The notes below the pieces were generated by a model. It was not told the origin of the DNA and ran no database searches. It saw nothing but the letters and a program-made list of their open reading frames with translations. A stretch of DNA of 49,676 nt, taken from assembly GCA_036397255.1 (NCBI GenBank), contig DASWJH010000108.1:1-49676 (forward strand). The letters run 5' to 3'. Numbering within the stretch: the first letter of the stretch is position 1; each line of letters opens with the position of its first letter. A program made the position numbers and the translations under genes. This DNA is from Nitrospiria bacterium. GTDB taxonomy: Bacteria > Nitrospirota > Nitrospiria > DASWJH01. Shown piece by piece: positions 1 through 49,676 of this stretch.

Positions 1-732
1 ACCGAGATTGCGGCCACACCCCCTCGGGGAAGAATGTTTGGACAGGTGGAATACCTGTATACACGAAAAGACCCCGATAATGGGCCAAAGGTCAGTACCC
101 ACCTTCTGCCCTTAGAATTTGAAATCGGGGTAGGAGAGAGAACACAATTAAATCTGGAAGCAGCTGTTTTACTTGAAGAAAAGATTGAAGGGGTTCAGGG
201 AAAAAGTGACGGGATTCAGGAGATTGCCTTTGGGTTAAAACATCGCTTTTTTGATGAGACTGAAACCCTCCCCGATGCGGGATTCTTGGTGGAATTTGCA
301 CCCGCTGCGGGTTTAAAAGGGGATGAAGCTGAACTCAAGACGACCTTTTTGTTTACAAAAAACCTATCCAATTCTTTCCTGTTCCATTTGGAAACAGGAT
401 ATTTACTGGAAACCGAACGGGAAATTGAGGTGGAGGGAACCGTCATTGGGGGTGGCCCGGATGTTGAGGGGGAAGGGAAAACCCATGTGCAAAACGCACA
501 TATTTTTGTGTATAACTTGGCTCCTATATTCCGGGTGATCCCTGATCGTCTTTTATTGGTCACGGAGCTCAACGGAGAAAGTAATTTTAAGACTCATTTT
601 GATCACATCATGGTTCGTCCCGAGGTCATTTTTGTCATCCAAGAGTTAGCGCTTAAATTTGCAGTTCCTGTTGGAATAACCAGTGAAGCGGATGATTGGG
701 GTTTTCATTTTGGGATTTCAAAGCTTTTTTAA
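1..732 (+). CDS. outer-membrane beta-barrel protein, 5' end outside the window
   Basis: The reading frame is open from base 1 without a stop, so the N-terminus and any signal peptide lie outside the window; an internal ATG sits at 34. The visible part has alternating amphipathic strands, for example around LPLEFEIGVGERTQLNLEA, and ends in FHFGISKLF. A terminal phenylalanine is the usual C-terminal signature of barrels inserted by the BAM machinery. The pattern resembles the MetA/'transporter' barrel family (Phenol_MetA_deg-like), but the substrate cannot be read. The next gene starts 11 bases downstream on the same strand, so the two are probably cotranscribed. The barrel assignment is fairly secure and the family name is tentative. 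Confidence 0.7.
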   Translation, partial: TEIAATPPRGRMFGQVEYLYTRKDPDNGPKVSTHLLPLEFEIGVGERTQLNLEAAVLLEEKIEGVQGKSDGIQEIAFGLKHRFFDETETLPDAGFLVEFAPAAGLKGDEAELKTTFLFTKNLSNSFLFHLETGYLLETEREIEVEGTVIGGGPDVEGEGKTHVQNAHIFVYNLAPIFRVIPDRLLLVTELNGESNFKTHFDHIMVRPEVIFVIQELALKFAVPVGITSEADDWGFHFGISKLF

Positions 733-742
733 AGAGTTTATT

Positions 743-1402
743 ATGAAAATCAGGAGAAAAGTTTTTTTCTGTGTTTGGCCCCTTCTTTTTATTTTCCTTT
801 TGCCTCCCCATCTATGGGGACATGAGGTGGTGGGAGAAGTTACCCCCCTCATGCTGCACGCAGACCATATCATTACATTTATTAAAAAGGGTAGAGGCGA
901 GGAGGCCGTACGGATGGCCGAGCGGGTGTACGAAGATTTTCAAGAAAACGGACGCATGGGATGGGAGGCAGGTTTAAGAACCAGCAGTATAAGGGTGGAT
1001 GAGACCTACCATTCTACGACCCACGAGATGATTTCCCGTGCCATTGTTGAAAAAAACTCTTCAGGGTTGAAGAAAGGGATTGAATGGCTAAGTTTTCTTT
1101 TAATGCTGGAAAAATTCGATCGCCTCCATAACATGATGGAAAAGGGAACGGTTGCTCTACAAACCCAAATCACTATTTTTTGGTTGGGAAGAAACTATTT
1201 TTCTTATCTGTTGGAGCCCACCATGGGTGAGATTGACCCTATTGAGGAGAAGCGGTTAGACCGCCTCTTGGACCAGATGCTGTACAGCCTGGAAGATAAA
1301 AAATGGGAGCAGTTTAGAAAGCAGAAGAAAGAGTTGATCCAGAGCGTGGTTCGATTTTTTCAGTTTCGCTTGGACCGTGTTATTCCCAAAGAAATGGAAT
1401 GA
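743..1402 (+). CDS. exported protein of unknown function
   Basis: 219 residues. I chose the ATG at 743 because it gives a clean Sec signal: positively charged MKIRRK, a hydrophobic core to about residue 21, then a likely cleavage site near LWG-HE. An upstream in-frame ATG at 683 would lie inside the preceding gene. The mature part is mostly helical and charged, starting HEVVGEVTPLMLHADHI, with scattered His and Met residues but no CxxC or haem motif. I do not recognise the family; a helical-bundle periplasmic protein, perhaps metal-related, is only a guess. It follows the barrel gene closely, suggesting a shared envelope role. Confidence 0.6.
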   Translation: MKIRRKVFFCVWPLLFIFLLPPHLWGHEVVGEVTPLMLHADHIITFIKKGRGEEAVRMAERVYEDFQENGRMGWEAGLRTSSIRVDETYHSTTHEMISRAIVEKNSSGLKKGIEWLSFLLMLEKFDRLHNMMEKGTVALQTQITIFWLGRNYFSYLLEPTMGEIDPIEEKRLDRLLDQMLYSLEDKKWEQFRKQKKELIQSVVRFFQFRLDRVIPKEME

Positions 1403-1417
1403 TGATGTGAACCTTTT

Positions 1418-1484
1418 TTATTTCCAGTCTTTTTGAAATAGGACCACCTGGTCCTTTTCCAGGGTTTTGGATCCGTAGAGTTTA
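1418..1484 (-). pseudogene. relic of the 3' end of a GGDEF (diguanylate cyclase) gene
   Basis: Read on the minus strand, this piece translates as KLYGSKTLEKDQVVLFQKDW followed by K and a TAA stop at 1418-1420. It matches the last residues of the complete GGDEF protein at 5185-7230 (ALYRAKTLGKDQVVLFQKNW). The two DNA segments (1421-1484 and 5188-5251) agree at about four in five positions. Upstream of this relic the similarity stops, and the MITE-like element follows within about 30 bases. It is a decayed remnant, either of a paralogue or of a partial duplication. Confidence 0.7.
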
Positions 1485-1513
1485 TTTAAAAATATTTTTG
1501 TGTCCCAGGATCT

Positions 1514-1646
1514 GATGCACTCGTAAAAAGTCGTCATACCCGCGAAAGCGGGTATCCAGGACCCAAGGAACCGCTTGAAAAGACTGGATTCCCGTTTCCG
1601 CGGGAATGACGAAGGAGTCCTGTTACGGACTTTTTACGAGGCCATC
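1514..1646. mobile_element. MITE-like element with terminal inverted repeats and a target duplication
   Basis: The ends are 19-bp inverted repeats with two mismatches: GATGCACTCGTAAAAAGTC (1514-1532) and the complement of 1628-1646. The 7-base sequence AGGATCT is directly repeated just outside, at 1507-1513 and 1647-1653, as expected of a target-site duplication. Inside are two further palindromic halves of the widespread bacterial repeat type: GTCATACCCGCGAAAGCGGG near 1534 and its near-complement ending GCGGGAATGAC near 1609. There is no coding capacity, so it would depend on a transposase elsewhere. I saw no second copy in the window. Confidence 0.7.
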
Positions 1647-1853
1647 AGGATCTAATTTTTAAAAAACATAATATAAGTTCCATTAAAAAGAAAGAATTTT
1701 CCTCTTTTTAAAAAGAAGGGTTTTTTAGACTTGAAAAACGGGAATCAAAATTACCTATATTTTTCAAATGGGTAGCATTAAAGAAATTTTTTGATTTAAA
1801 AAGGGCTCAAAACTTGCTTTTAGTTGCTGTAAATTGGGGTTTTTTAAAGATTG

Positions 1854-2171
1854 ATGTATAAAAATAATCAAATTAAAAAATACATTTTCCTTTTTGGATT
1901 GGTCTATTTTCTCTTTTCCGGGTTAATAGTTCCCCTTGCCTTGACGCATATGAAGGTCCACAAACAAAAGGCGGACCATGCAGGGCAACATCAAAAACCG
2001 GTTTGTGCCTGGTTTTGTTCTGGGTATATGGCGGCATTTTATGATGATCCAGTTGTTTTAAATCCTTTTACCCCCTCTTTTGAAATCTCGCCTATTGAGG
2101 TTCCGGGTTTAATTAAAAATGCCTATCATGTTGACTTGAGAGTTAGACCCCCTCCCATTTTCTTTTCTTAA
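1854..2171 (+). CDS. small single-pass membrane protein, unknown
   Basis: 105 residues from the ATG at 1854 (a TTG directly before it is also possible); there is no clear ribosome binding site. The N-terminus is lysine-rich, then a hydrophobic segment spans about residues 11-32. A short His-rich stretch follows (MKVHKQKADHAGQHQK), then CAWFC, and the protein ends in a proline-rich VRPPPIFFS tail. The combination of HxxQH, Cys-Ala-Trp and an RxPP tail resembles small DUF2946-like envelope proteins linked to metal handling. That link is a weak resemblance. The upstream 200 bases are very AT-rich. Confidence 0.5.
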   Translation: MYKNNQIKKYIFLFGLVYFLFSGLIVPLALTHMKVHKQKADHAGQHQKPVCAWFCSGYMAAFYDDPVVLNPFTPSFEISPIEVPGLIKNAYHVDLRVRPPPIFFS

Positions 2172-2332
2172 ATTTTAAAAACCAAAACCAGTATAAAAAA
2201 AAAGAGGAATCTAAAATCCTCAGAAAATAAATCTTAATCTCCAAAAAAATCTTAGGAGAAGGATTTTTTAAGAATAGGGTTTTATCCGTTTTATTTTAAG
2301 GGTTGACCCCCCTTTTTGAAATATGGAAGAGA

Positions 2333-2836
2333 ATGATGCCTTTTCTCAAAAAAAATCCTCCAGCGAGGGTTGATAAAAACCGAATTATCCATAACAAGAA
2401 AGGAGTTATTTTTTTAAGCCTGTTGTTTTTGCTTATCTTCCCTCTGGCTACGATCAAGGCGGGGCGAAAGTTGGAAAAACATAACGGCTTTTGCGTCTCC
2501 TGTCACGAAATGGAACATGTTTTAAAAGAATGGCAAGAATCCGGGGCTTCCGAAAAACATCCTGAGTGTATTCAGTGTCATTCCGGACCCGGCCTTTTGG
2601 GGGAGATTGAATCCCAGTGGCGTGGTGTAAAGTTCACAATATCCCATTTTACTCTTCCCTCTGAAAAATTGAAACCGCCCTTTAAAGCAAAGGTTCCCAT
2701 TACCTTCTGCACACAATGTCATTCGAAAGAAAAAATAATTCCGATTCATCGCCGGTTTGATACCCAGGGAAAGCAATGTGCCGACTGTCACAAGCATCGG
2801 GAGGGATGGGAATTCCTAGGAGAGTTGCGTGGGTAA
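2333..2836 (+). CDS. membrane-anchored tetraheme cytochrome c, NapC/NirT-like
   Basis: 167 residues. The ATG at 2333 (or 2336) follows GGAAGAG; a TTG at 2303 would only add ten residues without a ribosome site. One membrane segment lies at about residues 24-41, followed by four c-type haem sites: CVSCH (54-58), CIQCH (79-83), CTQCH (126-130) and CADCH (149-153). Size, single N-terminal anchor and four haems fit NapC/NirT-type quinol dehydrogenases or related nitrite-reductase anchors. These pass electrons from menaquinol to periplasmic partners. The next large gene is an outer-membrane cytochrome-porin, so the pair could form a route from quinone pool to outer membrane, or the reverse; that is inference. 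Confidence 0.8.
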   Translation: MMPFLKKNPPARVDKNRIIHNKKGVIFLSLLFLLIFPLATIKAGRKLEKHNGFCVSCHEMEHVLKEWQESGASEKHPECIQCHSGPGLLGEIESQWRGVKFTISHFTLPSEKLKPPFKAKVPITFCTQCHSKEKIIPIHRRFDTQGKQCADCHKHREGWEFLGELRG

Positions 2837-2858
2837 GAATCCAAAAGGAGAAAAAACA

Positions 2859-2987
2859 ATGGTTATTTCCCCGGGTCTCTTGGGAGAAACTCGTGGATTG
2901 AAATCCCCGTTCCAGGGAAATTTTTATCTGGGAAGGGGAAAATTCCATCACCATATAATTAAGGAGGAATCCTTCGATGAAAGTTAA
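2859..2987 (+). CDS. possible small ORF before the cytochrome-porin gene
   Basis: A 42-codon frame starts at ATG 2859, eight bases after a good AAAAGGAG site at 2843-2850. It ends at TAA 2985-2987, overlapping the first codons of the next gene by 11 bases. The peptide begins MVISPGLLGETRGLKSPFQ and contains HHH near its end. It has no recognisable domain or signal peptide. It could be a translated leader coupled to the downstream gene, or chance. The ribosome site and the stop/start overlap are its only support. Confidence 0.25.
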   Translation: MVISPGLLGETRGLKSPFQGNFYLGRGKFHHHIIKEESFDES

Positions 2988-4329
2988 TGTCGTTGGCTTG
3001 CAGTTGTTGTTTAGTGTTTGTTTGGGAGTGTTCGGTTTAACCCTTTTGGGTTGGAACGTTGAGGAAGCATCAGCCATTCCTGCTTTTACCCGGAAATACG
3101 ATATGGATTGCAGTCATTGCCACACCACACCGCCTCAATTGGCGGAATTTGGAAGAAAATTTAGGGACAATGGGTTTCAAATCAAGGGCCTGGAGAAAGG
3201 ATTGGAACAAGAACTCCAGGACCGGGCGGGTAAAGATGATCCGGAGGACATTCATCCCGCTTATTTTCCATTCTCCATTCGTCTTCAAGATGTAGGGTAT
3301 CAGCTCAACGCCAAGAGCAATCAAGATACCGATGCAGGAGAAAAATCTGTGGATGTTAATTCGTTTGGAATCCGGAACCTTGGGATTATTGCCGGTGGAA
3401 ACCTGATTCCGGGAGTCTCCTTTTTTATGAATTATAGCCCTTCTTTGGAGCATTTATCTTTTGAAGGAGTAGATCAAGAGGGTGAACTGCACCTGGGATG
3501 GGTCAGGTATACCCATCGCCATGAAAGAGGGATGACCAACCTGAAACTCGGGGTCACCGAATTGGATCTGGCTGTCCGTCCTTTGAACCACCAGAGAGCC
3601 ACTACAGCGCCCTATTATATTTTGGAATATGATCCCAGCGGAAAAGGAGGGGGTGTTCTTGGTGAGCACAACTTAGGTTTGGAACTGTTGGGTCGTTACA
3701 CGGACGGTTTCCGTTATGCGATTGCGGTAATCAATGGAACCAAAGCCAAGGCTGATAACAACAGAATCCCCGATCTGTATACCCGGGTTTCTCAGACCCT
3801 CATGGACCAAACTCTGGGAGTCTTTGGCTTGGTTGGAACAGCTCCCACGGAAGAGGATACCTTGGGGGGAGACGATATCCATGGAACCGGAACCAATGAC
3901 GAACCCTATTTCAGGGCCGGGGCAGATTTGGACCTAAATTGCCCCTGCGGTCTTCAGGATCCTATCAATCTGGTAGTATTGTATCTTTACGGTTACGATG
4001 ATCAGGAGCTCTATTCAGGCTCACCCCAGAACGCCCGGTTTCATGGGGGGTTTGCAGAACTGAATCATTTTATGACTGCTTTAAACCTGTTAATCTCCGC
4101 AAGGTATGATACCATCCGCAACCTCAAACAGGGAGACAGCTCCATTTCCAGCGATACAAATGATCTGGATGGCTTTACCATATCTGTACGGCACAATACC
4201 ATTTTTACTAATCGGGTTTCCCTGGTTTCGCATGTGGAGGGCAGTTACAAAAAAACACAGGAAACCTCTCCCAGCGGTCTGGACCAAAATGAAACCACGG
4301 TCTTTGCCGGAGTAGATATTGTTTTTTAA
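2977..4329 (+). CDS. fused cytochrome c-porin of the outer membrane, Cyc2-like
   Basis: 450 residues starting at ATG 2977 behind AAGGAGG. A signal peptide covers about residues 1-33 (cleavage near ASA-IP). A single haem-c motif, CSHCH, sits at 45-49, followed by PPQLAEFGRKFRDNGFQ (52-68). The remaining ~370 residues are beta-rich and end FAGVDIVF, a C-terminal aromatic barrel signature. An N-terminal CxxCH followed by a P-x-L-x-x-FGR-x-F-x-x-x-G segment and a porin barrel is the layout of Cyc2-type fused cytochrome-porins, which take electrons from extracellular Fe(II) or related donors. The electron donor here is unknown. It directly follows a tetraheme anchor protein on the same strand. Confidence 0.72.
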   Translation: MKVNVVGLQLLFSVCLGVFGLTLLGWNVEEASAIPAFTRKYDMDCSHCHTTPPQLAEFGRKFRDNGFQIKGLEKGLEQELQDRAGKDDPEDIHPAYFPFSIRLQDVGYQLNAKSNQDTDAGEKSVDVNSFGIRNLGIIAGGNLIPGVSFFMNYSPSLEHLSFEGVDQEGELHLGWVRYTHRHERGMTNLKLGVTELDLAVRPLNHQRATTAPYYILEYDPSGKGGGVLGEHNLGLELLGRYTDGFRYAIAVINGTKAKADNNRIPDLYTRVSQTLMDQTLGVFGLVGTAPTEEDTLGGDDIHGTGTNDEPYFRAGADLDLNCPCGLQDPINLVVLYLYGYDDQELYSGSPQNARFHGGFAELNHFMTALNLLISARYDTIRNLKQGDSSISSDTNDLDGFTISVRHNTIFTNRVSLVSHVEGSYKKTQETSPSGLDQNETTVFAGVDIVF

Positions 4330-4357
4330 TTAAAAACCTTTCGGTAAAAACCTTCTG

Positions 4358-4389
4358 AACCCAAAGGGGACTAAACTCCCCTTTGGGTT
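4358..4389 (+). terminator. hairpin after the cytochrome-porin gene, probable terminator
   Basis: A perfect 13-bp stem (AACCCAAAGGGGA at 4358-4370 with its complement at 4377-4389) closes a six-base loop 28 bases after the stop. Only three T follow, so termination may be weak or Rho-assisted. Confidence 0.6.
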
Positions 4390-4585
4390 TCCTGGAAAAC
4401 ATTCTCCGGAAAGAGGTAAACGTCTCGTTATATGGGGGGTTTTAGGTTCTTCTAAAGCCGGAAGAATTTTAAATTGAATTTGGGTAAGGAAGAGAAATTA
4501 TTGGGTTTAAATTATGTTTTCCTTCTGCCCGGTTGGGATAAAACTTGCTGATATTTTATAAAAATCCAAAAAAAGGAGGAATCCT

Positions 4586-4981
4586 GTGGCACGTGTAAAA
4601 AAAGGAATGAGGATGGGTTGGCTCTTCGTCTTTCTTTGGATTGTCCCTTCCTGGGCCGGGGAGACCTCGGTGATTATTCTTTCCCCGAGGGAAGGGGAAA
4701 TCCAAAACTCCCAAGATGTAAAAATCGAGGTGAAATTTGAACGAGGGGACAAAGGAGACCACCTTCATTTTTATTTGGATGGGAAATATTTTAAAACCAG
4801 CCGACGGGATTCCACCACACTTTGGGACGTTAAGGAAGGAAAGCATACCATTGAGGTCCGGGCCGCAAGCCGTGAGAAGGATGAAAAAGGCGTTGAGCAC
4901 AAAGAACTGGGACCAAAGGCTTCCGTCAAAATTGAGGTTCAATCTTCAGAAAAGTTAGCAAAACCACAAGGTACACCCTAA
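4586..4981 (+). CDS. small exported beta-sandwich (Ig-like) protein
   Basis: 131 residues from GTG 4586, eight bases after a strong AAGGAGG. A signal peptide ends near residue 24 (WAG-ET). The mature part alternates short strands (SVIILSPREGEIQ, VKIEVKFERG, DHLHFYLDGKYF, GKHTIEVRAAS, ASVKIEVQ), as in immunoglobulin-like or DUF4399-type domains. There are no cysteines and no haem motif; the HLH near residue 60 might bind metal. A hairpin separates it from the cytochrome-porin gene, so it may be a separate transcript. Partner and ligand are unknown. Confidence 0.55.
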   Translation: MARVKKGMRMGWLFVFLWIVPSWAGETSVIILSPREGEIQNSQDVKIEVKFERGDKGDHLHFYLDGKYFKTSRRDSTTLWDVKEGKHTIEVRAASREKDEKGVEHKELGPKASVKIEVQSSEKLAKPQGTP

Positions 4982-5184
4982 ATTTTCAAACAGAGCCTTC
5001 TCTTTAAAATCCCTCTAATCCAAACCTTGTATTCCTGACGTTCCTCAAAAATCAAGAATTAGAATTTTTCCAATGTCCTTTCAGGAACGGGCTTATGGGG
5101 TTTGAAATCGTGGGGGGATCCATATAATCTTCCCGGAGATGGGATAATGGGCAAAAAAGTGGAGTGACGGTGGAAATTATTTTC

Positions 5185-7230
5185 TTATTTCCAGTTTTTT
5201 TGGAATAAAACCACCTGGTCCTTTCCCAGGGTTTTAGCCCGGTAGAGTGCCAGATCGGCATTGTTGATGAGTTCTTCCTGGGTTTGGGCATCTTCGGGGA
5301 AAGTGGCCAGTCCCAAACTAACGGTAATCCGGCCCCCCTCGAGGCGTCGGTCAAAAGGGAGTTGGATTTTTTTCATTTCTCCGCATATTCTTTCCGCAAT
5401 GATTGCAGCCTCTTCTTTAGTGGTTTGGGGAAGAATCACGGTAAATTCTTCTCCGCCATATCGAGCGGCCACATCAATGGTCCGTATGCAGTTTCGAAAG
5501 CATTTTGCCGCGGCTTTTAAGGCTTCGTCCCCCGTGAGGTGCCCGTAGGAGTCATTGAACCGTTTAAAATCGTCAAGGTCTATCATCATTAATGAAAGAG
5601 GGACTCCGTGCCGCCTGGACCGCTCTATTTCTTCTGCCATGCGTTCATGGAAATACCGACGGTTCAAAAGGTTGGTGAGGGAATCGGTGATCGAGATCTG
5701 CTTGAGTTCTTCTGTCCTTTGGAAAAAGGTTGAGCGCTCAATCGCGATGGAGGCCTGGTTGGCAATGGAAGTTAAAAGGTGCAAATCTTCATCCGAAAAA
5801 ATTTCACCACTTACTTTATCCGTCAAATTAAGCACCCCGATGATACGGTGATTGAGTTTGAGGGGAATACTGATAAAAGAGTTGGTTTTGTAGCGGGTTC
5901 GGCGATCCTGGATCACCCTCTGGTCCAACTCCAAATTTTCAACCAGTAAGGGTTCCCCTGTTGCAGCCACATACCCGGAGATCCCCTGTCCCGGCTCAAT
6001 TCGGATCGGTTCTACGATTTTTGGATTGAGTCCTTTGATGGCTTTAATTCTGAGCTCTTTTTTGGTTTCGTCTAAAAGCATCAAGGACCCTTGTTCTGTT
6101 CCGATCACCTCTGAAGATTTTTCCAAGATGATATTGCATAGCCGTTCGGCATCTAATTCGGACCCGATGGCTTTGTTCATCTCGTTTAAAAAGAAAAGAT
6201 CATTTCCGGTTTTTGAAAATTGCCGCTGCAGGCCGATGTTCTCAAACAAAAGGGAAACCTGGCTTGAAAAGGTAGAAATGATATCAAACTCCTCCGGGGT
6301 CAGGGGGGTATTCATGACAACGATAATTCCTTCGATCTTTTTTTCCAAAAGGATGGGAAAAAAATCGATCCGATAGGTCGTATCGGGAAAACCTGATTTC
6401 AATATTTCAAAAAGACTCTGGGAGGTAAAAGGTTTTCCCTCCTCCATACATCGGGCTAAGAGCCCATCAGTGTCATTGAGATTGCTTTCGTCTAAAGAGC
6501 TTCTCATCCGTCCGAAACCGGAGGTCACTTTGAAGGATTTTGAAACGGGGTGATGGAGAAAAAAAAGGGCGGTATCAATATTAAAAAGGACCCCAAGGGT
6601 ATTGAGGAGTAAAGGCGCAAACTCCTTGGGATGGGTAGTGCCCCTGGCCTCAGCCAGGATTTTGAGGAGGGTGAGCAGAAGAGTGGAGGTGCCAGAGGAA
6701 GTTAGCGAGGCATGGGTATGGTTCAGGAGGGTTTGTCCCATGGTTTTCAATAGACTTGAGGCTGCTTTCAAAGCCTCCTCCTCCTTGAAGGGGAGGGATT
6801 TTGAAATACTGAGTAACTGTTCCGATTGAATTCCAATTTCCTCTGAGGTGTTTCTAAACTCAGAGAGGTCCTGGTACGAGTAATAGGTTTTTCCTCCCAG
6901 GAGAATGATTTTGGTATTTTCGATCACCAGGGGAACTGAGAAAACCTGAAGGTTGGCATGGCATTTAAAGAAAGCGCCTTCGCCTGTTTGAGCCGCCAAT
7001 GTGACCTGTCTTCCGCAGTGCTCTTGACATCGCTGATTACCGATGGGATTTTGTTGGGAGAGTTTACAAATTTCATTTTCTTGTGATGGGGGAAAGAGCA
7101 ATTCCCCGGATTGATTGTAGGTTAAAAGGGAAAGGCTGGTCATGGTTGCCAGGCGGTCTTGGATGGGTTGCCAATTGGCCCGATCGGCCAATCTCTGGGC
7201 GGGATCGGGATTTTTGTGCATTTTTGACAT
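5185..7230 (-). CDS. PocR-GAF-GAF-GGDEF diguanylate cyclase
   Basis: 681 residues from the ATG at 7230; an open frame continues to a TTG at 7404, but that extension lacks a ribosome site and looks non-coding. The order is a PocR-type ligand domain (about 20-165, with Cys-rich NQRCQEHCGRQ), two GAF domains (about 190-345 and 360-510), and a C-terminal GGDEF domain. The active loop is GGEEF at 592-596. RTID lies five residues before it, matching the RxxD product-inhibition site, so the enzyme should make c-di-GMP with feedback control. There is no membrane segment, so it is a cytosolic sensor. The ligand is unknown. A relic of a similar gene end lies at 1418-1484. Confidence 0.88.
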   Translation of the reverse strand: MSKMHKNPDPAQRLADRANWQPIQDRLATMTSLSLLTYNQSGELLFPPSQENEICKLSQQNPIGNQRCQEHCGRQVTLAAQTGEGAFFKCHANLQVFSVPLVIENTKIILLGGKTYYSYQDLSEFRNTSEEIGIQSEQLLSISKSLPFKEEEALKAASSLLKTMGQTLLNHTHASLTSSGTSTLLLTLLKILAEARGTTHPKEFAPLLLNTLGVLFNIDTALFFLHHPVSKSFKVTSGFGRMRSSLDESNLNDTDGLLARCMEEGKPFTSQSLFEILKSGFPDTTYRIDFFPILLEKKIEGIIVVMNTPLTPEEFDIISTFSSQVSLLFENIGLQRQFSKTGNDLFFLNEMNKAIGSELDAERLCNIILEKSSEVIGTEQGSLMLLDETKKELRIKAIKGLNPKIVEPIRIEPGQGISGYVAATGEPLLVENLELDQRVIQDRRTRYKTNSFISIPLKLNHRIIGVLNLTDKVSGEIFSDEDLHLLTSIANQASIAIERSTFFQRTEELKQISITDSLTNLLNRRYFHERMAEEIERSRRHGVPLSLMMIDLDDFKRFNDSYGHLTGDEALKAAAKCFRNCIRTIDVAARYGGEEFTVILPQTTKEEAAIIAERICGEMKKIQLPFDRRLEGGRITVSLGLATFPEDAQTQEELINNADLALYRAKTLGKDQVVLFQKNWK

Positions 7231-7525
7231 ATTCGGATCCAAAGTTAGCGGGTAAACTCTTTTTACCGTACCGGAGAATAAAGCAAAATTGGTGCCTTGT
7301 ATTCTAAACAAAGGAGGAGGGAAGCACAAGGCGGTTTTCACCCATTTAACCCGATGTTTTTCTCCTGTTTGGTGCTTCCCCAAATATCGAGATGAAAGCG
7401 CCAAAAAAAGGCACTTTTGAGGTAGGGGGTTTTGGGGAAAAATTGTAGAAAATTATGCTCTTAGAGTTGAATTTATGTTATATTGAAGGTCTTTTCGTTT
7501 ACCCCAAAATAGGCAAGGTATAATC

Positions 7526-9547
7526 ATGAACCAGTTTCAATTGAAAAGCGATTTTCTTGTGAAAGGGGATCAGGAAAAAGCGATTGATCAATTGACCCAA
7601 GGCGTTCTCAAGGGGAAAGCCCACCAGGTTCTTTTGGGGGTTACGGGTTCAGGAAAAACCTTTACGATGGCCAATGTGATTCAGCGGGTTCAAAGGCCCA
7701 CCCTGGTCTTCGTCCATAATAAAACCTTGGCTGCCCAGCTGTATAACGAATTCCGGTCTTTTTTCCCTTCCAATGCAGTGGAATATTTCGTCAGCTATTA
7801 CGATTATTACCAGCCTGAGGCCTACCTTCCTCAAACCGATACCTATATCGAAAAAGATTCCGCCATCAACGATGCCATTGATCGAATGCGTCATGCGGCC
7901 ACCAGCTCTCTTTTTGAACGAAACGATATCATCATTGTGGCCTCTGTTTCGTGCATTTATGGTTTAGGCTCCCCTGAGGCCTACCATGGGATGTTGCTTT
8001 ATTTAGAGGAAGGAATGGAGATTGAAAGGGAGGACATTCTTAAAAAATTGGTGGAGATCCAGTATCAACGCAATGAGATTGATTTTTCCCGTGGCAGTTT
8101 CCGTGTCCGGGGGGATGTCATCGAAATTTTTCCTGCCGCTTCGGAAGCGTACTGCTTCCGGGTTGAACTGTTTGGTGATCGGGTGGAGCTGTTGACACGG
8201 GTGGATCCGCTGCGGGGTGTGGTCCTGGAACGGATTCCCAAGATTGCGGTTTATCCAGGGAGTCATTATGTGACCCCAACCGATCGTTTGAAAAGGGCCA
8301 TGGAAGGGATCCGTCAGGAACTGGTGGGACAGGTCGCGTTTTTTGAAGGGCAAAATAAACTCCTAGAGGCCCAGAGAGTGGAGCAAAGAACCACCTTTGA
8401 TTTAGAAATGATTAAGGAAATTGGATATTGTCAGGGGATTGAGAATTATTCCAGGTATTTGAGTGGCCGAAAACCGGGTGAGCCTCCGCCGACGCTTTTG
8501 GATTATTTTCCAAAGGACTTTCTTCTGATCATTGATGAAAGTCATGCCACTGTTCCTCAGATCGGGGGGATGTATGCAGGAGACCGGTCCCGAAAAAAAA
8601 ACCTTATAGAGTATGGTTTTAGACTTCCTTCGGCATTTGATAATCGTCCCCTGACCTTCCAAGAGTTTGAGGGATTTGTCCAGCAAGCCATTTATGTCTC
8701 TGCCACCCCCGGGTCTTATGAAATGGAAAAATGCCAAGGGGAGGTGGTGGAACAAATTATCCGCCCCACGGGTTTGATGGATCCCAAGATGACCGTAAAA
8801 CCTGCCGTGGGCCAAGTGGATGACCTGCTGGAGGAAATTCAAAAACGGGTTGAGAAAAAAGAGAGGGTATTGGTCACCACGTTGACCAAACGGATGGCTG
8901 AAGATTTGACGGAATATTATCAGGAACTGGGTATAAAGGTGCGGTATCTTCATTCGGAAATCGTCACTTTGGAACGGATGGAAATATTAAGAGACCTTCG
9001 CATGGGAGTTTTTGACGTTCTCATCGGAATTAATCTCTTGCGAGAGGGCCTGGATCTTCCTGAAGTCTCCCTGGTGGCTATTTTGGATGCCGATAAAGAA
9101 GGTTTTTTGAGGGCCTACCGGTCTCTCGTTCAGACCGCAGGCCGGGCGGCGAGAAATGTGGAAGGGGAAGTGATTCTCTATGCCGAGCGTGTGACCGCAT
9201 CTATGGAACTGGCCATTCGGGAAACCAACCGAAGGCGGGAGATCCAAAAAAAATATAATCAAACCCATGGCATTACACCCCAAACCATCCAAACGCAAAT
9301 TCATGACCGGTTATTATATGAAACTGTGGAAGCCGATTATTTTCCCATTCCCGCTGTCAGGGAAAAGGAAGGAACGTATATTCCACCTGATGAAATTCCC
9401 CAAATCATTAAAACGTTGCAACGGGAGATGAGGGAAGCGTCCAAGCGCATGGAGTTTGAACGGGCGGCAGAGATCAGGGACCGGATACGCGAGTTAAGGG
9501 AAGCGGATATCGGGGTGAAACCCCAACGGACCGCTCCTGGGAATTAG
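7526..9547 (+). CDS. uvrB: excinuclease ABC subunit B
   Basis: 673 residues, full family length. UvrB is the damage-verifying helicase-like subunit of nucleotide excision repair; it receives DNA from UvrA and recruits UvrC. Visible are the Walker [10 protein letters not shown] near residue 40, the beta-hairpin [20 protein letters not shown] that clamps DNA, and the helicase motif DLLEEI...[13 protein letters not shown]. The C-terminal UVR motif ([20 protein letters not shown]) contacts UvrC. The gene stands alone on this strand, and its stop overlaps the convergent DUF4321 gene by four bases. I saw no obvious SOS operator upstream. Confidence 0.97.
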
Positions 9548-9813
9548 GCCTGTTTGTAGATAAAAATTCCCAAAAGGATCCCGAGAAAGCTCAAAAGATT
9601 TAACTTGAAGGTAAAACCGAGAGTCAGGGAAATCAAACCGAGGTCCAATTTAAAGGGGGGATCAAGGCCCAGCGTGTAGGCTTTTAGGAAAAAGTCTCGC
9701 AGAGGCCCTTCTGGAGAGATCGATTTTAATACCTCTCCCAATACGCCTCCAAACAAACCACCCGCTATGATAAAAAAAATCAAAAGCCACGGGGTTTTTC
9801 TTAAAACAGCCAT
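9544..9813 (-). CDS. DUF4321 small membrane protein
   Basis: 89 residues, convergent with uvrB. Two hydrophobic stretches (about residues 8-30 and 58-86) flank a polar middle, and the [12 protein letters not shown] motif after the first segment is typical of the DUF4321 family. The function of the family is not known. It is transcribed away from pyk. Confidence 0.7.
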
Positions 9814-9980
9814 TAATCCTCTAAATGGTGGGCGATAATCGGAGGGAAGATTAAACTGTTTTCAACTAATTGTCAAGCCAGCCTTGAAGTCAAGGCGCCC
9901 GTTGGAGCCGCGCCTGCCGGGTGTGAAGGTCAGGTTTATTTTTCTGAAGGATTCTTCCTTACCTTCCGGGGGTTAAATTC

Positions 9981-11396
9981 ATGAAACGCCAAACCAAAAT
10001 TATTTGTACCTTGGGACCCGCCAGTTGTTCCGAAAAGAAAATCGGTCAATTAATTGATGGCGGAATGGATGTGGCTCGGTTGAATTTTTCCCATGGGACT
10101 CAAACCGACCACGCCGAAATGATGCGAATCATTCGACGCCTATCGGAAAAGACCCAAAAACCGGTGGCCATTTTACAAGATCTCCAAGGACCTAAAATCA
10201 GGGTTGGGGTATTGGATAATGGCCCTCGGGTTTTAAAAAAGGGAGAGGAGGTGGTGATCACCACCAAAGCCAAGGCCCTTCCTGGTGAAATTCCCACCAC
10301 CTATTCCGATTTACCTAAGGATGTAAAACCTTCGGATCGTATCCTAATTGATGACGGCCTGATTCAACTCAAAGTTCTTCGTACCACTTCTCAAGATGTG
10401 TTTTGCCGTGTCATGAACGGAGGTTCTGTTTTGGATCACAAGGGAATTAATCTGCCTGGGGTTCGGGTCAGTGCCCACTCTTTAACGCAAAAAGACCGGG
10501 AGGACCTTTTGTTTGGACTCAAACAAGGGGTGGATTATGTGGCTTTATCTTTTGTTCGCGGACCCGAAGACGTTTTGGCGATTAAAAAGATTGTAAAAGA
10601 CGCCGGTTGCCATACCCCCGTGATTGCGAAGTTGGAGCATCCCGATGCCATCCGAAATCTGGAAGAAATCCTTGACGTTTCCGATGGGGTCATGTTGGCC
10701 AGAGGGGATTTAGGGGTGGAAATGCCCCCCGAGGAGGTCCCCATGATTCAAAAACGGGTAATTAATAGAGCCAACGCCCAAAAAGTATCGGTCATTACCG
10801 CCACACAAATGTTAGAATCCATGGTATCAAACCTTCGGCCGACCCGTGCGGAGGCCTCCGATATTGCCAACGCCATTTTTGATGGAACGGATGCGGTTAT
10901 GCTTTCAGCAGAAACCGCTTCCGGGGCCTATCCCATTGAATCCCTCCAAATGATGGTCCGCATTGTGGGAGAAGCGGATGGGGCCCGTCTTCACGAGAAA
11001 GCCTTTATTCGGCGGAAAAAAGAAATTGCCCGTGCTTTTCCGGATGCCATTAGTGAAGCGGCAGCCTATGTTGCGGTGGAAACACGTGCCAAGGCCATTG
11101 TGGTGTTTACCCATTCGGGGTATACCGCTCTTTTAATGTCCAAGTATCGTCCTTCGATTCCCATCATCGCGTTTACCCCTGAACCAGATATTCAAAAACG
11201 AATGTGTTTGCATTGGGGGGTTAATCCTAAAATCATGGGGTATTCGGAGAGTACCGATCATCTCTTTGGTGCGTTGGAAGAGTCCCTTCTCGAAAACCGA
11301 CTGGCAAAAAAAGGTGATACGGTGGTGGTTCTTTCCGGAACCTCCCCGACACGAAGGGGGGTGACCAATATGATGAAACTCCATCGGATTGAGTAA
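9981..11396 (+). CDS. pyk: pyruvate kinase
   Basis: 471 residues; converts phosphoenolpyruvate and ADP to pyruvate and ATP in glycolysis. Visible are the N-terminal KIICTLGPAS, the active-site LNFSHGT, the lid region, VMLARGDLGVEMP (Mg and substrate binding), and the TATQMLESM helix, followed by the C-terminal allosteric domain ending GVTNMMKLHRIE. The start is an ATG after a GGGGG-rich site at 9968-9972. mdh lies 136 bases downstream on the same strand, so central carbon genes are grouped. Confidence 0.97.
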   Translation: MKRQTKIICTLGPASCSEKKIGQLIDGGMDVARLNFSHGTQTDHAEMMRIIRRLSEKTQKPVAILQDLQGPKIRVGVLDNGPRVLKKGEEVVITTKAKALPGEIPTTYSDLPKDVKPSDRILIDDGLIQLKVLRTTSQDVFCRVMNGGSVLDHKGINLPGVRVSAHSLTQKDREDLLFGLKQGVDYVALSFVRGPEDVLAIKKIVKDAGCHTPVIAKLEHPDAIRNLEEILDVSDGVMLARGDLGVEMPPEEVPMIQKRVINRANAQKVSVITATQMLESMVSNLRPTRAEASDIANAIFDGTDAVMLSAETASGAYPIESLQMMVRIVGEADGARLHEKAFIRRKKEIARAFPDAISEAAAYVAVETRAKAIVVFTHSGYTALLMSKYRPSIPIIAFTPEPDIQKRMCLHWGVNPKIMGYSESTDHLFGALEESLLENRLAKKGDTVVVLSGTSPTRRGVTNMMKLHRIE

Positions 11397-11532
11397 ACCC
11401 GTAAGGAAAACGTGGTTAAGGGGTTTACATTTCCACGTGGTTCATTATAAGATCTCGAGATACCCCAAAAATGTTCTAGTGTTTATTTTTCCAAATCAAG
11501 GGTTTTAAAAATTTGTCGGAGAGGTTTTTTAA

Positions 11533-12465
11533 ATGGCCAGTAAGATTACCATCGTGGGTGCAGGAAATGTAGGGGGGACCACTGCCCAACGGTTGGCTGA
11601 AAAGCATGTGACAGAACTTATCCTTCTCGATATTGCCAAAGAAATGGCCCAAGGGAAAGCATTGGATCTGATGGAAACCGGTCCCCTGTATGGGTATGAT
11701 ACAAAAATCGTTGGGACGGATGATTATTCGCTCACCGAAGGGTCTGACCTGGTCATTATTACCTCTGGGGTTCCCAGAAAACCCGGAATGAGCCGCGCCG
11801 ATCTTTTAAAGACCAACACGGGAATTGTGAAAAGTGTGACTGAGCAGGTGATCAAAAAATCCCCCAATGCCATTTTGTTGGTGGTTTCAAATCCCTTGGA
11901 TGCCATGACCCATGTGGCTTTTCGGATCAGCGGGTTTCCCCGTCAGCGGGTTCTCGGAATGGCGGGAGCCTTGGATTCAGCGCGTTTTCGTTGTTTTATT
12001 GCGCAAGAATTAAATGTGTCAGTTAAAAGTGTTCATGCCCTTGTTTTGGGAGGGCATGGGGATAGCATGGTTCCAGCCTTGAGGCTGACCACGGTGGCCG
12101 GTATTCCGGTTTCGGAATTGATTCCAAAAAAACGGTTGGATGCCCTTGTCCAACGAACCCGGGATGGTGGTGCGGAAATCGTCAAGCTGTTAAAACAGGG
12201 AAGTGCTTTTTATGCCCCATCGGGTGCCATTGTAGAGATGGTGGAGAGTATATTAAAAGACAATCGAAAGATTCTACCCTGTGCCGCCCGGTGTGAAGGA
12301 GAGTATGGGTTTCAAAACCTTTTTGTGGGGGTTCCCGTTAAGTTAGGGATCCAGGGAATGGAAGAAATTATTGAGGTTTCCCTTTCACCGGAGGAGAAAC
12401 AGGCTTTGGAGAAGTCCGCCCATGCGGTGAGAGATTTGTGTAATCGCGTGGATCAATTATTGTAG
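11533..12465 (+). CDS. mdh: malate dehydrogenase, LDH-like type
   Basis: 310 residues; interconverts malate and oxaloacetate with NAD. The Rossmann motif GAGNVGG is at residues 8-14. The substrate loop reads [15 protein letters not shown], where the Arg after the Pro marks malate rather than lactate specificity. The catalytic histidine lies in [10 protein letters not shown]. The start ATG at 11533 follows GGAGAGG. The leader from pyk contains a weak dyad (ACGTGG...CCACGT) but no convincing terminator, so read-through from pyk is possible. Confidence 0.95.
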
Positions 12466-12580
12466 CGTGAACCCATTCCAGCTAATTTTTATAACAAGGT
12501 TTTTTTCACATGGAGAACAGTGAAGAAGAATACCCGGTTCCATCCGCGTTGCCCTTTTTCGCCCGTTATTTTTCCGTCAT

Positions 12581-13255
12581 ATGAAATATCAACGATTACA
12601 TCCGTGGGATATTTCCCCCTCTGAAGCCATCCAAATTCAAAATCAACTTAAAAATCGTGTCTGTCTTGAACCCCTTCAACAACCCGTTGAGCGGGTTGCG
12701 GGTGCAGACATTGCTATTTTTCGTGAAAGCCAAGAAGCGTTTGCAGGGGTGGTGGTCATGTCCTATCCGGATTTGACCATTTTGGAAAAACGAGGAAAGC
12801 GTGTTCAGATTTCTTTTCCTTATATTCCCGGGCTGCTTTCTTTTCGGGAAATTCCAGTGCTGATAAAACTCTTTGAAAAATTAACCCATGAACCTGATCT
12901 TATTTTAGTGGATGGTCAGGGAATTGCCCATCCAAGGCGGATGGGTTTAGCCACACATCTGGGATTGATTTTTAATAAACCCACCATTGGTTGCGCCAAG
13001 TCCTGGCTGTTTGGGCGTTACCGGGAGCCCGGCTTGAAAGCAGGGGCTACCCAACCCTTAGTAACCGATCAAAAAGAGGTGGTGGGTGCTGTGGTTAGAA
13101 CCAAGGCCAATGTTCGCCCCTTATTTGTTTCGGGGGGTCATAAAATCGATCTGGAAGCTTCCATTCATTTTACGTTGACCAGTTGCCGGGGTTACAGACT
13201 TCCGGAACCTACCCGCCAAGCACACCTTTTTGTCAACCGTTTGAGATCGGTGTAG
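12581..13255 (+). CDS. nfi: endonuclease V (deoxyinosine 3'-endonuclease)
   Basis: 224 residues; starts repair of deaminated adenine by nicking one base 3' of deoxyinosine. The acidic metal-binding residues are visible as D43 (AGADIAI), E90 in PYIPGLLSFRE and D111 in VDGQGIAHPRRMG, together with the wedge and DNA-binding segment around FVSGGHKIDL. Length fits the family. There is no clear ribosome binding site before ATG 12581, so translation may be weak or the start may differ slightly. Confidence 0.93.
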   Translation: MKYQRLHPWDISPSEAIQIQNQLKNRVCLEPLQQPVERVAGADIAIFRESQEAFAGVVVMSYPDLTILEKRGKRVQISFPYIPGLLSFREIPVLIKLFEKLTHEPDLILVDGQGIAHPRRMGLATHLGLIFNKPTIGCAKSWLFGRYREPGLKAGATQPLVTDQKEVVGAVVRTKANVRPLFVSGGHKIDLEASIHFTLTSCRGYRLPEPTRQAHLFVNRLRSV

Positions 13256-13508
13256 CCTCCCCTTCAATTTGACTTTAAAGAGGCAAAGGGGTACGCTAGA
13301 AATTGTCTTTTCACAAATTTCGACTCCCTGTTCTTATTAAAAAGGCGAGAGAGAAGGGGGATTTTTTAGGATTTTTGAGAAAAGGAAAACAGGTACCTAT
13401 TATTGATGATCCAAAGTGAAACCTCAGAAGGAGGGCGATTCTTCATCGCTGAGAAATGGTAGTTTAATTTTGGGTTAATGTTGTGTTGAGAATTGCGGGG
13501 TAAAGGCC

Positions 13509-13748
13509 ATGCGAGAGCTACAAGAACTAACGGATTTAATTGCCAAGGCCTTGGTTGATTTTCCGGACCAGGTCGGAGTGAAGGTTGTCGAAGGGGATCA
13601 GACCACCGTTCTTGAATTAAAGGTGGCGAAGGGAGATCTTGGGAAGGTGATTGGAAAACAGGGGAGGACAGCTCAAGCCATCCGAACCATATTGAATGCA
13701 GCGGCCACGAAACTCAAAAAGCGCGCTTTTTTAGAAATTGTTGAGTAA
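13509..13748 (+). CDS. khpA: KH-domain RNA-binding protein KhpA
   Basis: 79 residues, a single KH domain with the GxxG loop as GKQG at 49-52 ([17 protein letters not shown]). The family (YlqC/KhpA) binds RNA, often with KhpB, and affects cell elongation and division. It usually sits between rpsP and rimM; neither is seen here. The downstream 250 bases hold no recognisable rimM, only a bidirectional terminator. Confidence 0.88.
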
Positions 13749-13960
13749 AGGTTACCCGGTTTTTGATGGCTAGACCCTAAAGTTTCAGTGAAGAGGATTT
13801 TTTGTAAGTGAGGAAGAAAAGATAAAGGGGCTGATCAAGATAAGGGGAGGCCACGGGAGGGCCGGCATCTTCCGGGGTAAAACGTATTAAGTTTGAGGTG
13901 AATGATATTTTAATAGCCCTTCCATAAAATAAAGCGGAAGTTGTTGAAAATGGAGTAAAA

Positions 13961-13993
13961 AAAGGGGGAAAAGTTCATTCCCTCTTTTTTTTT
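13961..13993. terminator. bidirectional intrinsic terminator between khpA and phoU
   Basis: A ten-bp stem (AAAGGGGGAA at 13961-13970 with TTCCCTCTTT at 13978-13987, one G-T pair) closes a seven-base loop. T runs on one side and A runs on the other let it work for khpA on plus and for phoU, which ends at 14004, on minus. Confidence 0.75.
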
Positions 13994-14003
13994 GTGGGAT
14001 TTT

Positions 14004-14660
14004 TTAAGAACTCGTGTGACGGATAATCTTCCCCTCTACGAGGTAAACCACTAACTCTGCCACATTCGTGGCGTGATCGGCCATCCTTTCAAGGTATTTT
14101 GAAACAAACGTAATTCTGACCGCTCGGGCAATGGAGTGAGGGTCTTCAATCATATAGGTTAGCAGTTCCCTAAAAATCTGATGGGTGAGATTGTCAACAA
14201 AATCATCATCCCCGCAAACTTTTCGTGCCAAAGTTGCATCCCGGTTTACAAATGCATCCAACGCCTCTTTGACCATTCCTTGGGCGTGTTCTGCCATTCG
14301 AGGAATATCAATATAAGGTTTTAATTGAGGTTCTTCATTGAGTTCAATGGCCCGTTCCGCGATGTTTTCAGCCAGATCACTCATCCGTTCCAATTCGGTT
14401 GAAATTTTCATGGCGGTGGTGATGAGCCGAAGATCTCCCGCAGTGGGTTGATGAAGTGCGATGAGGCTGAGGCTATCCTCATCGATTTCTACATCCATGG
14501 CATTAACCTTGTGATCGTTTGCAATCACCTCTTTGGCAAGTTCTGAATCTCTTTCAACAAGGGATTTGATGGCATTGGCAATCTGTTCTTCAACCTTTGC
14601 CCCCATCCTGAGGATTTTTTCTTTTAAATCTTTTAGTTCTTCATCAAAACGTCTATGCAT
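14004..14660 (-). CDS. phoU: phosphate-transport regulator PhoU
   Basis: 218 residues, all-helical, with two PhoU repeats. The metal-binding signatures are visible as EIDEDSLSLIA in the first half and the DHATNVAELVVYL helix near the C-terminus, with MSDLAENIAER between. PhoU links Pst transporter activity to PhoR and holds the kinase in check when phosphate is plentiful. It is the last gene of the pst operon, 14 bases after pstB. Confidence 0.95.
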   Translation of the reverse strand: MHRRFDEELKDLKEKILRMGAKVEEQIANAIKSLVERDSELAKEVIANDHKVNAMDVEIDEDSLSLIALHQPTAGDLRLITTAMKISTELERMSDLAENIAERAIELNEEPQLKPYIDIPRMAEHAQGMVKEALDAFVNRDATLARKVCGDDDFVDNLTHQIFRELLTYMIEDPHSIARAVRITFVSKYLERMADHATNVAELVVYLVEGKIIRHTSS

Positions 14661-14674
14661 GGGTCCATCCCACC

Positions 14675-15442
14675 TTAGCCGAATCTTCCTGTAATGTAAT
14701 CTTCTGTTCTACGATCACTCGGGTTTGTAAAAATTCTACGGGTTTCTCCATATTCGATCAGGTGGCCTAAAAGGAAAAACCCTGTTATATCAGAAACTCG
14801 GGCGGCTTGTTGCATGTTATGAGTCACGATTACCACAGTATAATCCTTTTTAATCTCCATCATCAATGCCTCAATTCGGGCAGTGGCAATGGGATCCAAA
14901 GCGGAACAGGGTTCATCCAGTAGGATGACCTCCGGTTCCACCGCCATGGCACGGGCTATGCAAAGTCTTTGTTGCTGTCCTCCCGATAAGGCAAGTGCGC
15001 TTTGATGGAGTTTGTCCTTTACCTCTTCCCAAAGCGCTGCTTGCTGAAGAGCCATTTCGACAATTTCATCTAAATCAACTCTTTTCCGAATTCCGCAAAT
15101 CCGAGGTCCATAAGCGATATTTTCGTAAATGGATTTTGGAAAAGGGTTTGGTTTTTGAAATACCATTCCAATTTTTAGCCGAATCTCCATGGGGTTTTTT
15201 CGGGGTGCATATAAGTTTTCTTTGCCATAGAGAACGTCTCCGGTTAAGCGAAACCCCGGAACAAAATCATTCATCCGGTTCAAACACCGGATAAAAGTGC
15301 TCTTACCGCACCCGGAAGGACCAATGAGTGCGGTGATTTCCTTGCTCCTGATTTGAAAGGAGTTATCTTTTAATACATGGAAGGAACCATACCATGCATT
15401 CAGTTTTATGATTTCAAAGGCGAATGATTCAGGTTCTATCAT
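14675..15442 (-). CDS. pstB: phosphate ABC transporter ATP-binding protein
   Basis: 255 residues from the ATG at 15442; an upstream extension of the frame to 15580 lies inside pstA and is not coding. Walker [10 protein letters not shown], signature [14 protein letters not shown] and Walker [14 protein letters not shown] are complete, and the PstB-specific [19 protein letters not shown] is present. It supplies the energy for high-affinity phosphate uptake through PstA and PstC. The start lies two bases after the pstA stop. Confidence 0.96.
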
Positions 15443-15444
15443 AA

Positions 15445-16329
15445 TTACCAGTGAAGCTTTTTTTGAAAACGGTTTCGGAGCCATATCGCAATGGCATTCA
15501 TGGTTAAAAGGATAAACAAGAGCACCAGAATGGCAGCCGCCGCATTGATGGAAAAGGCGTGCTGAGGCCTGGAAACCCAATTGAAAATCTGAATGGGAAG
15601 TACCGTAAATGGGGCAAATATACTATCGGGTAAAAAAGCGATATAGGTAAGGGCGCCGATCATGATTAAAGGTGCTGTTTCCCCAATGGCGCGGGAAAGG
15701 GCAAGTATGGTACCCGTTAGGATTCCCGGGAACGCTAAGGGAAGGACTTGGTTTCGAATCGTTTGCCATCGGGTTGCCCCCAGGGCGAATGATGCCTCCC
15801 GGATGGAATTGGGAACCGCTTTTAGGGCTTCACGTGAGGCTAGAATGATAATGGGTAGAACCAATAAGGCCATGGTCATGGATCCCGCTAAAATGCTTCT
15901 CTCGAATTTCAATGCACGAACGAAGAGTTCAAGACCCAGCAGACCATAAACAATAGAGGGAACTCCCGCCAGATTGGCGATATTAATTTCAACCAACCGA
16001 TTGAACCAGTTCTTTTTTGAAAATTCTTGTAGATAAATGGCCGCCCCTACTCCGAGGGGAAAAGCGATTATCGCCGTGAGGACAATCATGTATATGGTTC
16101 CAACCGTAGCGGATAGGATCCCTGCCCTTTGGGGCCTTCGGGAGGGGTAGCTTGTTAAAAAATCCCAACTGAGCCTTGTAAACCCATCGATTAGAATCGA
16201 AATCAAGAGGGTCAAAAGGGTTGCTAAGGCCACAAATAAAGCGCCTAGCGCCAATCCGATAAAGATTCGATCAGCCCATTTTCGCTTTGAAAAAAGCTGA
16301 TTTAATTCTTTTGAGGTCAGGGTTTTCAT
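15445..16329 (-). CDS. pstA: phosphate ABC transporter permease PstA
   Basis: 294 residues with about six membrane segments and the MetI-like permease loop ([20 protein letters not shown]) that couples to PstB. It forms the membrane channel with PstC. The ATG overlaps the pstC stop as ATGA, indicating translational coupling. Confidence 0.95.
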
Positions 16330-17234
16330 TCATAAACCTCCCGATACCGTTCCCGAAGCCAATGACTGGTGAGGTTTAAAAGGAAAGTCCCTAAAAAAAG
16401 GGTCATTCCAACAGCAAAAATGGTTTTATATTCAATGGTCCCATGAGGGGTATCTCCCAGGCTCACCTGAACAATATAGGCAGTCATGGTTTCGATCGGT
16501 ACGAATGGATCTAATGTTAATCTAGGTTGTTGTCCAGCGGCTATGGTTACAATCATTGTTTCACCGATGGCTCGGGAAATGGCAAGGATGCAGGCCGCAC
16601 TGATTCCTGAAAAAGCCGCGGGGAATACCACCTTTAATGCCACTTGTAACCGGGATGAACCTAAGGCATAGGCTCCTTCTCTGAGGCTTTTGGGGACTGA
16701 AAACATGGCATCTTCACTGAGAGATGAAATCATGGGTGTGATCATAATTCCCATCACAATTCCTGGCCCCAATGCATTAAATCCGGATAATTGAGGGATC
16801 AGATTTTGCAAAAGGGGGGTCACAAAAAGAAGAGCGAAATAACCGTATACCACAGTGGGAATTCCAGCAAGGATTTCCAAAACGGGTTTAATGGTTCTTC
16901 GCAGAGCGTCTGAAGCGTATTCACTTAAAAATACGGCGCTCAATAACCCAATGGGCATGGCGACCAACATGGCAATGAGGGAGACCAGAAATGTTCCTGT
17001 AACGAGGGGCCAAATTCCAAAATGTTTATTGATAAAAAGGGGGGTCCACTGGGTATCCAGAAAAAATTGACTAAAGGAAACTTCTCTAAAAAAATGAAAG
17101 GTTTCAAAGAAAAGGACAAAAATAATTCCAAGGGTGGTCAAAAGGGAAAGAACCCCGCACAGGAAAAGAAAGGACTGAATGATCTTTTCCCCCAAAAGGT
17201 TTTTTTTCCTGCGCAGGGCGATTGCTTTTTGCAA
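16326..17234 (-). CDS. pstC: phosphate ABC transporter permease PstC
   Basis: 302 residues with six predicted membrane segments and the permease loop [20 protein letters not shown]. The best start is a TTG at 17234 preceded by GGGGAG about 11 bases upstream; no ATG gives a complete first membrane segment. It pairs with PstA to move phosphate inward. It starts 23 bases after pstS. Confidence 0.94.
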
Positions 17235-17257
17235 ATAGGTGGGTACTCCCCTGGATG

Positions 17258-18280
17258 TTAGTTGGATTCACGGAGGAGGGAGTTCAATGATTTTCCAACC
17301 GATCCCTTCCCCTCATAAACTGAACCTAGCCTTCTTTCCTTCACACGGGAATCTACCATTTTTCTGATCGATTGGGGAAGAGAAATATAGCCCACTTCTT
17401 CGGCAAGGGCAGGTCCTTCTTGGAGATAAAAATCCACAAATTTTTTCACTTCGGGTTTTTTTAAAGAACTCTCACTGACATAAATAAAAAGGGGTCGGGC
17501 CAAATAATAAGACCCATCCTCCACGGTTTTGTGAGAGGAAGCGATTGGACCGTTCCCCCCATCAATGGGCACCAATTTTAGTTTACTTTTGTTTTCCTCA
17601 TAGTATGCGAGACCAAAATAACCCAGGGCATAAACATCATTCGCAATCCCTTGAACCAGGATATTGTCGTCTTCACTGGATGTAAAATCCCCCCGGCTGG
17701 ATTGAGATTTACCCATAATCGCTTCTGTGAAATAGTCAAAAGTGCCGGAATCTACACCCGGGCCAAAGAGATGAATTTCCTTTTTTGGCCAATGGGGGTA
17801 AATTTGATTCCAATGGGTGACTTTTCCTTGAGCATCGGGTTCCCAAATTTTCTTAAGGTCGGAAATGGTCATCTGTTTGACCCAATCATTTTTAGGGTTT
17901 ACGACAACGGCCAGACCATCATAGGCAACGGGAATTTCGATGTATTGGATACCGTTTTCCCCGCAAAGTTTAATTTCCTTTGTTTTAATGGGCCGAGAGG
18001 CATCGGTAATGTCTGTTTCCCCGCGGCAGAATTTTTTAAACCCACCTCCGCTTCCGGAGATTCCCACGGTAACACGGGAAGATCGATTTTTGATCTGAAA
18101 TTCCTCTGCAACGGCTTCGGTAATTGGGTAAACCGTACTGGAGCCATCTATTTTAATGAGGTCCGCTCCAGTTGCTATTTTGGGAGAAAGAGTAAAAAGA
18201 AAGGCCAGCGTGATCCCCATGAGCCCTGCTTTAAGAACAAGGGGGGAATTATATAACTTTTGTGTGTCTGAGTTTAACAT
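17258..18280 (-). CDS. pstS: periplasmic phosphate-binding protein PstS
   Basis: 340 residues; the signal peptide runs to about residue 38 (ATGADLIKI). Phosphate-contacting motifs are visible: [35 protein letters not shown] and [12 protein letters not shown]. It captures phosphate for PstABC. A strong AAGGAG precedes the ATG at 18280, and a phased Pho box ends 32 bases upstream of the ATG. It is the first gene of the pst operon. Confidence 0.96.
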
Positions 18281-18311
18281 GGTTTATTCTCCTTGCTAGG
18301 TTAGAGGTACA

Positions 18312-18351
18312 TTGTTAATTTAATGTTACGGGAATGTAAAATCTATGTTAC
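18312..18351 (-). promoter_or_regulatory. Pho box of four 11-bp-phased repeats upstream of pstS
   Basis: On the minus strand four seven-base units follow each other at exactly 11-bp steps: GTAACAT (18345-18351), TTTACAT (18334-18340), GTAACAT (18323-18329) and TTAACAA (18312-18318). PhoB/PhoP-type regulators bind direct repeats with one-turn (11 bp) phasing, and phoB lies in this window at 25322-26017. The array ends 32 bases before the pstS ATG, leaving room for a -10 element. No such array is seen before the porin gene. Confidence 0.75.
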
Positions 18352-18358
18352 GGTTCCT

Positions 18359-19480
18359 TTAGAAATAACCAATCAGATCGACCTGAAGGCGGTCAATATC
18401 ATCCTTGGGTTCTGAAAGGGCTTCTGTTGAAAAAAATTTCACCTGGGTTTTTAAAAAATCAAAAATACGGTAAGCTCCCCATACAATGTGCCCCTTTCGG
18501 TTTAGACCTCCATCACCGAAATCGGAATCGGATATATCGGCTAAAGTTGCATCTGTTTCTACACGCTTAAAAAAATAAGCAACCTCCCAGTCTTTTGCTT
18601 TTTTGGCTTTTCCAAGAATAACGCCAACCTGATATCCGTCATTACCGGTTCCAGTTCCGGCCGCGTTCACGGTATCTGTTAAATTTTTGATATAATCACC
18701 TCCAACACTGACCGGTAAACCACCTATTTTTGTTTTAACCACACCGGTGACATCCAGGGTGCGGTATTCATTGATTAGTACGCCGCTTCCGTCCCTTGAA
18801 TTTCCATCCAAGGTGCTTGCCTGGCTTAGGGTACTTTGGGTGGCGTTATCCGTTACATAGTAAGCAATAGCCAATGTGGCCTCCGTATTCTCTACAAGAT
18901 CAAGGGTGAGGCCGACTTGTTGACCGAACATCCACTGATCCTTGTTGGACCCGGAATCCTCATCCAGAACAAATTGGCCCAAATTCACAAAAATCTCACT
19001 TCCGATGGGAAAAGAAAAGCTTTCAGAAAACCCTTCGGGATTAACATCCGAATCCCAGACAATGTCCGTTGAATAGAAGGTAAAGAAAGGAATGGCCATT
19101 TTTCCTCCGGTGAGTTTCAACCATTCGGTGTTAGCCCCTTTCCAGGATAGGTAGGCTCTGTCCAGAAAGATATCCTTTGATGAGAAAAGGTTGTCAAAGG
19201 TCTGATTGGTAGAGGTTTGATCAGCGCTGCCACTGGCAATGCGGATTCCAGCCGTGAAATCACTTATTTTAAATTTGGTTTCCACCCGGAGCCTTAGCCG
19301 TTGACGATGGCGATCCTGATCGGGATTTTTCCAAAAGGACTCATGTCTAAGGCGAAGATCCCCTTTCAGTTTTATTTCATCAACGAAATCGGAGAATTTT
19401 AAATCGGTTGCCCCAAGCACTGGAATATGGACAATGCCCAGAGCCAATAATGTCATTAACATTGAAATTTTTCTCTTCAT
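18359..19480 (-). CDS. putative porin, possibly phosphate-linked
   Basis: 373 residues. The signal peptide ends near residue 23 (VLG-ATD). The mature part is beta-rich, with a KLKGDLRLRHESFW strand early on and a C-terminal DRLQVDLIGYF ending in the aromatic barrel signature. It resembles the Porin_5-like 'putative porin' family. Its stop is seven bases from the Pho box of pstS, so it lies just upstream of the pst operon on the same strand. A role in phosphate passage across the outer membrane is inferred from position only. A GGAG ribosome site precedes the ATG. Confidence 0.75.
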   Translation of the reverse strand: MKRKISMLMTLLALGIVHIPVLGATDLKFSDFVDEIKLKGDLRLRHESFWKNPDQDRHRQRLRLRVETKFKISDFTAGIRIASGSADQTSTNQTFDNLFSSKDIFLDRAYLSWKGANTEWLKLTGGKMAIPFFTFYSTDIVWDSDVNPEGFSESFSFPIGSEIFVNLGQFVLDEDSGSNKDQWMFGQQVGLTLDLVENTEATLAIAYYVTDNATQSTLSQASTLDGNSRDGSGVLINEYRTLDVTGVVKTKIGGLPVSVGGDYIKNLTDTVNAAGTGTGNDGYQVGVILGKAKKAKDWEVAYFFKRVETDATLADISDSDFGDGGLNRKGHIVWGAYRIFDFLKTQVKFFSTEALSEPKDDIDRLQVDLIGYF

Positions 19481-19917
19481 TGATCTTTGTCTCCTTTTTA
19501 TTTTTTTAATTTCATTAAATGGAGAGTCCTTTAAATCTCGCCTAAAATAAAGATAGAGGGAAACCTAAAGGACTCCTTTATCCTATGGCTCGGTCTACCT
19601 CTTTTTTAATCTCTTTCATTAAATGAAGCGGGGTTTTAATAGGATCTTTTTTTATGAGAGGTTGAAAAATTTTGGTTTTTCTTCCCATTTTGCCTTTCCT
19701 TTCCTGACTACCGGGTTTTGTCATGGTTCCGTTAGTTTTTTTTACGATAGGTACCCTATCAGGGGAATGTTAAACATCCATCACAACCAAGTTAAATCTG
19801 TGTAAAAAAAAGGAGGGCAGGTTCAGTTTTTTCTTAAAAGGAATGATTAAATGGAATTTTTTTATTGCAATGGAAGGAACTAAGATTTTAAATGGGGGAA
19901 GGGATTAATAGAAAATA
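19481..19917. other. 437-bp gap upstream of the porin gene
   Basis: No credible gene. It contains a 10-bp inverted repeat, GAGTCCTTTA (19524-19533) and its complement (19566-19575), which would fall in the porin mRNA leader, plus several T runs. A 60-codon frame at 19623-19805 lacks a ribosome site and a recognisable product. I found no Pho-box-like phased repeat here. Confidence 0.5.
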
Positions 19918-22602
19918 TCAAGTCAGTTTCGGTGGTTTGTGATGCCCGCAATACTCTCCGCATTGTTGAATGAGTTTTGCGACCAGTCCGGTCCAACCGG
20001 TTTGATGACTGGCACCGAGTCCTTGGCCTTGATCGCCATGAAAATGTTCATAAAATAGAATATGGTCCCTCCAATGAGGGTTGTCATGAAAAGGGAAGTT
20101 TTCTCCATTAATGGGGCGGTTCCCATTTTGGTTTTTAAGAAAAAGCCGTATCATTCGGTGGGAAATTTCAGTAGAAACCTCCCAAAGATTGACCTCATGC
20201 CCTGAACCCGTTGGACATTCCACTTTGAAATCATTTCCCAGATAAAAATGGAATTTCTGGAGTGCCTCCAAAAGGAGAAAATTAACCGGAAACCAGACGG
20301 GACCACGCCAATTTGAGTTTCCCCCAAATAGGGAACCTTTGGATTCGCCGGGTTCATATTGAACCTCGTGGGAGTGTCCGTTTACTTTTAAAACAAACGG
20401 GTTTTTTTCGTGATATTTGGAAAGAGATCGTATTCCAAAGGGACTCAAAAATTCTTCCTCGTCTAGGATTTTATGCAACAGGCGACGTAGGTTTTCAGGA
20501 TTCACCACCGAAAGGATGCGGCGCTTTCCGACTCCGGGTTTTTCCATACTTGCCACATTGCGGGAAAGGTCAGGGCGGTTGGTAATGAACCATTCTAGGC
20601 GTCTTTTAAAGCCTGGCAGAGATTCAATCAATTCGGGTTCCAGGGTTTCAATCGCAAAAAGAGGAATGATTCCGACCATTGAACGGACTTTTAGAGGAAG
20701 GGTGGATCCATCGGGGAGTTGGAGGACATCATAAAAAAACCCGTCTTCCTCATTCCATAGGCCGGTTTGAAGTTCTTTGAAATGGTTCATGGCATTGGCG
20801 ATATATAAAAAGTGCTCGAAAAATTTACTGGCAATATCTTCATAGCATGGGTTTTCCTTCGCCAGTTCAAGGGCAATTCGCAGCATGTGAAGACTGTAAC
20901 AGGCCATCCAGCTGGTTCCATCGGATTGTTCCAGGTGTCCCCCTGTAGGAAGGGCTTCATTCCGGTCAAAGACGGAGATGTTATCCAATCCCAGAAATCC
21001 CCCTTGAAAGATATTTTTTCCATCGGTGTCTTTTCGATTGATCCACCAGGTAAAATTCAGGAGAAGTTTCTGAAATACCCGTTCTAAAAAGACCCGGTCA
21101 CCCTTTCCCCGCTGTTTTTTTTCAATTTTGTATACCCGCCACGCCGCCCAGGCATGCACCGGCGGGTTGGCATTTCCAAAACCCCATTCGTAAGCAGGAA
21201 TTTGACCATTGGGATGCATGTACCATTCCCGTGTGAGAAGGAGCAGTTGTTTTTTGGCAAAGTCCGGATCAATCAAAGCAAAGGGAATGACGTGAAAAGC
21301 AAGGTCCCACGAGGCAAACCAGGGATATTCCCATTTATCTGGCAGGGAAAGAATATCCTCATTATACAGGTGGGGCCAACCCTTGTTACGTCCTTTTTTT
21401 CGACTGCCCGGTGGCTCGGGTTCTTTGGAATCACCCTTTAACCAATCCTCCACGATGTAGTGATAAAACTGCTTGTTCCACAACATGCCCGAAAAAGCTT
21501 GCCTTTGGATCATCCGCATTTCTTTTGTTAGGGTGTCAGAGGTTAAGCCTTCGTAGAAACCATTGGCTTCTTTTTTCCTTTTTTGAATGAGGGTAGAAAA
21601 AGATTTACCGAACGGTGAAATGCCATCCGTCAGATTGGTTAAACGAAGCCGTATGATTTTGGGTTTCCCGGGATCTGTTTTTAACCTGTAATAGGCGCCG
21701 GCTTTGGTTCCGATCCCTTGGGGATTAATGACTTCCTGTTTTCCATCGATCACATAATGATGAAAAGCATCTTTGGTGTAAAGGGAGCGGTTGGGTGTTC
21801 CAAAAAGATGTTGGAAGTTTGTTTCATTTTCGGTGAAAAGCAATCGGTTTGCTTCTTCACAAAATAAGGTCTGCTTCCCTAGGGTAGGGTGGTCTGTGTG
21901 TATGGTTTTCCATTTTTTCCTGTTTGAAATGTCCTTTAGATTTGGTTTAGAAGAACCGTTCCATGACCAGGTATTTCGAAACCACAAGGTAGGGAGAAGG
22001 TGTAGCTCGGCTTCCTGGGGACCCCGGTTGTTCACCGTAATCTGGATCAGAAGGTCATCGGGGGTCTTTTTTGCATATTCAATTAAAATATCCCAGTATC
22101 GGCTTTGTTCAAAAATCCCGGTATCCATCAATTCCCATTCCGGATCCGATCGATTTCTTTTTTGATTTTCGTGAAGGAGTTGGGAGTAAGGAAAGGCTTG
22201 GTGGGGATATTTATATAGATATTTCATGTAAGCGTGTGTGGGGGTGTTGTCCAAATAAAAATAGTATTCTTTGATATCCTCCCCGTGATTGCCCTCATGA
22301 CCTCCCACTCCATAAAGTCTTTCTTTTAGAATCGGATCCTTCCCGTTCCAAAAGGCCAGAGCAAAACAGAGCCGTTGGTGGTTATCGGATATGCCCCCAA
22401 TGCCATCCTCGCCCCAGCGGTATGCTCTGAACCGGGCCTGTTCAAAAGGAAAATGGTTCCAGGCATCGCCGTTGGGGCTGTAATCCTCCCGAACCGTTCC
22501 CCATTGCCGTTCACTCAGGTAGGGACCCCACCGGTGCCAATGGGCTTTGAGGGTTCGATTTTCCTTAAGACGGAGGGCTTCTGGCGTCAGAGGTTTTTTC
22601 AT
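19918..22602 (-). CDS. GH63-like glucosidase (MGH1-type glycoside hydrolase)
   Basis: 894 residues without a signal peptide, so cytosolic. The N-terminal half is a beta-rich domain (WGTVREDYSPNGDAWNHFPF, RAYRWGEDGIGG). The C-terminal half is an (alpha/alpha)6 barrel with WEYPWFASWDLAFHVIPFAL, a GGHLEQSDGTSWM segment and SHQTGWTGLVAKLIQ near the end. These are hallmarks of bacterial proteins related to mannosyl-oligosaccharide glucosidase (GH63). The substrate is unknown; glucosylated compatible solutes or storage glycans are possible. It starts 38 bases after arsC on the same strand. Confidence 0.85.
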   Translation of the reverse strand: MKKPLTPEALRLKENRTLKAHWHRWGPYLSERQWGTVREDYSPNGDAWNHFPFEQARFRAYRWGEDGIGGISDNHQRLCFALAFWNGKDPILKERLYGVGGHEGNHGEDIKEYYFYLDNTPTHAYMKYLYKYPHQAFPYSQLLHENQKRNRSDPEWELMDTGIFEQSRYWDILIEYAKKTPDDLLIQITVNNRGPQEAELHLLPTLWFRNTWSWNGSSKPNLKDISNRKKWKTIHTDHPTLGKQTLFCEEANRLLFTENETNFQHLFGTPNRSLYTKDAFHHYVIDGKQEVINPQGIGTKAGAYYRLKTDPGKPKIIRLRLTNLTDGISPFGKSFSTLIQKRKKEANGFYEGLTSDTLTKEMRMIQRQAFSGMLWNKQFYHYIVEDWLKGDSKEPEPPGSRKKGRNKGWPHLYNEDILSLPDKWEYPWFASWDLAFHVIPFALIDPDFAKKQLLLLTREWYMHPNGQIPAYEWGFGNANPPVHAWAAWRVYKIEKKQRGKGDRVFLERVFQKLLLNFTWWINRKDTDGKNIFQGGFLGLDNISVFDRNEALPTGGHLEQSDGTSWMACYSLHMLRIALELAKENPCYEDIASKFFEHFLYIANAMNHFKELQTGLWNEEDGFFYDVLQLPDGSTLPLKVRSMVGIIPLFAIETLEPELIESLPGFKRRLEWFITNRPDLSRNVASMEKPGVGKRRILSVVNPENLRRLLHKILDEEEFLSPFGIRSLSKYHEKNPFVLKVNGHSHEVQYEPGESKGSLFGGNSNWRGPVWFPVNFLLLEALQKFHFYLGNDFKVECPTGSGHEVNLWEVSTEISHRMIRLFLKNQNGNRPINGENFPFHDNPHWRDHILFYEHFHGDQGQGLGASHQTGWTGLVAKLIQQCGEYCGHHKPPKLT

Positions 22603-22640
22603 CCTGTTTTGAGTTTATAAACGGAGCAATATTTCCAATT

Positions 22641-23084
22641 TCAGGTGATCGTCCCCGGGTTTGAAATCATTTTTTGGATAAAGGGAACCATCAGGGAATG
22701 AAGATCACTTCGAGCTTGCCGAAAGGCTTCCCTGATTTCCTGTTGGGACCCTTTGGCCTGGGCGGGATCCTCCAAAGGCCAGTGTTCTTTGCGTATCTTT
22801 GGGGGGGTTGCTGGGCAATGGGATTCCGCATTTGAACAAACGGTGATGATCACATCCATTTCCAATAGAAAGGAAAGCTCTATTTTTTTTGATGTTTGGG
22901 AACGGATATTGATGCCCATTTCATCCATCACTTCAATGGCCATGGGGTGGATTCCCTTTGGGTTCAAGCCTGCACTGGACACTTCGAGGATTCCCTTGCT
23001 CAAGTCTCTGGCCAATCCTTCGGCCATCTGGCTTCGGGCCGAATTCCCCGTGCATAAAAAAAGAACTTTTTTGGGTTTGCCCAT
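22641..23084 (-). CDS. arsC: arsenate reductase, thioredoxin-coupled, LMW-phosphatase fold
   Basis: 147 residues from the ATG at 23084; an upstream extension of the frame would run into uppP. The P-loop FLCTGNSARSQMAEG holds Cys11 and Arg17 (CX5R). Cys83 and Cys90 (TVCSNAESHC) are spaced as in thioredoxin-coupled ArsC, where a disulfide cascade follows arsenate reduction. A low-molecular-weight phosphatase role is less likely because of these extra cysteines. It lies last in the phoB-phoR-uppP run. Arsenate enters through phosphate transporters, so the company makes sense. No ars pump gene is in the window. Confidence 0.88.
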   Translation of the reverse strand: MGKPKKVLFLCTGNSARSQMAEGLARDLSKGILEVSSAGLNPKGIHPMAIEVMDEMGINIRSQTSKKIELSFLLEMDVIITVCSNAESHCPATPPKIRKEHWPLEDPAQAKGSQQEIREAFRQARSDLHSLMVPFIQKMISNPGTIT

Positions 23085-23106
23085 AGAGGAGTCAAAAGAA
23101 AGTTTT

Positions 23107-23916
23107 TTAAAATTTAAAAAAACCTGACCAAAAAATAAATAGAATAAAACATCCAAATACAATTCTGTAATAACCAAAAGGCTTAAAAGAATGCCGTTTA
23201 ATAAAAGCAAGAAATAAAGCGATCACCCCCCAAGCCGTTACAAAGGCGGCCCCCAGGCCCAAAAGCATTATCCCCAGACTTTCATCGGTGATCAAAGCTC
23301 TGTTTTTAAAGGCATCGTATAATGTGGCGGCAAACATCGTGGGAAGGGCGAGGAAAAAAGAAAATTCCGCTGAGGTCTTTCGATCCATCCCGACCACCAG
23401 CCCTCCCATGATGGTTGCCCCTGCACGGGAGACCCCGGGAAAAAGGGCAAGGCATTGGGCCAAACCCACGTAAAAGGCAGTTTTAAAATTAATCCCTTCC
23501 AGTTGGCTAATATGGCTTGTCTTCTTTTTTGATTCGATGATTAAAATAGCGAATCCTCCGATTACGAGTGCAATTCCAACGGTAATGGGGTTGAAGAGAT
23601 AAACTTTAATGGCCCCATGGGCGATTAATCCCACAAAGGCTGCCGGGAGAAATGCCAATCCGATTGCGGTGACAAAGGTCCGTGCCGTAGGATCAATTGG
23701 GAGGCGAAAAAAAAGATCGGATATCTGAACCCAAAAATAGACCACCACCGCCAAAATGGCCCCTAACTGGATAGCAATTTCAAACGTTTTTGCAAAGTCT
23801 CCTGTAAACCCTAAAAAATGGCCGGCAATAATGAGATGTCCCGTTGAAGAAACTGGCAAAAATTCTGTCAGACCTTCAATGATTCCCATCAGAACTGAGA
23901 CCCACCAAACCGGCAT
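23107..23916 (-). CDS. uppP: undecaprenyl-diphosphatase UppP/BacA
   Basis: 269 residues with about seven to eight membrane segments. The active-site motifs GLTEFLPVSSTGHLII (near residue 15) and PGVSRAGATIMGGL are intact. It recycles undecaprenyl diphosphate to the monophosphate carrier for peptidoglycan and polysaccharide synthesis, releasing phosphate, and gives bacitracin resistance. The start overlaps the phoR stop by one base (TAATG), so it is coupled to the two-component genes. Confidence 0.95.
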   Translation of the reverse strand: MPVWWVSVLMGIIEGLTEFLPVSSTGHLIIAGHFLGFTGDFAKTFEIAIQLGAILAVVVYFWVQISDLFFRLPIDPTARTFVTAIGLAFLPAAFVGLIAHGAIKVYLFNPITVGIALVIGGFAILIIESKKKTSHISQLEGINFKTAFYVGLAQCLALFPGVSRAGATIMGGLVVGMDRKTSAEFSFFLALPTMFAATLYDAFKNRALITDESLGIMLLGLGAAFVTAWGVIALFLAFIKRHSFKPFGYYRIVFGCFILFIFWSGFFKF

Positions 23917-25325
23917 TACGATTCCCCGTTTCCTTTTCTTTTGGGAATCCGAACGGTGAAGGTGGATCCCTTCCCAGGTTGGCTTTGAACCGTCACGGAA
24001 CCACCGTGGGTTTCTACAATATGCTTTACGATGGAAAGGCCTAGTCCGGTTCCACCCATTTCTCGCGATCGGGCCCGATCCACACGGTAAAAACGTTCAA
24101 AAATTCGAGAAAGATCTTTTTTGGGAACCCCAGGCCCCGAATCGGAAACTGAAATTTCCGTGGCGAAATCGGTTTCCAAAGCCCCCAATGTTATTTTTCC
24201 CCCTGCAGGGGTGTATTTCACGGCATTGTCTAGAAGGTTTGTGACCACCAGCGTCATTTTTTCTAGATCCCCTTGGATCGGATGGATCGGCTGGGAAATG
24301 TGGATGGACAGGTGTTGATCCTTTTTTTCCGCCAGGGGTTTTAGGATGGAGGAGACTTTTTCAAAAAGTTCCGGCACCTGGATTTCATTTTTGACCCATT
24401 GGTATTTTCCGGATTCAATTTGTGAAAGAGCCAATAGATCCGAAATGATATTATTCAAACGATCCGCATGTTTTTCGATGATTTTTAGAAACTCGGTGCA
24501 TTGAGTGGGATTTTCCTTTGCCCCATCCAAAAGGGCTTCAATATATCCTTTAATAGAGGCCATGGGGGTGCGGAGTTCATGAGACACATTGGCGACGAAA
24601 TCTTTCCTGACCCTTTCAAGGGTTTTTAATGGGGTGACATCATGGAAAACAAAAGCCGCTGCGATCTCTTGTTCATCGGCGTTTTTTGCGGTAGAGGCCT
24701 GAACAAAAAAAATCTTTTCTTCCGGGGCGGGAATGGCGATTTCCTCCGATGGATTGGTTTTGGACTCCAAAGTGCGTTGAATAAATTCGTTCAGGCGATG
24801 ATGCCGAATAACCTCTATAAAAGGCCGGCCTTTGGTCTCCTGTCGTGAAAGGCCAAACATTTTTTCCATTGCGGTATTGGTCAATAGAATTTGTCCTTGC
24901 CGGTCCAGAACCAGAACTCCCTCAACCATTCCGGTTAATAGGGCGGAAAGATGGGTCCGGTCCTCGGAAAGCTGAAAAACCTGTGTTTCAATCGACACCG
25001 CCATTTGATCGATGGAATCGGCCAGTTCTCCCGTCTCTTCATGAACATTGAGGGGTAACCTTTGCCCAAAATTTCCCTTGGACAACCGGGTGGCAAGGCC
25101 TTCAATCTCCGAAAGGGCGTTTTGAAATTTCCGGATCCAGGGATAACACAGAAGGAGTGTGAACACCAATGCGCTTGAGGAGGCCAAGAGGAAGGTTAAC
25201 TTCGAGCGGGGTCCCTCAGTAAGGTGGGTTGGAAGGAAAAGCAGAATGAGGAAATTTATTGCCAGGGTGGTGACGATGATAAAAAAGAAAGCCGTAATAA
25301 ACTTCCACTGAATGGAGAATTTCAA
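23916..25325 (-). CDS. phoR: phosphate-regulon-type sensor histidine kinase
   Basis: 469 residues. Two membrane segments (about 9-31 and 44-62) are separated by only a dozen residues, so there is almost no periplasmic sensor, as in PhoR. HAMP (62-115) and PAS (125-232) follow, then the dimerisation domain with phospho-accepting His249 in VSHELRTPMASIKG. The ATPase domain has NLLDNAVKYTP, SDSGPGVP and GGTGLGLSIVKH. The TTG start at 25325 follows GGAGGAGGAG and overlaps the phoB stop. PhoR-like kinases are thought to sense phosphate through PstB/PhoU rather than directly. Confidence 0.88.
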   Translation of the reverse strand: MKFSIQWKFITAFFFIIVTTLAINFLILLFLPTHLTEGPRSKLTFLLASSSALVFTLLLCYPWIRKFQNALSEIEGLATRLSKGNFGQRLPLNVHEETGELADSIDQMAVSIETQVFQLSEDRTHLSALLTGMVEGVLVLDRQGQILLTNTAMEKMFGLSRQETKGRPFIEVIRHHRLNEFIQRTLESKTNPSEEIAIPAPEEKIFFVQASTAKNADEQEIAAAFVFHDVTPLKTLERVRKDFVANVSHELRTPMASIKGYIEALLDGAKENPTQCTEFLKIIEKHADRLNNIISDLLALSQIESGKYQWVKNEIQVPELFEKVSSILKPLAEKKDQHLSIHISQPIHPIQGDLEKMTLVVTNLLDNAVKYTPAGGKITLGALETDFATEISVSDSGPGVPKKDLSRIFERFYRVDRARSREMGGTGLGLSIVKHIVETHGGSVTVQSQPGKGSTFTVRIPKRKGNGES

Positions 25326-26017
25326 ATGGTTGGCTCCTCCTCCTTGAGCTTATAGCCATAGGGTTTAACGGTGAGGATGGCTTTGGCCAAGATGGGGATT
25401 TTTTCTCTCAACCGACGGATATGAACATCCACGGTTCGCGTGGTTCCATAATAGTCGTATCCCCAGATATTGTTGAGTAATATGTCACGGGTTAAAACCC
25501 TTCCTTTGCCCTTCAACAGTTCAAGAAGAAGATTAAATTCCTTTGCCGTGAGCGGGACCTCTTTTCCTTGAAATTTCACCTCATGGCTGGACACATTTAA
25601 AACCATATTTTGATAAGTGAATTGTAATGGGGTGGTTTCTTGCCGTTCCATTCTTCGGGTCAGTGCCCGGACCCGGGCGACCAGTTCCTTTGGGCTAAAC
25701 GGTTTGGTCATGTAATCATCGGCCCCCAGTTCAAGGCCGACCACTTTATCGGTTTCTTCTCCTTTTGCGGTGAGGATCATGATGGGCAGATGACGGGTAT
25801 GGGCACCCGTTCGGAGTCTCCTACAGATTTCCAGGCCGTCCATACCGGGAAGCATGAGATCTAAAATGATTAAGTCCGGATTTTCGGTTTGGGCGGTTTT
25901 TAACCCTGTGGGTCCTTCCGTTGCCAAGAGTGTTTTGTATCCTTCTTTTTCTAGGTAGTGAACGAGTAGTTGGGCTAAATCCCTCTCATCCTCAATAATT
26001 AAAATTTTTTTTGCCAT
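25322..26017 (-). CDS. phoB: PhoB-type response regulator
   Basis: 231 residues. The receiver domain has an acidic pocket at IIEDE and phospho-acceptor Asp53 (LDLMLPGMDG), with the switch lysine in MTKPFSPKELVAR. The C-terminal winged-helix domain of the OmpR/PhoB class ends GYDYYGTTRTVDVHIRRLRE...GYKL. It is the natural binder of the Pho box upstream of pstS. It begins nine bases after the propeller lipoprotein and overlaps phoR. Confidence 0.9.
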   Translation of the reverse strand: MAKKILIIEDERDLAQLLVHYLEKEGYKTLLATEGPTGLKTAQTENPDLIILDLMLPGMDGLEICRRLRTGAHTRHLPIMILTAKGEETDKVVGLELGADDYMTKPFSPKELVARVRALTRRMERQETTPLQFTYQNMVLNVSSHEVKFQGKEVPLTAKEFNLLLELLKGKGRVLTRDILLNNIWGYDYYGTTRTVDVHIRRLREKIPILAKAILTVKPYGYKLKEEEPTI

Positions 26018-26026
26018 CGTCCTTAA

Positions 26027-27211
26027 TCAGTTCATTTGAAGGCGGTTGAGCCCTTTCCATGTTCCGATCCACTTTTCCTTTTTGTTGAATGCAAAGGAAA
26101 ATACATTGTTATCCATCAAGCCATCTTGAGTTGTCAAGGTGTGCCACTGTTTTCCATCGTACCAGCTAACCCCTCCATCGGTTCCAGCCCAGAGGTTTCC
26201 TTCGTGATCCATGGAAAGCGCATGAATAAAATTTCCTCCCAGCCCCTCGTTCCGAGTGTAAGTTGTCCAGGTGGATCCGTCAAACCGGGTGAGTCCTGCT
26301 CCCCATGTTCCAAACCATTTATGATGGTTTTGGTCAATGGCAATGGCAAGCACATAGTTAGGGTTGGGTTCTCCCACTTTTTTTTCACTTTGGGCGTGAT
26401 GGGAAGTGTTGGGCCGGAATAGATTGGCGGTGCCCAAACGCGTGGGGTCAGCTCCTAAACCGTCCTGATGGGAGTAGCTTTCCCAAGATGAGCCATCGAA
26501 TCGTGTGACGCCTCCTTCGGTTCCGAACCATAAAATATGATCCCCCTCCCAAGCAATGGAATAAACCCATTTGTCCGCTAGACCGGCTTCCTCGGAATAG
26601 GTCGTAAAACGGTTGCCGTCAAACCGGCTGGCTCCTTCCCATGTGGCAACCCACATTTCTCCTTTGGATCCAAAAACCATGTCATAGACCCAAAGGTCTC
26701 CCAGGCCTTCCCCCGGTGTGTAGATCATCCATGTGGGTCCATAGATGGTGGACCCTGCACCATAGGGCGTAAACGTTGTCCACTGTTTTCCATCGAATTT
26801 GGAAAGTCCTCCACCATAGGTTGCCACCCATTTATTTCCCTCCGGGTCAATTTTTATTTTATAAATGCCACGGGCGAGAAAGCCGGCCTGTGTGTTTGAA
26901 ATGGTGTAAATTTGGTGTCTGTCCTGTGTCCGGGTATCGTATTTTATGATTCCAGAAGGCAGGCCCATCCATAGAAAAGGGCCATCCAAGGCAAGGGTTT
27001 TTACATTTTGCCCGGTTTCAAAAGTCGTCCACTGAAGTTGTTTTCCTGTTGGCCTGGTGGGGGAAGGTATATTTTTTTTCTCCGGGGAAAAAGGGGCAGA
27101 AGGTCCCTCCGATGTGCATCCTTGAGCCAAAAAAACCAACGTGACCATTGAGAAAACACGGATAATAAAATTGAAATGAAAGATTTGGAAATATGGTTGA
27201 TTTTTCAACAC
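26027..27211 (-). CDS. lipoprotein with a two-component-regulator propeller domain
   Basis: 394 residues if the GTG at 27211 is used; an ATG at 27148 would also keep the lipobox. The signal ends in LAQGC with Cys32, so it is a lipoprotein. The rest is about seven or eight repeats of the 'regulator propeller' type, each with W-x-G-T-x-x-G-x-x-x-F-D-G and W-x-x-Y/F, for example NHKWFGTWGAGLTRFDGSTW. In hybrid sensors such propellers form the periplasmic sensing part; here the propeller is a separate protein directly before phoB and phoR. A sensing role for it is inference. Neither possible start has a clear ribosome site. Confidence 0.75.
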   Translation of the reverse strand: MLKNQPYFQIFHFNFIIRVFSMVTLVFLAQGCTSEGPSAPFSPEKKNIPSPTRPTGKQLQWTTFETGQNVKTLALDGPFLWMGLPSGIIKYDTRTQDRHQIYTISNTQAGFLARGIYKIKIDPEGNKWVATYGGGLSKFDGKQWTTFTPYGAGSTIYGPTWMIYTPGEGLGDLWVYDMVFGSKGEMWVATWEGASRFDGNRFTTYSEEAGLADKWVYSIAWEGDHILWFGTEGGVTRFDGSSWESYSHQDGLGADPTRLGTANLFRPNTSHHAQSEKKVGEPNPNYVLAIAIDQNHHKWFGTWGAGLTRFDGSTWTTYTRNEGLGGNFIHALSMDHEGNLWAGTDGGVSWYDGKQWHTLTTQDGLMDNNVFSFAFNKKEKWIGTWKGLNRLQMN

Positions 27212-27229
27212 ATTTTCAACCGTTATCTG

Positions 27230-27258
27230 TTGACAAGGTATGGTAATCTTGTTAGTAT
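27230..27258 (+). promoter_or_regulatory. sigma-70 promoter for the tRNA pair
   Basis: TTGACA at 27230-27235 and TAGTAT at 27253-27258 with a 17-base spacer, 60 bases before tRNA-Val. It diverges from the propeller-lipoprotein gene. Confidence 0.65.
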
Positions 27259-27317
27259 TCTAGCCCGTTCCCCTTGTATTTACAAGAAGAAAGGATTGAT
27301 GCCCGAGTTTAGAGAAC

Positions 27318-27393
27318 GGGCGGATAGCTCAGCTGGGAGAGCGTCGGCCTTACAAGCCGAAGGTCACAGGTTCGAGCCCTGTTCCGCCTACCA
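27318..27393 (+). tRNA. tRNA-Val (anticodon TAC)
   Basis: 76 bases with encoded CCA. Acceptor GGGCGGA pairs with TCCGCCT (one G-U pair at the end). The anticodon loop CTTACAA gives TAC, reading GTA, and the T arm has GGTTCGAGCC. Confidence 0.95.
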
Positions 27394-27486
27394 TCAGTAT
27401 TAATAATTTCCCGCCCATGGGCCAAACTCATTTCAAATGCCCGGGTGGAACCAAAAAGCAGTTGAATAAAAGTGTACACAATGTGC

Positions 27487-27563
<77 letters not shown>

Positions 27564-27706
27564 AAATTGAGAGAATTTTAAAAAATCAACGAGCCATTTT
27601 TTTTCTGCGCCCACTCCCCCTACCAAAATGCATTATGAGGTTTTATCGCCTTGATCGGGGGGATGGGCGCTTTGTCCATGAGCGCGGAGGAAAGGGTTAA
27701 AGGGGT

Positions 27707-28408
27707 ATGCCTGAAGGATTTCATTGGGGAGGCTCTCAAATTCTGGAAGTGGTTCTTTCCTCCAGTTGGATCATCAAGCTGGTTTTGCTTCTTTTGCTGC
27801 TTTTTTCAGTGGTATCTTGGGCCATTATTTTCTATAAGTATCGAATTTTTAAAAAGGAGAAGCGGGCCACACGTCATTTTCTTCAATTCGTCAGTCATCG
27901 GGAGGATATTGCTGAAATGAAACGGGAAGCCGAGCGTTGCGTGGATTCCTCTCTGGCTTCTTTATTCTTGGAGGGGTACCGAAGGGTTTATCGGCGAGGT
28001 GAACATGGGCAAAACGGGGACCCGGCCAGGGTGAGAGGTCTTGAGCGATCTATCAAAAGTTCCATTCAGGAGGAAATCGCTCATCAGGAAGAGTATTTAT
28101 CTTTTCTGGCGACGACGGGAAATGTTTCTCCTTTTGTAGGTTTATTTGGAACCGTTTTGGGAATCATCAATGCCTTTCAGGAGATTGGGCGACAGCAGAC
28201 TGCCAGCATTGCCACGGTAGCCCCTGGATTAGCAGAGGCTTTGGTGGCCACTGCCGCGGGTTTGTTTGCCGCCATTCCCGCCGTAATCGCTTACAATATT
28301 TTTTTAAACCGTATTCGCGTGTCCTCTTCCCAGATGGAAGCCTTTTCTTTGGAATTGATGGAACTTTTTGAAGAACAGGCCCAGCCAGAAGAGACGGTTA
28401 GGGCCTAA
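27707..28408 (+). CDS. tolQ: TolQ, proton-channel subunit of the Tol-Pal system
   Basis: 233 residues, MotA/TolQ/ExbB family. Three membrane segments are visible (about 15-42, 140-165 and 178-200), with the conserved GNVSPFVGLFGTVLGIINAF and LAEALVATAAGLFAAIPAV. With TolR it uses the proton gradient to power TolA during outer-membrane constriction. The ATG follows AAAGGGG. It is the first gene of the tol operon. Confidence 0.93.
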   Translation: MPEGFHWGGSQILEVVLSSSWIIKLVLLLLLLFSVVSWAIIFYKYRIFKKEKRATRHFLQFVSHREDIAEMKREAERCVDSSLASLFLEGYRRVYRRGEHGQNGDPARVRGLERSIKSSIQEEIAHQEEYLSFLATTGNVSPFVGLFGTVLGIINAFQEIGRQQTASIATVAPGLAEALVATAAGLFAAIPAVIAYNIFLNRIRVSSSQMEAFSLELMELFEEQAQPEETVRA

Positions 28409-28418
28409 GGGGTTCAAT

Positions 28419-28844
28419 TTGCACGGAACAGATTCAAACCTGGGTGGGCGTCGTTTCTTAGCAGAGATCAATGTGGTTCCCCTGGTGGATGTGGTTTTGG
28501 TTTTACTCATCATTTTTATGGTGACTGCTCCTCTCCTTTACCGGGGGATTGACATTGAGCTTCCAAAATCTTCAACCAATACCATTGAAGCCAAAGAACG
28601 GTTGGTAATCTCCGTTGAAAAAAACGGTGGAATTTTTGTGAATAAGGAAACGGTTTTACTGAAGGATTTAAGGCCGAAGCTCCAATCGGTAAAGGACCGG
28701 AATCCCGGGGTAACCGTTTATCTTCGGGCGGATCAGTCGGTGGCCTATGGGGTGGTGATTGCCGTAATGGATACCGTTAAACAGGTGGGGATCGATAAGT
28801 TGGGGATGGTGACTGAACCGCCGGGCAGAAAGAGAAAAATATGA
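28419..28844 (+). CDS. tolR: TolR, proton-channel subunit of the Tol-Pal system
   Basis: 141 residues, ExbD/TolR family. I chose TTG 28419 because AAGGGG lies nine bases upstream; an earlier TTG at 28368 would overlap tolQ more. The single membrane segment carries the essential Asp24 (INVVPLVDVVLVLLIIFMV), and the periplasmic part has YLRADQSVAYGVVIAVMD. It starts ten bases after tolQ. Confidence 0.92.
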   Translation: MHGTDSNLGGRRFLAEINVVPLVDVVLVLLIIFMVTAPLLYRGIDIELPKSSTNTIEAKERLVISVEKNGGIFVNKETVLLKDLRPKLQSVKDRNPGVTVYLRADQSVAYGVVIAVMDTVKQVGIDKLGMVTEPPGRKRKI

Positions 28845-28882
28845 CCCCCTTGATTGATTGAAGAAACAGGCGACCCTTTCAA

Positions 28883-29641
28883 ATGAAACCAATGCTCGCT
28901 GTGTCCATAGGGTTTCATGGTTTTTTTCTCCTCATGCTCTTTTCCTTTACCTTTAGCATGGGATGGAAAACCCCATACCTTCAAACTTACCAGGTGGACC
29001 TTGTTGAGCTTCCCGAAAGAGAGGTGGAGCCCAACCCCCGCCCCTTGGTTAAAGCATCCGAGCCCAAAAAGGCGGTGGTGGTTTCAGAAAAAACCGAACC
29101 CAAAAAAGTGAAAACCCAAAAGATCCATTTACCCAAAAAGGAAGTGATTCAGGAGGAAATTGTCAAACCGATCGTTGTTCAAAAACGCTCTGCGGTTGAG
29201 GATCCGGCCTCTTCTGAACGGAAGAAAAGGGTTCAGGAATTGAAAAAACAGTTAGCTGAGATAACCCAACAGGAGCCCCAGGAAGCCCCTCCTTTGAAGG
29301 AAGCGGCAATTTCTCCTACCAGTATCACGCCCATGCTCGAGGTTTCAAATTTCCCTTTTCCGGCGTATTTATTGAGTGCTGAAAAAAAACTTCGAAGAAG
29401 TTGGTCACCCCCCCCGGTGGGGGCGGTGACTGAGGGTCCCGAGGCCGTCGTGGTATTTAAAATTGCAAGAAATGGAAAAGTCAGTGGGGTCAAGATGGAA
29501 AAGGGTTCAGGAAATCAACATTTTGATTTGGCGGCCTTACGGGCGGTTCATGAAGCCGATCCCTTCCCTCCTCTTCCACGGGAATATTTGGAAAGCACTT
29601 TGCTGATCCATGTGAGTTTTTTGTTGAATAGGAACCTGTAG
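28883..29641 (+). CDS. tolA: TolA/TonB-type energy transducer
   Basis: 252 residues. The N-terminal anchor is at about residues 5-25 and lacks the full SHLS motif. A long Lys/Pro/Glu-rich linker spans about 45-150, and a TonB-type C-terminal domain follows (AVVVFKIARNGKVSGVKMEKGS, FDLAALRAVHEADPFPPLP). Position between tolR and tolB argues for TolA, although the C-terminal domain is TonB-like. It spans the periplasm to reach Pal and TolB. Confidence 0.85.
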   Translation: MKPMLAVSIGFHGFFLLMLFSFTFSMGWKTPYLQTYQVDLVELPEREVEPNPRPLVKASEPKKAVVVSEKTEPKKVKTQKIHLPKKEVIQEEIVKPIVVQKRSAVEDPASSERKKRVQELKKQLAEITQQEPQEAPPLKEAAISPTSITPMLEVSNFPFPAYLLSAEKKLRRSWSPPPVGAVTEGPEAVVVFKIARNGKVSGVKMEKGSGNQHFDLAALRAVHEADPFPPLPREYLESTLLIHVSFLLNRNL

Positions 29642-30960
29642 TGAATTGGGGCGGTTGGTTTTATCATCGGTGCTGGATGGTGGTTTTGCTTGGGGTGGGG
29701 TGGTGGAGCACCTTTTCTGTAGAGCCGGTCATCGGGGCCGAAGTTTTTATGGGGATTACAAAGTCAGAAAGTGAAAAGATTCCCTTTGGCATCTTGGGTT
29801 TCGAGGTGCAGGAGTCACTCCGTTTGGAAGGAACCACGGCCAGAGGGATTCTAGAGGCGGATTTGAGACGTTCTCATTTTTTTCGTGTGATCGACCTTCC
29901 CGGGATGCGTTTTCAAGGGGAGCAAAACCGAGCCCATGAAGACTTGGTTCGTGAAATCCGCGGTGTGGGGGCTGATGCGTTTGTTTGGGCCCGTTTGGGA
30001 CTCAACGGAGAGGATGTGGTTCTGGAGGCCCATGTTTATGATGCCTTTAAAGGAAAAGTGGTCCTCTCAAAGCGTTATTCGGGACAACGAAAATTTTTCA
30101 GGGCGGTGGTTCACCGCCTCTCGGATGATATCGTTTACCATTACACCGGGGAAAAAGGGTTTGCCCAAACCACCATTGCCTATGTTTCGAATTTGAGCGG
30201 TGTGAAAGAAGTATTCTTAATCGATTATGATGGATATAACCCACGGCGGATCACCGGGGATCAAAGTATTGTCCTGTCTCCACGCTGGTCCCCGGATGGG
30301 AAATGGATTACCTATACCTCTTTTCGTGATGGAAATCCTGATCTGTTCGTGATCGACTTGGTCACCAGCCGTCGTTGGAAAATGGCCGGTTTTCCGGGGC
30401 TCAACATTTCCCCGGCGTGGAATCCCTCCGGTTCTTTCCTTGCATTTGCATCAAGCAAGGATGGAAACACCGAATTGTATCTTCTGAATCGTGAAGGGAA
30501 AAATCTCAAACGGATCACATTTAATTCCAGTACCGATCTTTCTCCAACCTGGTCCCCCTCTGGAAATGCCATGGTGTTTACATCGGATCGGGGTGGCAGT
30601 CCTCAACTGTATCTGATGAACGCTGACGGTTCCAACGTTCATCGACTGACTTTTACGGGAAGCTACAATAGTTCTCCCAGTTGGTCCCCCAGTGGAGAAT
30701 GGATCGCTTATACCTGTCGTGTGGATAGATTTTTTCATATTTGCCTGATCAGTCCGGATGGTTTAAAGGAAGTGCAAATAACAGAAGGCGCGTGGGATGA
30801 CGAAAATCCTTCCTGGGCTCCGGATGGGCGACACTTGGTTTTTGGTTCAAACCGGGAAGGACCGTTTAACCTTTATTTCATGGGGGCGAAAGGAACTGAT
30901 TTGGAGCGTTTGACCTTTAATGGGGCTGACAATATGAATCCCGCATGGTCTCCCCGCTAA
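29641..30960 (+). CDS. tolB: TolB, periplasmic propeller of the Tol-Pal system
   Basis: 439 residues, starting at a GTG that overlaps the tolA stop by one base. A signal peptide (to about residue 31) precedes the N-terminal domain and a six-bladed propeller of PD40 repeats, each like SPRWSPDGKWITYTS or NPAWSPR. TolB binds Pal and couples it to TolA. Its length is in the family range. Confidence 0.94.
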   Translation: MNWGGWFYHRCWMVVLLGVGWWSTFSVEPVIGAEVFMGITKSESEKIPFGILGFEVQESLRLEGTTARGILEADLRRSHFFRVIDLPGMRFQGEQNRAHEDLVREIRGVGADAFVWARLGLNGEDVVLEAHVYDAFKGKVVLSKRYSGQRKFFRAVVHRLSDDIVYHYTGEKGFAQTTIAYVSNLSGVKEVFLIDYDGYNPRRITGDQSIVLSPRWSPDGKWITYTSFRDGNPDLFVIDLVTSRRWKMAGFPGLNISPAWNPSGSFLAFASSKDGNTELYLLNREGKNLKRITFNSSTDLSPTWSPSGNAMVFTSDRGGSPQLYLMNADGSNVHRLTFTGSYNSSPSWSPSGEWIAYTCRVDRFFHICLISPDGLKEVQITEGAWDDENPSWAPDGRHLVFGSNREGPFNLYFMGAKGTDLERLTFNGADNMNPAWSPR

Positions 30961-31085
30961 AGTCCAGCGGTCAATGGAAGATGCGGATTGTTTTCTAAGG
31001 GATTGAGAAAGGGAAAGTAAATACGGTTTTTCTTGAGCTCAATTTAAATGGTAATGAATCAATGAAAGGAAGGGAGGCTACTTAT

Positions 31086-31640
31086 ATGAATCGGATATGG
31101 AATAGCGCTGTGTTGCCTGGTTTTTTGATCGTCCTTGGTTTTTTCCTTTTAACGGGATGTCCTAAAAAAGTAGAGACCGCTAAAGAAACGGTGAATGTCG
31201 GAAAAGAAAGGCCTGGCCCGGCCACCGAGCGGGTGGAGCCGAGTATTACCGCCCCCAGTATTCAAGAGGCGGAAGTTCCACGGGCCAGCGGTAAAGAAGT
31301 CCCCATGGTTATCGGAATGGGTGATTCCTTTTTTGATTTTGACAAGGCCCTGGTTCGTGAAGATGCGAAAACCATTCTTAGGGAAAATGCCAATTGGCTC
31401 CGCTCCAATCCCAATGTAAAAGTTCAAATTGAAGGACATTGTGATGAAAGAGGAACCACCGAATATAATTTGGCCTTAGGCGAGCGGCGTGCCCAGGCCA
31501 CCAAACGGTTCCTGGTTGCAATGGGGGTGGACTCCAGTCGAATTTCTACTATCAGTTACGGGGAAGAAAGACCTTTTTGTATGGGTACCGATGAAAACTG
31601 CTATCAAAAGAATCGGAGAGCTCATTTTGTGGTTAAATAA
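31086..31640 (+). CDS. pal: peptidoglycan-associated lipoprotein Pal
   Basis: 184 residues from ATG 31086 behind GGGAGG. The lipobox LLTGC gives Cys25 as the lipid-modified residue. A Pro/Glu-rich linker leads to an OmpA-like domain with GHCDERGTTEYNLALGERRA, whose Asp and Arg grip diaminopimelate in peptidoglycan. It anchors the outer membrane to the wall and is the partner of TolB. Confidence 0.94.
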   Translation: MNRIWNSAVLPGFLIVLGFFLLTGCPKKVETAKETVNVGKERPGPATERVEPSITAPSIQEAEVPRASGKEVPMVIGMGDSFFDFDKALVREDAKTILRENANWLRSNPNVKVQIEGHCDERGTTEYNLALGERRAQATKRFLVAMGVDSSRISTISYGEERPFCMGTDENCYQKNRRAHFVVK

Positions 31641-31697
31641 GTCCTTTATACAGAGGGTAGAAAGATCCCTGTGGGTAATGGGTAGAGGAGAACGTCG

Positions 31698-32606
31698 ATG
31701 AAAACAACCGGTTGGCTTATGGTTATTTTTGGAATAGGCCTGCTCTTGATGAGTGGTTGTGCCCTCCAGGCCGACATGGTGGATGTGCAACTGGACATGG
31801 ATGATTTTAAAGCAAGAGATAGAGACATGGAGCGGAAACTGCTCGCGATTGAGGGGTATCTGAAAGAGAACTCCACTTTTTCCCAGCAACACCAGGCAGA
31901 TCTTGGGGGCCGGGTGGATCAAACAGGCATTGAAATTCAAATGCTACAAGGTAGGTTGGAAGAGAATCAACATGTGGTCTCTGAGTTGGGACGGCGAATG
32001 GATGACCAATCCTACCGGTTAACTGAACTTTTGGAAAAAATGGATTCCTTGGAAAGGCGTTTGGGGTCCGCTGGATTTGCCATTCCTGAACCGGCTCCAC
32101 CCCCCAAACCTGAGGGGCGAGGATTGGAGGGAACCGTTCTTCCCGGTAGAAGGATCATTCCTCGAGAGCTTGAGACTCAAGAGACCCCTAGCCCAGATGA
32201 AGCCAGTTCTCCCGGAAATCGGGTTGGGGGGTTAACACCCACTGAAGCCTATAACCTGGCCTATAACGATTATGTTCGAGGAAATTATGATCTGGCTTTG
32301 ATTGGGTTTCAAAACTTTTTAACTCAATTTCCAACCTCCTCTCTGCAGCCTAGCGCCCATTATTGGTTGGGAGAAAGCTATTTTTTCCAAAAAGATTATC
32401 CAAAAGCCGTTGAAACGTTTGAGACCCTTCGTCAACGGTATCCCCGAAATGACAAGGTTCCCACCGCCCTCCTCAAAGAAGGGTATTCCTTTTTGGAGTT
32501 AGGGGAAAAAAGAAAAGCCAAAGATTCCCTCAAGCGTGTCATTGAACAGTTTCCCTTTTCCAATGAGGCCAGTTTGGCCAAAGAAAAATTGGCGGTGATT
32601 CGATAA
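31698..32606 (+). CDS. cpoB: CpoB/YbgF-type Tol-associated lipoprotein with TPRs
   Basis: 302 residues. Lipobox LMSGC puts the lipid on Cys21 (E. coli CpoB is soluble, so this one is membrane-tethered). A coiled coil follows (about 30-125), then a Pro-rich linker, then three TPR units beginning TPTEAYNLAYNDYVRGNYDL. CpoB coordinates peptidoglycan synthesis with outer-membrane constriction. The ribosome site is AGGAGA. Confidence 0.88.
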   Translation: MKTTGWLMVIFGIGLLLMSGCALQADMVDVQLDMDDFKARDRDMERKLLAIEGYLKENSTFSQQHQADLGGRVDQTGIEIQMLQGRLEENQHVVSELGRRMDDQSYRLTELLEKMDSLERRLGSAGFAIPEPAPPPKPEGRGLEGTVLPGRRIIPRELETQETPSPDEASSPGNRVGGLTPTEAYNLAYNDYVRGNYDLALIGFQNFLTQFPTSSLQPSAHYWLGESYFFQKDYPKAVETFETLRQRYPRNDKVPTALLKEGYSFLELGEKRKAKDSLKRVIEQFPFSNEASLAKEKLAVIR

Positions 32607-34477
32607 TGTTGAGTTTTGAAAAATCCCTGCGGGTTAATTCCCCTTCCAAGGAAGGCAACCAGATTAAAATTTTACCTGAGGTGGTAATTAACCAAATTGC
32701 CGCTGGGGAAGTGGTGGAAAGACCCGCTTCCGTCGTCAAAGAATTGATTGAAAATTCCATTGATGCGGGAAGCCGGCGCATTTCAGTGGACCTTGTGGAT
32801 GGCGGAAAAAGTTTAATCCGTGTGGTGGATGACGGGGAAGGCATGAACCGGGAAGATTCCGCTTTGGCTTTTGAGCGGCATGCCACCAGCAAACTCTTTT
32901 CTGAGCAGGACCTTCATCACCTTCAGACCTTGGGTTTTAGAGGGGAAGCGTTGCCCAGCATCGCCTCCATCTCCAGAGTTCGTTTGGTGACCATGAAAAA
33001 AGGTGGGGCTATTGGAACGGAAGTAAGGCTGGAGGGGGGAAGTATGAAGGGACCCATGGAGGCAGGAGCCCCGGAAGGAACCCTGATCGAAGTTGAGGAC
33101 CTGTTTTATAATACCCCTGCCCGTCGTAAATTTTTAAAATCTGCCACAACGGAGATTAGCCATATATCCCATTTAATTCTGCAACAGGCCCTGGCTTACC
33201 CTTCTCTCCATTTTCGGTTAAATCTTCTTGGAAGCAAGACCCGAAGGGAGCTGTATAATTTGACGCCGGTCAAAACCCTTGGTGAGCGAATCCTTCAGGC
33301 CTTTGGGGAGGAGTTTTTCTCTCAGCTTATTGCAGTGGAACATGAAACGGAACCTATGAAACTTCACGGTTTTATTTCTCGTCCACTTTTCACCCGCGGG
33401 GGGAGAAATCAGCAGGAATTGTTTATCAATAACCGTCCGGTCCGAAGTCCAGGTATTCAGCATGCGGTGTATGAAGCTTATGAGTCGCTTCTTTCTCGGG
33501 GAAGACATCCCATTACGTTTCTTTTCCTGAAATTAGACCCGCAAGCCATCGATATTAATGTCCATCCCTCCAAAAAAGAAATCCGATTTCGGGATTCAAA
33601 ACAGGTCCATGATTGGTTAAAGGAAAGCCTTCAATCCTTTCTGGTTCAAAAACAGGGAGGTTCCCATTCAGAGGGGTCCTTCATTAAAGAGAATAGATTC
33701 GAAGTCCACACAGAAGGAGGGGATTTGAAAGAGGTTCCATCGTTTAATACCAGTGGGTATAAAAACCGTGTTCAAGAGGCGGCCGAACAATACCTAAAGG
33801 AAGGGACCTATCCCAAAGAGTCTTTCTCCCCCCCACAAAAATCCCTTCGGTTTCTATCCCCTGACTCTTTTCAATTGCCGGATCACCATCCGAGGATTTT
33901 AAAAGAGAAATGGTTTCCCTTAACACAAATTCATCATACCTTTATTTTAGCGGTTTCCGATAGGGACCTTTATTTTGTGGACCAACATACGGCTCATGAG
34001 AGGGTTCTGTTTGAGCGGTTCCTCCATACCACGGGTTCCTTCCAACAAGAAAGGCAAAGGCTCCTCATTCCCTTTCCCCTGGAGCTTTCCTTACCCGAAT
34101 CCCTTTTGTTAAAAGAACACCAACATGAATTGGAAGGCTTTGGTATTGATTTAGACGATTTTGGGGAACGGACGTTTATGGTCCGTTCCATGCCTGCATT
34201 GGTGTCTAAGGAAGGTTCCCGTCGGTTTATTATGGATATTGTGGATGATCTTTCTGAACAGGAATCGGCTCAAGCCCCGGAGAAAAAACGGAAGAAAATT
34301 GTAGCGACCATTGCTTGCCACAGTGCTGTCAGGGCCCAGCGGCCCATGAAAATGGAAGAAATGGAAACCCTTCTTTTCGATCTTCAAAAAACAGATCAGC
34401 CTTTTACCTGCCCCCATGGACGGCCTACCCTGGTCCAGTTGGAAGGAAAAACGTTGGATCGCCTTTTCTGGAGATAG
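32606..34477 (+). CDS. mutL: DNA mismatch-repair protein MutL (endonuclease type)
   Basis: 623 residues; its ATG overlaps the cpoB stop. The GHKL ATPase motifs are KELIENSIDAG, DDGEGM, and GFRGEALPSIASIS. The C-terminal dimerisation domain has DQHTAHERVLFE, matching the metal-binding DQHA-x2-E-x4-E motif with Ala replaced by Thr, plus ACHSAVRA and CPHGRPT. This points to a nicking MutL for a mutH-less pathway. The protein may start slightly later, since about 18 residues precede the usual N-terminus. Confidence 0.95.
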   Translation: MLSFEKSLRVNSPSKEGNQIKILPEVVINQIAAGEVVERPASVVKELIENSIDAGSRRISVDLVDGGKSLIRVVDDGEGMNREDSALAFERHATSKLFSEQDLHHLQTLGFRGEALPSIASISRVRLVTMKKGGAIGTEVRLEGGSMKGPMEAGAPEGTLIEVEDLFYNTPARRKFLKSATTEISHISHLILQQALAYPSLHFRLNLLGSKTRRELYNLTPVKTLGERILQAFGEEFFSQLIAVEHETEPMKLHGFISRPLFTRGGRNQQELFINNRPVRSPGIQHAVYEAYESLLSRGRHPITFLFLKLDPQAIDINVHPSKKEIRFRDSKQVHDWLKESLQSFLVQKQGGSHSEGSFIKENRFEVHTEGGDLKEVPSFNTSGYKNRVQEAAEQYLKEGTYPKESFSPPQKSLRFLSPDSFQLPDHHPRILKEKWFPLTQIHHTFILAVSDRDLYFVDQHTAHERVLFERFLHTTGSFQQERQRLLIPFPLELSLPESLLLKEHQHELEGFGIDLDDFGERTFMVRSMPALVSKEGSRRFIMDIVDDLSEQESAQAPEKKRKKIVATIACHSAVRAQRPMKMEEMETLLFDLQKTDQPFTCPHGRPTLVQLEGKTLDRLFWR

Positions 34478-34480
34478 GGT

Positions 34481-35497
34481 ATGACTCCGACATTATCCCA
34501 GGACCAAACGGTTTTTAAGGAACGGTTGGTTATTTTTCTGGTAGGGCCTACTGCATCGGGTAAAACCGAGGTGGCATTGGCGTTGGCCCCCCTGTTGAAA
34601 GCCGATATTATTTCGGCGGACTCCCGGCAGGTTTACCGTGGTTTGGATATCGGGACAGCCAAGGCGGACCCTCTCCAACGGGGTAGGGTGACGCATCACC
34701 TAATTGATGTGGTGGATCCCCAAGAGCTCTTTAGCGCGGGTCAGTATAAAAAGCGAGCAGAGGAGGCCATTGACGGATGCCATCGAGACCATCGGGTCCC
34801 GTTGGTGGTGGGGGGAACCGGTCTATACATTCGCGTTCTTAAGGGAGGGTTATGGGAAGGTCCTGGACCCGATTGGAATTTGAGAGAGAAATTCCGAATG
34901 GAAGAAGAGCGGGGAGGTGAAGGAACACTGCATCGACAGCTTCTCGGTGTGGATCCGGAATCAGCAAAACGGATTCACCCCAGAGATTGTGTCAAAATTA
35001 TTAGAGCCCTGGAAGTATATACCCTGTCGGGAAAAACATTGACCCAGGTTCGGTTAAATCATGGATTTATGAAGGGCCGTTATCAATCTCTTTTGTTGGG
35101 TTTACAGTGGGACCGCGAGCAACTGTATCGAAGAATTGAGGAGCGGGTAGATAAAATGTTAGAAAAGGGATTGGTGGGGGAAGTTCAGGGTTTAATAGAT
35201 AGCAACCCTCATGGGGAAATGCCTTCCTTGCGTGCCTTGGGTTACCGCCAGGTCATTCCCTATTTGATGGGAAAGATAACCCTTGAAGAAATGACCCGGA
35301 TTTTGAAACGGGATACCAAACGTTTTGCAAAACGTCAGCTGACCTGGTTTAGGCGTGAGCAGGGCGTCCGGTGGATTCATCTGGAAGAAGATTCAGAACC
35401 TGAAACCATTGCCAGGCAACTCTATCAAATCATTCAGACGTATATTCAAAGTAACGATCCAGAGGTTGCCCTTGTTGAAAGGAGTATAGCGTGTTGA
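34481..35497 (+). CDS. miaA: tRNA dimethylallyltransferase
   Basis: 338 residues; adds the isopentenyl group to A37 of tRNAs reading UNN codons. Visible are the P-loop [38 protein letters not shown] and [10 protein letters not shown]. An N-terminal extension of about 15 residues is present. It lies between mutL and hfq, the classical neighbourhood, and overlaps hfq by seven bases. Confidence 0.95.
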
Positions 35498-35814
35498 AAA
35501 CCCCAATGAATTTGCAGGATAGTTTTTTAAATAATGCCCGGAAGGAAAAAGTCACCGTAACGATCCGGCTTTTGAACGGAAACTCATTGTCCGGGATCAT
35601 TCAGGGATTTGATAATTTTGCAATTATTTTAAAGCATAAAACCCAGGAGTTGGTCTATAAGCATGCCATTTCCACCATCATCCCTCAAAAAGACGTTTTC
35701 CCTTTTCGTGATGGGAATAAAGAGGGGAATAAAGAGGAAAAGGGTTTTACCACCGAACCCAGAATTAAACCCATGAAGGGAAAAAAGGAAGAGGAAACTG
35801 GGGAAGCTGGTTAA
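35491..35814 (+). CDS. hfq: RNA chaperone Hfq
   Basis: 107 residues from GTG 35491, six bases after AAAGGAG (an ATG at 35506 is also possible). The Sm fold is intact: Sm1 [16 protein letters not shown] and Sm2 [10 protein letters not shown]. The C-terminal tail (about 35 residues) is highly charged, rich in Lys and Glu with two copies of GNKE. It pairs small RNAs with mRNAs. Confidence 0.94.
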
Positions 35815-35874
35815 AAAGGTTTTCATCGGGGGAAAAATAGACAGGGATTGGGAAAAACGTGGGAGATATTGGAG

Positions 35875-36741
35875 ATGAAGCCTGAAGCGGAAATTGGTGT
35901 TATTGGGGGAAGTGGTCTTTACGATATCCAGGGTTTGAAAAAAACGCGGGAGGTTAAAGTCCGGACTCCTTTTGGGGATCCTTCCGGTATTTATAGGATG
36001 GGGGAGCTTGCGGGTGTCAAGGTGGCCTTTTTAGCCCGTCACGGCAAAGGGCATCGGATTCTGCCCACTGATATTAATTTCAGGGCGAATATTTTTGGAT
36101 TAAAAAAACTGGGGGTTGAACGGATTTTATCCGTGAGTGCTGTGGGCAGCATGAAGGAAAATATTCAACCCGGGAATATTGTCCTTCCCGAATCTTTTAT
36201 TGATCTAACCAAGCAAAGACGGAGTACTTTTTTTGGTAACGGGTTGGTGGCCCATGTGGCTTTCGCGGATCCAATTTGCCATGACCTCCGGCAAATTGTT
36301 TTTGAAAAGGGTCGTCCCTTAGGCGTCCCGTTACACAATGGAGGTGTTTACCTTTGTATTGAAGGACCTCAATTTTCTTCCCGCGCGGAGTCCCTTCTCT
36401 ACCGTTCATGGGGGGTGGATGTGATCGGAATGACCAATGCCACCGAGGCAAAACTCGCTAGGGAAGCGGAAATTTGTTATGTGACCCTTGCCTTGGCCAC
36501 CGACTTTGATTGCTGGCATCATGAAGAGGAGACGGTTACGGCGGATGCGGTGATTAAGATCCTTCAGCAAAACGTAGAAGCCTCCAAAAAAATTATTTTA
36601 GAGGTGATTCCGAAAATTCCAAAGGTGAGGAATTGTTCCTGCGCTCATGCCCTTCAAAACGCGTTGATTACCCAACCGAAAGCCATCCAGAAAGAAGCCG
36701 TTCGGAAGTTGAAACCGATTATTGGCAAATATTTATCATGA
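35875..36741 (+). CDS. mtnP: S-methyl-5'-thioadenosine phosphorylase
   Basis: 288 residues from ATG 35875 behind GGGAGA; a TTG upstream at 35848 is less likely. It splits MTA, a by-product of polyamine and other SAM-using reactions, into adenine and methylthioribose-1-phosphate. Motifs include [30 protein letters not shown], and [12 protein letters not shown] with [14 protein letters not shown]. It is related in pathway to metK and ahcY, which lie 8 kb downstream. Confidence 0.93.
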
Positions 36742-37400
36742 AGATTTGGTTAATGATTGGCTTCGTCGCCTGCGCCGCTTGGGCATGCACGGGGTTGATT
36801 TCCAAAGACACTTCTTTAAGGGAAGAAGGAGAAGTGCTCTTTTCCGACCGGGGTTTCTCCGTATCTTACATGGAGGCCCAAGGGTTAACGGTTTTGCCCA
36901 TGGCCAATATCCGGGCCAGTGAGGGAATCCGGCAGAATGCCATCTATGAGGTCTACCAGGCTTTACGGATTTATTTTCCCAAAACCCAATTGGTGAGTCA
37001 ATCTGAGGCATTGACTCAAGCCAAAAAATTGGGTTTGGAAAAAACGGTTAGAGATGGGGTGAATGATTATGAGCAGAGTCATCTTTTAGATTCCCAATTT
37101 ATTCAACAAATGTATGTAATGACCCAAACCAGGTATTTTCTTTACCTCAGGATAAACGATTTTGATTTTTCGTCCAAAGGGGGGCTGGTGTCAAAAAAGG
37201 TAGAGCTTGAGGCTGAACTATGGGATTCCCTTTGCAAAAAGGTGGTTTGGTCCGGTGTGGGTCGGGTTGGAGTGGTGGAGTCAGCCCAAGATGAACGGGC
37301 GCGTTTTGAAGAAATGTTCGTCAGTGCGGCCCGAAATTTGGTAGTTCCTCTGGCCAACGGAAAAAAGAATAGGGTGAATCAGGGAGAATGTGTCTCCTGA
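36738..37400 (+). CDS. probable exported lipoprotein, unknown
   Basis: 220 residues; ATG overlaps the mtnP stop as ATGA. A short hydrophobic N-terminus carries two cysteines (Cys12 and Cys17, ACAAWAC). Cys17 is the more likely lipid site, but the lipobox is not canonical. The mature protein has an alternating alpha/beta pattern, for example [20 protein letters not shown] and [15 protein letters not shown] do not recognise the family. Confidence 0.65.
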
Positions 37401-37496
37401 ATTTTAAAATGATATTTTTCCCTTGAGACCGTGCCCCTAATACCGAAATAAAAAAAGACTATTTGACTTCAACTTTTTAAATTTAGGGAGGAAAGG

Positions 37497-38405
37497 ATGG
37501 GATTATTGGTTGTTGGGTCGGTAGCGCTGGATTCTGTGAAAACCCCTTTTGGTGAAGCACAAGAAGTGTTGGGTGGGTCGGCCACCTATTTTTCCATTTC
37601 GGCGAGTTATTTTACCGAAGTCAGTTTGGTTGCGGTGGTTGGGGAAGATTTTCCCAACGCTCACATTGAACTGTTGAAAAAGAGGGGAATTCAACTGGAT
37701 GGTCTTGAAAAGCAAAAGGGAAAAACGTTTCGGTGGGTGGGGGAATATGGGTACCAGCTCAATGAGGCCAAAACGTTAGAGACCCATTTAAATGTGTTTG
37801 AAAAGTTCAACCCCCAGATTCCCAAGGCCTATCAAACAGCTAACCTGGTTTTTTTGGCGAATATCGATCCGGATCTACAGCGGGGAGTGTTGCACCAGGT
37901 GAAATCCCCTCAATTGGTGGCTTGTGATACGATGAATTTTTGGATTGACGGAAAACCTGATTCCCTGAAAAAAACCCTGGGAGAGGTTTCCATCCTGATC
38001 ATCAATGATGGGGAAGCCCGGGCTTTAGCTCAAAACCCCAATTTGGTACAAGCCGCACAAACGATTCTTTCCTATGGTCCTAAAATCTTAATTGTGAAAA
38101 GGGGTGAATATGGGGCCCTTATGTTTAATGGGGAGTCTATTTTTTCAGCCCCAGGATTTCCCTTGGAACAGGTTTATGACCCAACGGGTGCCGGTGACAG
38201 CTTCGCTGGGGGTTTTATGGGTTACCTGGCCAATACCCAAAATTATTCGGAATCCAATATGCGCCAGGCGGTCATTTTTGGGAGTGTTATGGCTTCTTTT
38301 TGTGTTGAAGCTTTCAGTTTGGAGAGGCTCAATTCGTTGAATTATCAGGAAATTGTCAACCGATACCGTGAGTTTAAACGCTTGACCCATTTTGAGGAGG
38401 TGTAA
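37497..38405 (+). CDS. PfkB-family carbohydrate or nucleoside kinase
   Basis: 302 residues after an excellent AGGGAGGAAAGG site. N-terminal VVGSVALDSV and GGSATYFSISAS bind substrate, and the anion hole and catalytic Asp lie in DPTGAGDSFAGGFMGYL. The substrate is not evident. It is near mtnP, so a role in ribose or methylthioribose salvage is possible but unproven; the family also includes adenosine kinases. Confidence 0.82.
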   Translation: MGLLVVGSVALDSVKTPFGEAQEVLGGSATYFSISASYFTEVSLVAVVGEDFPNAHIELLKKRGIQLDGLEKQKGKTFRWVGEYGYQLNEAKTLETHLNVFEKFNPQIPKAYQTANLVFLANIDPDLQRGVLHQVKSPQLVACDTMNFWIDGKPDSLKKTLGEVSILIINDGEARALAQNPNLVQAAQTILSYGPKILIVKRGEYGALMFNGESIFSAPGFPLEQVYDPTGAGDSFAGGFMGYLANTQNYSESNMRQAVIFGSVMASFCVEAFSLERLNSLNYQEIVNRYREFKRLTHFEEV

Positions 38406-38406
38406 C

Positions 38407-39195
38407 ATGATAGGGGAGAAGAAATCAGTGGGGGGGAGGAGACAGATTTTTCTCCTTATGTTACTATTTATTTTACTCCCGTTTTTGGGATGTGTTTCAG
38501 CACAGAAAAGAATTGAACAGGATCAAAAAGCGCAGGCCCATTTTAAATTGGGCGTTTCCTATTTAAATGATAATAACTTCCAACAAGCTTTTGTGGAATT
38601 TCAAAAGGCATTGGAGCTGAAACCGAAAGATCGGGATTCACGGTATGCGGTGGGCCATATCTACTATGTGTGGGAAAAATATCCAGAGGCCATTAAGGAA
38701 TTCAAAACGGTTGTAAAAAATACACCCAACGATTCCGAAGGCCATAATTATTTGGGAAATATTTATGCCAAACAGAAAAGGTGGGAAGAGGCGGTGGATG
38801 AATATCAAAAGGCTCTTTCCAACCCCCTGTACCCCACTCCCGATTTTACTCATTATAATTTAGGTCGGGTTTATAAAAAAATGGAAAAATTCGAGGAGGC
38901 AATTGATTCGCTCCAACAGGCCGTTCGCGTTAATAAGGGTTATGCGCCGGCTTATTTTGAAATGGGCGAAGTTTATTCAGAAATGGGAAAGGTCCGTTTT
39001 GCCATTGATTCATACAAACGCGCGGTAGAATCCTTCCCGGAATATACACAGGCCCGGTACCAATTGGGACTGGCTTATTTAAAAGAGGGATCCAAGAGTT
39101 TGGCTCAAGGGGAATTTCAGCGGGTGATTGAGCTATCCCCGGAGAGTAATTTTGCGAAAGAATCAAAAACACAATTGGAACAGATCAGGAATTAA
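38407..39195 (+). CDS. TPR lipoprotein, PilF-like
   Basis: 262 residues from ATG 38407 after GAGGAGG. The signal ends in FLGC (Cys29). Six TPR repeats follow, such as AQAHFKLGVSYLNDNNFQQA and APAYFEMGEVYSEMGKVRFA. The resemblance to PilF/PilW pilotins is in domain layout; a pilus role is not proven. It precedes a RodZ-like gene. Confidence 0.75.
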   Translation: MIGEKKSVGGRRQIFLLMLLFILLPFLGCVSAQKRIEQDQKAQAHFKLGVSYLNDNNFQQAFVEFQKALELKPKDRDSRYAVGHIYYVWEKYPEAIKEFKTVVKNTPNDSEGHNYLGNIYAKQKRWEEAVDEYQKALSNPLYPTPDFTHYNLGRVYKKMEKFEEAIDSLQQAVRVNKGYAPAYFEMGEVYSEMGKVRFAIDSYKRAVESFPEYTQARYQLGLAYLKEGSKSLAQGEFQRVIELSPESNFAKESKTQLEQIRN

Positions 39196-39209
39196 ATAAT
39201 TTTATCGGG

Positions 39210-40169
39210 ATGACCATGGAGTCCTTAGGAAAATATCTTCAGCGGGTCAGAAAAGAAAAAGGAATTAGTCTGGAACATATCGCTTCCAGGACAAAGATAA
39301 ACCCAATCTATTTAAAGGCCTTGGAGGAGGATGATCTGGCCAAGGCGCCCAACCAGGTTTTTGCCAGGGGCTTTATCAGGTCCTATTTGAGAACCCTCTC
39401 CCTCGATGAGAAGGATGTATTAATTCGGTACGAAAGTTTTATTTCTGAATTTTTCCTGTCCTCCAAAGAAAAAGAACAGAGGTCCATTTCTTCCTCGCCT
39501 GAGGCTTTCACCACCATAAAAGGAAATCGAGTGGGTCTTTTAGGGTTTGCAGGGGGATTGGTCGCTTTGGTGTTATTAATTTTTTTATTGGTGTCACAAA
39601 AACCTGGGGATTCCCTCGAGTCCCAAGCCATCCCTCAAGAAGTAAGGGTTCCCCACCCCCTACCGGTGAGTCAGGATTATCAGCCGATAATCTCCCTTAT
39701 TGAACCGGGTCCATCAGAAACGAAAACAAAACCCGAGTTGCGAAATAGTATGACCCCTCTTGTGGTGGAGAAAAAAGAAAGCAAACCCCTAAACCCACCC
39801 CTCAATCAAACCTTAACCCAACTCCCACAAACTCCCATTGCCTCGCCGATTGAGAAACCACTTTCCCTATTGATTGAAGCTCTTGAGCAAAGCTGGGTTT
39901 TGGTTTACCTGGATGGAACAGTGGAAAAAGAGATGACACTTCAGCCGGGTGAGAGATACACCCTACGCGCTGAACATCAGTTTTTGGTGACATTAGGAAA
40001 TGCCGGTGGGATTCGGATGGAGTTAAATGGAAAACCCTTGGCGCCTTACGGAGAATCGGGGCAGGTGGTTCGGGATATTCTGATTAAGAAAGGGGATGGA
40101 GATGTCATTTCCTTTTTTGAAAGGAAAGGGACCTCTTTCACTAGGTTTCATATAAAGGTGCCGGCGTAG
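39210..40169 (+). CDS. rodZ: RodZ-like protein (HTH, membrane segment, DUF4115)
   Basis: 319 residues. An N-terminal Xre-like helix-turn-helix (LGKYLQRVRKEKGISLEHIA, to about residue 75) is followed by a membrane segment at about 107-128, a long Pro-rich linker, and a C-terminal DUF4115 beta domain (WVLVYLDGTVEKEMTLQPGE). RodZ links MreB to the envelope to set rod shape. The last codons VPA and the TAG stop lie inside the first ten bases of tRNA-Thr. Confidence 0.83.
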   Translation: MTMESLGKYLQRVRKEKGISLEHIASRTKINPIYLKALEEDDLAKAPNQVFARGFIRSYLRTLSLDEKDVLIRYESFISEFFLSSKEKEQRSISSSPEAFTTIKGNRVGLLGFAGGLVALVLLIFLLVSQKPGDSLESQAIPQEVRVPHPLPVSQDYQPIISLIEPGPSETKTKPELRNSMTPLVVEKKESKPLNPPLNQTLTQLPQTPIASPIEKPLSLLIEALEQSWVLVYLDGTVEKEMTLQPGERYTLRAEHQFLVTLGNAGGIRMELNGKPLAPYGESGQVVRDILIKKGDGDVISFFERKGTSFTRFHIKVPA

Positions 40170-40234
40170 CTCAGTGGTAGAGCAGCTGATTCGTAATCAG
40201 CAGGTCGGAGGTTCAACTCCTCTCGCCGGCTCCA
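40160..40234 (+). tRNA. tRNA-Thr (anticodon CGT)
   Basis: 75 bases with encoded CCA. Acceptor GCCGGCG pairs with CGCCGGC; the anticodon loop TTCGTAA gives CGT, reading ACG. The first ten bases overlap the end of the rodZ gene, whose stop codon is supplied by the tRNA's own GTAG. Confidence 0.95.
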
Positions 40235-40896
40235 TAGGATTTTGAGAAGATTTGCCCCCACCATTTTAGTTTAGTTCCAAAATTTCCCTTCCATTTCATT
40301 TTTTCAAAAGCTTTCAAGGCAAGATTTTTATTGTAATTAAAGACGAAATAGTAATGCAGTGGGGGTTTCCATTTTTAAAATGCATTCAATGTGAGTTATT
40401 TGAAAAAATGATTAGATTTTCCTAAGGACTACAATCCATTTATCCAACAGGAAATTATTTTAATTTAATGGTGCTAAAGGTATTTAAAATTGACATTTTT
40501 ATCCATAGTTGGTACTTTTATTTATACTTCCACTAATACTAATTTAATACCGTTTATACAAGGAAAAATTTATAAGACATTGAAAAATTAAAGTTATTTA
40601 GTGTTTTGGCGGTTTTTCCAACAATTTGGTAAAAGAAATACTTAAATGTAAAATTTTCCAAATTTTCAAAGTTCAACTAATCTAAATTTTCTTTGCTTTT
40701 TATGCAAAATATTTTAGCTTTTTCATGGAGTTATAAAAATTTCTCCACTTAATAGAAGCGGTTATGGGGAATAAAAAAAATATGAATGTTTTTCAATGAC
40801 TTAGAATTTTTTTTCTATTTTTTGCTAATATTAGGGAATATTTTGGTAGTTTTAATTGTTTAACTATTTGAAAGCTTCCAAGGAAGGATAAAAATT
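40235..40896. other. AT-rich 660-bp gap before the ECF sigma gene
   Basis: The region is clearly richer in A and T than its surroundings and holds no convincing gene on either strand. The best promoter in it is at 40490-40518. No tRNA, rRNA or recognisable riboswitch was seen. The long distance from promoter to the sigma gene (about 370 bases) leaves room for a long untranslated leader or a small RNA. Confidence 0.5.
40490..40518 (+). promoter_or_regulatory. sigma-70-like promoter in the AT-rich gap
   Basis: Perfect TTGACA (40490-40495), 17-base spacer, and TACTTT (40513-40518). It points to the ECF sigma operon or to an unannotated RNA. Confidence 0.55.
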
Positions 40897-41469
40897 GTGA
40901 AAGACTGGATATACCGGAAAGAGGTAGAAAGTCTTACATTAAAACATCTTGATTCCTTATGGGGCTTTGCCATCACCCTTTCCAAGAACAAAACAGATGC
41001 CGCCGATTTGGTTCAGGATACCTTCCTGAGAGCCTTTCATTATTATGACCGTTTCGAAATAGGGACCAATATCAAGGCCTGGCTTTTTACCATTATGAAG
41101 AATATTTTTATCAATAATTTTCGTGACAGGCAGCGGGAGGTTTTCCCCATCGAGCCGGAAGAGGATGGGGAGTTTATACAAGGTCATGCAGGAGAGGTTT
41201 TACATCATTATGCTCATGAAGCGCTGCCCAATGGAAGAAATGAGATATTTAAAAAAGACATTCAAATGGCCCTTCAAGATCTTCCCCAACGTTTGCGTGT
41301 AGCGGTGATTTTAAAAGATATTGAGGGTTTTAATTATAAAGAAATTGCCGAAATTCTAGATTGTCCCATTGGAACCGTCATGTCACGGTTGGCCAGGGGT
41401 CGAACCCAGTTGAAACGCTCCTTGGTCGCCTATGAAAATGTTTCCCATTTAAAAGTGGAGAATATTTAA
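40897..41469 (+). CDS. ECF sigma factor (RpoE-like)
   Basis: 190 residues from GTG 40897, eight bases after AAGGAAGGA. Region 2 is visible as TDAADLVQDTFLRAFHYYDRF and the following KAWLFTIMKNIFIN; region 4 is IEGFNYKEIAEILDCPIGTVMSRLARGRTQ. No region 3 is present, as expected for this class. It directly abuts the anti-sigma gene (TAA then ATG), the standard sigma/anti-sigma arrangement. Confidence 0.93.
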   Translation: MKDWIYRKEVESLTLKHLDSLWGFAITLSKNKTDAADLVQDTFLRAFHYYDRFEIGTNIKAWLFTIMKNIFINNFRDRQREVFPIEPEEDGEFIQGHAGEVLHHYAHEALPNGRNEIFKKDIQMALQDLPQRLRVAVILKDIEGFNYKEIAEILDCPIGTVMSRLARGRTQLKRSLVAYENVSHLKVENI

Positions 41470-42309
41470 ATGTATGCATGTAATGCTATTGAGGAATTAT
41501 TATATCCTTATTTGGATGGAGAGCTTGATGTTAAAGAGGTCATTCGGGTTCAATCTCATCTAAAGGCCTGCCGCGGTTGTAGGGGTCGTTACCGTTTAGA
41601 AAAAGAATTTTTAGACTGTTTTAAAGAATCTTACCATCAGGTCCAACCAGAAATTCCTTCCGATATTCGACATGAAATTTTAAGAACAGTGGCATCTAAA
41701 GCATCCACTTCCGCAGCCGGTGGGGTTTTTAAAAACCTAGGGTCTGTATTGGCCTTTGCGGCGGTGATTCTTTTGGTTGTGGGATTCGCTTTTTCCTTTC
41801 AACCACTAAAGAAAGATGATGTCCCGGAGCTGGTCCGTTCCGCTGTCAATCATCATCAAGGTTATGTGGATGGCAGTGTTCATTTGGATTTTCAAGCCAT
41901 TGAACCGCAAGAAGCTACCTCATGGTTTAAACATAAAGTGGGGTTCCCTGTTCAACTTCCCTCCGCGTTGCCTGAAAACCTTTCCCTCGAGGGAGGAAAG
42001 ATTGGGCCTTCGGAGACACTACAATTGGCTCTTTTGGCTTATGATCTGGAGGGACAAAAAGTTTCCTTGGGGGTAACCGCCTCTTCCTATCCTAAACGGA
42101 GTTTGGAGAAAGGAGGAATCCCTTTTGACGGCCTTATTTTTTATCCAAAAAAATACAAAGGGTTCCATACCATTAGTTGGAACCATGACGGTTTGAGTTA
42201 TATCCTTGTTTCAAGTGACCCTGAACGGGTTAAACAGGCCTGTGTGGTTTGCCATGGAACCCCCCGTGGTTTAAAGACGGTGGAAGGTTTTATTGGAAAA
42301 AAGATTTAA
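41470..42309 (+). CDS. zinc-finger anti-sigma factor with a periplasmic haem-c motif
   Basis: 279 residues. The N-terminal ZAS domain has His30, Cys34 and Cys37 (HLKACRGC), which bind zinc and clamp the sigma factor. A membrane segment lies at about 91-110, giving a cytosolic N-terminus and a periplasmic C-terminus. The periplasmic part has GFPVQLPSALPENLSLEGG and WNHDGLSYILVSSDPE, a pattern seen in other anti-sigma factors, and near the end a CVVCH at 258-262. CxxCH on the periplasmic side is what the cytochrome c maturation system recognises, so a covalently bound haem is possible. It follows its sigma gene without a gap. Confidence 0.88.
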   Translation: MYACNAIEELLYPYLDGELDVKEVIRVQSHLKACRGCRGRYRLEKEFLDCFKESYHQVQPEIPSDIRHEILRTVASKASTSAAGGVFKNLGSVLAFAAVILLVVGFAFSFQPLKKDDVPELVRSAVNHHQGYVDGSVHLDFQAIEPQEATSWFKHKVGFPVQLPSALPENLSLEGGKIGPSETLQLALLAYDLEGQKVSLGVTASSYPKRSLEKGGIPFDGLIFYPKKYKGFHTISWNHDGLSYILVSSDPERVKQACVVCHGTPRGLKTVEGFIGKKI

Positions 42310-42360
42310 TCCCTTTGAACCTTTTCCTGTTTTCTTAAAAGATTTTCCGGAGAGACTAAT

Positions 42361-43482
42361 ATGGAACCAAATCCGATTGTAAAAGATGAAGCCGCTTTAG
42401 AGGCGGAAGGAACCCAAGAAGGACGCCACCCCGGGGATTACGGACATCTTTTGTGTAATAGTCCACGGATGAGTGATATTCTTCGGGTGATCAATCAAGT
42501 GGCGGTGTCCGATGTGACAGTTTTAATCACGGGAGAGAGCGGAACGGGAAAAGAATTAGTAGCCCGTACCGTTCATGCCCGATCTCTCCGACGCCATAAT
42601 CCTTTTATCAAGGTTTTGTGTGCAGCGCTTCCCGATGGGTTGTTGGAAAGCGAGCTTTTTGGGTATGAAAAAGGAGCCTTCACCGGGGCTGAGCGGAGAA
42701 AGTTGGGAAAGTTTGAATTTGCCAATAATGGAATCATCTTTCTTGATGAAATCGGAGAGATTCCTCTCTCTTTGCAAGCCAAGTTGTTGCAGGTTTTACA
42801 AGACGGGGTTTTCTGCCATATTGGAGGGAAAACCGATGTGAAGGTCAATGTCCAGGTGGTTGCGGCCACCAATAAAATTCTTCGCAAAGCTATGGAGGAA
42901 GGAAGCTTCAGGGAAGATCTTTACTATCGGCTCAATGTGGTGAATATTACTCTTCCTCCGTTACGGGAGCGCCGGGAAGAAATTCCTTTTTTGGTTAATT
43001 TCTTTTTAGAAAAATTTAACCTCCGATATAATAAACGGTATTCCAAACTTTCGGCTGATTTGATCAAGCGTTTTATGACCTATGATTGGCCCGGTAATAT
43101 TCGGGAGTTAGAAAACCTAATTAAGCAGATTGTTGTTTTGGAAGATGAGGCTTCGGTATGGGAAAAGATGATTTCTTCTCCCCCCCAGGAACGGGTTATG
43201 GCATCCCAAAACCAAAACCCCACGATGTCAGCGCCCCCTATCCAAACCTCTACCAACGGCCTCAATTCTGAAACAGGTTTCCCCAAATATCCATCATTGA
43301 AAGAGGTGGGGAAAAATGCGTCCCGCAAAGCCGAAGAGGAGCTGATCCGCATTGTACTTCATCAAACCCGATGGAACAGGAAAAAAGCAGCCCGTATGTT
43401 GGAAATTAGCTATAAGGCCCTTTTATATAAGATCAAAGAATACGGGCTGGAAGTAAATGATTACCAAGCTCCTTCTGTATAA
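42361..43482 (+). CDS. sigma-54-dependent activator without receiver domain
   Basis: 373 residues behind GGAGAG. The AAA+ domain spans about 27-265, with Walker A GESGTGKE at 58-65, the sigma-54 contact loop GAFTGA at 105-110 and Walker B IIFLDEIGE. A C-terminal Fis-type helix-turn-helix follows (WNRKKAARMLEISYKALLYK). There is no receiver, GAF or PAS domain, so it may be constitutively active or regulated by a partner, like PspF. It follows the anti-sigma gene by 51 bases. Its targets are unknown. Confidence 0.92.
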   Translation: MEPNPIVKDEAALEAEGTQEGRHPGDYGHLLCNSPRMSDILRVINQVAVSDVTVLITGESGTGKELVARTVHARSLRRHNPFIKVLCAALPDGLLESELFGYEKGAFTGAERRKLGKFEFANNGIIFLDEIGEIPLSLQAKLLQVLQDGVFCHIGGKTDVKVNVQVVAATNKILRKAMEEGSFREDLYYRLNVVNITLPPLRERREEIPFLVNFFLEKFNLRYNKRYSKLSADLIKRFMTYDWPGNIRELENLIKQIVVLEDEASVWEKMISSPPQERVMASQNQNPTMSAPPIQTSTNGLNSETGFPKYPSLKEVGKNASRKAEEELIRIVLHQTRWNRKKAARMLEISYKALLYKIKEYGLEVNDYQAPSV

Positions 43483-43528
43483 AACCTGGTTTTTAGGTTT
43501 TTCCTCTATCCCCTTCAAAGAAATTTTC

Positions 43529-43558
43529 TTGACTTTTTGATGAAATTAATTGTATAAA
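43529..43558 (+). promoter_or_regulatory. promoter of the metK riboswitch leader
   Basis: TTGACT (43529-43534), 18-base spacer and TATAAA (43553-43558). Transcription should begin near 43565, just before the SAM-II aptamer. Confidence 0.65.
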
Positions 43559-43572
43559 AATGGGGAAAGAGA

Positions 43573-43628
43573 CTGGTGGAGTGATTTGGGCATATTGCAA
43601 CCACCTAAAAAAAAGTGCTAAAAAGCTT
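43573..43628 (+). promoter_or_regulatory. SAM-II-type riboswitch aptamer upstream of metK
   Basis: The sequence contains, in order, the SAM-II signatures: stem GGTGG (43575-43579), AGTGATTTG, TTGCAA, the closing stem strand CCACC (43601-43605), an A-rich linker, and GTGCTAAAAA (43615-43624). The loop bases GCAT (43590-43593) can pair with GTGC (43615-43618), giving the H-type pseudoknot of this class. It lies between a promoter and an intrinsic terminator, ahead of S-adenosylmethionine synthase, which fits a SAM sensor. I considered SAM-I, but GCAACC falls inside the first hairpin here, which does not fit that fold. Confidence 0.85.
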
Positions 43629-43653
43629 GGGAGTTTGTTGCTATGGCGATTGG

Positions 43654-43684
43654 CCCTGTGCTGGACGGCACGGGGTTTTTTTTT
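43654..43684 (+). terminator. intrinsic terminator in the metK leader
   Basis: Eight-bp stem CCCTGTGC (43654-43661) with GCACGGGG (43668-43675), one G-U pair, six-base loop, then nine T. It lies between the aptamer and metK and is the likely expression platform. A TATAAT at 43727-43732 downstream could be a second promoter independent of it. Confidence 0.8.
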
Positions 43685-43779
43685 AGTTTTTTATCCCCCT
43701 AGGCTTATTTTGGGGGAAGGTTCTGCTATAATTACGAGTTAAAGGGAGAAAGACTCCCAAGTTTTCCAATGGAGGAAAT

Positions 43780-44931
43780 ATGGGTCGCGTCAATTTTTTA
43801 TTTACATCTGAATCAGTTACAGAAGGCCATCCCGATAAGATCGCGGATCAAATCTCAGATGCGGTTTTAGATTCGATCATATCCCAGGACCCCATGTGCC
43901 GGGTTGCCTGTGAAACGGTTTTAACAACGGGTTTGGCTTTTGTCGCAGGGGAAATCACCACTCAGTGTTATGTCGAAATTCCTGATATTGTCCGGGAAAC
44001 CATTAAAGGGATTGGGTATACCCGGGCCAAATATGGGTTTGATTATGAAACCTGTGCGGTAATTACCTCTATTCATAACCAATCACCCGATATTGCCTTG
44101 GGAGTCGATACCGGTGGAGCTGGAGATCAAGGGTTAATGTTTGGGTATGCCACCAACGAAACCGAAGAGTTGATGCCTATGCCGATTTTATTGGCCCATA
44201 AGTTGACGCGAAAGTTAGCGGACCTTAGAAAAAGCGATGTTTTGCCTTATCTTCGTCCCGATGGAAAATCCCAAGTTACCATTGAATATCGAAACGGGAA
44301 ACCGGTTCGAATTCATACCATTGTGATTTCCACACAGCACAGCCCGGATATCACACTAAAAGAAATTCGGGAAGATATTATTGAAAAATGCATTAAGCCA
44401 GTGGTTCCAAAAGAATTTTTAAATGAAGAAGATGTTGTATACCATATTAATCCCACCGGGCGTTTTGTAGTGGGGGGGCCTCAAGGGGATACGGGTCTTA
44501 CGGGGCGAAAGATTATTGTGGATACCTATGGAGGAGTGGGAAGCCATGGAGGGGGCGCTTTTTCAGGGAAAGATCCCTCAAAGGTAGACCGTTCCGCTTC
44601 TTATATGTGCCGGTATATTGCCAAAAACCTTGTGGCGGCCGAGGTTGCTGATCGTTGTGAAGTTCAACTTGCCTATGCCATTGGCGTCTCGGAACCGGTT
44701 TCCATTTTGGTGGACACGTTTAAAACCGGGAAAATTTCTCAAGAGAAAATCGTCAAATTGGTGAGGGATTCCTTCCCCTTAACCCCAAAAGGAATGATTG
44801 ATCATCTTGATCTTCGAAGGCCTATTTATCAAAAGACCGCTGCTTATGGCCATTTTGGACGAACTGAGCCGGAATTTACATGGGAGAAAACAGATTTGGC
44901 CAAAGATATTGGAAAACAGGCAGGCCTTTAA
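43780..44931 (+). CDS. metK: S-adenosylmethionine synthase
   Basis: 383 residues, full length, behind TGGAGGAAAT. It makes SAM from methionine and ATP. The signatures are [20 protein letters not shown] at the start, [29 protein letters not shown] with the mobile loop, and [19 protein letters not shown]. It stands behind a SAM-II aptamer and terminator, so it is probably repressed by its own product. The ahcY locus follows 73 bases later, so the two were likely one operon. Confidence 0.97.
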
Positions 44932-45004
44932 GAAGGCCCAATGGGGTTTTTCCAAAAAGTTTTTGTGCCATTGTGGTTAATTTTAACGTTAAATGAAAGG
45001 CAAA

Positions 45005-45323
45005 ATGGATTACGAGATCAAAGATATTGGATTAGCAGATTGTGGACAACTGAGGATTGAGTGGGCAGAGCGGAGTATGCCCGTTTTTAGAAGCATTAAA
45101 AAGCGTTTTAAAAAAAAAAGAAAAATTTTTGTCCGGGGTTCGGGTTTCGGCTTGTCCTCATGTGACAACCGAAACAGCCAGTTGGATGGAGGTCTTTCAA
45201 GCCAGGAGCGTTGATGTGGTTTTGTGTGCTTCAAATCCCCTCAGCACGCAGGGCGATGTGGCTGCATCTTTGGTCAAAAATTCCAAGATACCTGTTTTTG
45301 CTATTCAGGAGTTATTACAATGA
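45005..45323 (+). pseudogene. 5' remnant of the original ahcY (short, archaeal-type)
   Basis: From ATG 45005 the frame reads MDYEIKDIGLADCGQLRIEW, typical of the N-terminus of the short 'archaeal/thermophile-type' S-adenosylhomocysteinase. The frame breaks within a run of ten A at 45110-45119; with one A fewer it would continue as FLSGVRVSACPHVTTETASW and [20 protein letters not shown] to FAI near 45305. There the homology stops abruptly and the ribosome site of the next gene begins. About the first 100 residues of the family are covered. The matching 3' end lies after the inserted gene. Confidence 0.85.
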
Positions 45324-46726
45324 GCGAATTTACAGATTATAAAGTTGCGGATATGTCATTGGCCGAATGGGGTCGCAAAGAAATATCCATTGCCGAAATT
45401 GAAATGCCTGGTCTTATGGCTTTACGAAAAGAGTACGCAGGCAAAAAACCATTAGACGGTGCCCGGATAATGGGCAGCATTCACATGACCATTCAAACCG
45501 CGGTCCTAATCGAGACATTAGTAGACCTTGGCGCAGAGGTACGCTGGGTATCATGTAATATATTTTCAACACAAGATCATGCAGCTGCAGCGATTGCCGC
45601 AAAAAACATTCCTGTATTTGCCTGGAAAGGCGAAACGATTGAAGAGTATTGGTGGTGTACTGAGCAGGCCCTGCTATGGCCGGATGGGAAATTACCCAAC
45701 ATGATTCTTGATGATGGTGGTGATGCAACTTTATTAGTACACAAAGGTGTTGAGTTCGAAAAAGCTGGCGCTATTCCCACGACAAAAGATGATGACAATG
45801 AAGAATACAAAGCGATTCTCGGTGTACTTCGTCGCACAATTAAGCCTGGTTCAAGCACATGGCAGGATATTGCAGGTAGCGTTAAAGGCGTAACCGAAGA
45901 AACCACAACCGGTGTTCACCGTCTTTATGCAATGCAGGAGAAAGGTGAATTACTGTTCCCAGCAATGAATGTTAACGACTCTGCTACTAAGTCTAAATTC
46001 GATAATTTATACGGTTGCCGTGAGTCTTTAATCGATAGTATCAAACGTGCAACCGATATCATGATTGCTGGAAAGATTTGTATTGTGATTGGTTATGGCG
46101 ATGTAGGCAAAGGCTGCGCTCAAGCATTTAAAGGCATGGGCGCAACTGTATGGGTTACTGAAATTGATCCCATCTGTGCATTACAGGCAGCTATGGAAGG
46201 CTATCGCGTTGTTGACTTAAATGAAGTAGCTAACATGGGTGACATCTTTGTTACGACTACGGGTAACTTAAACGTAATTGATCATCACCACATGGAAGCA
46301 ATGAAGAACGAAGCTATTGTTTGTAACATTGGTCACTTCGATGCTGAAATCAATATCGCTTCACTTAAAAAATATGAGTGGGAAGAGATCAAGCCTCAGG
46401 TTGATCATGTTATTTTCCCAGATGGCAAAAAGATTATCATCCTTGCAAAAGGACGCCTGGTTAACCTGGGTTGCGCTACGGGTCACCCAAGCTTTGTAAT
46501 GTCGGCTTCATTTACTAACCAGGTAATGGCTCAGATCGAGTTTTATACAAATGCAGGAGCGTATGAAAACAAGGTTTATAAACTGCCTAAGCTGCTAGAT
46601 GAAAAAGTAGCTCGCTTACACCTCAAGAAAATTGGCGCACATTTAACTGAGCTCTCTAAAGAACAGGCCGTTTACATTAATGTACCGGTTGAAGGCCCAT
46701 ATAAAGCCGATCACTACCGCTACTAA
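45320..46726 (+). CDS. ahcY: S-adenosylhomocysteinase, complete, proteobacterial type, foreign
   Basis: 468 residues from ATG 45320, with AGGAG ten bases upstream; an open frame reaches back to 45224 but those codons belong to the remnant. It hydrolyses SAH to adenosine and homocysteine. Visible are [20 protein letters not shown], the NAD-binding [29 protein letters not shown], and the C-terminal [15 protein letters not shown] tail. The insert-containing [17 protein letters not shown] region marks the longer bacterial/eukaryotic type, unlike the flanking remnants. Codon use differs from neighbours: glycine is mainly GGC/GGT, while metK prefers GGG/GGA. This points to horizontal acquisition into the native locus. 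Confidence 0.95.
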
Positions 46727-46747
46727 TATCAGGCTCAACTTCTAGGT

Positions 46748-47093
46748 CGGGTGTGCCCATTTTTACATGGCTGTACCCATTGATATACCTTCTTTGGAAC
46801 AGATGAGCAATAAGAAGAGGCTCATTCGTGAATTTGTAGAAGAATTTACCATGCCCGATGGTCTGCGGATTAACCTACTAGGAGAGGGGCATCCCTCCAG
46901 CGTAATGGATGTGAGCTTTGCCAACCAGGCGCTTTTCGCTGAATACCTTAAAAAAGAAAATAAATAATTGAAAAAAAAGGTTTATGGGGTTCCGGCAGTT
47001 ATTGATGAGGAAATTGTCCGATTAAAATTGGAAGCGATGGGGGTGAAGAAGGAACAAGAAAAGTATCTTGCTTCATGGGAAATGGGGACCTAA
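46748..47093 (+). pseudogene. 3' remnant of the original ahcY
   Basis: In one frame the sequence reads IDIPSLEQMSNKKRLIREF, then VEEFTMPDGLRINLLGEG, HPSSVMDVSFANQALFAEYL, an in-frame TAA at 46965, and then [20 protein letters not shown] ending [11 protein letters not shown] and TAA at 47091. This is the C-terminal third of a short-type S-adenosylhomocysteinase. Compared with the usual family sequence a segment is missing between DGLRI and the NL that follows, and a few residues before EKYL. A possible trace of the upstream GHF-x-IDIP motif starts near 46748. Deletions and a stop show it is no longer functional. Confidence 0.85.
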
Positions 47094-47123
47094 CTACAAT
47101 AATCTAACCCATTTCTTCCTGCC

Positions 47124-47492
47124 TTAATTCAGCTTTTCAAGGGCTGCCACAATGCTTTCTGCCATTTCCTTGGGGTTGAGCGGTTTAAGGAGAAACCGGT
47201 TCACCCCTTGGGAAATGGCTTCTGTTGCATTCTGAAGCGTCCCATACCCCGTGATCACAATTCGAGGTAAATCTTTTTGGATATCGTTCACTTCTTTGAG
47301 AAGGGAAATCCCGTCTTTTCCTGGGAGCCGAATATCGGTAATCAGAAGGTCAAAGCTTTTGGCGGTCAGGTGATTGATCGCTTCTTCCGCAGACGAAGCG
47401 ACCGATACCTCATATCCACTTTTGGTTAGAATATCTTGGTAAATTTCAGTGATGCTTTTCTCGTCATCTACAAGGAGGATTCTTTCAAACAT
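47124..47492 (-). CDS. stand-alone response-regulator receiver protein
   Basis: 122 residues, receiver domain only. The acidic pair DDE at the start, phospho-acceptor Asp53 (LITDIRLPGKDG), TGYG and the switch lysine in FLLKPLNPKEM are all present. There is no output domain, so it passes phosphate on or acts by protein binding, as in CheY-like or Spo0F-like proteins. No histidine kinase is adjacent. Confidence 0.9.
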   Translation of the reverse strand: MFERILLVDDEKSITEIYQDILTKSGYEVSVASSAEEAINHLTAKSFDLLITDIRLPGKDGISLLKEVNDIQKDLPRIVITGYGTLQNATEAISQGVNRFLLKPLNPKEMAESIVAALEKLN

Positions 47493-47576
47493 GGGTTTCC
47501 TTCCTTCAAGGTTTCCAGCTTTAATTCTACCTTGAAAAGGGTGTTTGTCAACAGATAGGCCTTCCTTGCTCCCCTT

Positions 47577-48119
47577 CTATTTTGCCCATTTGATGGTACA
47601 GCCCATGGCATGGGTTTCAGGAACTTCTATGTCCTGGTGTGCCAGGAGTGCTTCAATGGCGTTCCGCAAATCGTGGGATTGGGCCTTTTTGGGGTCCTGC
47701 CAATGATCATCAATCCGACCGGTATAACGAAGCCGTCGTTCCTGATCAAAAAGAAATATTTCTGGGGTGAAGTGAGCCCCATAGGCGTCTGCGACCTCCT
47801 GAGTTTCGTCCCTTAAATAGGGAAAGTTATAGTTTTTTTCTTTTGCCCTTTTTACCATTTTAGGAAAATCATCTTCGGGATAATTTAGGGTTTCATTGGC
47901 GTTTATGGCAACGAAGGCCACCCCTTGATCCCGGGTTTCCCTTTGAATATCAACGAGTCGGGGTTCGTAGGCTTGGACGTATGGGCAGTGGTTACAGGTG
48001 AACATGACCACAATAATTTTTTTATCCTTAAAACTATCCAATGAATAGGTTTTTCCATCCACCCCGGGAAGGGTAAACGCTGGAGCCTGATCTCCAATCG
48101 CCAATCGTTTTTTTGCCAT
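47577..48119 (-). CDS. thioredoxin-fold redoxin (AhpC/TSA-like)
   Basis: 180 residues without a signal peptide. The N-terminal IGDQAPAFTLPGVDGKTYSL and FTCNHCPYVQAYEPRL with CxxC at Cys42/Cys45 are typical of the 'thioredoxin family protein' group near AhpC/TSA. The cis-proline motif is HFTPEIFLFD. The role is probably thiol-disulfide exchange or peroxide reduction; the partner is unknown. Confidence 0.85.
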   Translation of the reverse strand: MAKKRLAIGDQAPAFTLPGVDGKTYSLDSFKDKKIIVVMFTCNHCPYVQAYEPRLVDIQRETRDQGVAFVAINANETLNYPEDDFPKMVKRAKEKNYNFPYLRDETQEVADAYGAHFTPEIFLFDQERRLRYTGRIDDHWQDPKKAQSHDLRNAIEALLAHQDIEVPETHAMGCTIKWAK

Positions 48120-48254
48120 ATTTGAATTCCCCCTGCTGATGGTTTTTTAATAAACGCTTTCCTCATCCTGGAAAATGTTTCTGGTAAGGCTATATCTTAA
48201 ATCAGTGCAAAACGTTAATTCAAGACCGGAAAGAGGGGGCGGTCAGAAAGAATC

Positions 48255-48283
48255 TTGGAAAAAGGAACAGTCTTTTGTAATAT
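48255..48283 (+). promoter_or_regulatory. promoter predicting a leaderless transcript
   Basis: TTGGAA (48255-48260), 17-base spacer and TAATAT (48278-48283). The next gene's ATG starts at 48290, where transcription would also begin, and there is no ribosome binding site. Confidence 0.5.
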
Positions 48284-48289
48284 AAACGA

Positions 48290-49198
48290 ATGGACTTACC
48301 TCAAAAATGGATCGATGTTGGAAAAAGGGTTCAGCAATCAGGGGGTATTGTCATGGTCATGGGAAAGCCCGATATGGGAAAATCGACCCTGATCCAATAC
48401 CTTTTGAAGTGCGGGTTGCAACAGGAACGGCGGGTTGCTGTTGTTGATGCCGATATTGGGCAGGCTACCTTTGGTCCACCTTCCTGTTTGAGCCTTTCTT
48501 TTTGGACAAGGCCCAAGGATAAGGAAGAGAAAGATCCAAAGGGTGGGGATATCCATATAGAGGGGAATTGTAACTATAAAAATTTACAATTTATTGGTGC
48601 TTTAAGTCCAGTGGGGTTTCTCCTCCAGGTGGTGGTGGGGGTTAAACGATTGGTGGATCAAGCCCTGGAGCGGGGAGTGGATTTGGTTTTGGTGGATACC
48701 AGTGGGTTGGTTCAAGGAAGAACGGGATTTTTGCTCAAAAAACATAAGATTGAATTGGTTCGGCCCAACCATCTGATTGTCCTCGAGAGAAGAGAAGAAG
48801 AACTGGAAAACATTCTCACAGGGATTCCTTTCCCTCCAGGAATGATTGTGTCTCACGTTCCCAGAACCCCGAACACTCGACCGCGGTCTCTGGAAGAACG
48901 CCGTATTTATCGGGCCAAACAATTCTCAAATTATTTTCAAAATAGCCGGGCCCGATGGATTTACTTTTCAAACCAGAGGAAACCGCTCCCTGGAATGCAC
49001 CCCTTTAAGGGAATGCTGGTGGGTCTTCTTTCCAAGACCGGACAGACATTGGGGCTTGGCATGATCTCCCGCATTGGACGAAAAAGCCTAGAAGTCATTA
49101 CCCCCTTACCCACACTGACGGGTGTGCAAAAAGTGGAGCCTTCGGTCATTGGCTTGGGAAAAGATTTTTTGGGAAAAAAGGACGGAAAACTGAATTAG
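48290..49198 (+). CDS. Clp1/Grc3-like P-loop kinase
   Basis: 302 residues. Walker A GKPDMGKS is at 25-32, and VVDADIGQATFGPP follows at 51-64, the DxDxGQ signature of Clp1/Grc3/NOL9-type polynucleotide 5'-hydroxyl kinases. LVLVDTSGLVQGRTGFLLKK resembles the Walker B/lid region. The C-terminal part has a beta-rich domain (GMLVGLLSKTGQTLGLGMIS). These enzymes phosphorylate 5'-OH ends of RNA or DNA. The bacterial members are little studied and the substrate here is unknown. No repair ligase or RtcB lies beside it. Confidence 0.75.
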   Translation: MDLPQKWIDVGKRVQQSGGIVMVMGKPDMGKSTLIQYLLKCGLQQERRVAVVDADIGQATFGPPSCLSLSFWTRPKDKEEKDPKGGDIHIEGNCNYKNLQFIGALSPVGFLLQVVVGVKRLVDQALERGVDLVLVDTSGLVQGRTGFLLKKHKIELVRPNHLIVLERREEELENILTGIPFPPGMIVSHVPRTPNTRPRSLEERRIYRAKQFSNYFQNSRARWIYFSNQRKPLPGMHPFKGMLVGLLSKTGQTLGLGMISRIGRKSLEVITPLPTLTGVQKVEPSVIGLGKDFLGKKDGKLN

Positions 49199-49217
49199 GT
49201 TTTTTGGAGGGGAATCA

Positions 49218-49538
49218 ATGTCTTTAAAGGTGTGGTGGCCATTGTTTCCTCTTTTATTTTTCATTGTTTTAATTTGCCTCCTGACCGCATTGTTACGGTT
49301 ATGGAGGAGAGGTGAAGCAAGCGGTCTGCAATGGATTTTGGTGTCCTCTGCATTTATAACCTATTCCCTCACTTATGCTTTGGCAAGTTGGCCCTGGCTG
49401 CATATGCCCATTTCCAATATTGCCGAGCTGATTATGATTTTTAATGTCTACCACTTTTTTTGTAAATGGCGAACCGATATCGCCTGGCTTCATGTCATTG
49501 CCCTTTTGGCCATTGTCTGTGATTTTGCACTGCATTAG
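49218..49538 (+). CDS. small polytopic membrane protein, unknown
   Basis: 106 residues behind TTGGAGGGGAA, with about three hydrophobic segments (8-30, 38-58 and 68-105) and aromatic-rich loops (ALASWPWLHMPISN). I do not recognise the family. It ends two codons after CDFA, directly at the left end of the IS-like element, so the gene may be shortened by the insertion. Confidence 0.5.
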   Translation: MSLKVWWPLFPLLFFIVLICLLTALLRLWRRGEASGLQWILVSSAFITYSLTYALASWPWLHMPISNIAELIMIFNVYHFFCKWRTDIAWLHVIALLAIVCDFALH

Positions 49539-49676
49539 AGCCTGTCCGACAAACCCCTATTTTTCACTTTGCGGTCATGCTGCTTTTCTGTAAAATAGAG
49601 CTTCATAATCAACCGATGGAGGGCTGTTATGGGCTATCATTTTCGGCCGTATGCACAAGAGCAGATGTATTTGATG
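49539..49676 (+). mobile_element. left end of an IS1182-like insertion sequence, cut by the window
   Basis: The stretch starts GAGCCTGTCCGACA just after the membrane-protein stop and leads to an ATG at 49629. The visible 16 codons read MGYHFRPYAQEQMYLM, which closely resembles the start of IS1182-family transposases. The rest lies outside the window, so the right end and target duplication cannot be checked. Confidence 0.6.
49629..49676 (+). CDS. transposase, IS1182-like, N-terminal fragment in window
   Basis: Only the first 16 codons are in the window (MGYHFRPYAQEQMYLM). GGAGGG lies about six bases before the ATG. The FRPY-x-Q-x-Q-x-YLM start is characteristic of this transposase family; catalytic DDE residues would lie outside. 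Confidence 0.65.
   Translation, partial: MGYHFRPYAQEQMYLM

Follow-up and report, generated by a model that had tools for sequence, protein, structure and literature searches.

The 450 aa product of the cytochrome-porin gene in the window (the whole stretch of DNA analysed here, 49,676 nucleotides from a Nitrospiria bacterium) is best classified as a Cyc2-like fused cytochrome-porin, an assignment supported by its motif, its length, its predicted barrel fold and a profile match. Judged by its sequence, it is a divergent addition to an already known family. The tetrahaem cytochrome gene that lies upstream does not form a conserved pair with it. Its steadiest neighbour is a small gene for an Ig-like protein, a new candidate accessory of the clade to which the cytochrome-porin belongs. 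The features are collected in Table 1. Below, G numbers denote genomes of the class (G000 is the window's own) and C numbers the contigs within a genome.

Table 1. Features of the window discussed in the text
Feature	Position	Strand	Basis
Family 24: putative outer-membrane barrel, truncated by contig start	1..732	+	no Pfam match
Family 25: helical secreted protein, invariant His-Glu at predicted mature N-terminus	743..1402 (also given from 683)	+	
Small secreted or membrane protein, His-rich stretch, CAWFC	1851..2171	+	no Pfam match
Tetrahaem c-type cytochrome, NapC/NirT-NrfH superfamily	2333..2836	+	ORF, haem motifs, PF03264, NrfH matches
Cyc2-like fused monohaem cytochrome-porin, 450 aa	2977..4329	+	motif, alignment, AlphaFold2, Foldseek, profile match, tree
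Cytochrome region AIPAFTRKYDMDCSHCHTTPPQLA: Cyc2 signature with one A-to-T, haem-c site CSHCH, PXL	3073..3144	+	
14-pair hairpin just 3' of cytochrome-porin stop, no T run	4357..4390	+	fold of 4330-4470, sequence
Small secreted Ig-like protein, PF06832-like, invariant DHxH and EHK	4586..4981	+	PF06832 30.6 bits vs cut-off 26.8; alignment

The cytochrome-porin gene starts at an ATG that is preceded by an AGGAGG ribosome-binding site. Its product begins with a signal-type segment, carries its only CXXCH, the CSHCH site, at residues 45-49 and the segment FGRKFRDNGF at residues 58-67, and ends in F; the CSHCH, the FGRKFRDNGF segment and the terminal F had been read likewise in the initial annotation. 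One CxxCH arose by chance in 0.14% of shuffles of its residues, and the longer Cyc2-type motif occurs a single time in the six-frame translation of the window. Keffer et al. defined Cyc2 by the signature AXPXFAR[Q/K][T/Y], a CXXCH, a PXL, a minimum length of 365 aa and a porin barrel of 16 strands resembling OprO and OprP (PMC8406198). The N-terminus of the window protein reads AIPAFTRKY-DMD-CSHCH-TTP-PQL. It thus agrees with the signature at six of the seven specified positions, T replacing A, and has PQL as the PXL four residues after the CXXCH; the length also lies above the minimum. The FTRK form is common to G011:C95 and G005:C6, and the sister sequence G003:C18 carries the exact signature. 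A strict filter based on the published motif would drop the window protein because of the T. In an alignment of 28 sequences from the class the residues A33, P35, F37, K40, C45, C48, H49, P53, L55, G59 and F62 are invariant.

Neither Pfam nor NCBIfam has a model that recognises the cytochrome-porin, Pfam searches with 27 aligned relatives gave chance-level matches only, and PDB sequence searches with the protein and its profile returned nothing relevant. The AlphaFold2 model computed from the 28-sequence alignment is a barrel (pLDDT 82, pTM 0.80). Its top Foldseek matches are 16-strand porins, including OprP (2o4v, E 9e-10) and OprO (4rjw, 3e-8), the structures that Keffer et al. matched to Cyc2 (PMC8406198). 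The porin-like barrel that had been proposed is thus upheld by the prediction, and the nearest folds are 16-stranded. DSSP lists 17 strand segments in the model against 16 in the matched porins, so that the strand number of the window protein is approximate. The cytochrome part was modelled at low confidence (means of 44-74 for 10-residue blocks, residues 31-80), and the model contains no haem.

Profile comparison with hhalign linked the family of the class to plasmid-borne proteobacterial Cyc2-type proteins (98.5%, E 2e-15), and the window clade alone was linked to them at 96.8% (E 2.3e-10); these references include no named, biochemically tested Cyc2. The similarity is limited to 55-111 N-terminal columns, that is the cytochrome part and little more, and homology of the window barrel to Cyc2 barrels is suggested by the predicted fold only. 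These references are cytochrome-porins found by tblastn on plasmids of Caballeronia and Methylocystis, with the motif form ARQTG, and of Ideonella, with NRQTG. They adjoin c-type cytochrome genes, and one sits between HiPIP and c-type cytochrome genes. Like Cyc2 of Acidithiobacillus, Cyc2-PV1 of Mariprofundus and Cyt572 of Leptospirillum (PMC8406198, PMC7029218), the window protein combines one N-terminal CXXCH, a near-identical signature and PXL with a length in the 400-500 aa range and a predicted 16-strand-type porin resembling OprP/OprO. It differs from them in the T of the signature, in a barrel that cannot be aligned by sequence, and in its surroundings, where rusticyanin, cyc1 and HiPIP genes are absent and the steady neighbour is the Ig-like gene. 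The Cyc2-like fusion claimed in the initial annotation is therefore borne out by motif, length, predicted barrel and proteobacterial profile match; within the fold prediction and the comparison with the plasmid-borne proteins, neither the lack of a barrel nor a placement far outside Cyc2, which would have spoken against it, was found. With the MtoAB and MtrCAB-OmcA conduits it would share electron transfer across the outer membrane. Unlike in these, one haem is here fused to a small barrel, and an OmcA/MtrC-type cluster lies separately on contig C15.

Matches to the cytochrome-porin family were present in 44 of 58 genomes of the class, the window's own included (E at most 0.001). The own genome has three cytochrome-porins, on C108 (the window), C5 and C20. 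In the tree the window protein belongs to a six-member clade (support 98/96) with G003:C18, G011:C95, G011:C60, G005:C6 and G005:C19. A scan of genome contigs for the cytochrome-porin yielded one relative only, the same as G011:C60. When a clade profile was run over 270 genomes of the class, the members scored 660-725 bits and the next match 336, and no further close members were found. Nitrospirota homologues of Cyc2, for example those of Ca. Manganitrophaceae (PMC9040806), probably belong to the same class-wide family and likewise occur in genomes with bd-like terminal oxidases, whereas the window clade turned up in no families of the class other than f1, f4 and f6. Cyc2-like genes serve as markers of iron oxidation, yet their function in Nitrospirota is mostly untested.

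The tetrahaem gene starts at ATG 2333 or TTG 2303. Its haem sites CVSCH, CIQCH, CTQCH and CADCH all follow a single N-terminal hydrophobic segment (residues 35-53 numbered from 2303; mean Kyte-Doolittle 2.4). Four CxxCH were seen in none of 100,000 residue shuffles, and for both cytochromes chance is an unlikely source of the haem patterns. PF03264 (NapC/NirT) scored 30.2 bits against a cut-off of 24.1 and was also recovered in the whole-genome search, the best NCBIfam model was NrfH (1e-11), and the sole PDB relative was again NrfH (2j7a_C; phmmer, E 3e-5). The earlier reading of a tetrahaem membrane anchor with four CxxCH behind one membrane segment thus holds, and the anchor is of the NapC/NirT-NrfH type. 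With NrfH, NapC, CymA and ImoA, the tetrahaem quinol dehydrogenases, it has in common one transmembrane segment, four CXXCH, a PF03264 match above cut-off and the haem-1 motif CXXCHXM, which is kept in its eight strong relatives aligned. Unlike NrfH and NapC it stays far under the cut-offs of their models (45.1 vs 134.2 bits for the NrfH model TIGR03153), and neither nrfA nor any other multihaem ORF besides the tetrahaem gene is found in the window. Opposite Lys82 and Asp89, the quinol-site residues of NrfH, the window protein has Q and F in a single pairwise alignment with 2j7a_C. Near these positions an Arg-Gly is invariant among the tetrahaem relatives. Judged from its family, quinone chemistry is likely for this protein.

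The initial annotation had also suggested that the tetrahaem protein and the cytochrome-porin, as a pair, may form an electron route between an extracellular donor and the quinone pool; a dedicated pair is not supported by comparison with other genomes. Six of eight strong tetrahaem relatives (E at most 3.2e-38) lie in a gatB-eno neighbourhood (G003:C80, G005, G009, G011, G014 and G016; the gene names are our own reading of the sequences), one (G003:C22) adjoins an 11-haem ExtM-like cytochrome, and one (G003:C18) has a cytochrome-porin at a distance of 5.7 kb. In families f4 and f6 the relatives are 44-56% identical. The window copy joins the G003:C22 copy in the tetrahaem tree, and not that of G003:C18, with moderate support (88/87). 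At all other cytochrome-porin loci examined, the surrounding 1.5 kb contained no tetrahaem relative. The preference for gatB-eno in families f4 and f6, the grouping with the copy beside the 11-haem cytochrome and the lack of close cytochrome-porins elsewhere all argue that the two genes are unrelated neighbours and that the tetrahaem protein has a general quinone-linked role. We put the chances of this reading, which concerns the pairing only and is compatible with the others considered below, at slightly short of even. It has to contend with the second case in G003:C18, even at that distance, and with the arrangement in the window itself, where the genes share a strand and are separated by a gap of 140 bases. 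In this gap (2837-2976) no terminator-like site or unusual folding was found; a terminator between the two haem genes thus has no support, and their co-transcription is possible. Rough arithmetic gives a chance adjacency of about 0.002 in the window and about 0.06 in G003, which suggests that the adjacency is not pure accident. The case is a warning against taking the adjacent tetrahaem gene for a fixed Cyc2-to-quinone wire.

Of the six clade members, four have the Ig-like gene directly downstream of the cytochrome-porin, and it accompanies no cytochrome-porin locus examined outside the clade. Four close copies were aligned and have DHxH, EHK and other residues in common. Between the cytochrome-porin and the Ig-like gene, the 4330-4470 region folds with a z of -4.30, and none of 200 shuffles folded as well; the hairpin in it is a possible terminator or a stabiliser of the mRNA 3' end. 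At two of the six clade loci, that of the window and G005:C19, the cytochrome-porin is preceded by families 24 and 25. Family 25 is rare, being present in 10 of 267 genomes, and its His-Glu opens the predicted mature chain in all 10 aligned sequences. Family 25 loci comprise a barrel gene and often a gene for a small membrane protein with HTFHxHxHG. The AlphaFold2 model of family 25 is helical (pLDDT 83.5), and a fold search of the PDB gave no match at E below 1e-3. In G042 a gene similar to that at 1851-2171 precedes the module of families 24 and 25, and a cation-efflux (CDF) gene comes after the module.

It might be thought from these neighbours that the cytochrome-porin serves metal handling and not respiration, and that it would act with the Ig-like protein, with families 24 and 25 and with the His-rich CAWxC protein in sensing, oxidising or detoxifying copper or another metal. 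The invariant His-Glu of family 25, the invariant DHxH of the Ig-like protein and the CDF gene in G042 are consistent with this, as is a gene resembling a P-type metal ATPase near the cytochrome-porin on C5 of the own genome. However, the metal binding is only what we infer, and among the six clade loci families 24 and 25 accompany the cytochrome-porin only at the two named above. We regard this explanation as unlikely.

The genome that carries the window is 97.5% complete. It has no match to COX1 and none to RuBisCO. It contains three bd-like oxidase proteins, with monohaem cytochrome c genes adjoining, and just two molybdopterin-family (PF00384) matches. Both of the latter appear to be NuoG proteins encoded in complex I clusters, and a molybdenum enzyme such as nitrate reductase supplying the acceptor was therefore rejected. 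For Ca. Manganitrophaceae, Cyc2 and bd-like oxidases have been proposed to act in metal oxidation (PMC9040806), and the respiratory make-up of the own genome resembles theirs. Without COX1 and a molybdenum nitrate reductase, the genome offers a concrete parts list for testing. A candidate extracellular electron-transfer cluster, as judged from sequence, is located on C15 (4257-10408), where a decaheme cytochrome of the OmcA/MtrC family (TIGR03507, 436 bits) is in a row with a 430-aa protein that matches nothing in Pfam, with proteins carrying seven, four and one haem, and with a NapC/NirT protein. On C64 (164-1975) there is an 11-haem ExtM-like cytochrome whose upstream side is lost at the contig end; on G003:C22 such a cytochrome comes after the tetrahaem relative of the window gene.

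The explanation that we consider best, and somewhat probable as a whole, is a Cyc2-like cytochrome-porin with inward electron flow from a small dissolved donor. A barrel of about 16 strands would span the outer membrane, and where it opens to the periplasm it would carry the small N-terminal cytochrome c domain with its one haem. The donor, most likely Fe(II) although other metals are possible, would enter the pore and give up one electron to the haem. Cytochromes of the periplasm would take over this electron and deliver it either to bd-like terminal oxidase complexes or, uphill, to the quinone pool. The Ig-like protein would probably be a periplasmic accessory, perhaps a metal-binding one. 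The tetrahaem NapC/NirT-type protein would act as an inner-membrane quinone/quinol oxidoreductase; it may be co-expressed in the own genome, but the cytochrome-porin would not depend on it as a partner. What the analysis shows is the motif, the predicted fold, the family match, the clade with its conserved neighbour and the oxidase set of the genome. We infer the localisation, the donor, the direction, the link to the tetrahaem protein and every electron-transfer step. Inward flow is plausible and is favoured because the Cyc2 proteins that have been tested oxidise Fe(II), because one haem fits a donor in solution (PMC8406198), and because bd-like oxidases are present. Points against the explanation are the T in the signature, the confinement of the sequence similarity to the N-terminal columns, the missing RuBisCO match and, as to direction, the possible iron reduction assigned to cluster 3 Cyc2 by FeGenie and the quinol oxidation by ImoA, the NapC/NirT protein found in an iron oxidiser.

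Outward flow, in which the tetrahaem protein would oxidise quinol and the cytochrome-porin would pass the electrons to Fe(III) or another acceptor outside the cell, is improbable to a slightly greater degree than metal handling. NapC/NirT proteins usually do oxidise quinol, ImoA doing so in vivo, and cluster 3 Cyc2, rated by FeGenie as probable for iron oxidation and possible for iron reduction, occurs also in iron reducers; the genome moreover lacks COX1 and has its decaheme cluster with a NapC-type protein of its own. But that cluster could already carry out reduction, a single-haem porin would be a poor conductor to solid acceptors, the tested Cyc2 oxidise Fe(II), and the bd-like oxidase proteins make O2 a possible acceptor. 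The least probable proposal, which we mention as a long shot, takes the window clade as a Cyc2-type system in its own right, in which the Ig-like protein would be a dedicated partner in the periplasm and which in some genomes would include a module for metal handling (families 24 and 25 with the CAWxC protein). The metal that this system oxidises would not be iron, and the electrons would go to bd-like oxidases or, via the tetrahaem protein, to the quinone pool.

Two further loci of the window deserve mention. On the minus strand (14004-19480) phoU-pst genes are followed by a porin-like gene for 373 aa (18359-19480), which may encode a phosphate porin. On the plus strand (41470-42309) a zf-HC2 zinc-finger anti-sigma factor gene adjoins an ECF sigma gene. 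Close to the C-terminus of the anti-sigma factor, in what should be its periplasmic part, CVVCHG may be a haem-c site, and the protein is perhaps a redox-sensing anti-sigma factor.

Follow-up and report, generated by a model that had tools for sequence, protein, structure and literature searches.

The window analysed here is a whole contig (C108, 49,676 nucleotides) from the draft genome of a Nitrospiria bacterium, a 3.35-Mb assembly of 122 contigs with 97.5% completeness and an estimated contamination of 0.5%. Near its right end, a metK gene with a riboswitch-like leader is followed by three successive stretches of ahcY, the gene for SAH hydrolase (adenosylhomocysteinase). The central stretch is a complete gene of the long type, and it is flanked on both sides by pieces of the short, archaeal type. 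The features of the locus, all on the forward strand, are as follows.

43570-43631, +, SAM-II-type riboswitch aptamer upstream of metK (Rfam RF01726, 43.7 bits, E 6e-6)
43652-43677, +, terminator-like hairpin between aptamer and metK (11 pairs followed by a T run; a consensus match only)
43780-44931, +, metK, native to the host class (TIGR01034, 604 bits; metK tree)
45005-45308, +, left remnant of the native short-type ahcY, residues 1-100 (TIGR00936 matches; 69-76% identity to short AhcY of the class)
45309-45319, +, left junction with a Shine-Dalgarno-like GGAG (donor relatives not alignable upstream of the open reading frame)
45320-46726, +, complete long-type ahcY of gammaproteobacterial origin, 468 amino acids (TIGR00936, 631.2 bits; tree; codon use)
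46727-46757, +, right junction (matches neither the donor relatives nor, clearly, native genes)
46758-47093, +, right remnant of the native short-type ahcY, from about residue 294/295 to 418 (about 61% identity to short AhcY of the class; 88.5 bits)

The metK gene groups with its counterparts in the host class, with 84% identity to that of family f6 and at most 64% to the gammaproteobacterial metK tested. Throughout the class, ahcY lies 6-237 bases behind metK in nearly all loci read, and in most families it is an intact gene of the short type, as the original prediction had anticipated for close relatives. The leader of metK scores just below the gathering score of RF01726 (43.7 versus 44 bits), and the corresponding matches before metK in relatives reach 49.4, 47.9 and 44.6 bits. 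These relatives belong to families f4 and f7 only, a distribution that supports an inherited leader. Within the class as a whole, SAM-II-type riboswitches were found in families f1, f4 and f7 only (5 of 270 genomes); to our knowledge, the class lies outside the groups associated with SAM-II. Further downstream in the window, the protein encoded at 48290-49198 carries a P-loop of the CLP1 type (PF16575, 117 bits); this polynucleotide-kinase-like family is known chiefly from eukaryotes and archaea.

Native remnants on either side of the inserted gene

The left remnant matches the NCBIfam profile TIGR00936 (ahcY) over positions 1-38 in one frame and 24-98 in the next. A single net shift of frame falls at ten consecutive adenines (A10, 45110-45119). 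The run is a possible site of a sequencing or assembly slip or of transcriptional slippage, and the frameshift, lying in a homopolymer, could be a base-calling error. In the second frame the remnant closes with a TGA that overlaps the ATG of the inserted gene (ATGA, 45320-45323). The right remnant is recognizable from about 46758, and at the latest from 46776, and reaches the last native residue, 418, ending at the native stop codon (47091-47093). Its 66-codon open reading frame matches profile positions 296-368, and reading through the in-frame stop gives a match to positions 294-416 (88.5 bits). This piece has lost 30 nt in frame between GAGGG-like repeats, is interrupted by a TAA at 46965-46967 and shows a further in-frame gap of 15 nt.

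Together, the two remnants span the first ~100 and the last ~125 codons of the broken gene, and between them about 193 codons of the native sequence (roughly 101 to 293) have been lost. The original prediction had described a frameshifted N-terminal piece ending near 45305, a C-terminal piece resuming between 46748 and 46776 with small deletions and a stop, and a loss of about 200 residues. Every element that it named is real and its coordinates are off by no more than a few tens of bases: the native sequence ends at 45308 on the left and resumes from about 46758 on the right. It had also held that failure of the flanks to resemble short-type AhcY in a profile search would count against it, and TIGR00936 matches both. 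No further similarity to short AhcY was detected in the window at E<=0.01, which excludes a chance resemblance of the flanking pieces.

Phylogenetically, the conceptually joined remnants group with the short AhcY proteins of the class, but their branch measures 0.6-0.7, the median being 0.04. Of 82 sites at which all intact relatives agree, 17 are altered in the remnants (11 of 76 once six sites beside the right junction are omitted); intact relatives change at no more than 5 of 87 such sites. The long branch and the losses at invariant sites indicate that the native short-type ahcY is, as judged from its sequence, a decaying pseudogene. It retains both ends of the short AhcY of the host class, including the signature HVTTE, but differs from the intact proteins in the absence of the middle ~193 residues. 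The remnant signature is of the HxTxE form and that of the inserted gene (HMTIQ) of the HxTxQ form; both are associated with a preference for SAH (PMC10978960), so the substrate of AhcY was probably not altered by the swap.

The inserted gene and its junctions

The complete longer-type AhcY anticipated at 45320-46726 was confirmed by a match to the full TIGR00936 profile (positions 1-416) at 631.2 bits, against a curated cut-off of 497.6, and the protein can be aligned over its whole length with bacterial enzymes of solved structure. A search of 84,980 species genomes identified gammaproteobacterial proteins as its closest relatives, with 91% amino acid identity to that of a symbiont of Taylorina and 87-89% to those of Thiotrichaceae-like genomes. 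The AhcY tree that the original prediction had called for (114 proteins) places the insert within a five-member gammaproteobacterial clade (SH-aLRT 99). Like the four gammaproteobacterial long-type proteins compared with it (L033-L036; 87-91% identical and of the same clade), the insert is full-length. Its setting is different, in that it lies behind a host metK with a SAM-II-type leader and does not adjoin an SAH riboswitch.

At the DNA level the insert shares 79-80% identity with the closest of the donor relatives sampled. Compared in 60-codon blocks with the closest relative (L033), the insert shows 75-82% identity and is gammaproteobacteria-like throughout, and hence is not a patchwork. 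A dN of 0.09 against a dS of 1.9, in comparison with a second relative (L034), is indicative of purifying selection. In its codon use the insert is closer to gammaproteobacterial ahcY than to the host (-0.97 versus -1.14 log units per codon), the reverse of metK (-1.28 gammaproteobacterial versus -1.01 host). The suspected preference for GGC and GGT among glycine codons proved marked, at 33 of 37 as opposed to 33% in 29 neighbouring host genes. No second ahcY was found in the 97.5% complete genome, which holds only the broken native pieces besides the insert.

The junctions, which are known from one genome of the family, were searched for traces of the joining mechanism. There is no target-site duplication or inverted repeat between them, the longest direct and inverted matches being 5 nt (p ~0.8), and no mobile-element family was recognized among the eight neighbouring proteins scanned. 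A transposon or cassette insertion was rejected on these grounds, there being no duplication, no terminal inverted repeats and no mobile-element genes in the neighbours scanned. A match of 8 nt (TATTACAA) that the left junction shares with native DNA was likewise discarded, as shuffled sequences reach it in 5% of cases and controls show it too. Ku was searched for and not found. The genome does encode dprA and comEC, but from these widespread genes no more can be concluded than that uptake of DNA is conceivable. No donor-host homology beyond the open reading frame was seen against 12 donor relatives, although the true donor may lie outside these.

Had homologous sequences been exchanged at corresponding positions, the product would be a chimeric gene. 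Here, the foreign open reading frame is whole and both breakpoints fall outside it, which argues against such an exchange. Given the lack of a duplication, an inverted repeat, a mobile element and Ku, we favour illegitimate recombination of imported DNA, perhaps facilitated by homology, as the origin of the joins.

The locus as a probable displacement in situ

The arrangement is very probably a xenologous gene displacement in situ caught part-way, in which a horizontally acquired orthologue has replaced the native ahcY in place. This reading, which is that of the original prediction, is supported by the tree of the insert, the native metK, the short-type remnants, the lack of a second ahcY and the locus of the relatives. 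A gene of foreign phylogeny thus lies behind a vertically inherited metK, in the position of an ancestral orthologue that has been lost. Comparison with relatives, where the order is still seen, shows that the ancestor carried the riboswitch, metK and a short ahcY. The anatomy of the locus shows that a gammaproteobacterial DNA fragment with a whole ahcY open reading frame, and possibly its own ribosome-binding site, took the place of the ~193 codons inside the native gene, either all at once or through an insertion followed by a deletion. The native ahcY has been destroyed and has decayed since. The new, intact SAH hydrolase would have assumed SAH removal, presumably read from the metK transcript, and the gene would have shed the SAH riboswitch typical of its relatives and come under the SAM-II-type leader of the host.

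The insert appears to have taken over the function of the native gene, since it is an intact, conserved open reading frame under purifying selection and the sole ahcY. Its expression from the metK transcript is suggested by the same status as the only ahcY, by conservation along its length and by the lack of any terminator-like site found on the + strand between metK and the start of the insert.

A foreign gene could also have landed late, in a native ahcY that was already dead because SAH was being cleared by another route or by another ahcY. A bypass is conceivable, as the genome has a match to MTA/SAH nucleosidase (71.8 bits, below the curated cut-off of 73.8), and the sequence is compatible with either order of events. 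We nevertheless regard this course as unlikely: a chance landing in that very gene, behind metK and with its orientation preserved, would be improbable unless a needed function was being replaced, and the same outcome recurs in other families. Still harder to sustain is an assembly chimera, in which a gammaproteobacterial piece was wrongly stitched into the native ahcY. The draft state of the genome, with its 122 contigs, and the 91% identity of the insert to a known gammaproteobacterial protein are compatible with such an error. Stitching of intact genes, however, would not yield the decay seen in both flanks (frameshift, stop, deletions and long branch); the breakpoint at either end lies just outside a complete open reading frame; the rest of the genome contains no native ahcY; and the contamination estimate is only 0.5%. 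Flank decay, the lack of a native gene elsewhere and the precise boundaries together make an assembly error very unlikely. Finally, the open stretches of 88 and 66 codons and the ATGA overlap, which would allow translational coupling, might be taken to mean that the flanking pieces are maintained for short peptides that they express, with a role such as linking translation of metK to that of the new gene, but this is barely credible given their long branch and losses at invariant sites, the frameshift on the left and, on the right, the stop that cuts the piece and its missing conserved segment.

Displacement in situ, the preferred reading, is a known kind of event. The replacement of an operon gene in place by a xenologue has been described for mosaic operons (Omelchenko et al. 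2003, as cited in PMC1274311 and PMC2259305). The cases so described share with the present locus a foreign orthologue in the native place beside a vertically inherited operon gene; the locus differs from them in that both broken native ends persist and the foreign gene lies inside the native one. A displacement through homology-facilitated illegitimate recombination has been proposed for the T6SS effector genes of Vibrio (PMC5361080). In both situations a new gene occupies the old locus with pieces of the old gene beside it. The Vibrio loci, however, have a conserved upstream stretch that serves as a homologous anchor, of which none is detectable here, and the newcomer there is not an orthologue of the old gene, whereas here it is one.

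Swaps and riboswitches across the class

Long-type ahcY genes also turned up in other families when 270 genomes of the class were scanned and the loci of representatives were read. In family f8 such a gene lies directly behind metK (~65% identity to the insert), as it does in most genera of family f12 (~54%). The long types of the window, f8 and f12 form separate clades in the AhcY tree, and the idea that the class acquired its long types only once was rejected (AU p 0.003 for the window with f8, and ~0 for f8 with f12). On the metK tree, a single-gene stand-in for the species tree, the type of ahcY changes at least three times, and within f12 two short-type genera branch outside the sampled long-type genera. 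Judging from these trees, there have been at least three in-place swaps from short to long ahcY behind metK in the class, from separate sources.

Family f15 and one f8 genome carry the long-type gene away from metK (L158/L159 and L120 on contig C12 of G031, respectively). The metK loci of f15 and G031 hold no detectable short-type remnant, which indicates that the link between ahcY and metK was itself lost there. More generally, no short-type remnants were found at E<=0.01 in the other long-type loci (39 searched, some of them duplicates and many of them covered by flanks of only about 1.5 kb), and the window is the only swap seen with native remains among those searched. An apparent short-type fragment upstream of the long ahcY of an f15 genome (L138, G219) was rejected as the N-terminus of that gene itself, beside a run of Ns. 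The run, at about 988-1296 of this locus, is a scaffold gap inside ahcY with a repeated stretch on its flanks, and the resulting assembly artefact resembles a fused gene. The view that an in-locus swap of this kind is rare therefore holds in part: the swap recurs at least three times in the class, and it is the survival of both native ends that is rare.

The swap is also predicted to have changed the control of the gene. An SAH riboswitch lies directly before ahcY in eight of ten gammaproteobacterial loci searched; in L034 it lies ~1.3 kb further upstream, and none is found near ahcY in L033, the closest relative of the insert. The inserted gene has no SAH riboswitch, and none was found in the genome, a search in which control genomes likewise gave no match. 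On this basis ahcY is predicted to have moved from SAH-induced to SAM-repressed control.

A more tentative model can be drawn from these comparisons, and we offer it as a possibility. The site behind metK may be a repeated target for insertion of whole open reading frames followed by erosion of the native ends, with selection keeping ahcY in the metK transcript and each swap moving the gene from SAH-sensing to SAM-sensing riboswitch control. The window might then represent an intermediate that has been erased in f8 and f12.

A limited literature search returned no published description of this case or locus. The kind of event is known; what the locus contributes is an intermediate with both native ends around the newcomer, among repeated swaps at one site. 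The arrival of a foreign orthologue in a native operon slot is usually inferred from trees, the physical evidence having gone. Here, the presence of both native ends points to the placing of a whole foreign open reading frame inside the gene, as opposed to a homologous exchange at matching positions, and the recurrence of at least three swaps at the same spot in one class opens the process, and the roles of operon position and riboswitch control in it, to comparative study.
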